Of a stretch of DNA of 64,000 nucleotides, positions 1 through 64,000 are shown in pieces. The first letter of the stretch is position 1. Each line of letters opens with the position of its first letter. A program made the translations under genes and the position numbers. Location: contig NZ_CP072378.1 of assembly GCF_018128245.1 (NCBI RefSeq), positions 1,674,001-1,738,000 of the forward strand, in the 5' to 3' direction. Origin of the DNA: Leptotrichia sp. oral taxon 221. GTDB lineage: Bacteria > Fusobacteriota > Fusobacteriia > Fusobacteriales > Leptotrichiaceae. Under the pieces are notes generated by a model, which was given only the letters and a program-made list of their open reading frames with translations, searched no databases and was not told the DNA's origin.

Positions 1-102
1 CTTCATATCTTCAACTTTTTGCATCTCGATTAAAGTACCTGGACACACTTGCGTACATTTCGTACACCCAATACATTTATATGGATCAATTACTATGCTC
101 AT
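1..102 (-). CDS. aprB: AprB-like 4Fe-4S ferredoxin subunit (3' part outside window)
   Basis: Only the first 34 codons are in the window; the gene runs off the left edge. The visible N-terminus carries a 4Fe-4S cysteine cluster, CIGCTKCTQVCP, as in ferredoxins and the beta subunit of adenylylsulfate (APS) reductase. Its ATG overlaps the last codons of the upstream flavoprotein gene by 17 bases, so the two are translationally coupled. An iron-sulfur partner directly after an AprA-like flavoprotein is the arrangement expected for AprAB, where it passes electrons to the FAD subunit. A generic ferredoxin is the alternative because the C-terminal part is unseen. Confidence 0.7.
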   Translation of the reverse strand, partial: MSIVIDPYKCIGCTKCTQVCPGTLIEMQKVEDMK

Positions 103-1846
103 ACTTGTCCTCCTTCACAATTTCCCTCGTAAATACTTCCAACTCTCCATCAACCAATCTCGAATTTACATATTTAAAATAATTTTCATCGGTTTCAGGA
201 TAATCTAAATTTTCATTAAATGAATGCCATCTAGTTTCTTTTCTAAAGAAAAGGTGTCCAATTAACGATTTACAAACCGTCAATCGCTCCTTCAATTCAT
301 AAGCAAACATCAAATCATGCATATTATCTGCCGAAAGCTCATCAGAAAGCTCTATCAACTGATCAATTTTCTGTTTTGCCAGTTTCAATTGTTTCTCGTT
401 AAACTGATAATTTGTCGATATTCCACCTGCATACTCATCCATAATTTTCTGCATTCCCTCTTCCATATCTTCAGTTGAAAATCTTCTAGCCTTCGTATTT
501 CTAATTTTTTCATATTGTCCAATAATTTGTTTTTTTTGATTATCCAAAAAGTTTTCCACATTTTCATCAAGTTTTCCACAATTTTTTTCATCATTCAATT
601 TTGAAATTATATCAAGTGCAGCAATTTCTCCTTCTGCCAATGCTCCTGTAACATATTTTTGTGGACAGCCTCCAGCTACATCACCTGCTGCATAAAGTCC
701 GTTAATCGTTGTTTCTCTATTCGTATTTACCCAAAAGCCGCTTGCAGTATGCCCTCCAACAATGTAAGGCTCTGTCCCTTCAATTTCTACATCTTGCTCA
801 TTTGGATTTTTTCCACTTTCAATCCACTTCAATGTTTGACTCGGTGCCATATTTAAATATGCTTTTAACAAACTATCGCTTTCATCTTCACTAATTCCAC
901 TTGTTTTCAAATAACAAGGCCCATTTCCAAGTTGATTTTCTCGCACAGTTCCATAAACACGCTCACTTGTTGTAAGTCCATATTTATCTTCATACACAAA
1001 TCCTTTCGAATTTATCTGTTTTGCTCCAACCCCTTGAGCAATTGTCCCAACTGGTGCAATTGTATCCTTACATCTCAAAGCAATAAATCTCATTTCAAAA
1101 GTTGTCATCTCAGCTCCTGCCAAAATTCCCATCGCATATCCTGCCCCAGTATTAAATGGCGGATACCACATTTTATGTCGTGAAAATCCAGGATTGTTAG
1201 GTTTATATAGTCCAGCAGCTCCTCCTGTCGAAATTATAACTTTTTTTGCTCTAATCACAAACGCTTCCTCTTTTTTTATAGAAAATCCAATAGCTCCATA
1301 AACTTTCCCATCTTTTGTGAGCAAGTCCGTAATATTAAGCGTGTTCAAAACTCTCACATTTTTTGTCTTTTTCACCGCATCAGCAAGTATCGGCTTAAAA
1401 TTTTCTCCATTTATTTTTATATTTCTGTTACCACGTGCTACATATTCTCCATTTTCATCCTTCAAAATTACAAGTCCTAATTTTTCCACTTCAGCCGTAA
1501 TTTCGTTAAATCTATTCGCAGCAGTAATTAGCAAGTCATTCCGTACAATTCCATTCGCATCTTTTGTTGCATAATCCACATAATCTTGTGGCACACGCCC
1601 TTTTACATTGTAGGCATTTATCGCATTAATTCCAGCCGCAAGACATCCACTTCTTTTAATATTCGCCTTTTCAGCCACAATTACTGACAAATCAGAATTT
1701 TTCCCAATCGTAATCGCTGCATAACAACCAGCAGTCCCTCCACCGATAATCAAAACATCAGTTTCAAGCTCCTTAATTTTCAATTTTTCTCTTTTTTTGC
1801 TCTCTTTTTCATTGCCATTATTCTTAATTCCCTTATTTTCTGCCAT
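86..1846 (-). CDS. aprA: AprA-like adenylylsulfate reductase flavoprotein subunit
   Basis: This 586-residue FAD protein belongs to the fumarate reductase/succinate dehydrogenase/APS reductase flavoprotein superfamily. Near the N-terminus it has the dinucleotide-binding motif VLIIGGGTAGCYAA, then a second FAD contact region (RSGCLAAGINA) and near the C-terminus YAAGDVAGGCPQK. It lacks the usual fumarate-reductase context and sits with CysA and sulfite reductase, which argues for reduction of adenylylsulfate to sulfite and AMP. I chose the ATG at 1846 because GAGGTG precedes it; the reading frame is open 12 bases further. It follows cysA by 24 bases and overlaps aprB. A different substrate (another oxyacid or organic acid) remains possible. 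Confidence 0.72.
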   Translation of the reverse strand: MAENKGIKNNGNEKESKKREKLKIKELETDVLIIGGGTAGCYAAITIGKNSDLSVIVAEKANIKRSGCLAAGINAINAYNVKGRVPQDYVDYATKDANGIVRNDLLITAANRFNEITAEVEKLGLVILKDENGEYVARGNRNIKINGENFKPILADAVKKTKNVRVLNTLNITDLLTKDGKVYGAIGFSIKKEEAFVIRAKKVIISTGGAAGLYKPNNPGFSRHKMWYPPFNTGAGYAMGILAGAEMTTFEMRFIALRCKDTIAPVGTIAQGVGAKQINSKGFVYEDKYGLTTSERVYGTVRENQLGNGPCYLKTSGISEDESDSLLKAYLNMAPSQTLKWIESGKNPNEQDVEIEGTEPYIVGGHTASGFWVNTNRETTINGLYAAGDVAGGCPQKYVTGALAEGEIAALDIISKLNDEKNCGKLDENVENFLDNQKKQIIGQYEKIRNTKARRFSTEDMEEGMQKIMDEYAGGISTNYQFNEKQLKLAKQKIDQLIELSDELSADNMHDLMFAYELKERLTVCKSLIGHLFFRKETRWHSFNENLDYPETDENYFKYVNSRLVDGELEVFTREIVKEDKYEHSN

Positions 1847-1870
1847 AAAACACCTCACAATCTACAAAAC

Positions 1871-2935
1871 CTAAATAATAACATCATTTTGATTTTTAAT
1901 ATTCGCATTTTCCACAAGTTCCACTTTTTCATCTTCACCAAAAGCATATGCCCTGTAAATATAAATATTCACTTTCTCATTCACAGAAACCGATTCTTCC
2001 TCAATTTTACGATTCCCTTTTATCAAAACTCCGTTTATTCTAACACCAATTTCAACCTCTTTCCCACGAAATAACGTATATTCCACTATTCCAGTTTCAA
2101 CCGAAGCCGAATATCTAAAATTCTCATTTAACTTTATAACACTTACATTTTCTGGACGAATAATTGCCTTTTGTCCATTTTCTAAATTTTCAAAACCTTT
2201 AAATTTATTAATATTTTCCAACTCTGTAGGATTTCCCATAAATTTTGCCACAAACGCAGTCTTTGGATTGGTATAAATTTCTTTCGGCGTCCCAATTTGC
2301 TCGATTTTCCCTCGATTTGTAACAATAATTTCATCCGCTACTTCAATTGCTTCTTCCTGATCATGAGTCACAAAAATGCTTGTAATTCCCACTTTATCAA
2401 TCGTTTCCCGTAACCAGTTCCTAAGATCTTGCCTAACTTTCGCATCAATTGCCGCAAAAGGTTCATCAAGTAACAATATTTCAGGATTCGGAGCCAATGC
2501 CCTTGCAAAAGCCACTCTTTGTCGCTGTCCTCCCGAAAGCTGATTTGGATATCGTTTCCCAAGTCCTTTAATATTCACAAGTTCCATCAATTTTTCCACT
2601 CGCTCTTTAATAACCGACTTTTTCTCCTTCGCAATTTTCAACCCAAAAGCAATATTATCAAAAACCGTCATATAACGAAACAATGCATAATTTTGAAAAA
2701 CGAAACCGATCCCTCTTTTACTAGGTGAAACATCATTCACGACTTTCCCGTCTATCACAATTTCCCCAGAATCAGGTGTTTCCAATCCAGCAATCATTCG
2801 TAAAATTGTAGATTTCCCACTTCCTGAAGGTCCTAATAATGCCACTAGTTTCCCTTTTTTTATTCCTAAATTGATGTCATTTGACGCTTTATAGTCGTTA
2901 TACATTTTATTTATATTTTTTAATTCAACATACAT
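1871..2935 (-). CDS. cysA: CysA-type sulfate/thiosulfate ABC transporter ATPase
   Basis: The protein is a 354-residue ABC ATPase with Walker A GPSGSGKST (about residues 35-43), signature LSGGQRQR and Walker B ILLLDEPFAAID, followed by the switch His in FVTHDQEE. The roughly 120-residue C-terminal extension is a TOBE-like regulatory domain, typical of importers for sulfate, molybdate, spermidine or maltose. Its position between sulfite reductase and AprA genes points to sulfate or thiosulfate import. No permease or binding-protein gene is visible; they may lie beyond the left edge. AGGAGA precedes the ATG. Confidence 0.8.
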   Translation of the reverse strand: MYVELKNINKMYNDYKASNDINLGIKKGKLVALLGPSGSGKSTILRMIAGLETPDSGEIVIDGKVVNDVSPSKRGIGFVFQNYALFRYMTVFDNIAFGLKIAKEKKSVIKERVEKLMELVNIKGLGKRYPNQLSGGQRQRVAFARALAPNPEILLLDEPFAAIDAKVRQDLRNWLRETIDKVGITSIFVTHDQEEAIEVADEIIVTNRGKIEQIGTPKEIYTNPKTAFVAKFMGNPTELENINKFKGFENLENGQKAIIRPENVSVIKLNENFRYSASVETGIVEYTLFRGKEVEIGVRINGVLIKGNRKIEEESVSVNEKVNIYIYRAYAFGEDEKVELVENANIKNQNDVII

Positions 2936-2970
2936 AGATTCTCTCCTATAGATTCTCTTGCTTTTTTATT

Positions 2971-4614
2971 TTACCAAGCCTTTTTTGCATCAGCATTACG
3001 AAAATCATTAAAATCAATCGCTTCAAGCTCAAATTCCTTATATTTTTCAATCAACTCAATAAATCGATCTTCATTCACAAGTTGCTCAAATTCAATATTT
3101 TCTGCTTTTATAATATTCGCAATATCTTCAAGAAAATATGGTATTTTAGTAGCTTTTATTTCTCCAATAATTTCATTTAATTTTACTACCTTATCATCAA
3201 ATTTCCCTCTCGCAAAAATCGCAAAATATTCTCCATCTTTTTTACGTCTTCCACTAAATCCAAGTCTTGCAATTTGTGGAGTTGCACAAGAATTTGGACA
3301 ACCAGAAATTTTTATTTGTGGCAAATAATTTGCAAGTTCTCTTTTTTCTGGCTTTTCAAAATATTGAAGAACATAATCCAATATAGGTGGCGTATCCAAA
3401 ATCCCTACATTACAAGTTGTACTTCCGATACACGAATACGAATTAAAAAACTCACTTCCACCGTAATAATCACTCATCAATTCCTTCAACTTGAATAAAT
3501 CTTCTCTCTCAAGTCCTCTCACAAGCAATCTCTGATTACTTGTAATTTTTATATCCACTTCATATCCTAAATTTCTTATAAATTCAGCCAATTTAAGCCC
3601 ATCTTCTTTATAAATATTCCCACGATTAGGTCTCAAATAATATCCAAATTTACCATTTTTCCCAGCAACAATATTTGAATCTTCAAACTTTTCAAGCTCT
3701 TTAACTTCTCCTGCAAATAAATCTTTCTCTTGAGCTGCTTCATCTAGCAATTCTCTTGTATATTTTTTTAAGCTATCTCCTTTTTCAGCATAAAAATTTT
3801 CCACATACTCATTACACAATTTTAAAAATTCTTCTTCACCTAATTTTAATAATACGTATCTCAATCTAGCTCTAGCTCTTATTTTACGGTTCCCATGATC
3901 ATTAAAAACATTTCTCATAGCATGAACATAATACAAAAATTCATCTTCCTCAATAAATTCTCTTAAAATTATCGCATTTGACGATATTGGTCCTAATCCT
4001 CCACCGACATACACTCTAAATCCTTTTTTTCCATCTTTAATTACCGCTTGAAATCCAATATCATTTATTTTTACATATAATGAATTTTCTTCTTTGTTAG
4101 AAAAAGCGATTTTGTATTTTCTTGGCAAATGCATAAAAGTTCTACCATTCAAAATATAATCTGTCGTTATTCGACTATGAGGTCCCACATCAAAAACTTC
4201 TTCCTCAAAACCAGTTGTTTCTGGCGTAATTACCGCCCTTGTAGAATCTCCACAAGTTGCTTTCGTAAAAAATCCCATTTTTGAAATTGCTTCCAAAACA
4301 TTAGGTAAATTTTCCCTTTCAATTCCATGCAACTGAAAATCTTGTCTTGTAGTTATATGAAGTCTCCCATCTCCATATTTTTCCACAACTCCCAACAAAT
4401 ATTCTAATTCATCTGGCGTAATTTTACTCTCATAATAACGAGGACGCATCATATATGTCCCTTTTGCTCTCCCTTCAGTATAAAGTGCAAATGATGTTCT
4501 TATCGCATTCCACTCTTTTTCTTTCTCAGGGTCAGTCAAAGCCGCTTTCGTCAGCTTAATAATTTCTTGCAGTTCTTTAATTTCTGCCTCTTTCACAAAA
4601 TCTCTTTCTCTCAA
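2971..4614 (-). CDS. Siroheme [4Fe-4S] sulfite (or nitrite) reductase
   Basis: This 547-residue protein is a NirA/ferredoxin-type sulfite-nitrite reductase, which carries out the six-electron reduction of sulfite to sulfide (or nitrite to ammonia). It shows the two ferredoxin-like half repeats with substrate-binding arginines (GRAKGTYMMRPRYY, then HITTRQDFQLHG) and the siroheme/cluster cysteines C-IGSTT-C and C-PNS-C in the C-terminal half. Company with cysA and aprAB favours sulfite. I place the start at the TTG at 4614, which has an excellent GGAGGAG six bases upstream. The frame stays open to a TTG at 4680, but that stretch forms an intrinsic terminator and is better read as attenuator leader. 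If nitrite were the substrate, the operon context would be unexplained. Confidence 0.82.
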   Translation of the reverse strand: MRERDFVKEAEIKELQEIIKLTKAALTDPEKEKEWNAIRTSFALYTEGRAKGTYMMRPRYYESKITPDELEYLLGVVEKYGDGRLHITTRQDFQLHGIERENLPNVLEAISKMGFFTKATCGDSTRAVITPETTGFEEEVFDVGPHSRITTDYILNGRTFMHLPRKYKIAFSNKEENSLYVKINDIGFQAVIKDGKKGFRVYVGGGLGPISSNAIILREFIEEDEFLYYVHAMRNVFNDHGNRKIRARARLRYVLLKLGEEEFLKLCNEYVENFYAEKGDSLKKYTRELLDEAAQEKDLFAGEVKELEKFEDSNIVAGKNGKFGYYLRPNRGNIYKEDGLKLAEFIRNLGYEVDIKITSNQRLLVRGLEREDLFKLKELMSDYYGGSEFFNSYSCIGSTTCNVGILDTPPILDYVLQYFEKPEKRELANYLPQIKISGCPNSCATPQIARLGFSGRRKKDGEYFAIFARGKFDDKVVKLNEIIGEIKATKIPYFLEDIANIIKAENIEFEQLVNEDRFIELIEKYKEFELEAIDFNDFRNADAKKAW

Positions 4615-4642
4615 TTTTCTCTCCTCCAAAAAATTTTTAAAC

Positions 4643-4672
4643 AAAAAATCCGAACTTTTTACATTCGGATTT
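4643..4672 (-). terminator. Attenuator terminator hairpin (segments 4:5)
   Basis: On the minus strand AAATCCGAA (4672-4664) pairs perfectly with TTCGGATTT (4654-4646) over nine base pairs around a nine-base loop, and the right arm runs into six T residues. This is a textbook intrinsic terminator placed before the sulfite reductase ribosome-binding site, so it would stop transcription before the operon. Confidence 0.75.
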
Positions 4673-4773
4673 ATTATCAAATATTGTGATTTTGTATGTC
4701 TCCGAATAGCCTTTTATTTTAATTAAAAACCGTCTACTCGAAGATTGAATAAATTTCTAACTTCTTGTAGACC
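4661..4773 (-). promoter_or_regulatory. Mutually exclusive RNA pairings: cysteine attenuator core
   Basis: Four segments before the terminator can pair in alternative ways (minus strand). Segment 1 (4772-4761) pairs with segment 2 (4743-4732) as 6 bp, a 2x2 internal loop and 4 bp. Segment 2 (4744-4734) pairs with segment 3 (4709-4699) over 11 contiguous pairs including two G-U. Segment 3 (4707-4701, ATTCGGA) pairs with segment 4 (4669-4663, TCCGAAT) over 7 perfect pairs. Segment 4 is the left arm of the terminator. Thus 1:2 frees 3 to form antiterminator 3:4, while 2:3 leaves 4:5 free to terminate. Segment 1 overlaps the last codons of the Cys-rich leader ORF. The pairings are seen by eye; the regulatory logic is inferred from trp-type attenuators. 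Confidence 0.7.
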
Positions 4774-4849
4774 TTATCATACACATACAACAACACATGC
4801 TATTTATTAAATTTAAATTGTTTTTTAACCTTTTCACTTTATTTCTCAT
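4757..4849 (-). CDS. Cys-rich leader peptide of the sulfate-assimilation operon
   Basis: A 30-codon ORF starts with ATG at 4849 behind a GGAG about eight bases upstream and ends with TAG at 4757. Residues 1-17 are basic and Asn-rich; residues 18-25 read MCCCMCMI, that is, three consecutive Cys codons (all TGT) and a fourth two codons later, with three Met. The Cys run ends just before pairing segment 1 of the downstream attenuator. Four Cys in thirty residues ahead of a sulfur-assimilation operon fits a leader whose translation measures charged tRNA-Cys, as known for polycysteine leader peptides in mycobacteria. I infer that ribosomes stalled for Cys leave segment 1 free and permit readthrough. 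Confidence 0.78.
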   Translation of the reverse strand: MRNKVKRLKNNLNLINSMCCCMCMIRSTRS

Positions 4850-4903
4850 TTTCTCTCCATCCTTTTTGTTTATTTTTCCCCTACAAACTTCTTTCATATA
4901 CAA

Positions 4904-4932
4904 ATATTAACATTTTTCAAAAAATATGTAAA
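4904..4932 (-). promoter_or_regulatory. Promoter for leader peptide and sulfate operon
   Basis: On the minus strand TTTACA (4932-4927) and TAATAT (4909-4904) are separated by exactly 17 bases. Transcription would begin near 4897, giving a roughly 48-base untranslated region before the leader ATG. Confidence 0.55.
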
Positions 4933-5100
4933 ATTCATTATTTTTATAACCTAATATATAACATATATTTTTTATCTGAAAATCTATTCATATAACAAAT
5001 TATCATATCAAAAAAAATAATATCCTATCATTGAAACTATCACCATTTTTTCGACAATTAATAAAGTAAATTTAAAGCAAAATCAAGACAAAAATTTAAT

Positions 5101-5129
5101 TTGATTATTTAAGAAATTTAGGATATAAT
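5101..5129 (+). promoter_or_regulatory. Sigma-70-type promoter for the DUF3298 gene
   Basis: TTGATT (5101-5106) and TATAAT (5124-5129) are spaced by 17 bases, about 40 bases before the start codon at 5169. The region 4850-5168 between this gene and the divergent sulfate operon holds only the two promoters; I see nothing else in it. Confidence 0.6.
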
Positions 5130-5168
5130 ACATTGTAACTAAAAAATTTATTTGAGGTGATTAATACA

Positions 5169-5822
5169 ATGAAAAAATTATTATTATTATTAATGTCGTT
5201 AATGGTATTCAATCTTTCATTCTCGGCAAAAAAAACAGCAGCAGATACTACTTTCACATTCCAAAACTTTGTACCAAGTTCTGCTGACGGTGTTCGTGTT
5301 ATAGAAAAAACAACTACAACAGGAAATTATCCATATTTTATGGCATCAAATCCTGACATCACAAGTAACATGAATAAATCTGTGGAAAACTTTTTGAAAG
5401 AGTACAAAAATACTAAAACAAAATCATACAAAATAAGCTACGAATTAACAGCAAACAATGCTTATTTTGCGAGTGCTTTGTTTAAAATTTTAGAAAAAGA
5501 TTCAAAAGATGGTACTTCAAAAATTATTTATGATGGTATTTCATTTAATTTGAAAAATGGTAAACCTTTACAATTAAGCGATTTGTTCGTACCTAATTAT
5601 GAAAGTGAATTAAACAGAGTTATAAATCAAAGATTTACTGAATTTGGACTTACACCAGTTACTGCAAAAGGTAAATTTGAAGGTGTTTCTAAAAAACATA
5701 ATTTCTACATGGAAGATGAAGCTTTCGTTTTAATTTATAATCAAGGTGAAGCAACTGATTTTGCTGATGGACATTTATTTATTCCATTTGTTCTTAGAGA
5801 TTTAGTAGGAATCATTAAATAA
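5169..5822 (+). CDS. Secreted DUF3298 (RsiV-like C-terminal domain) protein
   Basis: The 217-residue product begins with a signal peptide (MKKLLLLLMSLMVFNLSFSA). The mature part resembles DUF3298/DUF4163-type domains: a first half with Tyr-rich strands (GNYPYFMAS; YKISYELTANN) and a second half with LKNGKPLQLSDLF and MEDEAFVLIYNQGEA, as in the extracytoplasmic part of RsiV and PdaC. In Bacillus subtilis the RsiV domain binds lysozyme; whether this one does is unknown. I chose ATG 5169, which has GAGGTG upstream, rather than the in-frame GTG at 5157 that forms part of that ribosome-binding site. It is a single gene with its own promoter and terminator. Confidence 0.72.
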   Translation: MKKLLLLLMSLMVFNLSFSAKKTAADTTFTFQNFVPSSADGVRVIEKTTTTGNYPYFMASNPDITSNMNKSVENFLKEYKNTKTKSYKISYELTANNAYFASALFKILEKDSKDGTSKIIYDGISFNLKNGKPLQLSDLFVPNYESELNRVINQRFTEFGLTPVTAKGKFEGVSKKHNFYMEDEAFVLIYNQGEATDFADGHLFIPFVLRDLVGIIK

Positions 5823-5840
5823 TAACATTCTATAATTTAA

Positions 5841-5882
5841 AAAGAGATTTTCTCGAGAAATTTGAGATTATCTCTTTTTTTC
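5841..5882 (+). terminator. Intrinsic terminator after the DUF3298 gene
   Basis: AAAGAGAT pairs with ATCTCTTT around a loop that itself holds the palindrome TTTCTCGAGAAA; a T run follows on the plus strand. Confidence 0.75.
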
Positions 5883-5891
5883 TTCATTAAT

Positions 5892-5922
5892 AAAAACGAG
5901 ACAGACTTTACCTCTATCTCGT
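5892..5922 (-). terminator. Intrinsic terminator after the LD-carboxypeptidase gene
   Basis: On the minus strand ACGAGA pairs with TCTCGT and is followed by TTTTATT, 13 bases past the stop codon of the gene. Confidence 0.65.
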
Positions 5923-5934
5923 ATCTTGCTTTAT

Positions 5935-6915
5935 TTATTTTACCGATTGTTGAACAATCGCTTCATTTTTATACGTATCAATCGAAACCTTTGCACCAAT
6001 TGGTATCGTAATAAATGGTCTCACGTGTCCTGATTTCAATCCTTTTATAATTGGAACATTCAATTTACCAAAATTATCATAGAATACTTCATCAATACTC
6101 ATATCAGTCGGATCTGATTTTTTAGGATTCCTAAAATCTCCAATTATTATTCCTTTTAAGTTTTTGAATTTTCCAGCTAATCTTAATTGTTGTAACATTC
6201 TGTCTACACGGTAACTATCTTCATTTACTTCTTCTAAAAATAAAACTTTTCCGTCAGTATCAATTTCATGATCAGTTCCAAGTGTCGCAACTACCAATGA
6301 AAGATTCCCACCTGTAATTCTACCTGAACCTTGTCCTGGCTTCATAATCGAATAAGATTTATCGAAATCCAACAAATTGTACGAACCTGTACTTGTAAAC
6401 GATTTATTAAATGAATTTTCTGTTGTTTCTGGAATATCTTTTATATTGTCAGACATAGGCCCATGAAATGTCACAAGTCCAGTTTTTTCATTTATCGCTA
6501 ACAATAACGTCGTTATATCACTAAATCCTGATATAATTTTTGGATTTTTCTTAATCACATCATAATCCAATTTATCAATAATTCTTATAACTCCATATCC
6601 GCCTCTTATCGCAAAAATCGCATCAATATTTGGATTTGCAAACATATCATTTATATCTTTTGCCCGAACATAATCAGTTCCACCAAATCCATACCAAGTA
6701 GAATCAAACGATCTTCCATAAACCACTTTAAATCCTCTCGATAACAAATAATCCACTTCCGCTTGAGCCGAATCCCCTTTATAATTCGCTGGAGCAATAA
6801 GTCCTATCGTATCCCCAGGTTTCAACGCTTTTGGAATTATTATTTCTTGAGCAGCAGACAAATTCATTACAAAAAGTACATTTGCTAACAATAAAAATAA
6901 TATTTTTTTTAACAT
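5935..6915 (-). CDS. ldcA: Exported LD-carboxypeptidase, peptidase family S66
   Basis: The 326-residue protein has an N-terminal signal peptide (MLKKILFLLLANVLFVMNLSA) and an S66 fold. It shows the start motif LKPGDTIGLIAPA, AIRGGYGVIRIIDKLD, the nucleophile region ISGFSDITTLLLA with its Ser, FHGPM, the Glu in LFLEEVNEDSYRVDRML, and the His in KSGHVRPFITIPIGA. The family removes the terminal D-Ala from tetrapeptides of murein (LdcA) or hydrolyses microcin C-type compounds (MccF). Export fits a role in peptidoglycan recycling or editing in the periplasm, although E. coli LdcA is cytoplasmic. It lies 21 bases after proS in the same direction and probably shares its transcript. Confidence 0.85.
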   Translation of the reverse strand: MLKKILFLLLANVLFVMNLSAAQEIIIPKALKPGDTIGLIAPANYKGDSAQAEVDYLLSRGFKVVYGRSFDSTWYGFGGTDYVRAKDINDMFANPNIDAIFAIRGGYGVIRIIDKLDYDVIKKNPKIISGFSDITTLLLAINEKTGLVTFHGPMSDNIKDIPETTENSFNKSFTSTGSYNLLDFDKSYSIMKPGQGSGRITGGNLSLVVATLGTDHEIDTDGKVLFLEEVNEDSYRVDRMLQQLRLAGKFKNLKGIIIGDFRNPKKSDPTDMSIDEVFYDNFGKLNVPIIKGLKSGHVRPFITIPIGAKVSIDTYKNEAIVQQSVK

Positions 6916-6936
6916 TCTTTTCTCCTTTTTTATAAA

Positions 6937-8649
6937 TTATTTCGCCAAAAATTCTTTCACAAAATTAACAACTTCCTCAACCTTAACTTCAACGCTTTCT
7001 CCAGTTGCTCTATCTTTAACTTCCACAATTCCATTAGCTGCACCTTTTCCAGCTACAATTTTAAGCGGGAAACCAATTAAGTCAGCATCTTTAAACTTAA
7101 ATCCTGCTCTCTCATTTCTGTCGTCTAAAACAATATCAATATTTTCATTTTCTAACGCCTCATAAATTCTTTCAGCAACATTTACTTGTGTTTCATCTTT
7201 TACATTAGCAATAATCACATCTGCAATATACGGTGCAATTGATTTTGGCCAAATAATTCCAAAGTCATCGTGTTTTTGCTCAATTACAGCCGACATCAAT
7301 CTTGAAACACCAATTCCGTAACATCCCATTTGGATTACTTGCTGTTTACCATTTTCATCTAAAACTTTTGCATCTAACGCTTTTGAATATTTATCTCCCA
7401 ATTTAAAAATATGTCCAACTTCCATTCCACGAGCAATTTTTAATACACCTTTTCCGTCTGGCGAAATATCTCCCGCTCTAGCCGTTCTAATATCAGCAAC
7501 TACATCATAATGCAAATCTTCCAAATTAACATTAATAAAATGATAATCCTTTTTATTTGCTCCCAACGCAAAATTTCTCACATATTTTACTGTTTCATCA
7601 ATAACGACTGTAAGTCCTTCTTTTTTCTCATAAGATCCCGCAAATCCAGGAACAATCTCAAATTTTTCGCATTCTTCTTCAGTCATCATTTCCAATTCCA
7701 TCGAAGCATTAACTGCATTTTTCAATTTAATTTCATTTACATCCAAATCTCCACGAATAAGTGCCAACACATAATTTACTTTATCTTCCAATACTTCCTT
7801 CAACATAACCGCTTTAACAGTTTTTTCCTCTGGAATATTCAAAAATTCTGACAATTCCTTAATTGTCTTAGTATTAGGCGTTTCAACCAATTCTTTTGGC
7901 AATTTTTCCTCTGAACTTTCCTTCAATTCAATGATACTCGTAGCTTTTTCAACATTTGCAGCATAATCTGATGAGTCACTGTATAAAATATCGTCTTCTC
8001 CATTTTCAGCAAGTACCATAAATTCATTTGAAGCGTCTCCTCCAATCGAACCAGAATCCGCATCAACCGCTCTAAATTTTAATTCCATTCTTTCCAAAAT
8101 TCTAGAATATGCATTTTTCATATTCAAAAATTCTTCATCCAACGATTCTTTTGTTAAATGGAAACTGTAGGCATCTTTCATTAAGAACTCTCTTCCTCTC
8201 ATAAGACCAAATCTTGGACGCATTTCATCTCTAAATTTTGTCTGAATTTGATACAAGTTAAACGGCAATTCTTTATACGAAGTAATTGTATTTCTAACAA
8301 TATCCGTAACAACTTCTTCATGCGTAGGTCCCAACGCAAATTCTCTCTCATTTCTATCCTTCATTCTCATAAGTTCCGAACCATAAGCAAACCATCTTCC
8401 AGATTCTTCCCACAATGAAGCCGGTTGCAACACTGGCATTAAAATTTCCTGTGACCCAGCTCTATCCATTTCCTCTCTAACAATATTCTCAATTTTTTTC
8501 AAAACTTTATATCCCAATGGCAAATAGCTATAAACTCCTCTTGTCAATTGTCTAATCATAGAAGCTCTCAACATCAATTTATGACTTATAACTTCTGCCT
8601 CTTTTGGTGCTTCTTTATATGTTTTTAAAAATACTTTCGATAATCTCAT
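6937..8649 (-). CDS. proS: Prolyl-tRNA synthetase, bacterial type with editing insert
   Basis: This 570-residue class II synthetase charges tRNA-Pro in the cytoplasm. Motif 2 reads YQIQTKFRDEMRPRFGLMRGREFLMKD region (residues about 134-155) and motif 3 contains GCYGIGVSRLMSAV. Between them lies the roughly 180-residue YbaK-like insertion (for example LNIPEEKTVKAVM) that hydrolyses Ala-tRNA-Pro. The anticodon-binding domain is at the C-terminus (DDRNERAGFKFKDADLIG). Length is normal for the bacterial type. The start follows AAAGGATAG. Confidence 0.97.
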   Translation of the reverse strand: MRLSKVFLKTYKEAPKEAEVISHKLMLRASMIRQLTRGVYSYLPLGYKVLKKIENIVREEMDRAGSQEILMPVLQPASLWEESGRWFAYGSELMRMKDRNEREFALGPTHEEVVTDIVRNTITSYKELPFNLYQIQTKFRDEMRPRFGLMRGREFLMKDAYSFHLTKESLDEEFLNMKNAYSRILERMELKFRAVDADSGSIGGDASNEFMVLAENGEDDILYSDSSDYAANVEKATSIIELKESSEEKLPKELVETPNTKTIKELSEFLNIPEEKTVKAVMLKEVLEDKVNYVLALIRGDLDVNEIKLKNAVNASMELEMMTEEECEKFEIVPGFAGSYEKKEGLTVVIDETVKYVRNFALGANKKDYHFINVNLEDLHYDVVADIRTARAGDISPDGKGVLKIARGMEVGHIFKLGDKYSKALDAKVLDENGKQQVIQMGCYGIGVSRLMSAVIEQKHDDFGIIWPKSIAPYIADVIIANVKDETQVNVAERIYEALENENIDIVLDDRNERAGFKFKDADLIGFPLKIVAGKGAANGIVEVKDRATGESVEVKVEEVVNFVKEFLAK

Positions 8650-8703
8650 TATTTTTTCTATCCTTTCAATATTTTTTATTATTTAACATATATCTATTAT
8701 ACT

Positions 8704-8734
8704 AAAAAAGACCGGTTATAGTCCAGTCTTTTTT
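8704..8734 (-). terminator. Intrinsic terminator between the LprI-like gene and proS
   Basis: Minus-strand AAAGACTGG pairs with CCGGTCTTT (one mismatch) and ends in six T. A TATAAT-like -10 for proS lies directly downstream (TAGTATAATAG), so terminator and proS promoter overlap. Confidence 0.75.
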
Positions 8735-8742
8735 AATTTTTA

Positions 8743-9333
8743 CTATTTTAAATTATCGTACATTTTTGCAAGTTCAATTGCTCTATCCTTTGTCAAGCCA
8801 GCTGCTGTACCTGAATACAGTACACCTGCCAAAGTTCCTCCATCGGCTTCTTTTGCAGCTTCATTTGCTTTTTCTTCCTTAATTTTTACCCAAGCTCTCT
8901 GATCTTTTTTCAATTTTTCTTTTCTATCAGCTGGTAATTTTTCCATAAGGAGTTTATACACTTTGTTCAATTCTTTGTCCCAAGCTTCATAAAGTTCATT
9001 ATTTGCATTTACCATTTCAGAAGTTACACCTGAATCCAATTTACTTTGCATTTCTTTTTCCAATTTTTCCATTCTACTGTTCAATTCTTTTGTGTAAGTT
9101 CCACTTGATTTTTTACCTAAATTATCTTTTTGACTTTTAGCTCCTACTTTTTTTTCTTTTTCAGAAGAAACTTTTTGACTTTGAGATTTTTCCTCAGCAT
9201 TATTCTGATTTTGTGAAGTCTTAATCTCGGCAATAGTTCCTGAATCCACCTTTGAAACTCTTTCTACTTTATTTTCCTTAGAACACCCAATAACTACAAT
9301 TGATAAAATTAGAAAAATTACTAATTTTTTCAT
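8743..9333 (-). CDS. Lipoprotein with LprI/DUF1311-like domain
   Basis: The 196-residue product starts at ATG 9333 with GGAG nine bases upstream (the frame is open to a TTG nine bases earlier). The signal sequence MKKLVIFLILSIVVIGC ends in a lipobox with Cys17. A Lys/Ser/Gln-rich linker follows, and the C-terminal half (from about residue 95) reads NNELYEAWDKELNKVY...DQRAWVKIKEEKANE, the pattern of DUF1311/LprI N-terminal domains. In Mycobacterium tuberculosis LprI inhibits lysozyme. Here the two paired cysteines of many DUF1311 domains are absent. The function as a lysozyme inhibitor is therefore only suggested by family. Confidence 0.7.
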   Translation of the reverse strand: MKKLVIFLILSIVVIGCSKENKVERVSKVDSGTIAEIKTSQNQNNAEEKSQSQKVSSEKEKKVGAKSQKDNLGKKSSGTYTKELNSRMEKLEKEMQSKLDSGVTSEMVNANNELYEAWDKELNKVYKLLMEKLPADRKEKLKKDQRAWVKIKEEKANEAAKEADGGTLAGVLYSGTAAGLTKDRAIELAKMYDNLK

Positions 9334-9449
9334 ACCAATCAACTCCTTTTTTATTTTAACAAATGAAATTCTCTATTTCACCGATACCTTTTTAAGTTTT
9401 TTATTCCTAACTAAATTATTTCTTAATTTATTGTCTATAACTTTCTAAA

Positions 9450-10538
9450 TTAATTTTTACCAAGTTCATCTGCTACTAATATTGCTGCAAAAACATCATC
9501 AGCAGTAACTTTAAATGGCATATTATGAATTGTTTCTCCTTCAGCTGTACTTGCTTTTGCTACTTCATATAATCTTCCTTTTGAAACACTTCCCATTCCT
9601 AATTCAGCTAATGTTGTTGGAAGTCCTACACTCTTACAAAAGTCTACAACTTTTTTAATTTCACACAAACATCTATTTTCTAGAACTAATTGCGCTATTG
9701 TTCCAAATGCTACTTTTTCTCCATGATACATATGGTGCCCTTCTTCTAAAATAGTAAGACCATTGTGAATAGCATGAGCTGCAGCAAGTCCTCCACTTTC
9801 AAATCCAATTCCACTTAAATAAGTATTTGCTTCAATTATATTTTCTAAAGCTTTTGTGACTACTTTATTTTCTACTGAAACTTTAGCTTTTAATCCATCT
9901 TCAAATAATGTGTCTTTACATAATTCTGCAATGGCAATAGCTGCTTTTGTAATACCAGCTCCAGCAATTGAAGTAGCATTTGCATCGACACAGGCTTTAG
10001 CTTCGTAATAAGTAGCAAGTGCATCCCCAATTCCAGCTACAAGAAGTCTAGCAGGTGCATTTACAATTACATTTGTATCCATTATTACCATATCAGGATT
10101 TGCTTTTAAGAATAAATATTCTTCAAATTCTCCATTTGGAGTGTAAACTACTGACAAAGCACTACAAGGTGCATCAGTTGAAGCAATTGTAGGAACAATA
10201 AATACAGGAATATTTTCATAATAAGATACTGCTTTTGCTGTATCAAGAGTTTTTCCTCCACCTATTCCAAATATTGCATCACAGTTTTTTTCTTTTAGAA
10301 TATCAATATTTCGATTAATTTCATTTTTAGAACATTCTCCTCCAAAAACTTCAATATGGTAATTGATACCTTCCTTTTCAAAACTTTCTACAATTTTATC
10401 TTTAAAATTATCAAAAATAAATTTATCTACAAGAAGGTACGCTCCTTTATTACCACGTAATTTATAATAAGTTGCTAAATTTGCAATTTCATCTTTTCCT
10501 TGAACATATTTTGATGGTGAATTAATAATTTTTCTCAT
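9450..10538 (-). CDS. gldA: Glycerol dehydrogenase (GldA family)
   Basis: A 362-residue iron/zinc-type alcohol dehydrogenase that oxidises glycerol to dihydroxyacetone with NAD. The NAD motif FGIGGGKTLDTAKA is in place, as are the metal ligands Asp in AGIGDALATYYEA, His in AAAHAIHNGL and His in MYHGEKVAFG. Length equals the family norm. The gene is separated from neighbours by about 100 bases on either side and has a good TAGGAGATG before the ATG. Confidence 0.92.
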   Translation of the reverse strand: MRKIINSPSKYVQGKDEIANLATYYKLRGNKGAYLLVDKFIFDNFKDKIVESFEKEGINYHIEVFGGECSKNEINRNIDILKEKNCDAIFGIGGGKTLDTAKAVSYYENIPVFIVPTIASTDAPCSALSVVYTPNGEFEEYLFLKANPDMVIMDTNVIVNAPARLLVAGIGDALATYYEAKACVDANATSIAGAGITKAAIAIAELCKDTLFEDGLKAKVSVENKVVTKALENIIEANTYLSGIGFESGGLAAAHAIHNGLTILEEGHHMYHGEKVAFGTIAQLVLENRCLCEIKKVVDFCKSVGLPTTLAELGMGSVSKGRLYEVAKASTAEGETIHNMPFKVTADDVFAAILVADELGKN

Positions 10539-10641
10539 AAAAAATCATCTCCTATAAAATTAAATCTTTATTTATTATTACAATTATAACTTATTTTTCA
10601 ATAAAGTCAATTAAAACCAATAACAGTTTCTTGCAAATTTT

Positions 10642-11706
10642 CTATTGATTTTCATATCTTTTTATCGCATCTACAAACACTTTTTCTTCACTCGATAAAG
10701 GTATTGAATCTTGATTTGAAATATGTCCATGATACCAAGGTTTTGATTTGAAATATCCTTTCAAATCTCCTGTAAAAATATAACCTTTTTCTGCATACAA
10801 TGTGTTTCTTAATAATCGAAGTTTTTCTTTAGAATAATTTTCTAATACTGATTCATTTCCATTTACTACTTCATCCATTACTTCATGCAATTCTTCCAAT
10901 TCTTCTCCACTATCATTTGATGTTTGTGTTTGTGATACAGAACCATCATTATTAATATTTGGCAATCCTTCTTTTTCTCTTATTGCATTAATAAAGGCTT
11001 TTTCGTAATCTGTTAATTGAATTGTATCTTGATCAACTACAGTTCCGTGATACCAAGATTTTGAATCAAAATAATTTTTCAAATCTCCCGTAAAAATATA
11101 ACCTTTTTCTGCATACAACGTATTTCTCAATAATCTCAACTGATCTTTTGAATATTTATTCAATGCATCTGTATTACCATTTGTAACAACTTCTTCCATT
11201 AATTTATGTAATTCATCTAATTCAGGTGCTGATTGATCATTGCTTGATTGATCTGTTGTAGTATTTGTAGTATTTGTATTATTGTCATTAGTTGTTGAAA
11301 TCGAAGCTATTCCATCATTTGGATCACTTTTTGGTAATGCTTTTGAAGCATTAATTACTGAAAATACTAAAATACCAATAAACAAAACTACTGAAACTAT
11401 TCCTGCAATATATATCATAAATATTATTTTCCAGTATTTTTTGTAATTAATAAAAAATTTCTTAATCTCATTCATACTTTTGCTAAATTTATAATCTGAT
11501 AAATTCCCACCTGATGCAAATAAATTTTTTCCTGCAAATATTATTGGAACCCCTATTATTGCCCCTATTATTGTAAGTGATATCATTCCACCTTGTATCA
11601 TCAAAATAATTCCTATTATTTTATGTATAACCGATATCCAATTAATCGAATTAAAAAATGTCATCTCTAAAAAACTATTTCTGTTATCTGAAAAATTATT
11701 ATCCAT
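10642..11706 (-). CDS. Membrane protein with DUF5362-like N-terminus and two YARHG domains
   Basis: This 354-residue protein has an N-terminal region with two or three membrane segments (about residues 22-55 and 95-122) that begins FFNSINWISVIHKIIGIILM. After a Thr/Asn/Asp-rich linker come two tandem YARHG-type repeats, each with the pattern LLRNTLYAEKGYIFTGDLK followed by YF-SK-WYHG (about residues 185-250 and 290-354). The two repeats are almost identical in their core, implying a recent internal duplication. The topology suggests that YARHG domains are extracytoplasmic. The function of YARHG is not established. The next upstream gene is a shorter paralogue of the N-terminal part. Confidence 0.75.
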   Translation of the reverse strand: MDNNFSDNRNSFLEMTFFNSINWISVIHKIIGIILMIQGGMISLTIIGAIIGVPIIFAGKNLFASGGNLSDYKFSKSMNEIKKFFINYKKYWKIIFMIYIAGIVSVVLFIGILVFSVINASKALPKSDPNDGIASISTTNDNNTNTTNTTTDQSSNDQSAPELDELHKLMEEVVTNGNTDALNKYSKDQLRLLRNTLYAEKGYIFTGDLKNYFDSKSWYHGTVVDQDTIQLTDYEKAFINAIREKEGLPNINNDGSVSQTQTSNDSGEELEELHEVMDEVVNGNESVLENYSKEKLRLLRNTLYAEKGYIFTGDLKGYFKSKPWYHGHISNQDSIPLSSEEKVFVDAIKRYENQ

Positions 11707-11778
11707 ATTTATCTCTTATCTCCCTTTATTTTCAACTATTTTTGTATTTCCCATATCTGTAAATTTTCTAATTTTATA

Positions 11779-12351
11779 TTAATATTCATATCCTGTATGT
11801 CCACCTGAGAAAGTACCAAGAAGTGCTGCTATTGTTCCTGCAAATGCTACAAATCCAATTATCATTAATATAATTGAAATCAACATTGATACTAACAAAA
11901 TTACCCAGTATTTTTTATACTCATCAAAAAACATTTTTAAATTCGACTCTTCTCTAGTAATTTTATAATTAAATAAAATCTTACTTGTATCCATCAATTT
12001 CATACTAGCTATAATCATAGGAATTCCCGTTACTAATCCAACTATGCTTAACGACGCCAATACTCCTTGAATTATCCCCAATATTCCAAATATTTTATGA
12101 ATATTTATAATCCAATTTATAGAATTCATAAATTCCTTTTCATTTACTTCTTGATAGCCATTCATATTCCCATATTCGTTGTTCTGGCTATATTGATTAT
12201 CATGATTTAGATCATAATCTTCTTGGTTAGAATTATCTGTATATCCAATCCCATTTTCTATATCTTCTACCCGTTCTGCCTCTTTCATTAGTGCCTCTTT
12301 TCCCCTTTTACTCGCTATTTCCATCTCAAAATTTTTATCATTATCTTCCAT
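11779..12351 (-). CDS. DUF5362-like membrane protein, paralogue of the downstream gene
   Basis: The 190-residue product has an acidic Asn/Asp-rich N-terminal cytoplasmic stretch (residues 1-70), then FMNSINWIINIHKIFGILGIIQGV and further membrane segments, matching the N-terminal half of the YARHG protein encoded 72 bases downstream (shared NSINW, IHKI-GI, KKYW). It lacks YARHG domains and ends soon after the last membrane helix (SGGHTGYEY). GGAGG precedes the ATG. Its function is unknown; tandem duplication is clear. Confidence 0.7.
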   Translation of the reverse strand: MEDNDKNFEMEIASKRGKEALMKEAERVEDIENGIGYTDNSNQEDYDLNHDNQYSQNNEYGNMNGYQEVNEKEFMNSINWIINIHKIFGILGIIQGVLASLSIVGLVTGIPMIIASMKLMDTSKILFNYKITREESNLKMFFDEYKKYWVILLVSMLISIILMIIGFVAFAGTIAALLGTFSGGHTGYEY

Positions 12352-12505
12352 GAAACAACCTCCAATTATTAAAAAATACTTTTATCTCTATTATTTTACC
12401 ATATTTTTTGGTTATTACAAGTAACGAAATTAAAATTTTCTTCAAATCCTTATTATAAAAAAATAAATTTCCTTTTTTTCAGCTTATATTTTATCACTCC
12501 AACAA

Positions 12506-12534
12506 AAAAAGAGACTGAAAAATCCAATCTCTCA
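12506..12534 (-). terminator. Intrinsic terminator after comEC
   Basis: Minus-strand GAGATTG pairs with CAGTCTC (one T-G) and is followed by seven T; it overlaps the comEC stop region. Confidence 0.55.
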
Positions 12535-13881
12535 ATATTTTTTAATACTTCTTTTTTTAATTTCATCCTCAATTTCAAAACCAACATTTCTCACAAAAAT
12601 CACTCCAACAATCAACAAAATATAATACACAAAAACCATCCATAAATCTATTTTCCCAGCTACATTCAACTGCAACATAGGAATTTTACTTCCCATAAAA
12701 ATAAATCCTTCAAAAGCATTGTAAATCGCTTGTGCTACTGGCACAAAAATAAAATTTAAAAATTTTAATTTTAAAATATTTAATAAGGTTATTGAAAATA
12801 ATGCTTCGATCAAAATAGTTCCAATCGGAACTCCAATAATATTCAATAAAAATGAAAACAATGGCAATTTTTCAAAATAATACAAAAATAATGGCATACT
12901 TACAATTTGAATACAAAGGCTTAAAATCGTTAATTTTAGGCTGTCCTTCAAAATTCCATTTTCCATTTTTTCCAAAAATTTGATATTTAAAATTCTTTCT
13001 ATATGTGGGTACACAAAAATAATCGCAATCACAGCTGCGTATGACAATTGCATCGAAATATCTGTTATCGCATACGGATTTAACACCAAAATCACAATTA
13101 GAGAAATCATAAGCGATTTTTTACTATCTTCTTGTTGAAACAAAATTCTAGCCAAAATCATCATCGCTCCCATAATATACGCCCTCAAAATTCCTGGAGA
13201 CATTCCAACCAAAGTACAATAAAGAGTCAACGCAATCAACGAAAAAATATACTTCCACTTGTATGCTAAATTCACAGTATCCAAAATTTTCACAATTCCA
13301 ATTACGACTAAACTAATATGCGTTCCTGAAATTACAATCAAATGTGCCAATCCCGTATACTTAAATTTATCCTTCATATCCTTGGAAACTTCCGATTTTT
13401 CCCCTAAAACTGCCGCTCGTGAAAACGCATAAAGATTTTCTTCCGTCATGAACAAATCATCAAAAATATTTAAAATATACCTTCTAAAATTATTCAATTT
13501 TGATTCCTTGTATCCCATAATTTTTCCTTCAATTGTCGTAAATCCCTTTTTCGTAACAACTTTTTTCACATCAAATCGCATTAAATAATACCCATAACTC
13601 AAATTTTTAGTATTTTTAATACTCGCTTGTTTCCCCAAATATTTATTATTCACTTTCTGAACCGCCCCAGTAGAACCATCAATTTTCACATACAAAATCT
13701 TCTCGCCTTTCAGCTCTCCATTAAAAGTAACATACTTCAAATAGCAATTAAACAAAATCACTCCCAACGCCAACAATGTCCCAAAACTTATAATTTTCTT
13801 AAAATCTTCCAGCGATAATTTTTTATTCCAAATTTTTCTAAATTCCTCAACTCCACTTTTCCCAATTACTTTCTCCAACAT
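12532..13881 (-). CDS. comEC: ComEC/Rec2-type DNA-uptake channel, short form
   Basis: This 449-residue polytopic membrane protein matches ComEC: an N-terminal extracellular DUF4131-like part, then the Competence domain with the motif KFKYTGLAHLIVISGTHISLVVIG and about eight hydrophobic segments. The C-terminal metallo-beta-lactamase-like domain found in Bacillus ComEC is missing, as in some other bacteria. In naturally competent bacteria it carries single-stranded DNA across the inner membrane. Its ATG immediately follows the TAA of the pseudopilin gene, whose last codons (AAGGAG) supply the ribosome-binding site, so the pair is coupled and suggests a competence operon. Confidence 0.88.
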   Translation of the reverse strand: MLEKVIGKSGVEEFRKIWNKKLSLEDFKKIISFGTLLALGVILFNCYLKYVTFNGELKGEKILYVKIDGSTGAVQKVNNKYLGKQASIKNTKNLSYGYYLMRFDVKKVVTKKGFTTIEGKIMGYKESKLNNFRRYILNIFDDLFMTEENLYAFSRAAVLGEKSEVSKDMKDKFKYTGLAHLIVISGTHISLVVIGIVKILDTVNLAYKWKYIFSLIALTLYCTLVGMSPGILRAYIMGAMMILARILFQQEDSKKSLMISLIVILVLNPYAITDISMQLSYAAVIAIIFVYPHIERILNIKFLEKMENGILKDSLKLTILSLCIQIVSMPLFLYYFEKLPLFSFLLNIIGVPIGTILIEALFSITLLNILKLKFLNFIFVPVAQAIYNAFEGFIFMGSKIPMLQLNVAGKIDLWMVFVYYILLIVGVIFVRNVGFEIEDEIKKRSIKKY

Positions 13882-14415
13882 TTACAACTCCTTTTCCCAC
13901 AAAACCGATTTCGAATAATCATCCTTTACGTTAATCGGCTCCTTCGCCTTGTAAATACTAATAATCGGAAATTTCGCAGCATTTATCGTATTCGTAGAAA
14001 TTCTATAAAATATTTTGTCACCTTTTTTATTCAACAAATAAATCGAAAATCCTCTCTCAAAATTCCCTTCATTAGTCGTACTTCTAACAAAATCATCATT
14101 TTTCTTCGTGTTATTTGTCATATATGAAATTTGATCAGAAATAACCATTTTATCTATAATATCTTTTGTATTTTCTCTAAAAAAAACTGTTTTTTTAGAA
14201 ATCTGAAAATCTAAAATATATTCTTTTTTATTATGTTGTGAATACTGCTGAATCTTCCTAACAAACTGACTTATATTTCTCTTTTGAATTGCAAACTCCT
14301 GTTTTTCCTTCTGTTTCTGCAAACTAATCGAAACAATCGAAAATAAAATCACAACAATCGACGTGTATAACAAAACCTCAACGAGCGTAAACCCATCATT
14401 CCCTCTCTTTTTCAC
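13882..14415 (-). CDS. Type IV pilin-like/competence pseudopilin
   Basis: A 177-residue protein with a class III signal: a short basic leader (KKRGNDG) before the prepilin peptidase site and the hydrophobic helix FTLVEVLLYTSIVVILFSIV with Glu5 of the mature protein. The rest is charged and Tyr-rich without a recognisable domain. It starts with GTG at 14415 behind GAGGGG. Coupling to comEC suggests a minor pseudopilin of the DNA-uptake pilus. No pilin ATPase or prepilin peptidase is in this window. Confidence 0.8.
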   Translation of the reverse strand: MKKRGNDGFTLVEVLLYTSIVVILFSIVSISLQKQKEKQEFAIQKRNISQFVRKIQQYSQHNKKEYILDFQISKKTVFFRENTKDIIDKMVISDQISYMTNNTKKNDDFVRSTTNEGNFERGFSIYLLNKKGDKIFYRISTNTINAAKFPIISIYKAKEPINVKDDYSKSVLWEKEL

Positions 14416-14491
14416 TCAAAATCAACCCCTCAATTTCATAATTTAAAATAGATTTCCCCTTTTTAAATCTATAAATTTATGCTTTTTAACA

Positions 14492-14523
14492 AAAAAACTC
14501 AAATAATTTTTTATTATCTGAGT
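14492..14523 (-). terminator. Intrinsic terminator after the secreted gene at 14.6 kb
   Basis: Minus-strand AAACTCAGATAAT pairs with ATTATTTGAGTTT and runs into seven T. Confidence 0.8.
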
Positions 14524-14577
14524 TTATTATAACTTATTTTTTTGATTTTTTCTAGATATTTTTTAATTTTATTTTAA

Positions 14578-15306
14578 TCAATCTACCACATTAAGTGCAA
14601 CCCCAAAACTTATATACCGATAAAAATCATTATTCACCTTATAATCTTCCATCAATCTCCACTCATTTCCAACTTTTTCAGCAAAAACTTTTACATCTCC
14701 TTCCAAATACTGAATATTATTTCTTTCAGACAATTCTAAGAAAAATTCTGTCATTTTTTCGAGTATTGATTCTTGATATTCTCTTTCTGTCATTTGTTTT
14801 ATTTTCATAGAATTTTGGTTTATATATTTTTTTATATAATTTTCCATTTCATCCATATAAGCCGCAAAATTTGGTGCTTTCATGTGCACAATCAATATCG
14901 CTTGATTCCCTTTAATTTCTGTATTCAAGATTTTGTAAGAAATTTTTTCATTCGCTTTGATTAAATAATTTATAGTATTTTCATTTGTTTTATTTGTCAC
15001 AAGGTTATCTATTTTTTTCAAACCCTCACGATCAGACTTACTAACGCTATTTCCCACTATTTCATCTGTTTTTTTCGTAGAATTTTCACGATTTTTTTCC
15101 GTATATTGCTGTCTAATATTTTCAGGATTTTTAAAATTACCAATATATTCTTCAAATGCCTTATTTACAGCACTTTCTTCATTTTTCACACCTATAACTT
15201 TTGTAGAAAAATTATTTTTCGATCGTGTCGGCGTCCCTACTACTCCAGTTTTCGAAAAACTCACCACCCCAAAAAGCAATACTAACAAAATCATTCTCTT
15301 TTTCAT
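14578..15306 (-). CDS. Secreted protein of unknown function (DUF4878/DUF5105-like)
   Basis: The 242-residue product has a signal peptide (MKKRMILLVLLFGVVSFSKT). I chose ATG 15306, which has GAGGAG upstream; the open frame extends into the upstream gene. The C-terminal half (about residues 115-235) has alternating strands and a long helix, with YKILNTEIKGNQAILIVHMKAP and WRLMEDYKV, the pattern of NTF2-like DUF4878/DUF5105 secreted proteins. Two other genes in the window (25.1 and 48.2 kb) have the same layout. It is the last gene of the TPR-DUF4037-DUF4125 run, 34 bases after DUF4125. Confidence 0.6.
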   Translation of the reverse strand: MKKRMILLVLLFGVVSFSKTGVVGTPTRSKNNFSTKVIGVKNEESAVNKAFEEYIGNFKNPENIRQQYTEKNRENSTKKTDEIVGNSVSKSDREGLKKIDNLVTNKTNENTINYLIKANEKISYKILNTEIKGNQAILIVHMKAPNFAAYMDEMENYIKKYINQNSMKIKQMTEREYQESILEKMTEFFLELSERNNIQYLEGDVKVFAEKVGNEWRLMEDYKVNNDFYRYISFGVALNVVD

Positions 15307-15340
15307 ACAAAACACTCCTCTTTTATTGATTTTTTCTCTT

Positions 15341-15988
15341 TTAAACCAACGTTTTTTCCACATCTTCCAAAGATTCATAACCTTTCATCTTAGCAATATT
15401 TTCCAAATTTTTCTTTGCTAAATTAATTCCCTGATTCAATGATTCCTGAATGTATTCAAAATACAATTTCAAGGTTTTTACAGAATACGATGATAACTCT
15501 CCTTTCAAGTAAGTTTCAATCGAAACATAATTTGGAGTGTCGTCCTTTGAATGTAAAGGTCTAGCACGAGAAGCCAATTTTGGATACTTCTCAATCATGT
15601 CTTCTTCCCATTTCAAATAAATTTCCACAATTTCATTCACTAAATCTTTTTTCTCTTGAGAAATCGGTGTTATGAAGTCCTTTATTTGAGCGTATTCATC
15701 TGGTGCACTAAATTCCATCATTCGAGCATATTTTTCTCCAACGATGTTAATTTCCTTGTGTTTTGCCAAAATCAAATCTTCCAAATAACTTCTCAAAATA
15801 TTAATTGGCATTGTTTCCCACTGACTTTTTCTCATAACAACAAATTCATCAGGATTATTCTGACATTCAGCTCTTCCTTCTGTATGATGAACCATTTGAA
15901 AAAACATCCATTCTCTCTCTAATATTTGCTCTATTAATCTCTCTTTTAACCTATTTTCTTGCTCTTCAGTCATTTTTTCTTCGCTCAT
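15341..15988 (-). CDS. DUF4125 family protein
   Basis: A 215-residue soluble, mostly helical protein with the DUF4125 signature: an N-terminal helix ILEREWMFFQMVHHTEGRA, then ECQNNPDEFVVMRKSQW (residues about 40-60), and RARPLHSKDDTPNYVS-TYLKGELSSYS in the second half. The function of the family is unknown. The start is taken as ATG 15988; a GTG nine bases earlier is in frame and no strong ribosome-binding site separates them. It lies 96 bases after a DUF4037 gene in the same direction, a neighbour relation I recall from Firmicutes genomes. Confidence 0.75.
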   Translation of the reverse strand: MSEEKMTEEQENRLKERLIEQILEREWMFFQMVHHTEGRAECQNNPDEFVVMRKSQWETMPINILRSYLEDLILAKHKEINIVGEKYARMMEFSAPDEYAQIKDFITPISQEKKDLVNEIVEIYLKWEEDMIEKYPKLASRARPLHSKDDTPNYVSIETYLKGELSSYSVKTLKLYFEYIQESLNQGINLAKKNLENIAKMKGYESLEDVEKTLV

Positions 15989-16084
15989 AATTATCACAAC
16001 TACTTTTTTAAATCATAAATTGAAATTCTGTTGTTTCAATAATTTATCAACAAAAATAGTTCCCTTTCTTCAAATTTTCTAATT

Positions 16085-17032
16085 TTAATCCAACATTGGC
16101 GGCCAATTTCTTAATTTTTCATCTTGAATCGATTGTTGCACCAAAGGCCCGTAATCTTGCAGAAAATCACTTTGCATATATGGATTTACAAGATTTTGAT
16201 TTTTCAATTCCTCGATAATATCGCCACAAATTTTTTCAATTATTTGCACTTTCAATCTTGCATTATCAAATGGAGCCTTCACCAACTCATTCAACATTGC
16301 ATGTGTCTTAAATCCCAATATTTTCAACCTTTTCAATCCTCTATGCTGCCACTTGTAAAATGGCAAATATTCTTTATTTAACAAATAAATCATATGAATC
16401 GCCTCAGAAATAAATTCTGTTTCAGCCAATCGTGCTGCCACAAATTCCTCACGTTGCATACATCTCAAAAAATTATATTGCCCAGACTGTGCAATTTTCA
16501 TACATCTCGTTGCAATTTTATTACGCCGAATATCTTCAGGAAAATACTTTTTCAATTTATCACGAATTTCTGTAAATTTTCCCAAATTATCAAAAAAAAC
16601 TTCTCCATTCGTAGCTGTTGCCAATGAATTTTCTGGAATTAAACGCCAATCATACAAGCTCTCTGGTGCATCTTCCATTCCCAAAAATTTGTAATACCAA
16701 TCGTTCATATTAAGAACTCCTCTTCTATCATCACCATACTCACTCACAACCAACGCTGGAAATCCCATAAATTCTTTCGGAAGCTCCCTCAATTTTTGCT
16801 CCAACTGAACTCCATATTTTTCAAAGTCCTTAGGCAGCAACCAAATACAGCAAGATGGTCCAAAATCATGATCCCTAGAAATTTCATCATCAAATCCAAA
16901 ACATTCCGAACCTTCTCCAACCAGTCCAATCGCCATTCTTTCCAACAATTCAGGAAATTCCTCTTTTAAAAATGGAAGATAAATTCCCTCAACATATTTT
17001 CTTGAAAGTTCCAATCCTTTCATTTTCTCCAT
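16085..17032 (-). CDS. DUF4037 protein, nucleotidyltransferase-like
   Basis: The 315-residue product matches DUF4037. Residues 36-58 read IGLVGEGSECFGFDDEIS then RDHDFG, which resembles the GS...DxD active site of polymerase-beta-type nucleotidyltransferases (Gly41-Ser42, Asp54 and Asp56). The second half is helical with many Trp/Tyr/Cys residues, as in substrate-binding or HEPN-like domains. The substrate is unknown. An AGGAG lies before the ATG; the TPR gene ends 33 bases upstream. I infer a modifying enzyme (nucleotide transfer to a small molecule or RNA), with catalytic residues intact. Confidence 0.75.
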   Translation of the reverse strand: MEKMKGLELSRKYVEGIYLPFLKEEFPELLERMAIGLVGEGSECFGFDDEISRDHDFGPSCCIWLLPKDFEKYGVQLEQKLRELPKEFMGFPALVVSEYGDDRRGVLNMNDWYYKFLGMEDAPESLYDWRLIPENSLATATNGEVFFDNLGKFTEIRDKLKKYFPEDIRRNKIATRCMKIAQSGQYNFLRCMQREEFVAARLAETEFISEAIHMIYLLNKEYLPFYKWQHRGLKRLKILGFKTHAMLNELVKAPFDNARLKVQIIEKICGDIIEELKNQNLVNPYMQSDFLQDYGPLVQQSIQDEKLRNWPPMLD

Positions 17033-17065
17033 GTTTTCTCCTATCCTATATTTTCCAATCTCTAA

Positions 17066-17905
17066 TTACTTCGTTTGCTCCAAAACTTCCTTAACCATCT
17101 TAATATTTTCCATCAAATTTTGATAATTTGCACTATTCTCTCCAAAAGTATTTCTACAAATTTCCGCACTTTTCTCAAAAAGTTCCAACGCCTTCTCAAA
17201 ATTTCCATCATTAAAATACTGAATTGCCAAATTATTCAACGACGCTGAATACAAATTATGCTCTTTCCCAACAATTTTTTCAATCAATTTCAATGATTTT
17301 TCCAAAACTTCATGCGATTTTTCACTTTCACCAACTTTTGCATACGGAAACACCATATTGCTTAATGTTGTCGCATATTGCAATCCATTTTCTGGAAAAT
17401 TTTCCAATATTTTCAAACTTTTTTCATGCAATTCCAACGCTTCCTTATACTTTCCAACACCTTGATAGAACAACCCTAAATTATTACAAACACTCGCATA
17501 CAAATAGTCATTTTTCAAATTATTCTTCTCATAAATTGCCATTGTTTCCAAATACAATTTCTCAATTTCATCATTTTTCCCCATAAAACGGTAAGTTTCA
17601 GCCAAATTCAAATTACAAGTTGCATACGGAATTGTATCTTTCCCGTATTTTTTCACAATAATTTTTTGCGCCTTCAAAAGTGATTTCACAGCTTCATCAA
17701 ACTCACTCACATATTTCAAAGTTCCTCCAACTTCATTCAATATTTTTATATTCTCATCACTTTCTTCACCAAAAACTTCCTCAGTCAATTTTGCCAATTC
17801 CTTTAAAATCGCAACTTCTTCAATAACTTTCCCCTGTTGCATATAGCTATTTCTCAATTGAGTTAATTCATTTATTCTTACTTTTTTTTCAAATATATCT
17901 GACAT
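17066..17905 (-). CDS. Tetratricopeptide-repeat protein
   Basis: The 279-residue protein consists of at least four to five TPR units of 42-residue type, for example YATCNLNLAETYRFMGKND, YASVCNNLGLFYQGVGKYKE and YSASLNNLAIQYFNDGNFEK. No signal peptide or membrane segment is present, so it is cytoplasmic. Start ATG 17905 follows AAAGGAAA; an in-frame GTG lies 21 bases earlier. It is the first gene of the run with DUF4037 and DUF4125 and may be their scaffold or sensor; that is inference. Confidence 0.75.
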   Translation of the reverse strand: MSDIFEKKVRINELTQLRNSYMQQGKVIEEVAILKELAKLTEEVFGEESDENIKILNEVGGTLKYVSEFDEAVKSLLKAQKIIVKKYGKDTIPYATCNLNLAETYRFMGKNDEIEKLYLETMAIYEKNNLKNDYLYASVCNNLGLFYQGVGKYKEALELHEKSLKILENFPENGLQYATTLSNMVFPYAKVGESEKSHEVLEKSLKLIEKIVGKEHNLYSASLNNLAIQYFNDGNFEKALELFEKSAEICRNTFGENSANYQNLMENIKMVKEVLEQTK

Positions 17906-17947
17906 ATTTTTCCTTTCTTTTTCCACTTTTTATTTCCTATATTTTCC

Positions 17948-17976
17948 ATAATAAGCGACTAATTTCTACTCGTAAA
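17948..17976 (-). promoter_or_regulatory. Candidate promoter of the TPR-DUF4037-DUF4125 operon
   Basis: Minus-strand TTTACG (17976-17971) and TATTAT (17953-17948) are separated by 17 bases, about 43 bases before the TPR start codon. Confidence 0.45.
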
Positions 17977-18137
17977 TTCATAAATTTCTTAATAATATTT
18001 CCAATGCTTTTTATTTTCAATACTCTTTAAAGTGAAATATTCTCTACTTTTAATAGTTGTAAATTTCTTTCTACCTTTTATAAAAAAATTAAAGATATCC
18101 ACCAATATTATACCACATTTTTTCAATATTTCTCCCA

Positions 18138-18184
18138 CAAAAAAATACGCCATTTCCCAAAAATATGGGATTTGACGTATTTTA
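18138..18184 (-). terminator. Strong intrinsic terminator after adhE
   Basis: Minus-strand AAAATACGTCAAATCCCA pairs with TGGGAAATGGCGTATTTT with few mismatches and ends in seven T, 20 bases after the adhE stop. Confidence 0.85.
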
Positions 18185-18204
18185 ACAAATAATTTTAAAT
18201 TTTT

Positions 18205-20868
18205 TTATTTTTTAGTTTTTTTACTTTTAGATGCTGGTTTTGTTTCTTTTTTTACTTTTTCTTCAGTTTTAGGAACATAATCAGCTCCATAGTAAGCTCT
18301 AACTAGAATTTCTTTCAATTCAGAAATTAGTGGGTATCTAGGATTTGCTGCTGTACATTGGTCATCAAATGCATTCAATGCCATTTCATCTACAGCTTCC
18401 AAGAAGTCTTTTTCAGGTACTCCCCAATCTCTAATTGTTTGTGGTATTCCAATTTCTTTTTTAATTGCCATAATTCCTTCGATTAATTTATCTACTTTTT
18501 CTTCTTTTGTTTTAGCATCTTTTCCAAATCCTAAATGATCAGACATTTCTGCATATCTTTGCATTGCATTTGGATATCTATATTGTGGGAAAACTCCCAT
18601 TTTTGTTGGTGCATCAGTTGCATTATACTTAATAACTTCTTCTAAAATCAACGCATTTGCAACTCCATGTGGAATATGGAATTGTCCTCCCAATTTATGT
18701 GCTAATGAGTGATTTATTCCTAAAAATGCATTTGCGAACGCCATTCCTGCAAGACAAGATGCATTTGCCATTTTTTCTTTTGCTTTAATTGCATATGATC
18801 CTTCTCTTACTGATTCTGGTAAATATTTAAATACTAATCTTGCTGCTTCCAATGAATATGGTTTTGTATATTCAGTTGCCATTACAGAAACATAAGATTC
18901 CAAAGCATGTGTAAATACGTCAATTCCTGAAGCTACAGTCAAACCTTTTGGCATTGTCAACATTAATTCTGGATCATTTATTGCTACATTTGGTGTCAAT
19001 TCATAATCTGCTAATGAATATTTTACTCCTGTTTCGTCATCAGTTATAATTGAGAATGGTGTTACTTCTGAACCAGTTCCAGCTGATGTTGCAACTGCTA
19101 TAAATTTAGCTTTTTGTCCCATTTTAGGGAATGGTAAAATTCTTTTTCTAATATCCATAAATCTCATTGCTAAATCTTTAAATCTAGTATCTGGGTGTTC
19201 GTACAATACCCACATGATTTTAGCAGCATCCATTGCTGAACCTCCACCAAGTGCAATAATTACATCTGGGTTGTACTCTAACATTGCTTTTGCTCCTTCT
19301 TGAGTTGAACTCAATAACGGATCTTCTTTTACATCAGAGAAAATTCTAAAATCAATTCCAATTTCTTCTAATACTTTTGTAATGTGATTTGCATACCCTA
19401 ATTCAGATAACGCTCTATCTGTTACAATAAACGCTTTTTTATGTTCACCTTTCAATTCTTCTAGAGCAGTTGGTAATGAACCATATTTAAAGTACACTTT
19501 TTCAGGTATTCTAAACCACAACATATTTTCCCTTCTTTCTGCGATTGTTTTTACGTTAATCAAATGCTTAACTCCAATATTTTCAGAAACAGAGTTTCCT
19601 CCCCAAGAACCACATCCTAAAGTCAATGATGGCTCTAATTTGAAGTTAAATACATCTCCAATTGCTCCTAATGAAGCTGGCATATTTATCAAAGTTCTTC
19701 CCGTTTTCATTTTTCTTCCGAATTCGTCGATTTTTTCTTTTTCAGCCAAGTTTACATAAAGTGCCGAAGTATGTCCTAATCCACCTAATTCAACCAAAGC
19801 CTCAGCTTTTGCTAATGAATCTTGATAATCTTCTCCTTTATACATTGCCAATACTGGTGACAATTTTTCATGTGCAAATGGTTCTTCAATATCCACTGAA
19901 TCAACTTCTCCAATTAACACTTTCGAAGATTTAGGAATATCCAATCCTGCCATTTTAGCAATCACATAAGCACTCTTACCAACTACATCTGCATTCAAGT
20001 TCCCGTTAATAAACAAGATTTCTCTTACTTTATCTTTTTCCTCTTCATTTAAGATGTATGCACCTCTATCTAAAAATTCTTTTCTAACTACATCATAAAT
20101 TTCTTTATCAATGATTACTGCTTGTTCTGTCGCACAAATTACACCATTATCAAATGTTTTAGACATTAAAACATAGTTTACCGTCATTTTGATATCAGCT
20201 GTTTTATCAATTACAACTGGCGTATTCCCTGCTCCAACTCCTATTGCTGGTTTTCCTGATGAATAAGCCGCTTTAACCATTCCAGGTCCTCCAGTCGCAA
20301 GAATCAAGTCAGCATTTTGCATTAATTCTCTTGATAATTCAACACTTGGTTGATCTATCCAACCAATAATATCTTTTGGTGCTCCATATTTAACTGCTTC
20401 TTCCAAAGCAATTTTAGCTGTATAAATTGTACTTTTTTTTGCTCTTGGGTGTGGTGACAAAATAATCCCATTTCTAGTTTTCAAAGTTAATAATATTTTG
20501 AAAGCTGCTGTCGATGTTGGGTTAGTTGTGGGAATTACCCCTGCAATAATTCCTATTGGAGTGGCTACTTTTTTTACTCCATAAGATTTATCTTCTTCCA
20601 AAACACCACAAGTTTTTTCATCTTTATATTTATTATAAATATATTCTGAAGCAAAGTGGTTTTTTATAACCTTATCTTCTATTATACCCATTCCAGTTTC
20701 TTCGACTGCCATTTTTGATAATGTTATTCTTTCATCATTAATTCTTTGAGCTACTTTTCTAAAAATTTTATCTACTGTTTCTTGATCAAAAGTTGAAAAT
20801 TCCTCCTGTGCTTTTCTAACACGACTAATTAATCCTTTCAATCCTTCTAAATCTTTTACTTCTGCCAT
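18205..20868 (-). CDS. adhE: Bifunctional acetaldehyde-CoA/alcohol dehydrogenase
   Basis: The 887-residue protein converts acetyl-CoA to acetaldehyde and then ethanol, oxidising two NADH in fermentation. The N-terminal half is the CoA-acylating aldehyde dehydrogenase with GVIPTTNPTSTAAFK and the catalytic Cys in FDNGVICATEQ. The linker leads to an iron-dependent alcohol dehydrogenase with ALGGGSAMDAAK and metal ligands in HSLAHKLGGQFHIPHG. The Lys/Thr-rich tail (last 20 residues) is an unusual low-complexity end. Length is normal for AdhE. GGGAGG precedes the ATG. In Fusobacteriota it fits a sugar-fermenting anaerobe. Confidence 0.97.
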   Translation of the reverse strand: MAEVKDLEGLKGLISRVRKAQEEFSTFDQETVDKIFRKVAQRINDERITLSKMAVEETGMGIIEDKVIKNHFASEYIYNKYKDEKTCGVLEEDKSYGVKKVATPIGIIAGVIPTTNPTSTAAFKILLTLKTRNGIILSPHPRAKKSTIYTAKIALEEAVKYGAPKDIIGWIDQPSVELSRELMQNADLILATGGPGMVKAAYSSGKPAIGVGAGNTPVVIDKTADIKMTVNYVLMSKTFDNGVICATEQAVIIDKEIYDVVRKEFLDRGAYILNEEEKDKVREILFINGNLNADVVGKSAYVIAKMAGLDIPKSSKVLIGEVDSVDIEEPFAHEKLSPVLAMYKGEDYQDSLAKAEALVELGGLGHTSALYVNLAEKEKIDEFGRKMKTGRTLINMPASLGAIGDVFNFKLEPSLTLGCGSWGGNSVSENIGVKHLINVKTIAERRENMLWFRIPEKVYFKYGSLPTALEELKGEHKKAFIVTDRALSELGYANHITKVLEEIGIDFRIFSDVKEDPLLSSTQEGAKAMLEYNPDVIIALGGGSAMDAAKIMWVLYEHPDTRFKDLAMRFMDIRKRILPFPKMGQKAKFIAVATSAGTGSEVTPFSIITDDETGVKYSLADYELTPNVAINDPELMLTMPKGLTVASGIDVFTHALESYVSVMATEYTKPYSLEAARLVFKYLPESVREGSYAIKAKEKMANASCLAGMAFANAFLGINHSLAHKLGGQFHIPHGVANALILEEVIKYNATDAPTKMGVFPQYRYPNAMQRYAEMSDHLGFGKDAKTKEEKVDKLIEGIMAIKKEIGIPQTIRDWGVPEKDFLEAVDEMALNAFDDQCTAANPRYPLISELKEILVRAYYGADYVPKTEEKVKKETKPASKSKKTKK

Positions 20869-21040
20869 TTTGTCCTCCCAATATTTTTAAATCTAATTGA
20901 TTTTTATAAATAACAAAATTTATTTCCGTAAAACCATCAAACTAATTCAAATAAATCTAATACTTTATATCTTTACTATTATATTCAGTATATTTCAATT
21001 TTTAAAATAGTAAAAATGACTTTTAATATTTTGTAATTTT

Positions 21041-21068
21041 AGTATATCACTATTTCAAAAAAAATCAA
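21041..21068 (-). promoter_or_regulatory. Candidate adhE promoter
   Basis: Minus-strand TTGATT (21068-21063) and TATACT (21046-21041) are spaced by 16 bases. The start codon is about 170 bases downstream, leaving a long untranslated leader. Confidence 0.45.
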
Positions 21069-21176
21069 ACATCTTTTTTTTCATAAAGAATTTATTGTGA
21101 TTTTTTTCTTTTTACTTTATTAATAATACTCCTTTTCTTCCAAAATGTCAAGTGATTTTTTTCCTTTTTATTAATG

Positions 21177-21205
21177 TTGATTTTTAAAATTTTTAAAGCT
21201 ATAAT
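21177..21205 (+). promoter_or_regulatory. Promoter of the 5-formyl-THF cyclo-ligase gene
   Basis: TTGATT (21177-21182) and TATAAT (21200-21205) with a 17-base spacer, 40 bases before the start codon. Confidence 0.6.
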
Positions 21206-21244
21206 AAAAAAGCCTAGAAAACTATAAAAGTGAGGAAAATAATT

Positions 21245-21796
21245 ATGAATAATTTAAAAACAAATATTAGAAATAATCTTATAAAACAACGAAATTCTCT
21301 ATCTATCAATATCGTTCGTGAATATTCTGACTCAATAATAAAAAATTTAGCTCCTTTCATCGAAAAGGCCCAAAATATCATGATTTTCATGAACATGCAA
21401 AACGAAGTAAAAATTAGTGATTTAATTGAAATGTATCCCACTAAAACTTTTTTTATTCCAAAAATTTTTCCAAAAAGACAGATGAAAATCAACAAATATC
21501 AAAAAAACGAGTTAATTCTCCATAAATTTGGCTATTACGAATCTTCTTCAGAAAAGTTTTACGATGAAAAAATCCTCGATTTAATCATTGTTCCAGGACT
21601 TGGATTTGATTTAGAAAAAAATAGAATTGGTTTTGGAGGTGGATTTTATGATACATTTTTGACTCAACTGAGAAAAGATGGCATTGATATTCCATTTGTA
21701 GCGATTTGCTATGATTTTCAGATAATTGAAAAAGTTCCAGTTGAAGGACATGATGTGAAAGTAGATTTTATCGTAACTGAAAAGGGAATTTACTAG
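21245..21796 (+). CDS. 5-formyltetrahydrofolate cyclo-ligase
   Basis: The 183-residue enzyme (MTHFS/YgfA family) converts 5-formyl-THF to 5,10-methenyl-THF with ATP. It shows the basic N-terminus, an ILDLIIVPGLGFD strand and the phosphate-binding loop RIGFGGGFYDTFL near residue 135, followed by VPVEGHDVKVDFIVTE. I chose ATG 21245, nine bases after AGGAAA; an in-frame GTG lies 15 bases earlier. It is a single gene with its own promoter and terminator. Confidence 0.92.
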   Translation: MNNLKTNIRNNLIKQRNSLSINIVREYSDSIIKNLAPFIEKAQNIMIFMNMQNEVKISDLIEMYPTKTFFIPKIFPKRQMKINKYQKNELILHKFGYYESSSEKFYDEKILDLIIVPGLGFDLEKNRIGFGGGFYDTFLTQLRKDGIDIPFVAICYDFQIIEKVPVEGHDVKVDFIVTEKGIY

Positions 21797-21803
21797 AAAT
21801 TTA

Positions 21804-21838
21804 AAAATCACAATCTTTTTTGACTGTGATTTTTTTAT
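21804..21838 (+). terminator. Intrinsic terminator after the cyclo-ligase gene
   Basis: AAAATCACA pairs with TGTGATTTT and is followed by further T; on the minus strand it is also T-rich and could serve nrdDG readthrough. Confidence 0.75.
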
Positions 21839-21900
21839 CTAAACTTAATTATAACTAAAAATCTGTTATAAGTAAAACTAGAAAACTTTATTAATAATAA

Positions 21901-22386
21901 TCAATAAAAATCTGCTTTCTTAATAATTTTCTGATTACTGCTTCCTCTAAATTTTAATTTTGGATCATGCAACGCTTGTATAAATTTTCCATCCACCAAA
22001 ACATCGATGTACTCTAAACAACGCTTTTTTTTCTCATCATTTTTAACCTGTTCAAGCGTATATCCTGTATAAAGCCAAATATTTTTTTTAGTCTTTTCCT
22101 TCAAAAACTTCAAAACTTTCAACATTTCATCCGGATTAAACAACGGATCTCCTCCACTTATCGTAATCCCATCCAATAGCGTATTCGCATTTATCTCCTC
22201 TGCAATCTCTTCTAATCTTTTGAAAGTCAATAATGTTCCGTGTTTCGGATTCCAGGAATACTCATTATGGCAGCCAGGACAAGCATGTGAACATCCCGAA
22301 AAATATAGCGAATATCTCAATCCCACACCATCCACTATCGTCTCTTTATACACATTCAACAATCTTAAAGTGAATTCTTGTCCCAT
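21901..22386 (-). CDS. nrdG: Anaerobic ribonucleotide reductase activating protein (radical SAM)
   Basis: The 161-residue radical-SAM enzyme generates the glycyl radical on NrdD. The cluster-binding CxxxCxxC is seen as GCSHACPGCHN after FSG, followed by the SAM-binding GITISGGDPLF and WLYTGYTLE. It lies 92 bases after nrdD in the same direction. ATG 22386 is chosen because AGAAGGAGG lies directly upstream; the frame is open for seven more codons. Confidence 0.95.
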   Translation of the reverse strand: MGQEFTLRLLNVYKETIVDGVGLRYSLYFSGCSHACPGCHNEYSWNPKHGTLLTFKRLEEIAEEINANTLLDGITISGGDPLFNPDEMLKVLKFLKEKTKKNIWLYTGYTLEQVKNDEKKKRCLEYIDVLVDGKFIQALHDPKLKFRGSSNQKIIKKADFY

Positions 22387-22478
22387 TTTTCCTCCTTCTA
22401 CTGCCATTTTTCACAATATTTTCAATAATATTTTCTATTATTTTTTACAATTTTCTAATCACCTGCTTTATTACAAAC

Positions 22479-24638
22479 TTATTTCAATCCATGTTTAATT
22501 CTATCTTTTTCTTCAGCCTTTTTAGCACTATTCCAGCTATCTAAATCACCTGTCAAATAACCAGTTATTCTTCTAACCCTTGAAATATGGTCACTGTGAC
22601 AAATCGGACATCTGTCATAAACAATTCCTTCGTATCCACAATCCTTACATCTATCAACTGGATGATTTATAGAACCATACCCGATTTGGCTATCTTTCAT
22701 CACTTTTACAATTTTCAAAATTACTCCAATATTTTTTCGAGCTTCTCCATCCAATTCTACATAAGTAATGTGTCCACCTCTAGTCAATTCATGGAACGGT
22801 GCCTCTTTTCTAATTTTATCAAAAATACTAATATTTTTCTTAACATCAATATGGAATGAATTAACGTAATAATCTCTATCTGTTACATTTTCAATTTCCC
22901 CATATTTTTCTCTATCCATTCTCAAAAATCTTCCAGCCAAACTTTCTGCAGGTGTCGCAATAACCGAATAATTCAAATGTTCCTTATCCCTCAATTCCAC
23001 AGCAATTTTCGACATTTCTTTTATCGCATCATACAATGTTTGGTAAGCCACTTGATTTTGACTATGTTCTTCATCAAAAAGCGCATACATCGCATTCGCA
23101 CCACCGACAAATCCAATTGATAAAGTTCCAGTGTTAATCGCATTCTGAATCTCATCATTCATCGATAACTCTCCTAAACCTTTCCACAAATTATTAGACG
23201 CCATAAATGGAAACTGTTTTACCAACGCAGTTTTCTGAAAATCAAATCTTTCTTTCAATTGTTCTCCAACAAAATATGTCATTTCCTTCACTTTTTCAAT
23301 AAATCTTTCTGACAACATCTTATTTTTCAATTCTAATTTTTCTTGCTCACTAGAAAATTTACCTTGTTTTTCCAACTCTGCAATTTCTTTTTCCACATTT
23401 TTTCTAACTTCAATCGCTATTCTCGGAAAATTAATACTTGTAAACGAAATATTTCCACGCCCAAGACTCGTTTTTTCTCCATTTACATTTTCAAAAACCC
23501 TTGTTCTACACCCCATTGTTGCGATTTCATATTTGTATCTTTCAGGATCTTCGGCTTTCCATTTTTCATGCTTATTAAACTCTGTATCTAAAAATACAAA
23601 ATTTGGAAATAATCTTCGGCTAGTCGTTCTACAGGCCAACAACAACAAATCAAAATTTGGTGTCTTAAATTTATATTTTTCAGAAAAATTAGGACTGTCA
23701 ATTTCCTCAAAAATTTCTTCACTATTTTCCAACGCAAATTGATAATCTTCCTCATCAAAGTTCACGCCTTCCTTTACTTTAAAAATTTGAATTGGAAAAA
23801 TAGGTGTTTCTTTTTTCCCTAATCCAGCTTCTGTCGCCTTCAACAATTCACGAACAACCATTCTACCTTCTTCAGAAGTATCTGTTCCATAATTAATTGA
23901 CGAAAATACAACTTGATTTCCACCACGAGAATGCATCGTATTCAAATTATGCAAAAATCCCTCCATCGCTTGATAAGTTTCAAGTCTAGTGTCATCATAA
24001 GCAATTTCCAGCAATCTTTTTATATGCTTTTCATTTATTTTTAAATGTTCTGATAATTTTTTAATCGTTTCATCATCCACTTTAATCGTAGTTACAACAC
24101 TATTTATAAAGGCTTTTACCTCTTGATTAATTTCATCCACATAATCCAAAGATAAAAAACTTAATAATCTATATCTAAAATGTCTTCTAAACGATTTTAA
24201 CACACCTTTTGCCATAAAAAAATCAAACGCTGGAATTGCTTGACCACCGTGTTGTTCATTTTGGTTTGTTTGAAAAATTATTGTTGCCAAAGTCGCATAA
24301 GTCGAAATACTTTTTGCTTCTCGAATAAATCCGTGTTTTGTTTGAAAACCATTCTCAAACATCGGTTTCAAGTCATATTGAAGACAAGTCGTGGTTTTAC
24401 TTGGATAATAGTCCATGTCGTGAATATGAATTTCCCCATTTTTATGTGCTTCACTAAACTTAGGAGAAATCAAATTCTGCAAAGTATACATTTTGGAAAT
24501 TTCACTCGCAAGTCTCATCATTTGCCCAGCTGGTGTTGAAGCCGACATATTTGCATTTTCATTATTAATATCATTTTTTTCTACATTTACAATCCCCGAT
24601 ATCATTTTATTTATATCTTCCGTCAAAAATTCTTTCAT
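22479..24638 (-). CDS. nrdD: Anaerobic ribonucleoside-triphosphate reductase, no ATP-cone
   Basis: This 719-residue class III reductase makes dNTPs without oxygen using a glycyl radical. Near the C-terminus are the zinc site CKDCGYEGIVYDRCPICH and the radical motif RRITGYLTGD with Gly at about 693. The N-terminus begins at the NENAN...GEIHIHDMDY region, which is near residue 115-160 in E. coli NrdD, so the allosteric ATP-cone is absent, as in Thermotoga-like NrdD. The overall length is near that of E. coli because the core is longer. nrdG follows, and a candidate NrdR box lies about 240 bases upstream. Confidence 0.95.
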   Translation of the reverse strand: MKEFLTEDINKMISGIVNVEKNDINNENANMSASTPAGQMMRLASEISKMYTLQNLISPKFSEAHKNGEIHIHDMDYYPSKTTTCLQYDLKPMFENGFQTKHGFIREAKSISTYATLATIIFQTNQNEQHGGQAIPAFDFFMAKGVLKSFRRHFRYRLLSFLSLDYVDEINQEVKAFINSVVTTIKVDDETIKKLSEHLKINEKHIKRLLEIAYDDTRLETYQAMEGFLHNLNTMHSRGGNQVVFSSINYGTDTSEEGRMVVRELLKATEAGLGKKETPIFPIQIFKVKEGVNFDEEDYQFALENSEEIFEEIDSPNFSEKYKFKTPNFDLLLLACRTTSRRLFPNFVFLDTEFNKHEKWKAEDPERYKYEIATMGCRTRVFENVNGEKTSLGRGNISFTSINFPRIAIEVRKNVEKEIAELEKQGKFSSEQEKLELKNKMLSERFIEKVKEMTYFVGEQLKERFDFQKTALVKQFPFMASNNLWKGLGELSMNDEIQNAINTGTLSIGFVGGANAMYALFDEEHSQNQVAYQTLYDAIKEMSKIAVELRDKEHLNYSVIATPAESLAGRFLRMDREKYGEIENVTDRDYYVNSFHIDVKKNISIFDKIRKEAPFHELTRGGHITYVELDGEARKNIGVILKIVKVMKDSQIGYGSINHPVDRCKDCGYEGIVYDRCPICHSDHISRVRRITGYLTGDLDSWNSAKKAEEKDRIKHGLK

Positions 24639-24875
24639 TTTTAATTCCTCCCATTTTTTTAACTAAAAGCCAATTTCAGTCCATATTTTAAATCTCATTT
24701 TTTATTTTATTCTATTTTCCAAAATTGAACTTTTATTATCTAAATCATATAAAATATTAATCATTCATTTTATTCAATCGCTATTTTCACTAGTTTTCAA
24801 AAAAACTAATATCTATATTTTTTATATTTATCTTTTTAAAAGTATACTATATCTAGTTTTCACATATAAAATATA

Positions 24876-24891
24876 ACACAATATTTAGTAT
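24876..24891 (-). promoter_or_regulatory. Candidate NrdR box upstream of nrdD
   Basis: ACACAATATTTAGTAT matches the NrdR consensus acaCwAtATaTwGtgt at 14 of 16 positions. NrdR normally binds two boxes about 31 bases apart; a weaker 13/16 match starts 19 bases further, so the pair spacing is atypical. The distance to the nrdD start (about 240 bases) is also long. Confidence 0.4.
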
Positions 24892-24892
24892 T

Positions 24893-24919
24893 CTACAAAT
24901 ATATTTTATATATTTGTAG
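24893..24919. repeat. Perfect 27-base palindrome next to the NrdR-like box
   Basis: CTACAAATATA and its exact reverse complement TATATTTGTAG flank five bases (TTTTA). On the plus strand six T follow one base later. It may be an operator, or a plus-strand terminator without an obvious upstream gene. Confidence 0.5.
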
Positions 24920-25135
24920 ATTTTTTACAAAAAAAATTTACAACCATTACTTTTTATTTACTTTCCTCCCTTTCTTATTCTTATTATTAAATTTTTTTAA
25001 TGTTTCATTTTATATATTTTTAATTTTTCATAAAAATCTTATTTTTTTCTATCCCCTAATTTTATTGCTTTAAATGATTTCTCGTGTTAAAATTAATATA
25101 GAAATATAAATTTATTTAGAAAGAAGGTAATTTTT

Positions 25136-25705
25136 ATGAAAAAAAATTTTTTTGGAAAAAAAACTGTTGTACTGCTAATATTTGCGATTTTCTTTGCAAT
25201 TAGTTGTGGAGGAAAACACCCTGCTGTAAAGAATTTTGAGAAAGAAATGTCGATTTTACAAAGTGGTGATATCGAAAAAATGCCTAATGTGAAATCAAAT
25301 GAAGAGTTTAAAAAACTTAATGAAGATACTTTTGAAACTTTAAAAAATGGTTACAAAAAAATTACATATAAAGTAAATAAAGTTGAAACTGACAAAAATA
25401 CTGCTAAAATTAATGTTACTATGAAATCTCCAGATTTATCTAATTTAGTTCAAGATGCTTTACAAAAAATAATGTCTACATCACCTAGTGAAATGGCAGG
25501 TAAATCACAAGAAGAATTAAATAAAATGGGAGAAAAAATTATGGTTGACTTGATAAAAGAAAAATTATCTAGTTCAAATGTTAAATATAGAGAAAAGACA
25601 TTTGATGTTATTTACAAAAAAGACGGTTCTGAATGGACAATAGATCCTACTGCAAATTCTGAATTTTTTGATATGACTACTTTTGGAATGTTATCTGGAA
25701 AATAA
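25136..25705 (+). CDS. Lipoprotein of unknown function (DUF4878/DUF5105-like)
   Basis: A 189-residue lipoprotein: signal peptide ending in AIFFAISC with the lipidated Cys near residue 23. The mature protein has the layout of NTF2-like DUF4878/DUF5105 proteins: helix, ITYKVNKVETDKNTAKINVTM strands, a long helix (residues about 105-150), then VKYREKTFDVIYKKDGSEWTID. It is similar in plan to the secreted proteins at 14.6 and 48.2 kb. AAGAAGG precedes the ATG. No function can be given. Confidence 0.65.
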   Translation: MKKNFFGKKTVVLLIFAIFFAISCGGKHPAVKNFEKEMSILQSGDIEKMPNVKSNEEFKKLNEDTFETLKNGYKKITYKVNKVETDKNTAKINVTMKSPDLSNLVQDALQKIMSTSPSEMAGKSQEELNKMGEKIMVDLIKEKLSSSNVKYREKTFDVIYKKDGSEWTIDPTANSEFFDMTTFGMLSGK

Positions 25706-25824
25706 AGTTTTTTCCTTTACTTTAAACAACATTAATGATACAATATTTAATAAGAAAAAATAATCAAATCGTTATAAATTATATAAAAAATTAACAAAAA
25801 TAAATACTAAAAAGAGGTGAATTT

Positions 25825-27369
25825 GTGAAAGAGAAAATTTTAATTGTTGACTTTGGGTCGCAATATACTCAATTAATTGCAAGAAGAATTAGAGAAATGG
25901 AAGTTTACTGTGAAATCGTTCCATTAATTGATGTAGAAAAAATCAAAAATGGAACTGAACCTGTAAAAGGAATTATTCTTTCGGGAGGACCTGCTTCAGT
26001 TTATGAGGAAGACGCTCCAACAGTTGATAAAGCTATTTTTGATTTAGGATTACCTATTTTAGGAATCTGTTATGGAATGCAATTAATTACTCACTTAAAT
26101 GGTGGAAAAGTTGAAAAAGCTAATTCGAGAGAATTTGGAAAAGCTATTTTAGAAGTTATAAACGGAGAAAATCCTTTATTTAAAGAAATTAAAAAAACTT
26201 CTAGCATCTGGATGAGTCACAATGATCATATCACTGAATTGCCTGAAGGATTTGAAATAATTGCACAAACTGACTCTTCAATCGCTGCAATTACAAATAA
26301 CAATGGAATTTATGCATTACAATTCCACCCAGAAGTAGTTCATTCTGAATGCGGAACTGAAATTATTGCTAACTTTGTTTTCAATATTTGTAAATGTGAA
26401 AGAAACTGGAAAATTACAAGTTTCATTGAAGAAAAAACAAAAGCAATTAAAGAAATTGTTGGAGACGAACATGTTTTACTTGCATTATCAGGTGGCGTAG
26501 ATTCTTCAGTTGCAGCTGTTTTGATTAACAATGCGATTGGAAGACAATTGACTTGTATGTTTGTAGATACTGGACTTCTTAGAAAAGATGAAGGTAAAAA
26601 AGTTTTAGAATATTATAAAGAACATTTTAATTTAAATATCGTTTTTGTTGATGCAAAAGATAGATTTTTAAACAAATTGAAAGGTGTAGATGAGCCAGAA
26701 GCTAAAAGAAAAATCATTGGACATGAATTTATCGAAGTTTTCAATGAAGAAATTAGAAAATTAAAAGGTCAAGAAGGTGCAAAATTCTTAGCACAAGGTA
26801 CAATTTACCCTGATGTTATCGAATCTCAATCAATAAAAGGTCCTTCTCATACAATAAAATCTCACCACAATGTTGGTGGACTTCCAGAAGATTTAAAATT
26901 TGAATTGTTGGAACCATTAAAAGAATTGTTTAAAGATGAAGTTAGAAAAGTGGGACATGAATTGGGATTGCCTGACACAATTATTAATAGACATCCATTC
27001 CCAGGACCAGGACTTGGAATTAGAGTAATTGGAGAAGTTACACCTGAAAAAGTAAGAATTTTACAAGAAGCTGACGACATTTTCATTAATGCTTTGATGG
27101 AAGAAGGATTATATGGAAAAGTGGATCAAGCATTCGTTACTTTATTACCTGTTAAAACTGTAGGAGTTATGGGTGACCAAAGAACTTACGAATATGTAGC
27201 AGCTATCCGTTCTGTAAACACAATTGATTTCATGACTGCAACTTGGTCTAAATTACCTTACGAATTTTTAGGAGATGTTGCAAATAAAATCATCAATAAT
27301 GTAAATGGAATAAATAGAATTGTTTATGATATTTCTTCTAAACCTGCAGCTACAATTGAGTGGGAATAA
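25825..27369 (+). CDS. guaA: GMP synthase (glutamine-hydrolysing)
   Basis: The 514-residue enzyme aminates XMP to GMP. The N-terminal class I glutamine amidotransferase has the catalytic Cys in GICYGMQ and His/Glu in FHPEVVHSE; the ATP-pyrophosphatase part has [14 protein letters not shown]; the C-terminal dimerisation domain ends in the conserved KPAATIEWE. It starts with GTG at 25825 behind AGAGGTG. No purine riboswitch is present in the 119 bases upstream. Confidence 0.97.
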
Positions 27370-27450
27370 TAAAAAATCAGCTTTTATACTAATTTTATCA
27401 AATTTAAGTAAAATCTTAAAATAAAAACTAAAAAAGTATTGAATTTTTTT

Positions 27451-27480
27451 AGAGGTGGAAAACCCACCTCTTATTATTTT
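27451..27480 (+). terminator. Intrinsic terminator after guaA
   Basis: AGAGGTGG pairs with CCACCTCT around AAAAC; a T-rich tail follows. Confidence 0.8.
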
Positions 27481-27572
27481 CTTTAAATTATTACAATTAA
27501 TAAACCAAATAAAACTAGAAAATTACAACCTTTTTTGCTATAATTCTTAATTATAAGGAGGATGATTGAACG

Positions 27573-29273
27573 ATGATGAAAATAGAACAACTAAACGTTA
27601 AACAATTTCTTGAAACTGGTAGAGAAGAACCTTTTCTTGTTCCAGATTATCAGCGTCCTTACTCATGGGGAGAGGAAGAAATAGTAACATTATTTAACGA
27701 TTTATTATTATTTACCGAGGGAGACGTTTCCAAAAAAAATAAAAATTCCAATGACACTTATTTCTTAGGAACTGTTATCTCATTTAAAAATGAAAATGGT
27801 GAACAGGAAATCATAGATGGTCAACAACGTATTACATCATTATTTTTGTTATTAAGAGCCATTTATACAAAGTTAAAAACTTTTTCCAAAAAGACAAACC
27901 TTTATGATGAACTTTTAAGTGAAATCGAACCTATTTTATGGAAAAATGTAATCAAAAGTGAAGGTGCAGTAAAAAATGTTTTAATCTCATCTTCCGTTAT
28001 CAATGATGAAGGAAATAATATTTTAAAAGGTATTTTAGAAAATGGGGTCACTAAGGAAGAGGCAAATGACAGATATTCATTAAATTACACATTATTTCAA
28101 AGATTATTTGATGGATTAGTTTATGAAAATCCAGGACTTATGTTTGAATTTGTCCGTTATGTATTAAATCGAACATTAATTTGTCCAATAATAACTGAAT
28201 CACAAGAAGGTGCTCTTAACATCTTCTCGACATTAAACACAAGAGGAATGCCTTTGTCTGAATCAGATATCTTTAAAGCCAAAATCTATAATTTTTTAGA
28301 CGATTCACAAAAAAACCGATTTATTGAGCGTTGGAAAGAATTAACAGAAAAAGCAGAATATGTAAATGAAGATATTCAACAGATTTTTTACTACTACATG
28401 TTTTATTTACGAGCATTAGATGGTGATTCTGCTACAACGACCATTGGAATCAGAAAATATTTTTCACAAAATAATTTTGCAAAATTATTTAATAAGAGTC
28501 TTTTAAAAGATTTGAATTCAATTTTAGATTTGTGGGCTGTTGTTGTAAAAAAACAGAGTTTAGAAAATGCAAAATGGTCTAAAAATAACCAAATTATCAA
28601 GATGCTAGATGTTTTATCATCTTATCCAAATGAATTTTGGAAATATCCTGTTATAATTTATTATTTGGTTCATAAAGAAAATCCTGAATTTGAAAAGAGA
28701 TTTTTGAAATTCTTGAAAAAATTGACAATCGAATTAGTTGCAAACTATTTGGTTAAACCAACTGTTCTTGCAGTTAAAGCTGGTATTTTAAAGTTAAATG
28801 TTGAAATTACAAAAAAACTTTCACCACCAGTTACATTCCAAAATCTACCACTTGATAGCTTAAAAACAAAATTAAGACTTCCAAGTAAAAATTTATTCAA
28901 AATGACTTTAAAAATGATGGTTTACAATTTTCAAGAAGAATTATTACCTGACAAATGGGAAATTGAACAAATTTACCCATCAAAATCTGTGGAAGGCTTT
29001 AATAATGAAGCATTAGAAACTGTAAGCAAAGATTACTTAGATTCAATTGGAAATAAAATTCCATTTGAAAAAAGATCGACTATTAAGGCAAGTAAAGATT
29101 ACTTCCAGAAAAAACGTATCCTTTACTTACGTTCTCAAATTCCTTATGTAAAAGAATTTGCCACAAAACATGTTACTCACTGGAATGTCGATGATATAAA
29201 AAAACGAAATGAATTTATCACTGAGGAAATAATGCGATTATTTATTTCTTGGAGTGGAGATTATGAATTTTAA
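27573..29273 (+). CDS. DUF262/DUF1524 (GmrSD-like) protein with altered HNH histidine
   Basis: The 566-residue protein has an N-terminal DUF262 domain: VPDYQRPYSW (residues 23-32) and the nucleotide-binding motif IDGQQRITSL (residues 81-90). The C-terminal part matches DUF1524: WEIEQIYPS (462-470), then IGNKIPFEKRSTIKASKDYFQKK. In GmrSD-type endonucleases this second motif reads EIEHI-P with a catalytic His; here codon 466 is CAA (Gln). The family includes type IV modification-dependent restriction enzymes against modified phage DNA. With Gln instead of His the nuclease may be inactive or rely on other residues. It is a lone gene behind AAGGAGG, next to mobile elements, consistent with horizontal gain. 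Confidence 0.8.
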   Translation: MMKIEQLNVKQFLETGREEPFLVPDYQRPYSWGEEEIVTLFNDLLLFTEGDVSKKNKNSNDTYFLGTVISFKNENGEQEIIDGQQRITSLFLLLRAIYTKLKTFSKKTNLYDELLSEIEPILWKNVIKSEGAVKNVLISSSVINDEGNNILKGILENGVTKEEANDRYSLNYTLFQRLFDGLVYENPGLMFEFVRYVLNRTLICPIITESQEGALNIFSTLNTRGMPLSESDIFKAKIYNFLDDSQKNRFIERWKELTEKAEYVNEDIQQIFYYYMFYLRALDGDSATTTIGIRKYFSQNNFAKLFNKSLLKDLNSILDLWAVVVKKQSLENAKWSKNNQIIKMLDVLSSYPNEFWKYPVIIYYLVHKENPEFEKRFLKFLKKLTIELVANYLVKPTVLAVKAGILKLNVEITKKLSPPVTFQNLPLDSLKTKLRLPSKNLFKMTLKMMVYNFQEELLPDKWEIEQIYPSKSVEGFNNEALETVSKDYLDSIGNKIPFEKRSTIKASKDYFQKKRILYLRSQIPYVKEFATKHVTHWNVDDIKKRNEFITEEIMRLFISWSGDYEF

Positions 29274-29295
29274 ATTTTATCATTACTAAAAAACA

Positions 29296-29412
29296 GTCTG
29301 TCTCATAAAGTAGAAAATATTTATTATTATTATTAAAAATTTTTAAGTACCTTCAAATTTTTAATATTTAATTTACATTAATGAAATGAATAATTTTCTA
29401 ATTATGAGACAT
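29296..29412. mobile_element. Small MITE-like element, copy 1
   Basis: The left end CTGTCTCATAA (29298-29308) and right end TTATGAGACA (29402-29411) are inverted repeats flanking about 93 bases of AT-rich, non-coding DNA. The same terminal repeat bounds a second element at 36030-36256. No transposase is inside. It starts about 20 bases after the DUF262 gene. Confidence 0.5.
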
Positions 29413-29487
29413 TCTGTGTCACATATCATTTTAAATTTACTATATTCTATTTATAATTTTTCATAAAAATCAAACTCCTCTACAAAG

Positions 29488-29600
29488 TGAACTACTCCCG
29501 CTTGTAGAAGCGGGAGCTTCTTGGGAAGTATCTGCTTTTGCTAGCCAAATATATTTACCAAGCTCTTCGGGCAGCCCCTGCCCTATTTTTTTATTTCCTA
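29488..29600 (-). ncRNA. Omega-RNA scaffold and right end of the TnpB element
   Basis: Directly behind tnpB on the minus strand are two GC-rich hairpins in an otherwise AT-rich setting: GGGCAG/CTGCCC (29569-29583) and the end hairpin CTCCCGCTT/AAGCGGGAG (29495-29516), followed by GTAGTTCAC. This matches the right ends of IS200/IS605-type elements, from which the TnpB guide (omega) RNA is processed. The guide would be the minus-strand sequence below about 29487. The exact RNA ends are inferred. Confidence 0.65.
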
Positions 29601-30695
29601 ATATTTCAACATTTCTTTTCCAACATCTCTTATATTCAGTGCCGCATTGTAATCTCTATCAATTTCAATTCCACAGCACTCACATTTATAGCTTCTTTCT
29701 GATAACTTCAGTTCCTCTTTAACATTTCCACATTTACTGCAAGTTTTCGACGATGGAAACCACTTATCTATCTTTAAAAATTGTTTCCCTAAAAACATCA
29801 ACTTGTACTCAAGCATCCTCAAAAACATTCCCCATCCATTATCTCCTACACTTTTCCCAAAATTTAATGCCTGGCTCATCCCTTTCATATTCAAATTTTC
29901 AACAACCATAGCATTATATGTTTCAGACAATTTTTTCGATAATTTATGTAGAAAATCTCTTCGACAATTTTTGATATATTCATGCAATTTTGATATTTTC
30001 GCTTTTTGCTTATACCAATTTTTAGAAAATTTCACTTTTCTTGACAATGACTTTTGTAATTTTTTTAATTTTTTCTCCAATATCCTAAAATATTTTGGAT
30101 AATCAGCTCTTTGGTTTTCAGAACTGACAAATAATTCAGACATTGAAAAATCAAGTCCAATTACTTTATCATTACTTGGCATTTTTTGAATTTCTTTTTC
30201 AAATTCTGTCAAAACAGAAACATAGTAATTTCCATTACTGTTTGTCAATGTTACCGACTTTATTTTATAATCCTCTGGTATTTCTCTATGATATTTCAAT
30301 TTTACTTTTTTCAATTTTGGCAAAACTAAATATTTGTTTTCTTCAATTCTTATCGAATTGTTCACACAATTTGTCGTGTAACTTTTAACATTATTCTTTT
30401 TAGATTTGAATCTTGGAAACTTTGCTCTCTTTTGAAAAAAATTCGTAAATGATCGTTTTACATTTAATTGAGCATTTGAAAGTGCCAGACTGTCCACTTC
30501 TTTCAAAAATTGATTTTCATTTTTTAAACTGGCAGGTGTAATTATTTTATTTTTTCCAGTTTCTTCATAAAATTTATTCGCAGTATACAAAATCGTATTG
30601 TAAACAAAACGAACACATCCAAAAGTCTTATTTATCAATAATTCCTGATCTTTATTTGGATAAATTCTGTATTTGAATGCCAAATTATATTTCAT
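29598..30695 (-). CDS. tnpB: TnpB, RNA-guided nuclease of IS200/IS605-type element
   Basis: The 365-residue protein is an OrfB/TnpB, ancestor type of Cas12. It has the N-terminal helix-turn-helix domain FKYRIYPNKDQELLINKTFGC and a RuvC-like core with apparently intact catalytic residues: Asp182 in IGLDFS, Glu266 in VVENLNM and Asp in IDRDYNAALN (346/348). The zinc ribbon Cys residues are C319, C322, C338 and C341. Length is within the family range (about 350-410). The stop codon abuts the omega-RNA region. The N-terminus MKYNLAFKYR is typical, with AGGAGG before the ATG. Confidence 0.93.
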   Translation of the reverse strand: MKYNLAFKYRIYPNKDQELLINKTFGCVRFVYNTILYTANKFYEETGKNKIITPASLKNENQFLKEVDSLALSNAQLNVKRSFTNFFQKRAKFPRFKSKKNNVKSYTTNCVNNSIRIEENKYLVLPKLKKVKLKYHREIPEDYKIKSVTLTNSNGNYYVSVLTEFEKEIQKMPSNDKVIGLDFSMSELFVSSENQRADYPKYFRILEKKLKKLQKSLSRKVKFSKNWYKQKAKISKLHEYIKNCRRDFLHKLSKKLSETYNAMVVENLNMKGMSQALNFGKSVGDNGWGMFLRMLEYKLMFLGKQFLKIDKWFPSSKTCSKCGNVKEELKLSERSYKCECCGIEIDRDYNAALNIRDVGKEMLKY

Positions 30696-30818
30696 GAAAT
30701 TACACCTCCTTTTGATTTTGAATATTATTTTTAATTATTTCTCTTCGATATTTTATACAAAAATTGTATCATAAGAGTATCCTTTTTTCAATTTTTTTTA
30801 CAAAAAAAAACAATTCAT

Positions 30819-30840
30819 CTCCCACTTATAGAAGTCGGAG
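30819..30840. repeat. Diverged second copy of the TnpB-element end hairpin
   Basis: CTCCCACTT pairs imperfectly with AAGTCGGAG and is followed by ACTTCTTG. It is in direct orientation relative to CTCCCGCTT...AAGCGGGAG...CTTCTTGG at 29495-29524, so the two bracket tnpB. It may be the left end or a relic of an earlier element. Confidence 0.6.
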
Positions 30841-31045
30841 ACTTCTTGCTATCTTTTTGTTAAAAATATAAACTTTTTCTAAAATATTATTCATAGTAAA
30901 ACTGCTTTAAAACTAAATTCAAAAACTATGACTATTTTACTCAACTCTTAAATTCACATAATTTTTAATAGTTTAATTTTAAATAATTTTGAGTATAATA
31001 TTCTTCTCATTAATTCTAAAACTCAAAAAAATTTTTAAATAAAAC

Positions 31046-31074
31046 TTGACAATGTAAAGATTGGATTGTATAAT
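31046..31074 (+). promoter_or_regulatory. Consensus promoter of the tetR operon
   Basis: TTGACA (31046-31051) and TATAAT (31069-31074) are both perfect hexamers separated by exactly 17 bases, 35 bases before the start codon. Confidence 0.9.
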
Positions 31075-31081
31075 CTTTACA
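31053..31081 (+). promoter_or_regulatory. TetR-type operator overlapping the promoter
   Basis: TGTAAAGATT and its exact reverse complement AATCTTTACA flank nine bases; the palindrome covers the spacer and the -10 hexamer. Its placement directly before a TetR-family gene indicates autorepression that also controls the two downstream oxidoreductases. Confidence 0.8.
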
Positions 31082-31114
31082 ACGATAAGATTATAAATAA
31101 GGAATTTATTGAAT

Positions 31115-31723
31115 ATGAAAAATTTAAAAAAAAGTTACCATCATGGAAATTTAAAAGAAGAATTAATTGAAAAAGGAATCGAAATAATAAATGAAATGGG
31201 CGAAGAAAAACTATCTTTAAGATATGTTGCTAAAATGTGTGGAGTAAGCAATGCCGCTCCTTATACATATTTTAAGAAAAAAGAAGATTTACTTGAAGCT
31301 ATAAGTAACTATATTTGGAAAATGTTAGCTAAGGAATTGAATGAAACAAGAGAAAAGTATAGAAATAAAGAAGAATTGCTAGTTAAACTAGGAAAAAAAT
31401 ATGTCACTTTTTTTTGTGAAAATTCTCGATATTATCATTTTATAATTTCAAGAAATAATATGAAAATTGATCTACTATCTGAATTTTCAAAATCAGAAAA
31501 TGATAACCAGAACGCTTTTTACATATTGAAAACTGAAGCAACCAAAGTATTTGAAAAATACAGTATACCGCCTGAAAGTATACAAGATAAAATCATAGCA
31601 ATGTGGGCATTAGTTCAAGGATTAGTAACAATAGTAACTATGAATAATTTAAGCTTTTCTGAATACTGGGAGAAAAAAATAGAAGAAATAATAAAATCAA
31701 GCTGCATGATACCTTCCCTTTAA
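31115..31723 (+). CDS. TetR/AcrR-family transcriptional regulator
   Basis: The 202-residue protein has a TetR helix-turn-helix near the N-terminus (residues about 12-58: LKEELIEKGIEIINEMGEEKLSLRYVAKMCGVSNAAPYTYFKKKEDLL, given here in parts: the recognition part is VSNAAPYTYF). The C-terminal ligand domain resembles TetR_C_33/WHG-type domains (AMWALVQGLVTIVTM). Start: ATG 31115; an in-frame TTG at 31109 lies closer to AAGGA and is possible. The palindrome overlapping its consensus promoter is the likely operator. The two following flavoprotein genes suggest it senses a redox-active or electrophilic compound. Confidence 0.88.
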   Translation: MKNLKKSYHHGNLKEELIEKGIEIINEMGEEKLSLRYVAKMCGVSNAAPYTYFKKKEDLLEAISNYIWKMLAKELNETREKYRNKEELLVKLGKKYVTFFCENSRYYHFIISRNNMKIDLLSEFSKSENDNQNAFYILKTEATKVFEKYSIPPESIQDKIIAMWALVQGLVTIVTMNNLSFSEYWEKKIEEIIKSSCMIPSL

Positions 31724-31792
31724 GAATTTAAGCTAGGAATAAAAAATTAACTCACGATATAAAAATAAATTGACTACGATAAGGTGATAAAT

Positions 31793-32338
31793 ATGAAACT
31801 AATTATACACGATTTAAGTAATGAAAAATTAGAAAATTTAAAATCAGAACTTGAAAAAGAAGATAAATCTATAAATATCATAAAGAAAAGCATAGATCAA
31901 GGCTCAATAATAATTGACAAAGATGTATGTATCATCAGCAATAATAAAAAAATAAAAAGCTGTATGGGATGCTTTGACTGTTGGATTAAAACACCAGGAA
32001 AATGTAAAATTCGTGATGGATATGAAAATTTGTCAAAATTATATTTAAAAGCAGAAAAAGTAATTATTATAAGCCAATGTTTTTATGGCTCTTACAGTCC
32101 CTTTGTAAAAAATATATTAGATAGAACAATCCCGTATCTACTTCCATTTTTTAAATTTAAAAATAAGGAAATGCACCACACTACGAGAAGTAAAACAAAA
32201 TTTGATTTAAATGTATACTTTTATGGAAAAAATTTAACACGAAGCGAAAAAATAACTGCGAAAAAAATAGTAAAAGCCAACAGTATAAACTTAAATGTAA
32301 AAAAATTTAAAGTTTTATTTTTTGAAAATTATGATTAA
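31793..32338 (+). CDS. Flavodoxin-fold NAD(P)H oxidoreductase / iron-sulfur flavoprotein-like
   Basis: A 181-residue NADPH-dependent FMN reductase family member. The N-terminal Rossmann-like half is unusual and short, then comes KSCMGCFDCWIKTPGKCKIRD, the Cys-rich segment seen in this family and in iron-sulfur flavoproteins, and the FMN-binding AEKVIIISQCFYGSYSP. Start ATG 31793 follows AAGGTG. It lies 69 bases after tetR with no terminator between them, so both are probably on one repressible transcript. Confidence 0.78.
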   Translation: MKLIIHDLSNEKLENLKSELEKEDKSINIIKKSIDQGSIIIDKDVCIISNNKKIKSCMGCFDCWIKTPGKCKIRDGYENLSKLYLKAEKVIIISQCFYGSYSPFVKNILDRTIPYLLPFFKFKNKEMHHTTRSKTKFDLNVYFYGKNLTRSEKITAKKIVKANSINLNVKKFKVLFFENYD

Positions 32339-32425
32339 TCCACTAAAAAATTAAATTAAAATATATCATAATAAGAAATTAGCTATATATTTGAAGTAAA
32401 ATTTCGAAAAGGAGAATTATAAAAC

Positions 32426-33049
32426 ATGAAAATTATTATAATAAATGGAAGTCCCAAAACAATAAAAAGTAATTCTGAAATATTAGGAAATTACCTTTTT
32501 CCATTGCTCAAAGAAAATAACATAAAAAAATATTATTCCATCCATTTCCAATTAAATGACAAAACAAAAAATGAAATTTATAATAGCGATGTTGTAATAT
32601 TTATTTTTCCTTTATATGTTGACGGAATTCCGTCTAATTTACTAAAGCTACTTGTAAATTTTGAAAAGGAAAATGTTGTAAGACCTGAAACTAAAATTTA
32701 TTGTATCGTTAACAATGGATTTTATGAAGGAAGACAAAATTTCTTAGCAATTTTACATATGAAAAATTGGTGTAAAAAAGTTAAAGCAAAATGGGGACAA
32801 GGAATTGGTATAGGCTCAGGAGAATTATTACCATATTTAAAAAAATTTAAACTTGGACAAGGACCACTCAAAAATTTAGAAAAAATACTAAACAGATTTT
32901 CTAGAAATATTTTAACTTTAAACAGTGATAAAAACATTTATATAAATCCAAATTGGCCAAAAAGTCTGTATTTTATACAAGGTTCCTTTTCATGGATTTT
33001 AAAAGCAAGAAAAAATAACATAAAAATACAAGAATTATTTAAAAAATGA
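32426..33049 (+). CDS. Flavodoxin-fold NAD(P)H-dependent oxidoreductase
   Basis: A 207-residue protein with the flavodoxin-like phosphate-binding start MKIIIINGSPKTIKSNSE and a second FMN contact around VVIFIFPLYVDGIPSNLLKLL. The C-terminal half contains Lys-rich helices without a further domain. It is 87 bases after the first oxidoreductase and, with it, likely belongs to the TetR regulon. The substrate is not known; quinones or nitro compounds are typical of the family. Confidence 0.72.
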   Translation: MKIIIINGSPKTIKSNSEILGNYLFPLLKENNIKKYYSIHFQLNDKTKNEIYNSDVVIFIFPLYVDGIPSNLLKLLVNFEKENVVRPETKIYCIVNNGFYEGRQNFLAILHMKNWCKKVKAKWGQGIGIGSGELLPYLKKFKLGQGPLKNLEKILNRFSRNILTLNSDKNIYINPNWPKSLYFIQGSFSWILKARKNNIKIQELFKK

Positions 33050-33248
33050 TAATTGACATAGGGAGTGTTAAAATTTTTAAGCTAAAATAAATTCATAATT
33101 TCTATAATTTTTTTACTCTACTTTAAACCAAAAAAATGTTATAATTAGTTATAGACTAGTAACATTCGTAATATTTTGAATTGGACAAAATTTTTTCTAA
33201 AAATACAATGTCTTAATAATTCATATTTTTAAATTTGAGAAAGGAGCA

Positions 33249-33264
33249 GTACGTTTAATCGTAC
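33249..33264 (+). promoter_or_regulatory. Hairpin between ribosome-binding site and start of the response regulator
   Basis: GTACG and CGTAC flank TTTAAT, a five-base-pair hairpin. The strong AAAGGAG (33240-33246) is 26 bases from the ATG, too far, but folding the hairpin leaves an effective spacing of about ten bases. Confidence 0.6.
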
Positions 33265-33272
33265 AACAAAAT

Positions 33273-33959
33273 ATGAGAATTTTAGTTGTTGAAGATGAAA
33301 AAAATTTGAATGATATTATTGTAAAAAAATTAAAATTGGAAAAATATGGTGTCGACTTTTGTTTTGATGGTGAAGAGGCTGTCGATTATATTCTTGCAAC
33401 AGAATATGATGCTATAATTTTAGACATAATGCTTCCAAAATTAGACGGTTTTGAAGTGTTAAAAAAAATTCGTTCAAAAAATGTAAAAACACCTGTTTTA
33501 TTATTAACAGCTCGAGATAGCGTAGAAGATCGAGTAAAAGGTCTAGATTCAGGCGCTGATGATTATTTGATAAAACCTTTTTCATTTGAAGAATTACTCG
33601 CTAGAGTTCGAGTTCTTTTGAGACGAAATAATTCTAGCTCAGAAAACGCTGATAACACCTACACTTTAGCGAATTTAACCGTAATAATAGATTCTCACAC
33701 CGTTCTCCGTGACAACCAAAAAATCAAACTTTCCATGCGTGAATTTTCTATTTTAGAATATATGATTAGAAATAAGGAAAGAGTTTTAAGCCGAGAAAGT
33801 ATCGAGCAACACATTTGGGATTACGGTTACGAAGGTGGTACAAACGTTGTCGACGTTTACATTCGATATTTACGAAAAAAAATTGATAATGGTTACTCGC
33901 CAAAATTAATTCACACCATTCGTGGTCTAGGTTATGTTTTGAAGGTGGAAGATGACTAA
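33273..33959 (+). CDS. OmpR-family response regulator
   Basis: The 228-residue protein has a receiver domain with acidic pocket (Glu7-Asp8), phospho-acceptor Asp51 (IILDIMLPK), the Thr/Ala region LLLTAR and Lys101 (DYLIKPF), then a winged-helix DNA-binding domain (REFSILEYMIRNKERVLSRESIEQHIWD in parts: SREFSILEYM, then RGLGYVL). The coding region overlaps the sensor kinase by 8 bases. Its ribosome-binding site is separated from the ATG by a small hairpin. No operator could be deduced. Confidence 0.93.
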   Translation: MRILVVEDEKNLNDIIVKKLKLEKYGVDFCFDGEEAVDYILATEYDAIILDIMLPKLDGFEVLKKIRSKNVKTPVLLLTARDSVEDRVKGLDSGADDYLIKPFSFEELLARVRVLLRRNNSSSENADNTYTLANLTVIIDSHTVLRDNQKIKLSMREFSILEYMIRNKERVLSRESIEQHIWDYGYEGGTNVVDVYIRYLRKKIDNGYSPKLIHTIRGLGYVLKVEDD

Positions 33960-35361
33960 AAATCCTATTTTTGAAAAAGTAAATACAAACTTAAACAATA
34001 AATTTTCAATAAGATCAAGAATTGCGTTGTGGTACCTAATTTCAATGGGGTTTATTGTTATAATTTATTCTGGTTTATTTTTCTATATAACAAATAATAT
34101 TGTCCGAAAATCAACATACACCTATTTAAAAGAACGAGTAAACAAAAGTTTTTCTAGCATTCGATACATTCAAGAAGACAAAGAACTCGAAATTGACGAC
34201 AATTTACAAACCTTAAACGGAAGTATTCAATTATCGATTTTTAATAATCAAAAAGAATTTATTTATGGAAACTCCCCGCTAAATTTTAAATTCGATGATA
34301 CTCTTTCAGACAATGGAAAAGTACGGATTTTAAAACACAAAAATCAACGTTGGTATCTTTATGAAGAAAAACATTTTTATAAAGGATATGGTGATTTATG
34401 GGTTCGTGGAGTCGTAGAATCTTCTGTTTTAGAATATACTATCGAAGCAATTTTTTTCATAACTTTAGTCGGATTACCAATTTTACTAATTTTTATTACT
34501 ATTGGAGGATACATTTTTTCAAAACAATTATTCAAACCAATTAGTAAAATCACAGAAATTGCCCAAGAAATAAATGACGGTGACGACTTAACAAAACGAA
34601 TTAATCTAGGAAACGGAAAAGATGAAATTTATAATCTTGCAAATACATTCGATAATATGTTTGATAAATTACAAAAATCCTTTGAAAATGAAGTACAGTT
34701 CACTTCAGATGTCTCACATGAATTACGAACTCCAATTTCAGTAATTATGACACAATCTGAATATGGAAAAGATATCGAGATGACACCTGAAGAGGCAAAA
34801 CATACATTCAACATAATTTTCAAAGAATCAAAAAAAATGTCACAACTTGTTTCACAACTTTTGACTCTTGTCAGAATCGACAAAGGTCACTTAAAATTAA
34901 ATTTAGAAAATATTGACATCGGAGAATTGCTAGAAATTTCACTCGAAACCCAACAAATTAACGCTAATAAAAAAAATATAAACTTTATTACCAATATCGA
35001 AGAAAATATTTTTACTTTCATAGATGAAATAATGATTTTACGTGCTTTTAACAACATTATCTCAAATGCAATTTTTTATGGTAAAGAAAACGGTTTCTTA
35101 AAAATTTCTTTAAAAAAAGAAAATAATAAAATTTTTATCACTTTTGAAGATAATGGTATTGGAATTTCAAAAGAAAATTTAGATAAAATATGGATTAGAT
35201 TTTTCCAAGCTGATTCCTCACGAACTACTGACAACAGCGGTTTAGGATTACCAATGGTAAAAGGTATCATCGAAGCTCACAACGGAAATATCTCGGTAAC
35301 AAGTGAATTAGGAAAAGGTACAACTTTTTCCATCATTTTACCATTTTTAGAAAAAATCTAA
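33952..35361 (+). CDS. Sensor histidine kinase
   Basis: A 469-residue membrane kinase: first membrane segment about residues 26-49, an extracytoplasmic sensor part of about 110 residues, second segment about 165-190, a HAMP linker, the phospho-acceptor His in SDVSHELRTPISV, and the ATPase domain with N box (NNIISNAIFY), G1 (FEDNGIGIS) and G2 (SGLGLPMVKGI). It is co-translated with the response regulator (overlap ATGACTAA). A PepSY protein gene follows 278 bases downstream. The signal is unknown. Confidence 0.93.
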   Translation: MTKNPIFEKVNTNLNNKFSIRSRIALWYLISMGFIVIIYSGLFFYITNNIVRKSTYTYLKERVNKSFSSIRYIQEDKELEIDDNLQTLNGSIQLSIFNNQKEFIYGNSPLNFKFDDTLSDNGKVRILKHKNQRWYLYEEKHFYKGYGDLWVRGVVESSVLEYTIEAIFFITLVGLPILLIFITIGGYIFSKQLFKPISKITEIAQEINDGDDLTKRINLGNGKDEIYNLANTFDNMFDKLQKSFENEVQFTSDVSHELRTPISVIMTQSEYGKDIEMTPEEAKHTFNIIFKESKKMSQLVSQLLTLVRIDKGHLKLNLENIDIGELLEISLETQQINANKKNINFITNIEENIFTFIDEIMILRAFNNIISNAIFYGKENGFLKISLKKENNKIFITFEDNGIGISKENLDKIWIRFFQADSSRTTDNSGLGLPMVKGIIEAHNGNISVTSELGKGTTFSIILPFLEKI

Positions 35362-35639
35362 ATTCTCTCATTTTTGTTTAATAATTCTATGATAACATAA
35401 AACTATTAAGTAATGGTATCAGTTAAAATTTAACAAATATTAGCAAAATTTTTTACTAGTAATTTATTGATACACTTAAATAATTAGTAAATTAAAAACT
35501 TCTGTTATTTATCTCGTAATCTCGTAAATTCAAGAATTTCTAAACAATAACTATTAATTTACCTAAAACTACTATTGATAAAAAACAGAAGTTAATAAAT
35601 AATGTAACTTTGATAACTTTTATTTAATTTGGAGGAGTA

Positions 35640-35957
35640 ATGAAAAAAATTTTTAATATCACTTTTTTGGGATTAACTTTAGTTACCTGTATTGGATTTA
35701 GTTCAAATAATTTAAAAAAATCCAAGAATTATACTTTGGCTAGTTACACAAAAATTGGAAAAGCAAGTACCAATTTAACTTCTGAAGCCGCAAAAAAAAT
35801 AGCTTTAAACCATGCAAAAGTTTTAGAAAATAATGCAACTTTCACAAAAATAAAATTAAATACATCAAATGGTAAATCTGTTTATAATATCCAATTTTTC
35901 GTAAATGGAAAAGAATACAACTATACCATTGATGCAAATACAGGTAAAGTTTATTAA
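35640..35957 (+). CDS. Small secreted PepSY-domain protein
   Basis: The 105-residue product has a signal peptide (MKKIFNITFLGLTLVTCIGFS) and one PepSY domain: LTSEAAKKIALNHA (helix), then YNIQFFVNGKEYNYTIDANTGKVY, the typical strands with the D-xTGKV end. PepSY proteins often accompany two-component systems and may inhibit or sense at the membrane; here it follows such a pair in the same direction. GGAGGAG precedes the ATG. Whether it is regulated by the upstream system is inference. Confidence 0.82.
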   Translation: MKKIFNITFLGLTLVTCIGFSSNNLKKSKNYTLASYTKIGKASTNLTSEAAKKIALNHAKVLENNATFTKIKLNTSNGKSVYNIQFFVNGKEYNYTIDANTGKVY

Positions 35958-36395
35958 TATGTTTAATATTTTAAGTTTTTATACTTTTAAAAAACTAATG
36001 ATAAAACAAATTTTAGGAAAATAAAACTGCTGTCTCATAAATCATAAAATAATATTATTAATAAATATTACATCTTTTTAAATATATTCAAACCATTTAA
36101 AATCAAACTACTAAAATTGTATAAATTCTAATTTTAAGTAAGTAGCCATAAATTTTGAGTTTATTTTTAAAGTAAGTTTACTATATTTAAAAATACTATT
36201 TCTATTAGTTTGAAGAAATATTAAAATATAATAATTAAATTGATCTTATGAGACAGTCTTTTAAAAAATTTCTTTTTTATAAATTTTTTATCAAAAATAT
36301 ATAATTCAACTTGAAAAAAAATTTATAATAAAAAATATCCTAAATTTTTTATTTCATCAAATTTATTAAAAAACAAAAAGAAAGGAAGAAAGTAC
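35958..36395. other. 438-base gap holding MITE copy 2
   Basis: This AT-rich stretch between the PepSY gene and aqpZ contains the inverted-repeat element at 36030-36256 and otherwise no gene or RNA that I can support. Confidence 0.5.
36030..36256. mobile_element. Small MITE-like element, copy 2
   Basis: CTGTCTCATAA at 36030-36040 and its exact reverse complement TTATGAGACAG at 36246-36256 bound a 227-base non-coding, AT-rich segment. The termini match those of the element at 29296-29412, while the interiors differ in length, as for elements mobilised by a transposase elsewhere. Confidence 0.6.
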
Positions 36396-37058
36396 ATGAA
36401 AAAATATGTAGCAGAATTTATTGGTACCGCAGTTTTAGTTTTATTCGGTTGTGGAACTGCAGCAGTTTTAGGCACAAAAGGTAGTGAAGCAAACGTCGCC
36501 TACTTAGCAACAGCCTTTGCATTCGGATTATCAATCGTAGCAATGGCTTATTCAATCGGAAATATTTCAGGATGTCACATCAATCCCGCAGTTTCAATAG
36601 GATTTTTATTATCAGGCAAAATGAACGTCAAAGATTTTATTGGATATGTTATCGCTCAATTTTTAGGAGGAATATGTGGAGCATTCATTTTAATGTCATT
36701 AATCGGAAAAGAACACGGACTAGGTACAAACGGATTATTTGATTCAAGTATCGGAAAATCATTATTAATCGAAATCATTTTAACATTTGTATTCGTATTC
36801 GTAATCCTAGGAGTTACTTCAAAAATTTCAAATAGTGCAATTGCAGGATTAGTAATCGGATTATCATTAACTCTAATCCACATTTTCGGAATTCACTTTA
36901 CAGGAACATCTGTAAATCCAGCAAGAAGTTTCGGACCAGCATTATTCATGGGTGGAGAATCTTTAATATCAGTATGGGTATTTATCATAGCCCCTCTAAT
37001 AGGTGGTGCCTTAGCTGCATTATGTTACAAATGGTTATTTACAGAAATTGAAGAATAA
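36396..37058 (+). CDS. aqpZ: Aquaporin Z-type water channel
   Basis: The 220-residue MIP-family protein has six hydrophobic segments and the two half-helix motifs NPAVS (residues about 63-67) and NPARS. The selectivity residues resemble AqpZ: a small narrow-pore set with His in LIHIFGIHF, Thr in GTSVNPARS and its Arg. GlpF-type Asp after NPAR is absent. It therefore conducts water rather than glycerol. It is a single gene with a strong terminator. Confidence 0.92.
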   Translation: MKKYVAEFIGTAVLVLFGCGTAAVLGTKGSEANVAYLATAFAFGLSIVAMAYSIGNISGCHINPAVSIGFLLSGKMNVKDFIGYVIAQFLGGICGAFILMSLIGKEHGLGTNGLFDSSIGKSLLIEIILTFVFVFVILGVTSKISNSAIAGLVIGLSLTLIHIFGIHFTGTSVNPARSFGPALFMGGESLISVWVFIIAPLIGGALAALCYKWLFTEIEE

Positions 37059-37083
37059 AAAATTATTTCTTTAAATACAAGAT

Positions 37084-37131
37084 AAAAAAATAGAGTAACT
37101 TTTTAAATTTAATGTTACTCTATTTTTTTAT
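37084..37131 (+). terminator. Strong intrinsic terminator after aqpZ
   Basis: AAATAGAGTAAC pairs with GTTACTCTATTT and ends in seven T. Confidence 0.9.
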
Positions 37132-37413
37132 CTTTTCAACTGTCAACTGTCACTTCTAAAATTTATATTTATTTAGTTTCTTTCTTTTATCAAATCTTTT
37201 ATTTCTATTTTCTTATATATTTTTATTTTTTATATACTAAAACTGCTTTAAAACCAAATTCAAAAACAATAGTTATTTACTCAAAATCTAAATTTATATA
37301 ATTTTAGTAATTTTATTCTAAATAGGTTCTAGTATTTATCTTTATTCATTTTTTAATTTATAAATATTAGCACTATTTCAATTATCATTTGATTATTTTT
37401 ACAAATAAAAAAA
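37132..37413. other. AT-rich gap before tRNA-Asn
   Basis: Between the aqpZ terminator and the tRNA 3' end I see no gene. A T7 run (minus strand) follows the tRNA CCA directly, without a hairpin. Confidence 0.5.
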
Positions 37414-37490
37414 TGGCGTCCCCGGTTGGACTCGAACCAACGACCCTCTGATTAACAGTCAGATGCTCTAACCAGCTGAGCTACGGAGAC
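37414..37490 (-). tRNA. tRNA-Asn (anticodon GTT)
   Basis: The minus strand folds as a 77-base cloverleaf: acceptor GTCTCCG with CGGGGAC, D arm with TAGCTCAGCTGGTTAGAGC, anticodon stem CTGACTGTTAATCAG with GTT, T arm with GGTTCGAAC, and encoded CCA. It is the last gene of the rRNA operon. Confidence 0.96.
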
Positions 37491-37522
37491 ACTCTTTTTT
37501 AATAAGAATATATATTAAAAAG

Positions 37523-37635
37523 TTTGGCAATTTCCTATTTTCCCTAGACAGCTCTAAGTATCTTCGGCGTAAACAGACTTAACTACTGGGTTCGAAATGT
37601 AACCAGGTGTATCCCTGTCGCTATTGTCACCAAAC
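37523..37635 (-). rRNA. rrf: 5S ribosomal RNA
   Basis: About 113 bases with complementary ends (TTTGG...CCAAA) and the conserved core GAACCCAGTAGTTAAG and CGCCGA. It lies between 23S rRNA and tRNA-Asn. Ends are approximate. Confidence 0.93.
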
Positions 37636-37684
37636 TTAAAATTTAATAAAGACAATGAGAAATAAATAGTACGGTAAAAAGAAT

Positions 37685-40597
<2,913 letters not shown>

Positions 40598-40712
40598 TAA
40601 CTCTAACAGTTTTCCTGTTTTCATTGTAATCTTTTTACCTACTATTCATTTCCCATTGTCCTTATACTAGAAGAAACATAATCCAAACAGATTTAGTATT
40701 TATATACTCCTT
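40598..40712 (-). other. 16S-23S spacer without tRNA
   Basis: The roughly 115-base spacer holds no tRNA-like sequence; it carries only short AT-rich processing stems. Confidence 0.7.
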
Positions 40713-42226
<1,514 letters not shown>

Positions 42227-42620
42227 ATATTTATTTTCACCTTTTAAAGTCTTATTGACAGGAACTTTTTTTATTATTAAAAGTCCTTATTTATCACATC
42301 TTTTATGGTATATGCTTCTTCTATTTATTTGTTTATTGTACATGATACATTTTCGTATCGACAAGAAGTATTATATCAAAAACAAAAAAAATTGTCAACT
42401 ACTTTTTTTATTTTTTTTAAATAATAAATTATTAAGAATAAATATCACTTTTTGTGATATCTAATCTTTTGAATCTCTACTTTAAGAAAAACTTCAAAAT
42501 TTCTTTTTATTAATTTATTTCTCCTTATTGGATATACTTATTTTAATATATTTAATTATTTACAAATTTGTTATCTAAGGAAGTGATTGAATTCCCCCTT
42601 TTGTATTCAAAACATTATTT
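42227..42620. other. rRNA leader and upstream region
   Basis: The 394 bases hold the rRNA promoter at 42370-42398, a roughly 137-base leader before 16S rRNA, and AT-rich DNA down to the next gene end at 42621. No further gene is seen. Confidence 0.6.
42370..42398 (-). promoter_or_regulatory. rRNA operon promoter
   Basis: Minus-strand TTGACA (42398-42393) and TATAAT (42375-42370), both perfect, with a T-rich 17-base spacer. Transcription would start near 42363. Confidence 0.88.
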
Positions 42621-43565
42621 TTATTCATTTGCCGAATTTATATTAATTCTTTTATACATTTCAGTTTCGTCCAATCTTTTTATCAAATTTTCAAAGTTTT
42701 TTCCTTCTTTTGGTGCCTCTTCAGAAAATTCTTTAAAAGCCAGTGTCATTTTGATTAACAAAGCAGTAATTATTTCTTTATTTTGATTATACTCTGCCAC
42801 TTCTTTAGAAATTTTTTTATTTGCAATTTTATTTATAAAATCATTGACCATTCCTTCAGTATCACCTGTAAACACTTTTAGAATACCACCAACCATAAAA
42901 AAACTTAATTGAGTAGAATAGGCTTCTTCATCAGAAATTCTGTATTTTTCTAGCAAATTTTTATTATCAAGTATTTTATCAATTTCATCCATTTTTTGCG
43001 TTATTTCATCTATTTTCTGTTTCATTAACTTAGGATTTCCATCTTCTTTTATATTTTCTGTTTCTTTTGATAAATATTCAAAAAAGTCTATTGTTTTCAA
43101 ATAATACTGATTATCGCTAATTCTTTTAACTTTTTCAAAATACTCATTTTTTATATTTTTGTTTTCAGAACAATTCCAGAAGTCCCTTCCCAAAACGAAA
43201 TTTTTTCTATCTTCAGGAATATTCATTTTCAAATATTCTGAAATATATTTTTTCTTCTGAGGATCGTTTGGTATTTCAGTCAAAAAATATGATTCTATTA
43301 ATCTTTCCAAGGCAACATAATTTCTTTTATCTTTTTGATAAAGTTTTTCCCATTCATCCTTACTTTCAGTTGCCTTCTCATCTTTATCATCCTCATTTAC
43401 AAATCCTTCTCCAAATTTCTTATCCAATTTTACAGTTTCATCAATTATTTCTTGTTTTACACCTGTTTTTGATAAATCTTGCTGGATTTTTTCCTTTATT
43501 GTTAAGGCGGCTAAATTTAAGTTTATTATAAAAAATAGTGCTAATGTAAAAAGTATTTTTTTCAT
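42621..43565 (-). CDS. Secreted helical protein, paralogue of the gene at 44.7 kb
   Basis: The 314-residue product has a signal peptide (MKKILFTLALFFIINLNLAA), then LTIKEKIQQDLSKTGVKQEIIDETVKLD, which is shared with the protein at 44729-45709 (TLREYVQETLSKKGVKQSIIDET). The remainder is predicted largely helical and acidic, with a YVALERLIESYFL segment resembling a degenerate TPR. It has no recognised domain. It follows cbiG by 105 bases and is the last gene before the rRNA operon. The function is unknown. Confidence 0.6.
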   Translation of the reverse strand: MKKILFTLALFFIINLNLAALTIKEKIQQDLSKTGVKQEIIDETVKLDKKFGEGFVNEDDKDEKATESKDEWEKLYQKDKRNYVALERLIESYFLTEIPNDPQKKKYISEYLKMNIPEDRKNFVLGRDFWNCSENKNIKNEYFEKVKRISDNQYYLKTIDFFEYLSKETENIKEDGNPKLMKQKIDEITQKMDEIDKILDNKNLLEKYRISDEEAYSTQLSFFMVGGILKVFTGDTEGMVNDFINKIANKKISKEVAEYNQNKEIITALLIKMTLAFKEFSEEAPKEGKNFENLIKRLDETEMYKRININSANE

Positions 43566-43670
43566 ATTTTCTCCTTAAGTTTCTTGTTTCTAGATACTAA
43601 ATATTTTAAATTAAATTAGAAAATCTTATGAAATTTATTTTTTATAAAAATCAATCTCAATTTTTTGGTC

Positions 43671-44684
43671 CTACATTTCTTCTTCAAAAATTGAAATTGT
43701 AATTCCTTCCATCTTAACTTTCTTTACTAAAAAACTACCTTTTCTGCTCGAAGCTAAGTACGCACAAGGCTCGGAAACGCCATATACTCCGATTTGATTT
43801 TTTACAAATTCTGAACGCTCTTCGACTAAATTTTCTACTTCCAAAATTTTTTCTTTTTCAAAAAATTCTATTGGAATATTTAATTCAGTCATTGCTTCTA
43901 AAAGTCCAATTTCATCAGATTTTACCCAAGCGGATGCGGCTTTTTTTATCGAATCCATTTCTAAATTTTGAGTTTCCATTACGTAATTTATTTTTTCGAT
44001 GATTTTTTCTTTTGGTGTATTTCTTTTACAGCCGATTCCGAGAATGATATTTTTGGGAATAATTTTAGAAATTTCGATATTTTTTCTGTTTGAAATAATT
44101 ATTGCTCCAGCACAATTTTTGTCGTTTCCTACAATATTTTTTGGCAAATGAATGCTCACATTTTCTCCATTTACGATAAGCGAAGTCACTCTTTTAGCAT
44201 CGTCCAAGCTTTCCAATTTTGCTTTAATTTTTTGTGACAATGTATCAACTGCAATTTTTCCACCGACGTCAGAAGCTGTTGTAATTACTGGGATTGCTCC
44301 GATTCCATTTGCAATTTTTTTACATTCTTCATTTGCACCGCCAAGATGTCCTGAAAGTAATGAAATCACAAAATTAGCATGATCATCAACTGTAATAACA
44401 GCTGGGTCTGTATCCTTGCTTTTAAATTTCCCTTCAATAATTCTCACAACTGCTCCAGTTGCTGCAACGAAAATATGTAAATCATATTTATCAAATGTTT
44501 TTTCTAATAAAATTGGCACTCGCTCATTTATCACAAACAAATTTTCCACATTTTCACTTTCAAGATTGAGCATATTTGCCACTCTTTGTGACACATAAAT
44601 ATGCAAATTTTTATAAACATTGTTTCTTATTTTTAAACATGTTTCGTATCCGTTTTTGCTTACGCAATATACTGCTGTTCTCAT
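43671..44684 (-). CDS. cbiG: Cobalt-precorrin-5A hydrolase
   Basis: The 337-residue CbiG opens the delta-lactone of cobalt-precorrin-5A and releases acetaldehyde in anaerobic cobalamin synthesis. The N-terminal domain carries IFVAATGAVVRII and VISLLSGHLGGANE-CKKIA, the central part ASDVGGKIAVDTLSQ, and the C-terminal domain LGIGCKRNTPKE and EPCAYLASS. All are typical CbiG motifs and the length is normal. It lies between two paralogous secreted-protein genes, and other cbi genes are at 48.9, 50.8, 62.9 and 63.6 kb. Confidence 0.92.
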   Translation of the reverse strand: MRTAVYCVSKNGYETCLKIRNNVYKNLHIYVSQRVANMLNLESENVENLFVINERVPILLEKTFDKYDLHIFVAATGAVVRIIEGKFKSKDTDPAVITVDDHANFVISLLSGHLGGANEECKKIANGIGAIPVITTASDVGGKIAVDTLSQKIKAKLESLDDAKRVTSLIVNGENVSIHLPKNIVGNDKNCAGAIIISNRKNIEISKIIPKNIILGIGCKRNTPKEKIIEKINYVMETQNLEMDSIKKAASAWVKSDEIGLLEAMTELNIPIEFFEKEKILEVENLVEERSEFVKNQIGVYGVSEPCAYLASSRKGSFLVKKVKMEGITISIFEEEM

Positions 44685-44728
44685 TTTTATCTCTCCTAAT
44701 CACTAAATTTTTAACTTTTTATTTGAAC

Positions 44729-45709
44729 TTATTCTTCTAATTTTCTCATAACTTCATAAAGCTTACTTTTTTCTAATTTATTTAAAAACTCTTCGCTTTC
44801 TTTTTCATCAAACGATGCCACCATCCTCATTATTTTCAAGTACATATTTTCTAGAATAATATTATACTTTATTGAATCTTCTGTCATTTTCTCATTATTT
44901 GCAATATTTCTCAAATAATAATCAATCGCTTTTTTTATAACTTCTGTTTTTTCTTCACTTGAATCTTCCGAATAATTCTCTAATATTTCATTAATTTTTG
45001 AAAAATTTAACGTTAAATCAAATCCGTAAACTAACTCGTCTACAATTTTAAAATCTCTTTTATTTTCTTCTGACTGAAAAAAATCTTTAACAACTACTAT
45101 TTTTTTCATTTGCTTATCACTGATTTCCTTTATTTCCTTCATTTTTTTCTCATTTTCCAATGCTTGATTAAGTAATTCCTGAAAATTCTTGCTCTTACCA
45201 TGAATATCAATTTCCATAGTCGCAATTTCAATTAGATCATAAACAGCTGGTTTATCTTTATATTTTTGTTTAATTTTATTAAAATATACTTGAGCTTTTT
45301 CCTTTTGACCAATTTGATAATAATAGAGACCTGCCAGACTCCATTTTTCAAAGTCAGTAATTTCCTTATCTTGTAAATTTTCTTCACCTATTTTTTGTGC
45401 TTTTAAAATATTTTTATCCCCACCTTTTTTTAAATACAATGTTATTAAGTATTGTCTAACTAAAACATTATTTTTATCTTTTTTCAGCAATACTTCTGCC
45501 TTGTTAATCAATTCATCAATTTCATCTTTCTGTGGAATAATTGATAATTCACCTCTTGAATCTAATAGAAAGTCTGATGTTTCATCAATTATACTTTGTT
45601 TTACTCCTTTTTTAGAAAGCGTTTCCTGAACATATTCCCTAAGCGTGTATGCATTTGCTCCTAAACTTGTTGCTAAAAAAATTGTAATTGCATAAATTAA
45701 TTTTTTCAT
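44729..45709 (-). CDS. Secreted TPR-like protein, paralogue of the gene at 42.6 kb
   Basis: The 326-residue protein starts with a signal peptide (MKKLIYAITIFLATSLGANA) and YTLREYVQETLSKKGVKQSIIDET. The middle part (residues about 65-165) reads as TPR-like helices (VLVRQYLITLYLKKGGD; WSLAGLYYYQIGQKEKAQVYF). The rest is helical. It and the protein at 42621-43565 match over their first 50 residues. It precedes cbiG by 44 bases. No function is known. Confidence 0.62.
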   Translation of the reverse strand: MKKLIYAITIFLATSLGANAYTLREYVQETLSKKGVKQSIIDETSDFLLDSRGELSIIPQKDEIDELINKAEVLLKKDKNNVLVRQYLITLYLKKGGDKNILKAQKIGEENLQDKEITDFEKWSLAGLYYYQIGQKEKAQVYFNKIKQKYKDKPAVYDLIEIATMEIDIHGKSKNFQELLNQALENEKKMKEIKEISDKQMKKIVVVKDFFQSEENKRDFKIVDELVYGFDLTLNFSKINEILENYSEDSSEEKTEVIKKAIDYYLRNIANNEKMTEDSIKYNIILENMYLKIMRMVASFDEKESEEFLNKLEKSKLYEVMRKLEE

Positions 45710-45740
45710 AAAGTTTTCTCCTTTTTTCTATTTTTTAAAT

Positions 45741-47108
45741 CTATAATTTTAACCTTTTATACAGTAATTTCTTTTCTTTTTTTGGTATTTTACTTTTTTC
45801 TATAATTCCTTTAGATTTTAAAATTTCCAAAATTTTCTTTTTATCATCCGATTCAAAATGAATAAAATCTTCAATTAATCCTTCATATTCTGGTACTTTT
45901 CTAAATACATATTTTTTTAATAATAATTTAGAAAGTTTACTTTTTAAAAGTTTTATCCAATTTTCTATCAAATCTGATTTTTTAATTTCTTGTATTTCAT
46001 TTTCAACTATTAGTTCTTTCGTATAAGTTTTTCCAAAAATGCTATCTATAAAATATTTAGATACTTTTTTTACACGAAGATAAACTATTCTCTGCTTTAT
46101 AATAAAATATATAATAAATATTAAATTTAATCCTAAAAGTTGATAAAAACTCTCATAACTAAAATTCTGATATTTTAAATGATAAATTAAATAAATGATT
46201 GGTTCAAAAAATAAATAACAATTTGTCATTCCTGATGAAAAACCTCCTTCTATCTCTTTATAATTTATAAGTGCATCCCAATCTAAAATAAGGAAGATTA
46301 TTCCTATAACTAATGAAATTATCCAATAATTAATTTGTAAACTTCCCATTAACATAAGCATAATTCCTGTAAATTGTAGACATAAAAGAATTAAAGTTAT
46401 ATAAAAAACATAGCCTGAAATTTCTTCATTACTTATTTTTTTCAATTTATATTTAAACATCATATTTTCTATATTTAAGAAAAATGGCTTTGAAAAAATC
46501 CAATTTTTTAAAATATTTTCATTACTATTTATACATAAACCCAAAATTTTGTTATATTTTAGAAAAAAATATTTTTTAATAAATTTTTTTATCCCTTTTT
46601 CTGAATTGGCTTCGTATTCTTTTAATATTTCCTTCAATTCACTTTTACCATTATTCATAAGGTTATATTTAAAAAAATCTTTTTCAAATTTATTTTGATT
46701 TAAAATTTTATCTATTTTATTCGCAAATCTCAAATTATCAGTTTCAACACACTTATCACCTTCAAAAATCAAACTGTAAATTTTATTTATATCTTGTGTC
46801 GTACATTCTTTTTTCAATTTATCAAAAAAATTTTTTCTTTCCAAAAAGGAAAATGAAATATTTGATGATTCATAATATTCTTTTAATAATTTTTCTACCT
46901 CACCATTTTTAAAATATTGAAATTTTTCTATTTCTAAGTTTGTTCCCTCAATCTCTTCATCAACATCATCTTCTTCATAATCATTTATTGATAAATAATA
47001 TTCAGGATAAAATTTTTTCAACGCTTTGTAATATTTATTATATTTTTCTCGATTCCAAAAAATTATATCTTTAAAATATTTAAAAATTTTAAATAATTTT
47101 ATTTTCAT
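45741..47108 (-). CDS. Membrane protein of unknown function
   Basis: A 455-residue protein with long charged N- and C-terminal parts and about four membrane segments in the middle (residues about 235-345: YVFYITLILLCLQFTGIMLM, YWIISLVIGIIFLILDW and two more). The N-terminal 220 residues are rich in Lys, Glu and Tyr, and the last 90 residues are Lys-rich with LKSKLSKLLLKKYVF. I recognise no family. GAGGG lies before the ATG, 23 bases after the NUDIX gene and 31 bases before the secreted gene, so it is in the same transcript. Confidence 0.6.
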   Translation of the reverse strand: MKIKLFKIFKYFKDIIFWNREKYNKYYKALKKFYPEYYLSINDYEEDDVDEEIEGTNLEIEKFQYFKNGEVEKLLKEYYESSNISFSFLERKNFFDKLKKECTTQDINKIYSLIFEGDKCVETDNLRFANKIDKILNQNKFEKDFFKYNLMNNGKSELKEILKEYEANSEKGIKKFIKKYFFLKYNKILGLCINSNENILKNWIFSKPFFLNIENMMFKYKLKKISNEEISGYVFYITLILLCLQFTGIMLMLMGSLQINYWIISLVIGIIFLILDWDALINYKEIEGGFSSGMTNCYLFFEPIIYLIYHLKYQNFSYESFYQLLGLNLIFIIYFIIKQRIVYLRVKKVSKYFIDSIFGKTYTKELIVENEIQEIKKSDLIENWIKLLKSKLSKLLLKKYVFRKVPEYEGLIEDFIHFESDDKKKILEILKSKGIIEKSKIPKKEKKLLYKRLKL

Positions 47109-47131
47109 AAATCCCTCTAGTCCATAAAATT

Positions 47132-47899
47132 CTACACTTCCATCTCAAACACATTAATCACAGGCGTTTCATAAGGATGAACCTCCTTAATCAAATAATA
47201 CGCTAACTCTTGAAAATCTTTTTTCACTCTAAATTTCATAATTTTTTCATTGGCAACACTGGATTTTCCAACTTCTCCGTCAAAAGGATTTCCGCCTTCC
47301 AAAGTTTTCCAATGTCCAATTCCATCAATTGTAGAATAAACATCTGCATAAAAGCCTTCTGTCAAAAGATTGTATTTTTGTAAGTTTTCCACAATTTTTT
47401 CCACATAATTTTCTGGAACAAAAACTTCAAAACAACTATATTTTTCTTTAAATTCTAATTTTGAACTCAATAAATTGTCGTTTTCATAATTTAAAGTCAA
47501 ATAAAAAAATGGCGTATTTTTAAACAATAATTCTAAAAATATTTTGTCGCCTTCCCACAATTTTAAATCAAAAATTTCTTTTTTTGGAATCCATTTTAAG
47601 TTGCCTTCATCACATTCATGCTGATTTCCTGAAAAATCCGAACTTGTATAAAGATACATAAATAGTGGCTCATCGTTGTTGTAATTAAAAATCACAAGTC
47701 CACGAAATTCATAACTATTCAATTTGTAGCCAGTTTCCTCTTGAACTTCTCTTTTTAAACACTCTTCGGGTGTTTCCCCAGCTTCCAATTTTCCGCCAAT
47801 TCCTAGCCATTTTCCTTTATTTATATCATTTTTCTTTTTAGTTCTATGTAGCATTAGATATTTTTCATCTTTTTCTAAATAACATAATGTTGTAATCAC
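47132..47899 (-). CDS. NUDIX hydrolase fused to a CutA/NIF3-like domain
   Basis: The 255-residue protein starts with GTG behind AAGGAG. Residues 1-150 are a NUDIX domain of MutT/8-oxo-dGTP type with a full NUDIX box GGKLEAGETPEECLKREVQEETGY. Residues about 155-255 resemble the CutA1-like domain inserted in YqfO/NIF3 proteins: FEVFVPENYVEKIVENLQK, GIGHWKTLEGGNPFDGEVGK and HPYETPVINVFEME. Such stand-alone domains are annotated as NGG1p-interacting factor 3-like. The joining of the two is uncommon in my experience and would couple nucleotide hydrolysis with a trimer-forming domain. The NUDIX catalytic Glu residues are intact. Confidence 0.85.
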   Translation of the reverse strand: MITTLCYLEKDEKYLMLHRTKKKNDINKGKWLGIGGKLEAGETPEECLKREVQEETGYKLNSYEFRGLVIFNYNNDEPLFMYLYTSSDFSGNQHECDEGNLKWIPKKEIFDLKLWEGDKIFLELLFKNTPFFYLTLNYENDNLLSSKLEFKEKYSCFEVFVPENYVEKIVENLQKYNLLTEGFYADVYSTIDGIGHWKTLEGGNPFDGEVGKSSVANEKIMKFRVKKDFQELAYYLIKEVHPYETPVINVFEMEV

Positions 47900-48005
47900 T
47901 TTTATCTCCTTTTTTATTTTATTTATAAAATATTATACCATATAGTTATGTTGATTTAGAATAGTGTTAGAAAATTTTAATATTAAAATTTTAAATATTA
48001 CATGA

Positions 48006-48077
48006 TATAATTTTAAAATAAAGAAACCATGGAATAGCAAAAAGAGGACTAATCGCCAAGTAAGTCCTCTTTTATTT
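48006..48077 (+). ncRNA. Candidate short plus-strand RNA ending in a terminator
   Basis: An extended -10 (TGATATAAT, 48003-48011) is followed by only about 55 bases up to the strong terminator at 48040-48077. The -35 is weak. It could specify a short RNA; equally the hairpin may serve only the minus-strand gene. Confidence 0.25.
48040..48077. terminator. Bidirectional intrinsic terminator
   Basis: AAAAGAGGACT pairs with AGTCCTCTTTT; T runs flank both sides. On the minus strand it lies 113 bases past the stop of the secreted gene at 48190. Confidence 0.8.
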
Positions 48078-48189
48078 TACATTATTTTCTAGAATTGTTC
48101 GATTAAAATTATCACAACATGTAGTATTATAATAACTATAAATCTTATCCAGACTCCTTCCTAAAAAGGATTGCCAAAATTATATTATT

Positions 48190-48813
48190 TTATTTAAACA
48201 TTTCCTCATATTCCTTTGATTTCCAATCATTTCCTTTTTTTTCAAAAGTAATATTTTTTTTAGTAATTTCATAAGACGAATTTTCTTTTAGTTCTTTTTT
48301 CATTAAATCTGTCATATACATCAAAAATTCTGCAGCCATTTCCTTTTCATTCATATTTTTTAATTTATCAGCATTATATTTCTCTGCCAAATTTTTTTCA
48401 ATTTCCTCTTCACTTAAATCATCCGATTTATCAAATGAAGGTATTTTTATTTCACATTTTACAATTGCTTTTGAATTTGATAAATACTTTATACTTTTTA
48501 CTTCTATTTTAGTATTTTCAGCCATAAGATCAAACATCTGTGAATAAGCTTCTAAGAAAGTTTTATAAAGATAAACATCTTCTGATTTATTATTTTTTTG
48601 ATTTTTCATGGCATTTTCTGCTTCTGAAAATGTTGATAAATACTCTTTAAAACCTCTATTTATATAATCCTTTATCTTTTCTTCAATCTTTTTATTCTCC
48701 ATTTCAATCTGTTCTGCAGACAATGTAACATTTTTCCCCTTCGTCACTTCATAACCTTGTCCAAAAATTTGTAACGAAAATGTAAACAATACGATTAATA
48801 ATAATTTTTTCAT
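48190..48813 (-). CDS. Secreted protein of unknown function (DUF4878/DUF5105-like)
   Basis: The 207-residue product has a signal peptide (MKKLLLIVLFTFSLQIFG) and an acidic, helical mature part. IEVKSIKYLSNSKAIVKCEIKIP (residues about 103-125), a long Glu-rich helix and YEITKKNITFEKKGNDWKSKE follow the layout of the secreted proteins at 14.6 and 25.1 kb. It is 37 bases after cbiF. AGGAG precedes the ATG. Its role is unknown. Confidence 0.6.
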   Translation of the reverse strand: MKKLLLIVLFTFSLQIFGQGYEVTKGKNVTLSAEQIEMENKKIEEKIKDYINRGFKEYLSTFSEAENAMKNQKNNKSEDVYLYKTFLEAYSQMFDLMAENTKIEVKSIKYLSNSKAIVKCEIKIPSFDKSDDLSEEEIEKNLAEKYNADKLKNMNEKEMAAEFLMYMTDLMKKELKENSSYEITKKNITFEKKGNDWKSKEYEEMFK

Positions 48814-48850
48814 CTAAAATTCTCCTTATTTTTTTACTTTATCAAAATTT

Positions 48851-49612
48851 TTATTCTTTAATCCCTCTTCTAAACTCATGCGAAAACGTCTTATCATAAA
48901 GTTTAGATTTAGAATATTTATCTCCCATAAAGTTTCCAACTAAAATTTGTGCAGTTTTCGTAATTTTCTCATCTTTCACTTTTTGAGCAATGTTTTCCAA
49001 TGTTCCCATAATGATTTTTTGATCATCCCAAGTGGCTCTTTGGACAATTGCAATTGGAGTTGTTTTCTCGTAATGTTTTAATAGTCTTTTTACAACTTCA
49101 TCAATCATTTGTACAGACAAAAATATTGCCATTGAGCATTTGTGTGAAGCTAGGCTTTCTAGACTTTCTGTTTCAGGAACAGGTGTTCTTCCTTCCAATC
49201 TTGTACAAATTATTGTTTGACTCACATCAGGCAATGTGAACTCTTTTTTTATTGCGGCAGCAGCAGCTACAAATGAACTCACTCCTGGCACGACTTCATA
49301 CTCTATTCCATATTCATCCAAAATATCCATTTGTTCCCTTATTGCTCCAAAAATACTTGGATCCCCAGTATGAACTCTTGCAACCAATTTTCCATTTTTC
49401 TGAGCTTTTATCATAACTTCCATTACTTCATCTAAGTTCATTGAAGCAGAATTATAAACTTCCGCTCCTTCTTTATGACATTCAATAACTTCTCTAGGCA
49501 CAAGCGAACCCGCATAAATTATGACATCTGCTTCCTTTACAATTCTTTGACCTTTTATTGTTATTAATTCAGGATCTCCAGGCCCTGCTCCTATAAAATA
49601 TACTTTTTTCAT
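48851..49612 (-). CDS. cbiF: Cobalt-precorrin-4 methyltransferase
   Basis: The 253-residue tetrapyrrole methylase adds a methyl group at C-11 of cobalt-precorrin-4 using SAM. It starts MKKVYFIGAGPGDPELITIKG and has YAGSLVP, VHTGDPSIFGA, VVPGVSSFVAAAAAI and PIAIVQRATW, the set typical of CobM/CbiF. ATG 49612 is chosen because of AGAGGTAAT upstream; the frame extends 17 codons further into the pseudogene. Its neighbours are unrelated secreted proteins. Confidence 0.93.
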   Translation of the reverse strand: MKKVYFIGAGPGDPELITIKGQRIVKEADVIIYAGSLVPREVIECHKEGAEVYNSASMNLDEVMEVMIKAQKNGKLVARVHTGDPSIFGAIREQMDILDEYGIEYEVVPGVSSFVAAAAAIKKEFTLPDVSQTIICTRLEGRTPVPETESLESLASHKCSMAIFLSVQMIDEVVKRLLKHYEKTTPIAIVQRATWDDQKIIMGTLENIAQKVKDEKITKTAQILVGNFMGDKYSKSKLYDKTFSHEFRRGIKE

Positions 49613-49649
49613 AAAATTACCTCTTTCTTTTTGAATTAATTTTCCATTT

Positions 49650-50063
49650 TTATAATATTTCATTTATTTCAAAACTTACTGATATTTCTGTATTCAAATA
49701 TATTTTTTCATTTTTCTTAAAAAACGCTTCCCAGACTTTCCCATTTTCAAGATAACCAGATACTGTCTGGAATTTTTGATATTTCAAATAAAATTTTCTC
49801 ATATTAAATGAATTTGATTTTGAAAATCCCTTTCCGTGCTCTTTTGTCAATTTTTTCGACAATTCTTTTAAAAGTTTTTTACCATATTCCGCTCTCTCAT
49901 TATTTTCCTGCTCATCTTCTATAATAATTTTCCCAACTTCCCAATAAGTCTGCACAAGAATATTATTAATCTTTACAGACACCTATTTTCTCGCATTTTC
50001 CATCAATTCTTTGATTTGAAAATAAACCATACTACTCTCAATTCCTTTTTCAATTTTTCTCAT
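49650..50063 (-). pseudogene. DUF1016 (YhcG-type) nuclease N-terminal domain, broken
   Basis: The frame starts with ATG at 50063 behind a GGGGG and reads MRKIEKGIESSMV then ELMENARK, TAG at codon 27, then VSVKINNILVQTYWEVGKIII and AEYGKKLLKELSKKLTKEHGKGFS. That is the DUF1016 N-terminal domain with an in-frame nonsense codon exactly where the family continues. After FQTVSGYLENG the match stops and the PD-(D/E)XK domain is missing. Two lesions mean it is a relic. An intact ORF could begin only at the GTG after the stop. Confidence 0.7.
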
Positions 50064-50115
50064 TTTTATCCCCCATTTATATTAATTTCAAAAATAACTT
50101 ATCAAATATTTTTTA

Positions 50116-50799
50116 CTAATAACTAATTTTTTGTTCCATATTCGGATTTTGAACCGCTTTTTTATACAGTTCTTTTAATTCTTCAAAATGATTTCCACTT
50201 TTTTCTCTATATTCTTTTTCCTTTTCTGTCAATTCCCTATTATACGGATTATCTCCCAAACTACTGTGAAGTGCAACTCCAAATTGGGTTATAATATCAA
50301 ATTTCATGATTTCCTGTGACAAACTTTTATCTGTATAAAATTTATAACCATCGTAATTTGAACCTCTTCCAGCATCATAATAAGTATTGTTATTATATTT
50401 TATCTTTACAATATTTTTTATTTCTTTTTTTGTTTTTCTTTCATAAATAGTCGCTCTACCGTTTTCCACTAATTCAGCGATATAATTACGAACATAATCC
50501 AATTTTTTATCTTTATCCGAAATACTATCTTTTATATTTTTTTCTTTTTTATCTCTATTTTTATTATATAATTCCAACAAATCACTTTTTCTTACTACAA
50601 TATCAAAATTTTCAGTTTTGTAAGTCACCAAATCTTTTTTATCACTTGGCAATACATAATCTAGTTTAATTTCTTTGACAAAATCTTGACTCAATTCTAC
50701 ATATCTTTTCTTTTTTGTATCGTAAGTTCCTTTTACAATCGTTTCTGCCATTCCTTGAATTGCCACTATAAATGACAAAATAAATAAAATTTTTTTCAT
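50116..50799 (-). CDS. Secreted protein of unknown function
   Basis: The 227-residue product has a signal peptide (MKKILFILSFIVAIQGMA) and a Lys/Asp-rich mature part without a recognised domain. It contains YDTKKKRYVELSQDFVKEI, a helical Lys-rich centre, and a Tyr/Asn-rich stretch (YNNNTYYDAGRGSNYDGYKFY). It lies 36 bases after cbiL in the same direction. No paralogue is seen in the window. Confidence 0.55.
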   Translation of the reverse strand: MKKILFILSFIVAIQGMAETIVKGTYDTKKKRYVELSQDFVKEIKLDYVLPSDKKDLVTYKTENFDIVVRKSDLLELYNKNRDKKEKNIKDSISDKDKKLDYVRNYIAELVENGRATIYERKTKKEIKNIVKIKYNNNTYYDAGRGSNYDGYKFYTDKSLSQEIMKFDIITQFGVALHSSLGDNPYNRELTEKEKEYREKSGNHFEELKELYKKAVQNPNMEQKISY

Positions 50800-50835
50800 A
50801 ATAATTCCATTCTCCTTAATACTTAAATTTAATTT

Positions 50836-51531
50836 TTAAAACCCTGATTTTTTCAATATCATCGTCGAAAAATAAGGAACTTCCTCCACACTCTCAATAT
50901 CCCAATAAACAACTTCATTATCTTTCCCGCAATCTGAAACAATTACAGCATTTTCTTTATTTCCTGTTTCAATTATCGCCTTTTTAATTTTCTCAAAATT
51001 TCTGCTTATTTTCATTAAAACTAAATTATCATTATTTTCAATTTCCTTGTAAATATCAGTTTTTCGATTGACAGACACCACTTTTAAATCTTCATCGCCA
51101 ATCATCAAAGGCACATTCAGTCTAGCTGCAATGCTATTAAACGAAGTTATTCCAGCAATCGTCTCTACTTCTACATCATCTGCAATATGCTCCAAAACAT
51201 AAGTATATGTGCTATAAGTCATCGGATCTCCAATTGTCAAAAATGCCACATTTTTCCCTTTTTCAAGTTCTTCACTTATTTTATCAGCATTATTTTTTCT
51301 AAAAACTTTTCTCGCTTCCACATCTTTTATCATCGGAAATTCCAAAAACATTTGCTCTACACCAGGTTTCAAATATTCTCTTACAATATTAAAAGCCGTG
51401 CTTCCTTCTCCACTTTTTGCCTCAGGCAATACAATTACATCCACCTCATGCAATTTTTTCGTCGCTTTAACCGTTATATTTTCAGGATCTCCTACTCCTA
51501 CTCCAATACCGTAAAATTTACCTTTTTTCAT
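50836..51531 (-). CDS. cbiL: Cobalt-precorrin-2 C20-methyltransferase
   Basis: The 231-residue tetrapyrrole methylase methylates C-20 of cobalt-precorrin-2. It has FYGIGVGVGDPENITVKATK, VIVLPEAKSGEGSTA, FLTIGDPMTYSTYTYVLEHI and ETIAGITSFNSIAARL, all characteristic of CobI/CbiL. Length is normal. AAAGGAAAG precedes the ATG. It is separated from cbiF by two unrelated genes. Confidence 0.93.
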   Translation of the reverse strand: MKKGKFYGIGVGVGDPENITVKATKKLHEVDVIVLPEAKSGEGSTAFNIVREYLKPGVEQMFLEFPMIKDVEARKVFRKNNADKISEELEKGKNVAFLTIGDPMTYSTYTYVLEHIADDVEVETIAGITSFNSIAARLNVPLMIGDEDLKVVSVNRKTDIYKEIENNDNLVLMKISRNFEKIKKAIIETGNKENAVIVSDCGKDNEVVYWDIESVEEVPYFSTMILKKSGF

Positions 51532-51657
51532 ATTTCACTTTCCTTTCTTTTTATTCTCCTATTTATTTTAATAAAAAATTTACTCTTTATTTCTTATTTA
51601 ACTTCTTTATTTTCAAACTTTTTCTATGCAACACTCAAAATACTTTTTAAATTTCAA

Positions 51658-52029
51658 CTATTTTCCCAACTTTTCCTCAATAAATTTCTTTAATACAGGA
51701 ATATGGCTCAATTCTGGAGTTCTACTCGCATAAACCATTGTCACATTTCCCTTCTTCAACTCTTCCAATATTATACCCTCAAATTCCTTAAAATCCGAAT
51801 TTTCTTCCAATTCTTTTCTATATTTTTCAGAAAAATTTTCAAAATCGATAATTCCTTTATGATAATTTTGTCTTAATTCCTTCGATGGCGTAATAATTTT
51901 TGCCCAATAATCGATTTTCGCATCTTCCTTTTTTAACCCTCTAGGCCACAATTTATCAACTAATATTCTAAAACCATCTGCTTCTCCAATTTTTTCATAA
52001 GCTCTTTTCCATTTAATTTCAAATTTCAT
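51658..52029 (-). CDS. DUF488 family protein (YeaO-like)
   Basis: The 123-residue protein has the DUF488 signature DGFRILVDKLWPRGLKKEDAKID, the helical PSKELRQNYHKG and a C-terminal strand VTMVYASRTPELSH. The function of the family is not established; it is a small soluble protein. ATG 52029 follows AAAGGAGGGAG; the frame is open for 14 more codons. Confidence 0.88.
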   Translation of the reverse strand: MKFEIKWKRAYEKIGEADGFRILVDKLWPRGLKKEDAKIDYWAKIITPSKELRQNYHKGIIDFENFSEKYRKELEENSDFKEFEGIILEELKKGNVTMVYASRTPELSHIPVLKKFIEEKLGK

Positions 52030-52160
52030 AGCTCCCTCCTTTTCTAAAATCAAAAATCTTATCAAGATCACAACTATTTGTCAATCACTTTTCATAAAAT
52101 TACTTTAACTATTATACCATATTTGTTATACAAATATTTCGATAATACAACAATTTTTAA

Positions 52161-52739
52161 TTATTTTTCCACTAAAAAAATATTTTCTGAAATTTTCTTT
52201 TTCATAATTCCACCAAATTGATTTTTGTAAAGTTCAAGATATTCTGAAAATTCGCAAGAACAATTGTATCCTAAAATTTCCATCTCAATTCCAAATAAGT
52301 CAACATTGAAAGGAAATGGCGAAAATCCATTTTTCAAATAAAATTTCTTTCGATTTTGACGCTCTTCGTAATTTTTAGCATTTTCATCCTCAGCATTTTC
52401 AATCTCAAGAAAAAAACGATAATTTTTGTAATATTCTTTCAAAAAAGATAGCGTTTTAGAGCCGTATCCATAACTTCTAGCTTCTTCAGTTATTGCCAAA
52501 TAATCTAGCAAAACCAAGTCCTCATGTTTCAATGCAATTGCTAAACCTTTAAACTCATACGAATCTCTATTTTTCTCATCAGTTTTTTTCTTCTCGATTG
52601 AAAAGATCTCAAAATTCCCTCTCAATACTCCGATTAATATTAATCCAAATGGCTTTTTTTCCTCTTTTGGAAACGAATTTTGATATAATTTGTAAATATT
52701 TCTAATTTGTTTTATTGATTTTATTTTTCTTAATTCCAA
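52161..52739 (-). CDS. GNAT-family N-acetyltransferase
   Basis: The 192-residue protein starts with TTG at 52739 behind AGGAGAGG. It has the GNAT motif A region LLDYLAITEEARSYGYGSKTLSFLKEYY, where the R-SYGYG loop binds the pyrophosphate of acetyl-CoA, followed by FFLEIENAEDENAKNYEERQNRKKFYLKNGF in parts (motif B ends YLKNGF). The substrate is unknown. A gap of 131 bases separates it from DUF488. Confidence 0.8.
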   Translation of the reverse strand: MELRKIKSIKQIRNIYKLYQNSFPKEEKKPFGLILIGVLRGNFEIFSIEKKKTDEKNRDSYEFKGLAIALKHEDLVLLDYLAITEEARSYGYGSKTLSFLKEYYKNYRFFLEIENAEDENAKNYEERQNRKKFYLKNGFSPFPFNVDLFGIEMEILGYNCSCEFSEYLELYKNQFGGIMKKKISENIFLVEK

Positions 52740-52786
52740 TTTAAACCTCTCCTTTTGCTAAAAACTAAAATTTACTTTTTCTTAAT

Positions 52787-52855
52787 TAACAAAAAAGAGA
52801 AAACCTGTTGCATTATATCATGCAATCCTAATCAAAAGGTGGTTTTCTCTTTGTT
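52787..52855. terminator. Long bidirectional terminator hairpin
   Basis: GAGAAAACC near 52800 pairs with GGTTTTCTC near 52841, flanked by AACAAA and TTTGTT; the loop contains a second small stem TTGCAT/ATGCAA. It lies between the GNAT gene start and the GH114-like gene end (minus strand). Confidence 0.7.
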
Positions 52856-52876
52856 ATAAAGTTATTAACTAAATAA

Positions 52877-53887
52877 TTAATTTATAATTTCTCCGCTTTT
52901 TTCAGATTTAACTTCAAAATTATAGTATGTGTCAACTGTATCAAGCATATAACCGTCTACACCCATATCATCTAATCGTTTTTGATAATCTTTTACGATT
53001 TTTCTCCATTCAGGACTCCAATATTTTACAATGTAATCGTCTGCCCAATTTGGATTTTCTCCCACAATCCAACTAGGTCTTGTAGCTTTATTTTTCCATT
53101 CAGGCTTCCAGGAATCTCTGTATCCTCCAGCTTCTCCAATACTAAAATATGCTATCACTATTCTCTTAGCTCCATTTTTCTTTCTCTTCAATGATTCTAT
53201 TTGCTCTTTTGTCATATATTTTCCACTATGTGAAGGCTCGATTAACAACAAATCATAATCAGTATTTTTCAAATAATTATAAAAATCATCAACATCTCTA
53301 AATTCTTTTGGATTTAATAACACCAAGAAATTTTTTACATCATTCAAAGAATTTATATTATTCGAATTAAAATTTTGTATTGGCATATATGCTTTTTCAG
53401 CTCCAAATGATGGTAACAATTCATTTATAATATTTGTTTGATTAGATTTTACCAACAAATCTTCTCTCAATTTATTCCCTACTCCATAATTTATCGCAAA
53501 AATTGGTTTCCCTGCTTTTCTAATTGGATTTAAAATACTCAAAAGAAACTCATTTGACTCCTTTTTAGTCGGATGCGACAATTTTAGACCTTCTCCATAA
53601 TAAAGTGATTCTTGTGTAGTTCCGTTCGTAACATTAAAAAAATCCTTGTCTATTTGATTATTACGATAATACAACAAATTCCCATTTTGTGTGATTAAAT
53701 ATTTATTCTTTGTTGTATTTGAACGCACTTCACGAATTAAATCTCTCATTCTGTCACGATAAATTTCACTTCCTGAAACATATTTTTTTGTATTTTCAAC
53801 TTTTGAATTCTTATTGTCTTTTACATTTGTATTTGAGAAGCAATAACAAAAAATAAATAATGACAATATTAATAGTACTTTTTTCAT
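52877..53887 (-). CDS. Secreted GH114/TM1410-type glycoside hydrolase-like protein
   Basis: The 336-residue protein has a signal peptide (MKKVLLILSLFIFCYC) and a TIM-barrel similar to the MJ1477/TM1410 family (GH114, endo-alpha-1,4-polygalactosaminidase-like). It shows DYDLLLIEPSHSG, RIVIAYFSIGEAGGYRD, the conserved WKPEWKNKA and VKYWSPEWR, and GVDGYMLDTVDTYYNF. The candidate catalytic acids are in IEPS and LDTVD. It may act on an exopolysaccharide or cell-wall amino sugar. ATG 53887 follows GAGGTG. The C-terminal end is shorter than many family members. Confidence 0.78.
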   Translation of the reverse strand: MKKVLLILSLFIFCYCFSNTNVKDNKNSKVENTKKYVSGSEIYRDRMRDLIREVRSNTTKNKYLITQNGNLLYYRNNQIDKDFFNVTNGTTQESLYYGEGLKLSHPTKKESNEFLLSILNPIRKAGKPIFAINYGVGNKLREDLLVKSNQTNIINELLPSFGAEKAYMPIQNFNSNNINSLNDVKNFLVLLNPKEFRDVDDFYNYLKNTDYDLLLIEPSHSGKYMTKEQIESLKRKKNGAKRIVIAYFSIGEAGGYRDSWKPEWKNKATRPSWIVGENPNWADDYIVKYWSPEWRKIVKDYQKRLDDMGVDGYMLDTVDTYYNFEVKSEKSGEIIN

Positions 53888-54106
53888 ATTCACCTCTTTT
53901 TTAATTAGATATATTTTAATATAAATATTTTTGTCTTTGTTTAGTTTATCCTATTATTTTAGTTTTTTTCTTTTAACTTGTGGATTGTTTGTAAGAAATA
54001 TAGCGAAATTAGGATTTAAAAAGTTAAATATAATTGAAAATATATATTAATATGATAAACTTTATAAAATATTTTAAATAAAAAAAATAAGAAAGAAGGG
54101 ATAAAA

Positions 54107-54610
54107 ATGAAAAAATTATTGATTATTATTTCATTATTTATGACATGTATTTTCGGATTCGCAAATGCAAAGCCTCTTGATGTTGATGTAACAGAAGGTG
54201 CAAAATTACCAAATTTTGAATTAAGAGATTTTCATGGGAAATATACTAAAAGTAAAAAAATATTTGGAGATGGAAAACCAACACTTTTAATTTTTGCGGC
54301 TGAATGGTGTCCTTATTGTCAACGTGAATTAGCTGATGTACAAAAATTTTACGAAGAAAATAAAGATAATATAAATGTTGTAGTTGTATTCACAAGAAGA
54401 AAAACAAACTTATCAGCAACTAAAAAATATGTAGAAGATAGTAAATTTACTTTCCCTGTGTATTACGACGCTACAAATACTCTTATGACAGCCTTCAAAG
54501 TAAAAACTGTTCCATACAACTTGATTATCCAAAATTCAAGAATCCAAAAAGATTTGGGTGGATCAAAAAATTATGAAGAGTTGAAAGAAGCATTTTATTT
54601 GAATTATTAA
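54107..54610 (+). CDS. Exported TlpA/AhpC-type thioredoxin-like protein
   Basis: The 167-residue product has a signal peptide (MKKLLIIISLFMTCIFGFANA) and a thioredoxin fold with the active site AAEWCPYCQRE (CxxC: Cys-Pro-Tyr-Cys), then KTVPYNLII with the cis-Pro. It would reduce or form disulfides outside the cytoplasm. AGAAGGG precedes the ATG. It is the first gene of a short plus-strand stretch in a mostly minus-strand region. Confidence 0.88.
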   Translation: MKKLLIIISLFMTCIFGFANAKPLDVDVTEGAKLPNFELRDFHGKYTKSKKIFGDGKPTLLIFAAEWCPYCQRELADVQKFYEENKDNINVVVVFTRRKTNLSATKKYVEDSKFTFPVYYDATNTLMTAFKVKTVPYNLIIQNSRIQKDLGGSKNYEELKEAFYLNY

Positions 54611-54633
54611 TTTAGAAATATTTTATATTTTAG

Positions 54634-54711
54634 ACATCAACTATTGAAGGCTCTTTTGCAGGAGGAGTAGGATATACTTTTGATAGAGGAGCTTTCAAAT
54701 TAGGATGGTAA
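54634..54711 (+). pseudogene. Remnant of an outer-membrane barrel (autotransporter-like) C-terminus
   Basis: An open stretch of 25 codons without a start reads TSTIEGSFAGGVGYTFDRGA then FKLGW and stops. The Gly/aromatic alternation and terminal Trp match the last strand of an outer-membrane beta-barrel, as in autotransporter adhesins. The rest of the gene is missing. Confidence 0.5.
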
Positions 54712-54737
54712 TCGAAATTTTTAAGGAGGTAAAATTT

Positions 54738-54917
54738 ATGAATAAGAAATATCAAAATATGATAGTTATAATGGCTTCAATATCTTCAGCCATAATTGGT
54801 GGTAGAATAATTGATGAATATGGATGGGTTATAGGTTTAATAACAGCTGCAATTACAGGTGCTGTTGTTGGATTGCTTGGAAAAATTATATTAAAGTTTC
54901 TTAAAATTAACAGATAG
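54738..54917 (+). CDS. Small glycine-zipper membrane peptide
   Basis: The 59-residue peptide starts with ATG 54738 behind a perfect AAGGAGGT. It has a hydrophobic stretch IVIMASISSAIIGG, a polar middle (RIIDEYG) and a second hydrophobic helix WVIGLITAAITGAVVGLLGK with small-residue spacing (glycine zipper), and a basic end KFLKINR. This layout resembles small pore-forming bacteriocins, holins or toxin-like peptides. A peptidase C39 fragment lies about 145 bases downstream. The Gly-Gly could be a processing site but the leader is too hydrophobic to be typical. A bacteriocin-type role is inference. Confidence 0.6.
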   Translation: MNKKYQNMIVIMASISSAIIGGRIIDEYGWVIGLITAAITGAVVGLLGKIILKFLKINR

Positions 54918-54989
54918 ATTAAATAAATACGTATTTATTATAAAATTATAGTCTTTAACCTAATCTTAATAAAAATTTTATTTGAATAG

Positions 54990-55022
54990 AGAGTTTCTAG
55001 TTTTTAGGAACTCTTTATTTTT
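54990..55022 (+). terminator. Intrinsic terminator after the small peptide gene
   Basis: AGAGTTTCT pairs with AGGAACTCT (one G-T-type mismatch) and is followed by TTATTTTT. Confidence 0.6.
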
Positions 55023-55061
55023 AAAGAGAGAGAGGGGGAAAAAGACTTTTCCGATATTTAA

Positions 55062-55355
55062 GTTTTACAGAAGGATGAGAATGATTGTGGAGCTGCCTGT
55101 ATATTAACAATAGCTAAGCAATATAATTCAAATTTTTCAATTGCCAAGTTACGGCAAATATTAGGAACAGATAAAAACGGAACTAATCTTGCGGGAATGA
55201 TAAAAGGGCTTGATTATTTGGGATTTGATTCAAAGGCAGTGAAAGTTGAGGATAAAAAAATTGATAATAGTGTGTCTTTTCCTATAATAGCACATATTCA
55301 AACCACAAATAATTTTTTACACTATGTGGTTGTTCATGATTTATATTTATTTTGA
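55062..55355 (+). pseudogene. Peptidase C39 domain fragment (bacteriocin ABC transporter remnant)
   Basis: An open stretch of about 97 codons between TAA (55059-55061) and TGA (55353-55355) reads VLQKDENDCGAACILTIAKQ, then KLRQILGTDKNGTNLAGMIK, GLDYLGFDSKAVKVE and PIIAHIQTTNNFLHYVVVHD. This is a peptidase C39 domain with the catalytic Cys in NDCGAAC and His in LHYVVV. It lacks a start codon, the Asp-containing end, and the whole ABC transporter that usually follows, so it is a relic of a bacteriocin-processing exporter of the HlyB/LagD type. Confidence 0.7.
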
Positions 55356-55365
55356 AGGAAGAATT

Positions 55366-55396
55366 TAAAAACAGGATGATAAAACTACCATCCTGT
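55366..55396 (-). terminator. Intrinsic terminator after the secreted gene at 55.4 kb
   Basis: Minus-strand ACAGGATG pairs with CATCCTGT and is followed by TTTTA. Confidence 0.7.
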
Positions 55397-55448
55397 ACCA
55401 TATATTATATTTTGAGTTTACACAAAATTTTGGACACTCTCCCTTTTT

Positions 55449-55922
55449 TTAATCAACTACAGTCATTATTCTATAATTGTTATGTGGATTTATTATTACT
55501 ACTTTTTTAAGTTTTGTGTCGTAAGCATAAGCGTAATCCCCATCTTTGGCTACTTCTCTAAGAAATACTTTCTTTTCTAATCTTAATCTTACTTTTTCTT
55601 CTTTTATTGAATCAGAACTGTCTTGCTCTAGAGATTCATCGATATATTTTGTAACAAAATATCCTTTGCTGTCTTTTTGAATTTTAAAAGTATCAGCTGT
55701 ATCTGTATAACTAAGTGTTTTATTCAAAAACTTTTCTGCATGCAACTTTCCATCTGTAGTAAATTTCTGATCTATTCCTTTTGCTAATCCGCCTGGAAAT
55801 TCTTCACTTTGTGTAACAGCTTGAGTGTTATTTTGAGCAGTTGCTCTTCCATTTGCATAAGTTACTACTCCCATTGCTAATACTACCATTAGCAAACATA
55901 ATTTTTTTAAATTTTTCTTCAT
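55449..55922 (-). CDS. Secreted protein of unknown function
   Basis: The 157-residue product has a signal peptide (MKKNLKKLCLLMVVLAMGVV, then TYANG) and no recognised domain. The mature protein is charged with alternating strands: DTFKIQKDSKGYFVTKYIDES, EEKVRLRLEKKVFLREVAKDG and DYAYAYDTKLKKVVIINPHN. AAGGAG precedes the ATG. It is a single gene with its own terminator, next to the decayed secretion islet. Confidence 0.55.
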   Translation of the reverse strand: MKKNLKKLCLLMVVLAMGVVTYANGRATAQNNTQAVTQSEEFPGGLAKGIDQKFTTDGKLHAEKFLNKTLSYTDTADTFKIQKDSKGYFVTKYIDESLEQDSSDSIKEEKVRLRLEKKVFLREVAKDGDYAYAYDTKLKKVVIINPHNNYRIMTVVD

Positions 55923-56061
55923 AACAAATTCTCCTTTTTATTTGTTTTCAAAATATCAAATTTTTTATTCTGCTTCTTGATTAATGAAATTGTATCATAG
56001 AGTTTACAGGAATTCAATGTTGTTTTTTTGTGATTTTTTTGAAATTCTCTATCTCTAACAC

Positions 56062-56844
56062 CTAATAATGATAAGCTCTGTCATCAATCTTTTCAAATTT
56101 CAAAACTTTCCCATCATTAGTAGTCAAAATCAAAAGATTATTATTAAATTCTATAGTTTTAGAATCTTGTAATAATTTTAAATATTCAAATTCAATTTTC
56201 ATTAAATTTTCTGGTCCTGCCATTCTTGTAGAGCCAACTGGTCCGATTTTAATGCTGTTATTTTTTATTTCAAAACTTCCAAAATAGTTGTTTACTCCTG
56301 AATTTCCGTTTACTTTGTTTTCGTCGAAAGAAATTGTTATTTCTCCATCTTTTTCTGGGAGTGTTGTTTGTCCCATTTCCAAAAGTTTCCATTTTGTATT
56401 TTTTAATTTTTCACTTAAATCTAATTTTTGGAATGTCCAAATTTCTCCATTTTTATTTCTCAAACTTAAAGTTGTATTGCTATAAGTTATTCTTGGAGAA
56501 TTTTGTAATATTTCTAAAAATCTTTGTTCAATTTTCATTAATTCTTCTGGACCTGCCATTAATGTTGTTGCTGCATTTGCAGTTAAAATTGAGTTATTTT
56601 TGATTTTATAACCTCCAAAATACCTGTTTACTCCTGAATTTCCATTAATTTTGTTGTCTGCAAAATTAATTGTGATGTTTGCATTTTGGGGAAATTCTTG
56701 TTCTTTTCCTCTTTTTATAATTTGTGATAATTCCCATGAAGTTTCGTTTAAGTTAATAATTTTCTTTTTAGTTTTTGCACTTAAAGAAATGCAACTTAGT
56801 AAGAAAACTGTTAAAATTCCGAATAAAATAAATGTCTTTTTCAT
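56062..56844 (-). CDS. Exported protein with two META domains
   Basis: The 260-residue product has a signal peptide (MKKTFILFGILTVFLLSC, the Cys at residue 18 is a possible lipobox) and two tandem META/HslJ-type domains of about 110 residues each. Both show NETSWELSQI or NTKWKLLEM, then INGNSGVNRYFGGYKI or VNGNSGVNNYFGSFEI, and TLMAGPEELMKIEQ or TRMAGPENLMKIE. HslJ in E. coli is linked to novobiocin resistance and heat-shock; the domain's biochemical role is unknown. The duplication is plain from the repeats. Confidence 0.85.
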   Translation of the reverse strand: MKKTFILFGILTVFLLSCISLSAKTKKKIINLNETSWELSQIIKRGKEQEFPQNANITINFADNKINGNSGVNRYFGGYKIKNNSILTANAATTLMAGPEELMKIEQRFLEILQNSPRITYSNTTLSLRNKNGEIWTFQKLDLSEKLKNTKWKLLEMGQTTLPEKDGEITISFDENKVNGNSGVNNYFGSFEIKNNSIKIGPVGSTRMAGPENLMKIEFEYLKLLQDSKTIEFNNNLLILTTNDGKVLKFEKIDDRAYHY

Positions 56845-57043
56845 TTTTATTCCTCTTTTCTAAAATTTTTTATCTAAAATCTTAAAATTTATATTTCTAA
56901 TATTTTCAAATTTCTCTAAATTTTATAATAGACTTTAATTTAAGATTTTATGATTTATTCTTTTTATCTTTTCATCATAATAATATCACATCTTCATTAA
57001 ACAAATATTAGAAGTTTTTAAAAATTAAATTTTCAAAATTTAT

Positions 57044-57941
57044 TTATAATCTTTTTTCCAAAATAAATATTGAAACGAAAACCAATACAAATCCAATTAA
57101 TTCAACAACAGAAAATCTTAATCCAAAAATTATTACTGATAATATTGCCGCAAGTACTGGCTCGAAGGCTGTCAATATCCCTGCAAGTGATGAGGAAATG
57201 TAGTTTAAACTTGCGATATAAATTAAATAGGCGATAGAAGTTCCTAAAATTACGACTATTGCTACTTGAATTATAGATTTTGTGTTTATATTTCCTTCTA
57301 TTTTCCAAATTGGATGAACAATGTTTGAAACTATGCTTCCTATAATCATTCCCCAGCCAACTACTGTTATGCTTCCATATTTTTTTTAATAGTTTTTTTG
57401 GATAAATTGAGTAAAAGGCGATCATAATTGCTGAAAAAATTCCAATAAATAGCGCTTCTGGAGGGACAGATAAACTTGAAATTTTTCCTTTTGTCGCTAT
57501 GAATACAACTCCTAAAACGGTCATAAAAAGTAAAATTAAAGTCGAAATTGCTGGAATTTTTTTATTTTTTACAGATTCATAAATAAATATGAAAAATGGT
57601 GCTGTAAACTGTAAAATTGTTGCAAATGAAACATTACTTAATTCGATTGTTCGAAAGTATGTGTATTGAACAAAGTACATTCCGGCCAGTCCGAATAGAA
57701 TTATTCCAAGTGTGTCTCGCTTGTTTTCTAGTGGCTTTAAGACTGATTTTTTTTCAACGAAAATTACAATTAAAAATAGTAATATTCCTGAAATCAGAGT
57801 TCTTGTGGAAACTAGCCAATCTGATGAAAAATTGTATTTTTTAAAAAGGATTTCTCCTGAAATTCCTGAAATTGACCATAAACTTGAGGCTAAACTTGCC
57901 AGTATCACTCCACGCATTTTTTCTCTTGATTTTGTATCCAT
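57044..57941 (-). pseudogene. EamA-family transporter with a frameshift in an A8 tract
   Basis: The reading frame from ATG 57941 encodes a DMT/EamA transporter with about seven membrane segments (for example LASSLWSISGISGEILFK and AGMYFVQYTYFRTIEL) up to YPKKLLKK; then it shifts at eight A residues on the minus strand (57387-57380). The second frame continues as YGSITVVGWGMIIGSIVSNIV and ends FVSIFILEKRL, restoring the second EamA repeat. Removal of one A would give a normal 298-residue permease. It may be a sequencing error, a real mutation, or a phase-variable switch. It follows troD by 36 bases and shares its direction. Confidence 0.72.
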
Positions 57942-57977
57942 TTTTCGCCACCTTTTCCTTCTAAAATTTCAAATTAA

Positions 57978-59075
57978 TTAATAACTGTCAATAATTTTTT
58001 CTCCATGCTTAGAAAGTTTGAAAACTCCGTTATCAACATAAATATATTTGTTTTTTTCAGCTTTGTCAATAACTTTTTTCAAAAAACTTTTGCTCCAACG
58101 CAAATGATTTTCAATAGTTTCAACTCCACACTCGTCTTTTTCCTTTTTAGTATTGGCGTGATTCGACAAATGAATTAACAAAATTCTTAGTGAAAATGCC
58201 ATTTTTTGAGATTTTTTCCGATTTATTGTAAAAATCAAACCTTTTTTTGGAGAAAAAATTAATGTTAAAAGAAAAATTACTCCGATTGCAACGGCAATGC
58301 TTCCTGCGATTGAAACATCGAAAAGTCTTGCAAAATAGAAACCTGTGATACTAGCAAATGCTCCTAACAGTGTGCTTAAAATAATCATTACTTTTAGTTT
58401 GTCAGTAAGTAAGTAGGCTGTTATTGGAGGGCCTATCATGAAGGCTACGACTAAAATGGATCCAACTGCTTCAAAAGAGGCGACTGCTGTCATTGAAACT
58501 AGCGACATCAACATATAGTGGATTAATATTGGTCTCATTCCAAGTGTCAACGCCAATGCTCTGTCAAATACTGAAATTTTTAATTCTTTGAAAAAAATTG
58601 TTATGAATGATAGATTTACTAAAAAAATTATAGTAGTTGTTAGTAATCCTTTTGGAATGCTTAATCCGAAAATTGCTACTCGGTTAAATGGTGCAAAGGC
58701 TAATTCTCCTAATAATACTGAGTCAACATCCAAATGCACATTTTGAGCAAATTTTGAAAGCAAAATTACTGCAATACTGAATAATAGTGGAAAAATTACT
58801 CCAATTGCAGAATCTTCTTTAACAAGCCTTGTTGAATTTAATAGTTCCACAAGGTAAACCGTCATAACTCCTACAATTCCTGCACCGACGATTAATAAAG
58901 GAGAATTTAAGTCATGAACCATAAAAAATGCAACTACAATTCCAAGTAAAATCGTATGAGTGATAGCATCTGACACCATTGCCATACTTTTTAATACAAG
59001 AAAAGTCCCTAAAATCGAACAGGCACTCGCAACCATAATTGCAATTAACTGTATTTCCAACGCAAAATGTATCAT
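57978..59075 (-). CDS. troD: Metal ABC transporter permease TroD-like with wHTH tail
   Basis: The 365-residue ABC-3 family permease has about nine hydrophobic segments, including MVSDAITHTILLGIV and ASFEAVGSILVVAFMIGPP. The last 85 residues are soluble and read as a winged-helix (HLRWSKSFLKKVIDKAEKNKYIYVDNGVFKLS in parts), as in Treponema TroD, which is of equal length. The start codon overlaps the stop of troC (TAATG). It works with TroC, TroB and TroA to import manganese, zinc or iron. Confidence 0.9.
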   Translation of the reverse strand: MIHFALEIQLIAIMVASACSILGTFLVLKSMAMVSDAITHTILLGIVVAFFMVHDLNSPLLIVGAGIVGVMTVYLVELLNSTRLVKEDSAIGVIFPLLFSIAVILLSKFAQNVHLDVDSVLLGELAFAPFNRVAIFGLSIPKGLLTTTIIFLVNLSFITIFFKELKISVFDRALALTLGMRPILIHYMLMSLVSMTAVASFEAVGSILVVAFMIGPPITAYLLTDKLKVMIILSTLLGAFASITGFYFARLFDVSIAGSIAVAIGVIFLLTLIFSPKKGLIFTINRKKSQKMAFSLRILLIHLSNHANTKKEKDECGVETIENHLRWSKSFLKKVIDKAEKNKYIYVDNGVFKLSKHGEKIIDSY

Positions 59076-59986
59076 TATTTATCCTCTCCTTTCGCCTCTT
59101 TTAATTTAGCTAGATTTAATTTTCTCTTTTGATTATTTCTTATAATTTTAAAAATAATTCCTCGCTTGTTTGAAAATAGAATACTGAAAAGCACGATTAA
59201 ACTTATAATTACTACGATAATCGGTCCTGTCGGCAAATTTTCTTGGCTTATACTGATCAGTGTTCCAAAAAATCCTGATATACCGCCAAAAATCGCTGAT
59301 AAAATTACCATAACTGAAAGTTTATCTGTCCATTGTCTTGCGGCAACTGCTGGAGAAATTAACATTGCACTTATTAAAATTACTCCTGCTGCTTGGATTC
59401 CGATTATTACAGTCGCTACGATTAATACGGAAATTAAAATTTCGATTTTTTTACTTGGAAACCCTAATGTTTTTGCAAAATCTGAATCGAATGAAACAAG
59501 CTTGAACTCTTTCCAAAATAGCATAATTATTGCTAAAAGTACAATTCCTGCAATAAAAATTACATTGACATCTCGTTCGATAAATGTCGACGCTTGTCCA
59601 AAAATAAATTTATTCAATCCAGATTTATTCGAGCCAGGTAATTTGTTCATGTAAGAAAGTAAAACTAATCCTAATCCAAAAAACACTGATAAAATCAAGG
59701 CTAACGCACTATCAAATTTTATTTTTGTATAATTTTGAATTAACTGAATTAATCCAATACAAATCACACCCGTTACCAATGCTCCGAATAACAGAACTTC
59801 TGTTTCCTTCACATTTGTGAATAAAAAGGCAAGGCATACACCAGGCAAAGAAGCGTGAGAAACTGCATCTCCAAGCAAACTTTGTTTTCGCAATACTGCA
59901 AAACATCCCAATATTCCTGACACCATTCCAAGCAACGAACACCCGAGTGCAACTGTTCTAAAAGTGTGGCCAATCATAAAATTCAT
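59075..59986 (-). CDS. troC: Metal ABC transporter permease TroC-like
   Basis: A 303-residue ABC-3 permease with about eight membrane segments; LLGDAVSHASLPGVCLAF and AAGVILISAMLISPAVAARQ are conserved motifs of the family. I place the start at ATG 59986, 2 bases after the troB stop and preceded by GAGGG; the frame also opens at a GTG 21 bases earlier inside troB. It pairs with TroD to form the membrane channel. Confidence 0.9.
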   Translation of the reverse strand: MNFMIGHTFRTVALGCSLLGMVSGILGCFAVLRKQSLLGDAVSHASLPGVCLAFLFTNVKETEVLLFGALVTGVICIGLIQLIQNYTKIKFDSALALILSVFFGLGLVLLSYMNKLPGSNKSGLNKFIFGQASTFIERDVNVIFIAGIVLLAIIMLFWKEFKLVSFDSDFAKTLGFPSKKIEILISVLIVATVIIGIQAAGVILISAMLISPAVAARQWTDKLSVMVILSAIFGGISGFFGTLISISQENLPTGPIIVVIISLIVLFSILFSNKRGIIFKIIRNNQKRKLNLAKLKEAKGEDK

Positions 59987-59987
59987 A

Positions 59988-60758
59988 TTAACTGCCCTCT
60001 CTTTCACTTAATTTTTTATTTTTGTAAGTTTTTTCAATGTTTTCTGGCGTGAAAATTTCTTCAACAGGCCCAGATGCAACGACAGACACATTTATGAACG
60101 TCACATAATCAAAATATTCTTTTACAGTCTGTAAGTCATGGTGTACAGCAATCACTGTTTTTCCTTCATTTCTCAATTTTTTCAGAATATCAATTATTGA
60201 TTTTTCTGTCTTACTGTCTACTCCTTGAAATGGTTCATCCATAAAATAAATTTCAGCTTCCTGAACTAATGCCCTTGCCAGAAAGACTCTCTGCTGCTGT
60301 CCTCCCGAAAGCTGGCTTATCTGTCTGTCGGAAAATTCTTCCATTCCAACTTTTGCAATAGCTTCCTTTGTTTTTTCCTTATCGATTTTACTTACCCTCT
60401 TAAGCCATCCAACCTTTCCATAACGCCCCATTTCAACCACATCAAATACAGTCGTTGGAAAATCCCAGTCAACGCTCCCCCTTTGAGGAACATATGCTAT
60501 TTTATTTCTTACTTTGCTGTACTTTTCATTATAAAATAAAATTTCTCCAGTAACAGGCTTTATAAGGTTGAGCATTGTTTTAATTAATGTTGATTTCCCG
60601 GCACCGTTTGGACCTACAATAGCCATCAGTACTCCCTTTTTTACATTTAATTCAACATCCCATAAAACAGGCTTATCTTCGTAGGCTACTGTCAAATCCT
60701 CCACTTTTATAATTATTTCATTGTTCTGTTTATTTCCCATACTATTTGCTCTTGTCAT
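59988..60758 (-). CDS. troB: Metal ABC transporter ATPase TroB-like
   Basis: The 256-residue ABC ATPase has Walker A GPNGAGKST, the Q loop AYVPQRGSVDWDFP (typical for Mn/Zn importers), signature QLSGGQQQR and Walker B IYFMDEPFQGVD, followed by AVHHDLQTV. It energises TroCD. GAGG lies before the ATG and the gene follows troA by 41 bases. Confidence 0.94.
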   Translation of the reverse strand: MTRANSMGNKQNNEIIIKVEDLTVAYEDKPVLWDVELNVKKGVLMAIVGPNGAGKSTLIKTMLNLIKPVTGEILFYNEKYSKVRNKIAYVPQRGSVDWDFPTTVFDVVEMGRYGKVGWLKRVSKIDKEKTKEAIAKVGMEEFSDRQISQLSGGQQQRVFLARALVQEAEIYFMDEPFQGVDSKTEKSIIDILKKLRNEGKTVIAVHHDLQTVKEYFDYVTFINVSVVASGPVEEIFTPENIEKTYKNKKLSEREGS

Positions 60759-60799
60759 AACTTAACCTCTACATTCTTCTTTTTATCTTTATTATATAC

Positions 60800-61777
60800 C
60801 TATTTTAATGCATTTGCAATTGTGTCTGCATTTGCTTTTACTGTTTTTATATAAGATTCTGTATTATGTTCCTTGTCTCCTAGTGAATCTGAATAAAGTT
60901 CCCCACCTATTTTTATTTCTTTTCCTTTTGCCTTTACCGCTTCCTGTAATGCTTCTATACTTTTTTTAGGTACTGAAGACTCTACGAAAATTGCCTTTAT
61001 ATCCCTTTCAACAATGAAGTTTGCCAAATCACTTATATTTTTAGTACCTGTTTCAGAATCTGTAGAAACTCCCTGTATTGCCTTAACTTCAAGTCCAAAC
61101 TGTTTTCCAAAATATCCAAATGCATCATGGGCTGTTACAAGCACTCTACTTTTTTCAGGAATTTCATTAATTCTTCCTTTTACATATTCAGTAAGTTCAG
61201 CTAATTCTTTTTTATAGTTTTCATAATTCTGTTTATAATAGTCAGCATTTTTAGAATCCATTTCTGCTAATTTATTTGCCAATGCTTCAGCTTCTTTTCC
61301 CCAGAATTCTGTATTAAACCAGACATGTGGATCAGGTGTGTTTCCTTCCACCATTGTAACTTGACTTTTATCTATTGCTTCTCCTACATTAAGTATAGAT
61401 TTCTTCTGTTGTTCCATACTTTCAAATACTTCTGTCATTTTACCTTCCAGATGAAGTCCGCCATAAACAATTAAATCAGCTTTTGAAAGTTTATCTACAT
61501 CTCCTGCGCTGGCTGTATACAAGTGAGGATCTACTCCTTCTCCCATAAGCCCTTCAACTTCAACTTTATCTCCACCGATTATTCTGCTAAGATCAGCAAG
61601 CATTGTTGTTGTTGTAACAATTTTTATTTTTTTATCTCCATTTCCCGACTGGGCATTGTCTTTTGCTGCTCCACCTTTATTTCCGCAATTTACCAGTGCA
61701 AGTATCATTAATCCAAACATTATTACAAATTTAAAGTTCTTTTTTATATTTAATAGATTATTGTTCATATTCATCAT
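60800..61777 (-). CDS. troA: Metal-binding lipoprotein TroA-like
   Basis: The 325-residue cluster A-I binding protein carries a lipoprotein signal ending in LALVNC (Cys about 32). The metal ligands appear as His in VDPHLYTAS, His in PDPHVWFN, His in TAHDAFGYFG and Asp in ELYSDSLG, as in TroA/PsaA. The ATG overlaps the mntR stop (ATGATG), with AAGGAG from the last mntR codons as ribosome-binding site, so an internal ATG (MNNN) three codons in may be the true start. Mn and Zn (or Fe) cannot be told apart by sequence alone. Confidence 0.92.
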   Translation of the reverse strand: MMNMNNNLLNIKKNFKFVIMFGLMILALVNCGNKGGAAKDNAQSGNGDKKIKIVTTTTMLADLSRIIGGDKVEVEGLMGEGVDPHLYTASAGDVDKLSKADLIVYGGLHLEGKMTEVFESMEQQKKSILNVGEAIDKSQVTMVEGNTPDPHVWFNTEFWGKEAEALANKLAEMDSKNADYYKQNYENYKKELAELTEYVKGRINEIPEKSRVLVTAHDAFGYFGKQFGLEVKAIQGVSTDSETGTKNISDLANFIVERDIKAIFVESSVPKKSIEALQEAVKAKGKEIKIGGELYSDSLGDKEHNTESYIKTVKANADTIANALK

Positions 61778-62433
61778 TCTCCTTCATATTTTTTTCTATA
61801 AATTTCTATTAGTTTAGCCGCATCATATGCGATAATTTTTATTTTCTTATTACTATTTTCCAGATAAATAGGTCCATTAAAAGGATCTTTTTTTGTAACT
61901 TTATAACTTTCTTTTATTGTTATATCCATTTCTCTTAGATAGTCGTACAGTTCTATATTATCTTCTACACTTAATATTACTATCTCATCTTCTTCTGCTA
62001 CTTCAGACAGTTTCATCATATTTTCTTCACTAAATTCATCACTGTCATAAAATATTGAACTTCCATGTGGACATTCTTTAGGATAGAAAAGAAATTTCTC
62101 AAGTTTTTGCAATAATTTTTCACTTGTCACATGTTCTAAAACTTCAGCTTCTTCATGTATCTCATCTTTATCATAACCCAGCTTTTCTACAAGAAACACT
62201 TCCCAAACTCTATGTTTTCTTATAATATTTACTGCAATATCACTTCCCTTCTTAGTAAGCTTTATATTCCTGCCTTCCAGGATTAGATAATTTTCATTTG
62301 AAAGTTTCTTTATCATTTCACTAACTGATGCAGGTGAAATATTGAGATATTCAGCTAAATTCTTATTTGAATACTGTTTTCTTTTTTTAAGGAGATATAT
62401 TCCCTTTAAATAATCTTCTAAACTCTTACTCAT
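61774..62433 (-). CDS. mntR: DtxR/MntR-family metal-dependent repressor
   Basis: The 219-residue regulator has an N-terminal winged helix (SLEDYLKGIYLLKK, NLAEYLNISPASVSEMIKKL), a metal-binding dimerisation domain with E-H motifs (HRVWEVFLVEKLGY, HEEAEVLEHVTSEKL) and a C-terminal SH3/FeoA-like part (KKDPFNGPIYLE, KIIAYDAAKLIEIY). The length is that of TroR/ScaR rather than the short MntR of Bacillus. It is the first gene of the operon and overlaps troA by four bases. A palindromic operator lies at its promoter, indicating autoregulation by metal supply. Confidence 0.92.
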   Translation of the reverse strand: MSKSLEDYLKGIYLLKKRKQYSNKNLAEYLNISPASVSEMIKKLSNENYLILEGRNIKLTKKGSDIAVNIIRKHRVWEVFLVEKLGYDKDEIHEEAEVLEHVTSEKLLQKLEKFLFYPKECPHGSSIFYDSDEFSEENMMKLSEVAEEDEIVILSVEDNIELYDYLREMDITIKESYKVTKKDPFNGPIYLENSNKKIKIIAYDAAKLIEIYRKKYEGE

Positions 62434-62479
62434 TATACTCCTTTCTTTGACTTTATCTTTATCTCATTTTTTAGTCTTT

Positions 62480-62507
62480 CCTAATTTTAAATTAGGTCAA
62501 CCTAATT
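62480..62507 (-). promoter_or_regulatory. MntR/TroR-type operator, two overlapping palindromes
   Basis: CCTAATTTTAAATTAGG (62480-62496) is a perfect inverted repeat and shares its right arm with AATTAGGTCAACCTAATT (62490-62507), a TTAGG-4-CCTAA palindrome. Both lie immediately downstream of the -10, so binding would block transcription. Confidence 0.75.
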
Positions 62508-62515
62508 ACAAAATA

Positions 62516-62544
62516 ATAGTACCACTTAATAATTTGATTGTCAA
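62516..62544 (-). promoter_or_regulatory. Promoter of the mntR-troABCD operon
   Basis: Minus-strand TTGACA (62544-62539) and TACTAT (62521-62516) are spaced by 17 bases. Confidence 0.75.
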
Positions 62545-62636
62545 TATAAAAATTAAAAAAAATATACTATATTACAGAAAGAAATGCAGAAAAGTAAATA
62601 AATAAAAAATATGAATTTAATTTCCTTATAAATAAC

Positions 62637-62688
62637 AAAAACCTCCAAATGTTATACAGTTATTTTACTATATCTCATTTAGAGGTTT
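62637..62688 (-). terminator. Orphan minus-strand terminator-like hairpin
   Basis: Minus-strand AAACCTCTAAATG pairs with CATTTGGAGGTTT (13 pairs, one G-T) and runs into TTTTTG. The upstream minus-strand gene cbiT already has its own terminator 190 bases earlier, so what this one ends is unclear. Confidence 0.5.
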
Positions 62689-62875
62689 ATATAAAAATTT
62701 TTACATATCATTTTTAAAATTAACTAATCCACTTAATATATCTTAATGATGTAACAGTATTGTAACATAATAAAATATTTTTATAAACAGACACGATTTT
62801 ATATTTATAAAAATTTAAATTTATGATAAAACAAAATATAATCAACAAAAATGATTATTATGAAAAAATTTTCAT

Positions 62876-62913
62876 AATAAAAAACCACCTTTTAATATGT
62901 TGCAAGTGGTTTT
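62876..62913. terminator. Intrinsic terminator after cbiT
   Basis: AAAACCAC pairs with GTGGTTTT; T-rich flanks on both strands. Confidence 0.7.
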
Positions 62914-62921
62914 TTTATATA

Positions 62922-63488
62922 TTATTTTCTCGCAGAAATCACATAAATTGGATTTTCCGACATCATCATGTTAAAATCCTTCACTTTTCTATTTTTTGCC
63001 ACAATTATTTGAGAAATATCAATATCCTCAAACTTCGATTTTTTCAAGTATTCAAGTGCTTCAAATGTGTTTTCTAAAACGATAAAGTTCAAAGCGATTA
63101 TTCCGCCTTCTTTTAAATTTTCATAAGAATAATTGATAATTTCTGATAAATTTCCACCTGAACCACCAATAAACACTTTATCAAAAGTTATTCCTTGTGG
63201 TAAATCTTCTGGTGCTTTTCCAGAAATTACAGTCATATTTTTTATCCCAAATTTTTCCATATTTTGTTTTATTAAATCAATGGCTTCCTCTTTTTGCTCA
63301 ATCGTGTAAACATGCCCATTTTTAGCAAATCTAGCCATTTCAATACTTACAGAGCCAGTTCCACCACCAATATCAATACACACATCTTCATCAGAAATTT
63401 CCATTTTCGCAATACTCACCGCTCTTATTTCTTCCTTTGTCATTGGAACTTTTCCACGAATAAAGTCCTTATCTTTTATATGATACAT
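62922..63488 (-). CDS. cbiT: Cobalt-precorrin-6B C15-methyltransferase/decarboxylase
   Basis: The 188-residue SAM-dependent methyltransferase methylates C-15 and decarboxylates the C-12 acetate in anaerobic cobalamin synthesis. MTKEEIRAVSIAKM at the N-terminus, the SAM loop CIDIGGGTGSVSIEMA, KVFIGGSGGNLSEII and GIIALNFIVLE are typical of CbiT. It follows cbiE by 77 bases. It lies 489 bases before the tro operon and is separated from the other cbi genes by 11 kb. Confidence 0.93.
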   Translation of the reverse strand: MYHIKDKDFIRGKVPMTKEEIRAVSIAKMEISDEDVCIDIGGGTGSVSIEMARFAKNGHVYTIEQKEEAIDLIKQNMEKFGIKNMTVISGKAPEDLPQGITFDKVFIGGSGGNLSEIINYSYENLKEGGIIALNFIVLENTFEALEYLKKSKFEDIDISQIIVAKNRKVKDFNMMMSENPIYVISARK

Positions 63489-63565
63489 TTTCTCTCCACT
63501 TCTTACATTTAATTTTTTTATTTTGTTAAAAACCTTATTTTTATTACAAAAACTTTTAACCTTTT

Positions 63566-64000
63566 TTATTTTTTCAAAATCACAACATTCATTCCAAATT
63601 TCTCTTCATAATTTGCCAACTCTTTTGCCTTAAAACGATAAATTTTTTCATTTTCATAAGACAAATTTTCCCCAACAAAAATTTTCACATTCTCAAAATT
63701 ATTTTCTAACAATTTTTGAGCAATTTTTTGCGGCGTATTTTCTTTAAAATCAGTCAATAATCCAATTTTTTCATACTCATTCAATTTTTCCACAAAATCG
63801 AATTCCTTCCCATGAACACTGGCAATACAAGCATCATACCAATATTCTGAAATTTTTGCGAACATATATTGAACCGATGAAATTCCTGGCACAACTTCTA
63901 GCTCTTCACTTTCAAAATATTTTTTCATAAAAGTTAGAAGACTGTAAAATCCAGTATCTCCAGACACAATCACAGAAATCTTTTTATTTCGATTCTCATT
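63566..64000 (-). CDS. cbiE: Cobalt-precorrin-7 C5-methyltransferase, 5' part outside window
   Basis: The last 145 codons of a tetrapyrrole methylase; the gene runs off the right edge. It shows ISVIVSGDTGFYSLLTF, LEVVPGISSVQYMFAKI and DACIASVHGKEFDF, as in CbiE (the methylase half of CobL). An apparent GTG start at 63973 is only an internal Val. cbiT follows in the same direction, the usual cbiET order. Confidence 0.9.
   Translation of the reverse strand, partial: NENRNKKISVIVSGDTGFYSLLTFMKKYFESEELEVVPGISSVQYMFAKISEYWYDACIASVHGKEFDFVEKLNEYEKIGLLTDFKENTPQKIAQKLLENNFENVKIFVGENLSYENEKIYRFKAKELANYEEKFGMNVVILKK

Follow-up and report, generated by a model that had tools for sequence, protein, structure and literature searches.

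The window, a stretch of 64,000 nucleotides from a genome of the Leptotrichiaceae (phylum Fusobacteriota), carries on its minus strand the first genes of a sulfate-assimilation operon. The operon opens with a sulfite/nitrite reductase-like gene starting at TTG (2971..4614), assigned by a Pfam model above its cut-off and by no NCBIfam model above its own. The gene for a CysA-type ATPase of a sulfate ABC transporter (1871..2935; TIGR00968 above cut-off) and that for the alpha subunit of adenylylsulfate reductase, AprA (86..1858; NF005331 above cut-off), follow. Past the window edge, cysD, cysN, sbp (encoding a sulfate-binding protein), cysT and cysW lie on the same strand of the same genome. Downstream of a promoter, a leader ORF and a terminator the order is sulfite reductase-cysA-aprA-cysDN-sbp-cysTW, as read on both sides of a stretch of about 345 bases that separates aprA from cysD.

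A sequence-only reading had placed a trp-style cysteine attenuator in front of these genes, and the promoter TTTACA-17-TAATAT, the GGAG and the 30-codon ORF with CCCMC codons that it named have all been located on the minus strand. The predicted sigma-70 promoter (4904..4932; TTTACA at 4932-4927, TAATAT at 4909-4904) is TG-extended. Promoter hits taken alone are weak evidence, as eight promoter-type hits occur in this stretch versus 3.1 in shuffles; by visual inspection, comparable pairs 17 nt apart precede the four other leaders identified in the family. The Shine-Dalgarno motif GGAG (4855..4858) precedes an ORF of 30 amino acids, MRNKVKRLKNNLNLINSMCCCMCMIRSTRS (4757..4849; ATG at 4849, stop codon at 4759-4757), which is predicted to be translated. 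Its putative regulatory codons, TGT TGT TGT ATG TGT (Cys-Cys-Cys-Met-Cys; 4781..4795), include four Cys codons arranged as CCC-M-C, at 4795-4793, 4792-4790, 4789-4787 and 4783-4781.

Five RNA segments, all on the minus strand, can be distinguished. Segment 1 (4761..4772) would be exposed while the ribosome stalls on the first Cys codons and hidden once it has reached the stop codon; the Cys codons end 8 to 20 nt upstream of it, the last one 8-9 nt. Segment 2 (4733..4744), a partner of either 1 or 3, is followed, 3 nt past its final listed pair, by a U5 run (4725..4729). Segment 3 (4699..4711) can pair with 2 or 4, and segment 4 (4661..4671) with 3, as antiterminator, or with 5, as terminator. 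The intrinsic terminator 4:5 (4643..4672; hairpin 4672-4646, T6 4648-4643) thus lies between leader ORF and structural gene, its T6 28 nt from the TTG (4614) of the sulfite reductase-like gene. It has the T6 reported earlier and a loop of 7, with 10 pairs in place of nine, and is the single site found by a terminator scan (shuffle mean 0.0). Duplex search gives helix 1:2 an extent of 4771-4761 with 4743-4733 (nine pairs around a 2x2 internal loop), slightly less than the 4772-4761/4743-4732 originally read. Helix 2:3 returns unaltered in the masked fold, with 11 contiguous pairs joining 4744-4734 to 4709-4699 (10 in the duplex search). For helix 3:4 the seven-pair core ATTCGGA/TCCGAAT stands, within a duplex of nine pairs and one bulge (4710-4701 with 4669-4661; duplex search).

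Leaders and palindromes at sulfur genes of Fusobacteriota

The comparison set included 98 genomes of the phylum (labelled G000, G017, G024, G026 and so on), 33 of them from the window's family and a single one from the window's genus. Sulfite reductase matches at E <= 1e-20 were found in 13 of the 33 family genomes, and in 48 of the 98 overall. Within the family, sulfite reductase genes preceded by a Cys leader have been identified in two other genera, in G017 (MNITKLIIKKENIFIYKNLINEMCMWF) and G026 (MENKINIINYNMCMCSRRV), with 58% and 35% identity, respectively. Searching G000, G017 and G026 for a codon pattern revealed a further leader in G026 (MKVHYIIDKNNLMMCMC), about 440 nt upstream of a cysteine synthase gene (TIGR01139 above cut-off), and a search for cysK its counterpart in G024 (MNAVYIIDKKNLMMCMC). 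G024 and G026 are two species of one genus, and their cysK leaders, closely related and near identical, amount to roughly one independent case. The four leaders, spread over two further genera, retain Cys codons, and each of the three alternative helices can still form despite much sequence difference.

The operons of G017 and G026 are unlike that of the window, as they encode a sulfonate-type ABC transporter together with a fusion of arylsulfotransferase and thioredoxin. The leader therefore tracks sulfur function, not one gene order. The genes under putative control (the sulfate operon, the sulfonate-type transporter with the arylsulfotransferase-thioredoxin fusion, CysK) serve cysteine synthesis or supply. 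The G017 leader has one Cys codon and the G017 sulfite reductase reads as two frames; the locus may therefore be decaying.

Not all members of the family have the leader. No Cys leader was found at the nine sulfite reductase loci of Leptotrichia (g5, a large genus neighbouring that of the window), which encode proteins 76-80% identical, nor at that of G002 (62%). Convincing Cys leaders were likewise absent from the arylsulfotransferase operons of genus g13, from 17 further sulfite reductase loci (L033-L049), a subset of those in the 48 genomes with a match, and from 26 additional loci of metY and 14 of nifH-like genes. Leptotrichia features a different predicted control element, the palindrome TTGTANATACAA, detected upstream of sulfite reductase in all nine species and upstream of cysK in all 12 species scanned, as well as at cysK of G023. 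The scan covered 13 sulfite reductase and 19 cysK loci, the interrupted cysK of G012 being left out. As background, the palindrome occurs once in 286,509 bases, about 6,500 of which were counted twice. It is absent from all five leader loci of the family, and also from some loci without a leader, namely sulfite reductase and cysK of G002, and cysK of G017, G020 and the window's genome. Leader and palindrome are mutually exclusive among the loci scanned, from which we infer that one control element, RNA leader or predicted operator, has replaced the other. The sequence TTGTATATGAAA (4892..4903, minus strand), right after the -10 box of the window promoter, is two mismatches away from TTGTATATACAA, and is possibly a decayed copy of the palindrome, which in Leptotrichia sits near the promoter.

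Outside the family, leaders rich in Cys and Met, each followed by a terminator, have been identified in the genus g23 (G083, G084, G085), among the matches listed in a codon-pattern search of the 98 genomes. The pattern misses some leaders, as that of G017, and many of the listed matches are lipoprotein signal regions; leader counts are therefore lower bounds. In g23 the leaders reside upstream of metA (NF047918), metY (TIGR01326; leader found in two species), an amidohydrolase gene (TIGR01891) and nifH (TIGR01287), all above cut-off, and of a gene for an NMT1/SsuA-type binding protein, above cut-off in Pfam and below the cut-off of the SsuA model. The nifH leader is present in all three species, with the common motif MCCC(K/E)N(N/D)TF. 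Methionine is enriched as well, making up 55 of the 400 non-start residues of 13 leaders. Since the search pattern required one Met, one was removed per leader; the remaining 42 of 387 residues, versus 1.9% in six window proteins, give P ~3e-19, a value that assumes independent residues, which those of related leaders are not.

Predicted helix exchange and its chance expectation

Folding was constrained by a ribosome mask reaching to A-site +13, and each helix was scored by its highest pair probability. The window behaves as the sequence-only reading had proposed, and the codon geometry fits. With the first Cys codon in the A site, helices 1:2 and 3:4 both score 0.97 and 2:3 scores 0.02; with the stop codon in the A site, 2:3 rises to 1.00 and 1:2 and 3:4 drop to 0.00. 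Masks of 10 and 16 do not change the outcome. In silico, the window thus has the mutually exclusive antiterminator, dependent on ribosome position, expected of an attenuator.

The relatives follow suit to different degrees. At the first Cys codon, 3:4 is predicted at 0.95 in the sulfite reductase leader of G026, and at 0.98 and 0.88 in the cysK leaders of G026 and G024. At the stop codon, 2:3 scores 0.99-1.00 in the window and in these three leaders; 3:4 is at 0.00 in the window and the G026 sulfite reductase leader, and the cysK leaders of G026 and G024 keep some (0.35 and 0.08; up to 0.45 with a mask of 16). The switch is weak in G017, as 3:4 in the stalled state reaches only 0.18, though the structure of minimum energy is as expected. 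Once the last Cys codon occupies the A site, 2:3 is already favoured in the G026 sulfite reductase leader (0.97) and in the cysK leaders (0.78 and 0.83), and the window still favours 3:4 (0.96). As three of the four multi-Cys leaders favour 2:3 at this point, only the earlier Cys codons have a clear effect. Segment 1 would lie wholly beneath a ribosome at the stop codon in the window, in G017 and in the G026 sulfite reductase leader, and partly so in both cysK leaders. With no ribosome on the RNA, 3:4 is not favoured in the window (0.01), and scores 0.27 in G017, 0.76 and 0.74 in G026 and 0.45 in G024.

The sequence past the final listed pair of segment 2 reads CGG-U5 in the window, U5 in G017, UCA-U4 in the G026 sulfite reductase leader and U5 in both cysK leaders. 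Each of the five family leaders hence has a run of at least four U that starts no more than 3 nt past segment 2, a count made without a chance control. Such runs suggest a pause site, or an additional terminator. In the cysK leaders the terminator finder ranked hairpin 1:2 over 4:5, and hairpin 1:2 could itself terminate when the leader is untranslated.

Among g23 leaders, that of metA is predicted to act partly like a five-segment relay. With a ribosome at its first Cys codon 3:4 scores 1.00; at the stop codon 2:3 scores 0.94 and 3:4 is still at 0.57. The 1:2 helix indicated by the greedy search described below does not form in constraint folding. Some other g23 leaders, as that of metY, look like a plainer design in the folding models, in which an antiterminator arm formed by the last part of the ORF would be masked once the ribosome has reached the stop codon.

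Chance expectation was assessed by a greedy, unsupervised search, which takes the partner of segment 4, then the next partner, then the next, confined to the RNA that a ribosome on the first Cys codon would leave exposed. For the window it recovers helices 1:2, 2:3 and 3:4, and hence the five segments with exclusive pairings recognized before; by design, segment 1 was looked for only past the first Cys codon +13. None of 1000 dinucleotide shuffles reached the combined energy of these helices. A first run on 12 leaders considered only the 5' half of the terminator stem (plus five loop bases for cysK). Three helices were matched by 0, 1, 57, 0 and 0 of 500 shuffles in the family leaders, and by 17, 79, 74, 161, 59, 440 and 299 in those of g23, six of which out of seven are not significant. 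In a second run, with the terminator loop added after the first result had been seen, six of the 12 leaders (the five of the family and metA) were searched again. The 1000 shuffles matched the three helices 0 times in the window, 0 in G017, 5 in the G026 sulfite reductase leader, 0 and 1 in the cysK leaders of G026 and G024, and 0 in metA, for which one and two helices were reached by 29 and 12 shuffles. The terminators of both cysK leaders and of metA were placed by hand, the finder having picked other hairpins.

Mean pairing of segment 4 and its opening cost under masks are poor discriminators, most leaders not being significant. The cost of freeing segment 4 was matched by 14 of 120 shuffles in the window, a result which points the same way and is suggestive, not significant alone. 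The corresponding figures are 5 in G017, 17 and 11 in the sulfite reductase and cysK leaders of G026, 15 in the G024 cysK leader, and 4, 12, 48, 7, 35, 74 and 41 in the seven g23 leaders. The energy models used take no account of transcription kinetics.

The ORF itself was set against a strand control. An ORF starting at ATG, preceded by an SD-like motif and containing the pattern C.?C, was found on the sense strand in 9 of 124 regions upstream of sulfite reductase, cysK, metY and nifH-like genes, and on the antisense strand in one, which is the leader of a divergent metA. Most of the nine ORFs were known from earlier searches, and the control is hence the antisense strand, not the nine. The single-Cys leader of G017 fails the C.?C requirement of this count, and L149, which lies at the end of a contig, was left out of the scan, as were two loci of metY in G096.

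Probable attenuation, its alternatives and known systems

The helix chain, the predicted switching and the recurrence in relatives argue that the leader is very probably a ribosome-mediated transcription attenuator sensing charged tRNA-Cys, a reading to which we assign a probability of about 0.85. A ribosome would translate the 30-codon ORF while RNA polymerase transcribes the leader. When Cys-tRNA is scarce, the ribosome would halt at the TGT codons, upstream of segment 1; pairing of 1 with 2 would then allow 3 to pair with 4, the terminator would be blocked, and the sulfate-assimilation operon transcribed. When Cys-tRNA is ample, the ribosome would move on to the stop codon and shield segment 1; segment 2 would then pair with 3, leaving segment 4 free for 5, so that transcription would end before the sulfite reductase gene. 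Hairpin 1:2, together with the U-run, probably pauses RNA polymerase, letting the ribosome catch up. An RNA able to fold in two ways thus probably lets the ribosome gauge cysteine, the operon being on only when cysteine is short.

Two alternatives are comparably improbable. According to one, the leader is a metabolite- or tRNA-binding riboswitch (a T-box, a SAM riboswitch or an undescribed class), and the ORF is incidental. Some support comes from ATTCGGARRCATAYAMAATC, common to G000 and G017, which spans segment 3 and the following loop, as the loop part would be superfluous to an attenuator. Yet ATTCGGARRCATAYAMAATC occurs exactly in only 2 of the 98 genomes, and with up to two mismatches gives 21 matches versus 17 for the reversed pattern. 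No covariance model of Rfam other than those of rRNA and tRNA matches the window at gathering score, the best sub-threshold match in the leader, scanned at E<=10, having an E value of 0.29. Moreover, Cys codons, Shine-Dalgarno motif and ORF placement recur at loci with differing segment sequences.

According to the other, the nascent peptide itself, through its MCMC-like motif, would detect cysteine, or a different sulfur compound, in the ribosome and arrest translation, on the model of TnaC, which responds in this way to tryptophan. Motifs rich in M and C (MMCMC, CMC, MCCC) do recur in four genera, and the two cysK leaders are near identical. However, the residues around the motif vary between genera and the number of Cys ranges from 1 to 8, as would be the case for leaders in which codons are read. 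The least credible possibility is an ordinary operon 5' region with a constitutive terminator and a coincidental Cys-rich short ORF: AT-rich DNA yields many weak helices and the segment-4-opening statistic is modest, but the shuffles never reached the helix chain of the window, the ORF count differs sharply between strands, its sole antisense match being a divergent leader, and the leaders recur in four genera.

The leaders recur before sulfur genes in four genera of Fusobacteriota, including relatives of oral Leptotrichia. From them, a cysteine sensor acting on the use of sulfate and sulfonate, and on a nifH operon, is predicted. More tentatively, and with somewhat less than even confidence, some Fusobacteriota may control a sulfur regulon, nifH operon included, through dispersed leader-peptide attenuators reading Cys and Met codons and built partly as five-segment relays, and Leptotrichia may rely instead on a DNA-binding regulator acting at the operator TTGTANATACAA. 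As related genera carry either the RNA attenuator or the predicted DNA operator on the same genes, regulator exchange is open to direct study.

In the trp, his and leu attenuators of Proteobacteria, a leader peptide in which the product amino acid is abundant is combined with exclusive hairpins and an intrinsic terminator. In the classical trp/his type the number of segments is even; in trp, the ribosome stalls over segment 1, and a pause hairpin couples ribosome and polymerase. The window shares the leader peptide, the exclusive hairpins, the terminator and a possible pause hairpin, 1:2. It departs from them in having five segments and Cys codons upstream of segment 1, and, unlike in trp, its predicted starvation state needs segment 1 free. 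The label trp-style thus fits the proposed attenuation by a leader peptide, and not this geometry; the comparison with relatives supports the proposal through four leaders with conserved Cys codons and helices, and qualifies it through the weak switch of G017 and the leaderless Leptotrichia loci. The S-box and T-box of Firmicutes sulfur genes also act by transcription attenuation, through RNAs binding a ligand or a tRNA, with no leader peptide. The window resembles them in the probable attenuation of sulfur genes, and differs by its putative leader peptide and in matching no riboswitch or T-box family of Rfam at gathering score.

Another close counterpart is uORFC-8-2, a candidate upstream of cysS in Rhodobacterales with tandem Cys codons and an intrinsic terminator, for which ribosome-mediated attenuation has been proposed (PMC8632094). 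The window shares with it the short ORF, the Cys codons and the terminator. As described in that study, which also screened Fusobacteria genomes, uORFC-8-2 has two stems, the first of which contains the Cys codons, and precedes one gene, cysS, in one alphaproteobacterial order; the window gene is sulfite reductase-like, and its Cys codons lie outside stem 1:2. Cys leader peptides have also been reported for cys operons of Mycobacterium and Propionibacterium and for cbs of Bifidobacterium, those of Mycobacterium with no conserved terminator hairpins (PMC1262725); polycysteine ORFs of M. smegmatis are cited in PMC13236596. Runs of Cys codons before sulfur genes are thus common to Actinobacteria and the window. 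Unlike the window, the mycobacterial ORFs are leaderless, and the control proposed in Actinobacteria is Rho-dependent or translational. No Cys-codon leader of Fusobacteriota appears among the literature matches listed, a set with few subscription papers in scope. Cys-codon leaders as such are known; new here are the odd segment number, the gene set, the Met enrichment and the operator exchange.

A palindrome upstream of sulfur genes

The sequence TTGTANATACAA, a perfect palindrome, lies 5' of sulfur genes in Leptotrichia, and is also found 5' of cysK in the genome G023. Both at sulfite reductase (loci L003-L011) and at cysK (loci L104, L105, L107, L109-L111, L114-L120) it precedes the gene by roughly 50-200 nt, and it is probably an operator for a sulfur regulator.

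Leader regions and short reading frames

A further stretch, ATTCGGARRCATAYAMAATC, is common to the window genome (window 4707-4688) and to the relative G017 (L013). It spans segment 3, the attenuator arm pairing with either segment 2 or segment 4, and the loop after it; the loop portion is unaccounted for by pairing. The G017 sulfite reductase (L013 / L021 / L051), which stands downstream of a single-Cys leader, is broken into two reading frames of 321 and 177 aa, reflecting either a pseudogene or a sequencing error. Reading by eye, we noted at L102 and L103, in both species, a further short ORF between the attenuator terminator and cysK, preceded by an AGGAGG/GGGAGG-like motif; the predicted products are Arg-rich (MLFLQIENDKRRRGG... 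and MLFLEIRSNSRKRGRRKP). In g23, a genus of a different Fusobacteriota family, leaders rich in Cys/Met, each with a terminator (L182, L183, L184, L185, L186, L187 and L250), precede metA, metY, nifH, an amidohydrolase gene and the gene for a binding protein of the NMT1/SsuA type.

Gene content of the sulfur operons

Sulfonate operons (L051, L052) encode an arylsulfotransferase-thioredoxin fusion of about 600 aa, homologues of which (57-62% identity) reside in a different gene context in genus g13 (L095-L100). The window operon looks like an assimilatory sulfate operon, and includes, at 86-1858, a gene encoding an AprA-type adenylylsulfate reductase, an enzyme classically dissimilatory.
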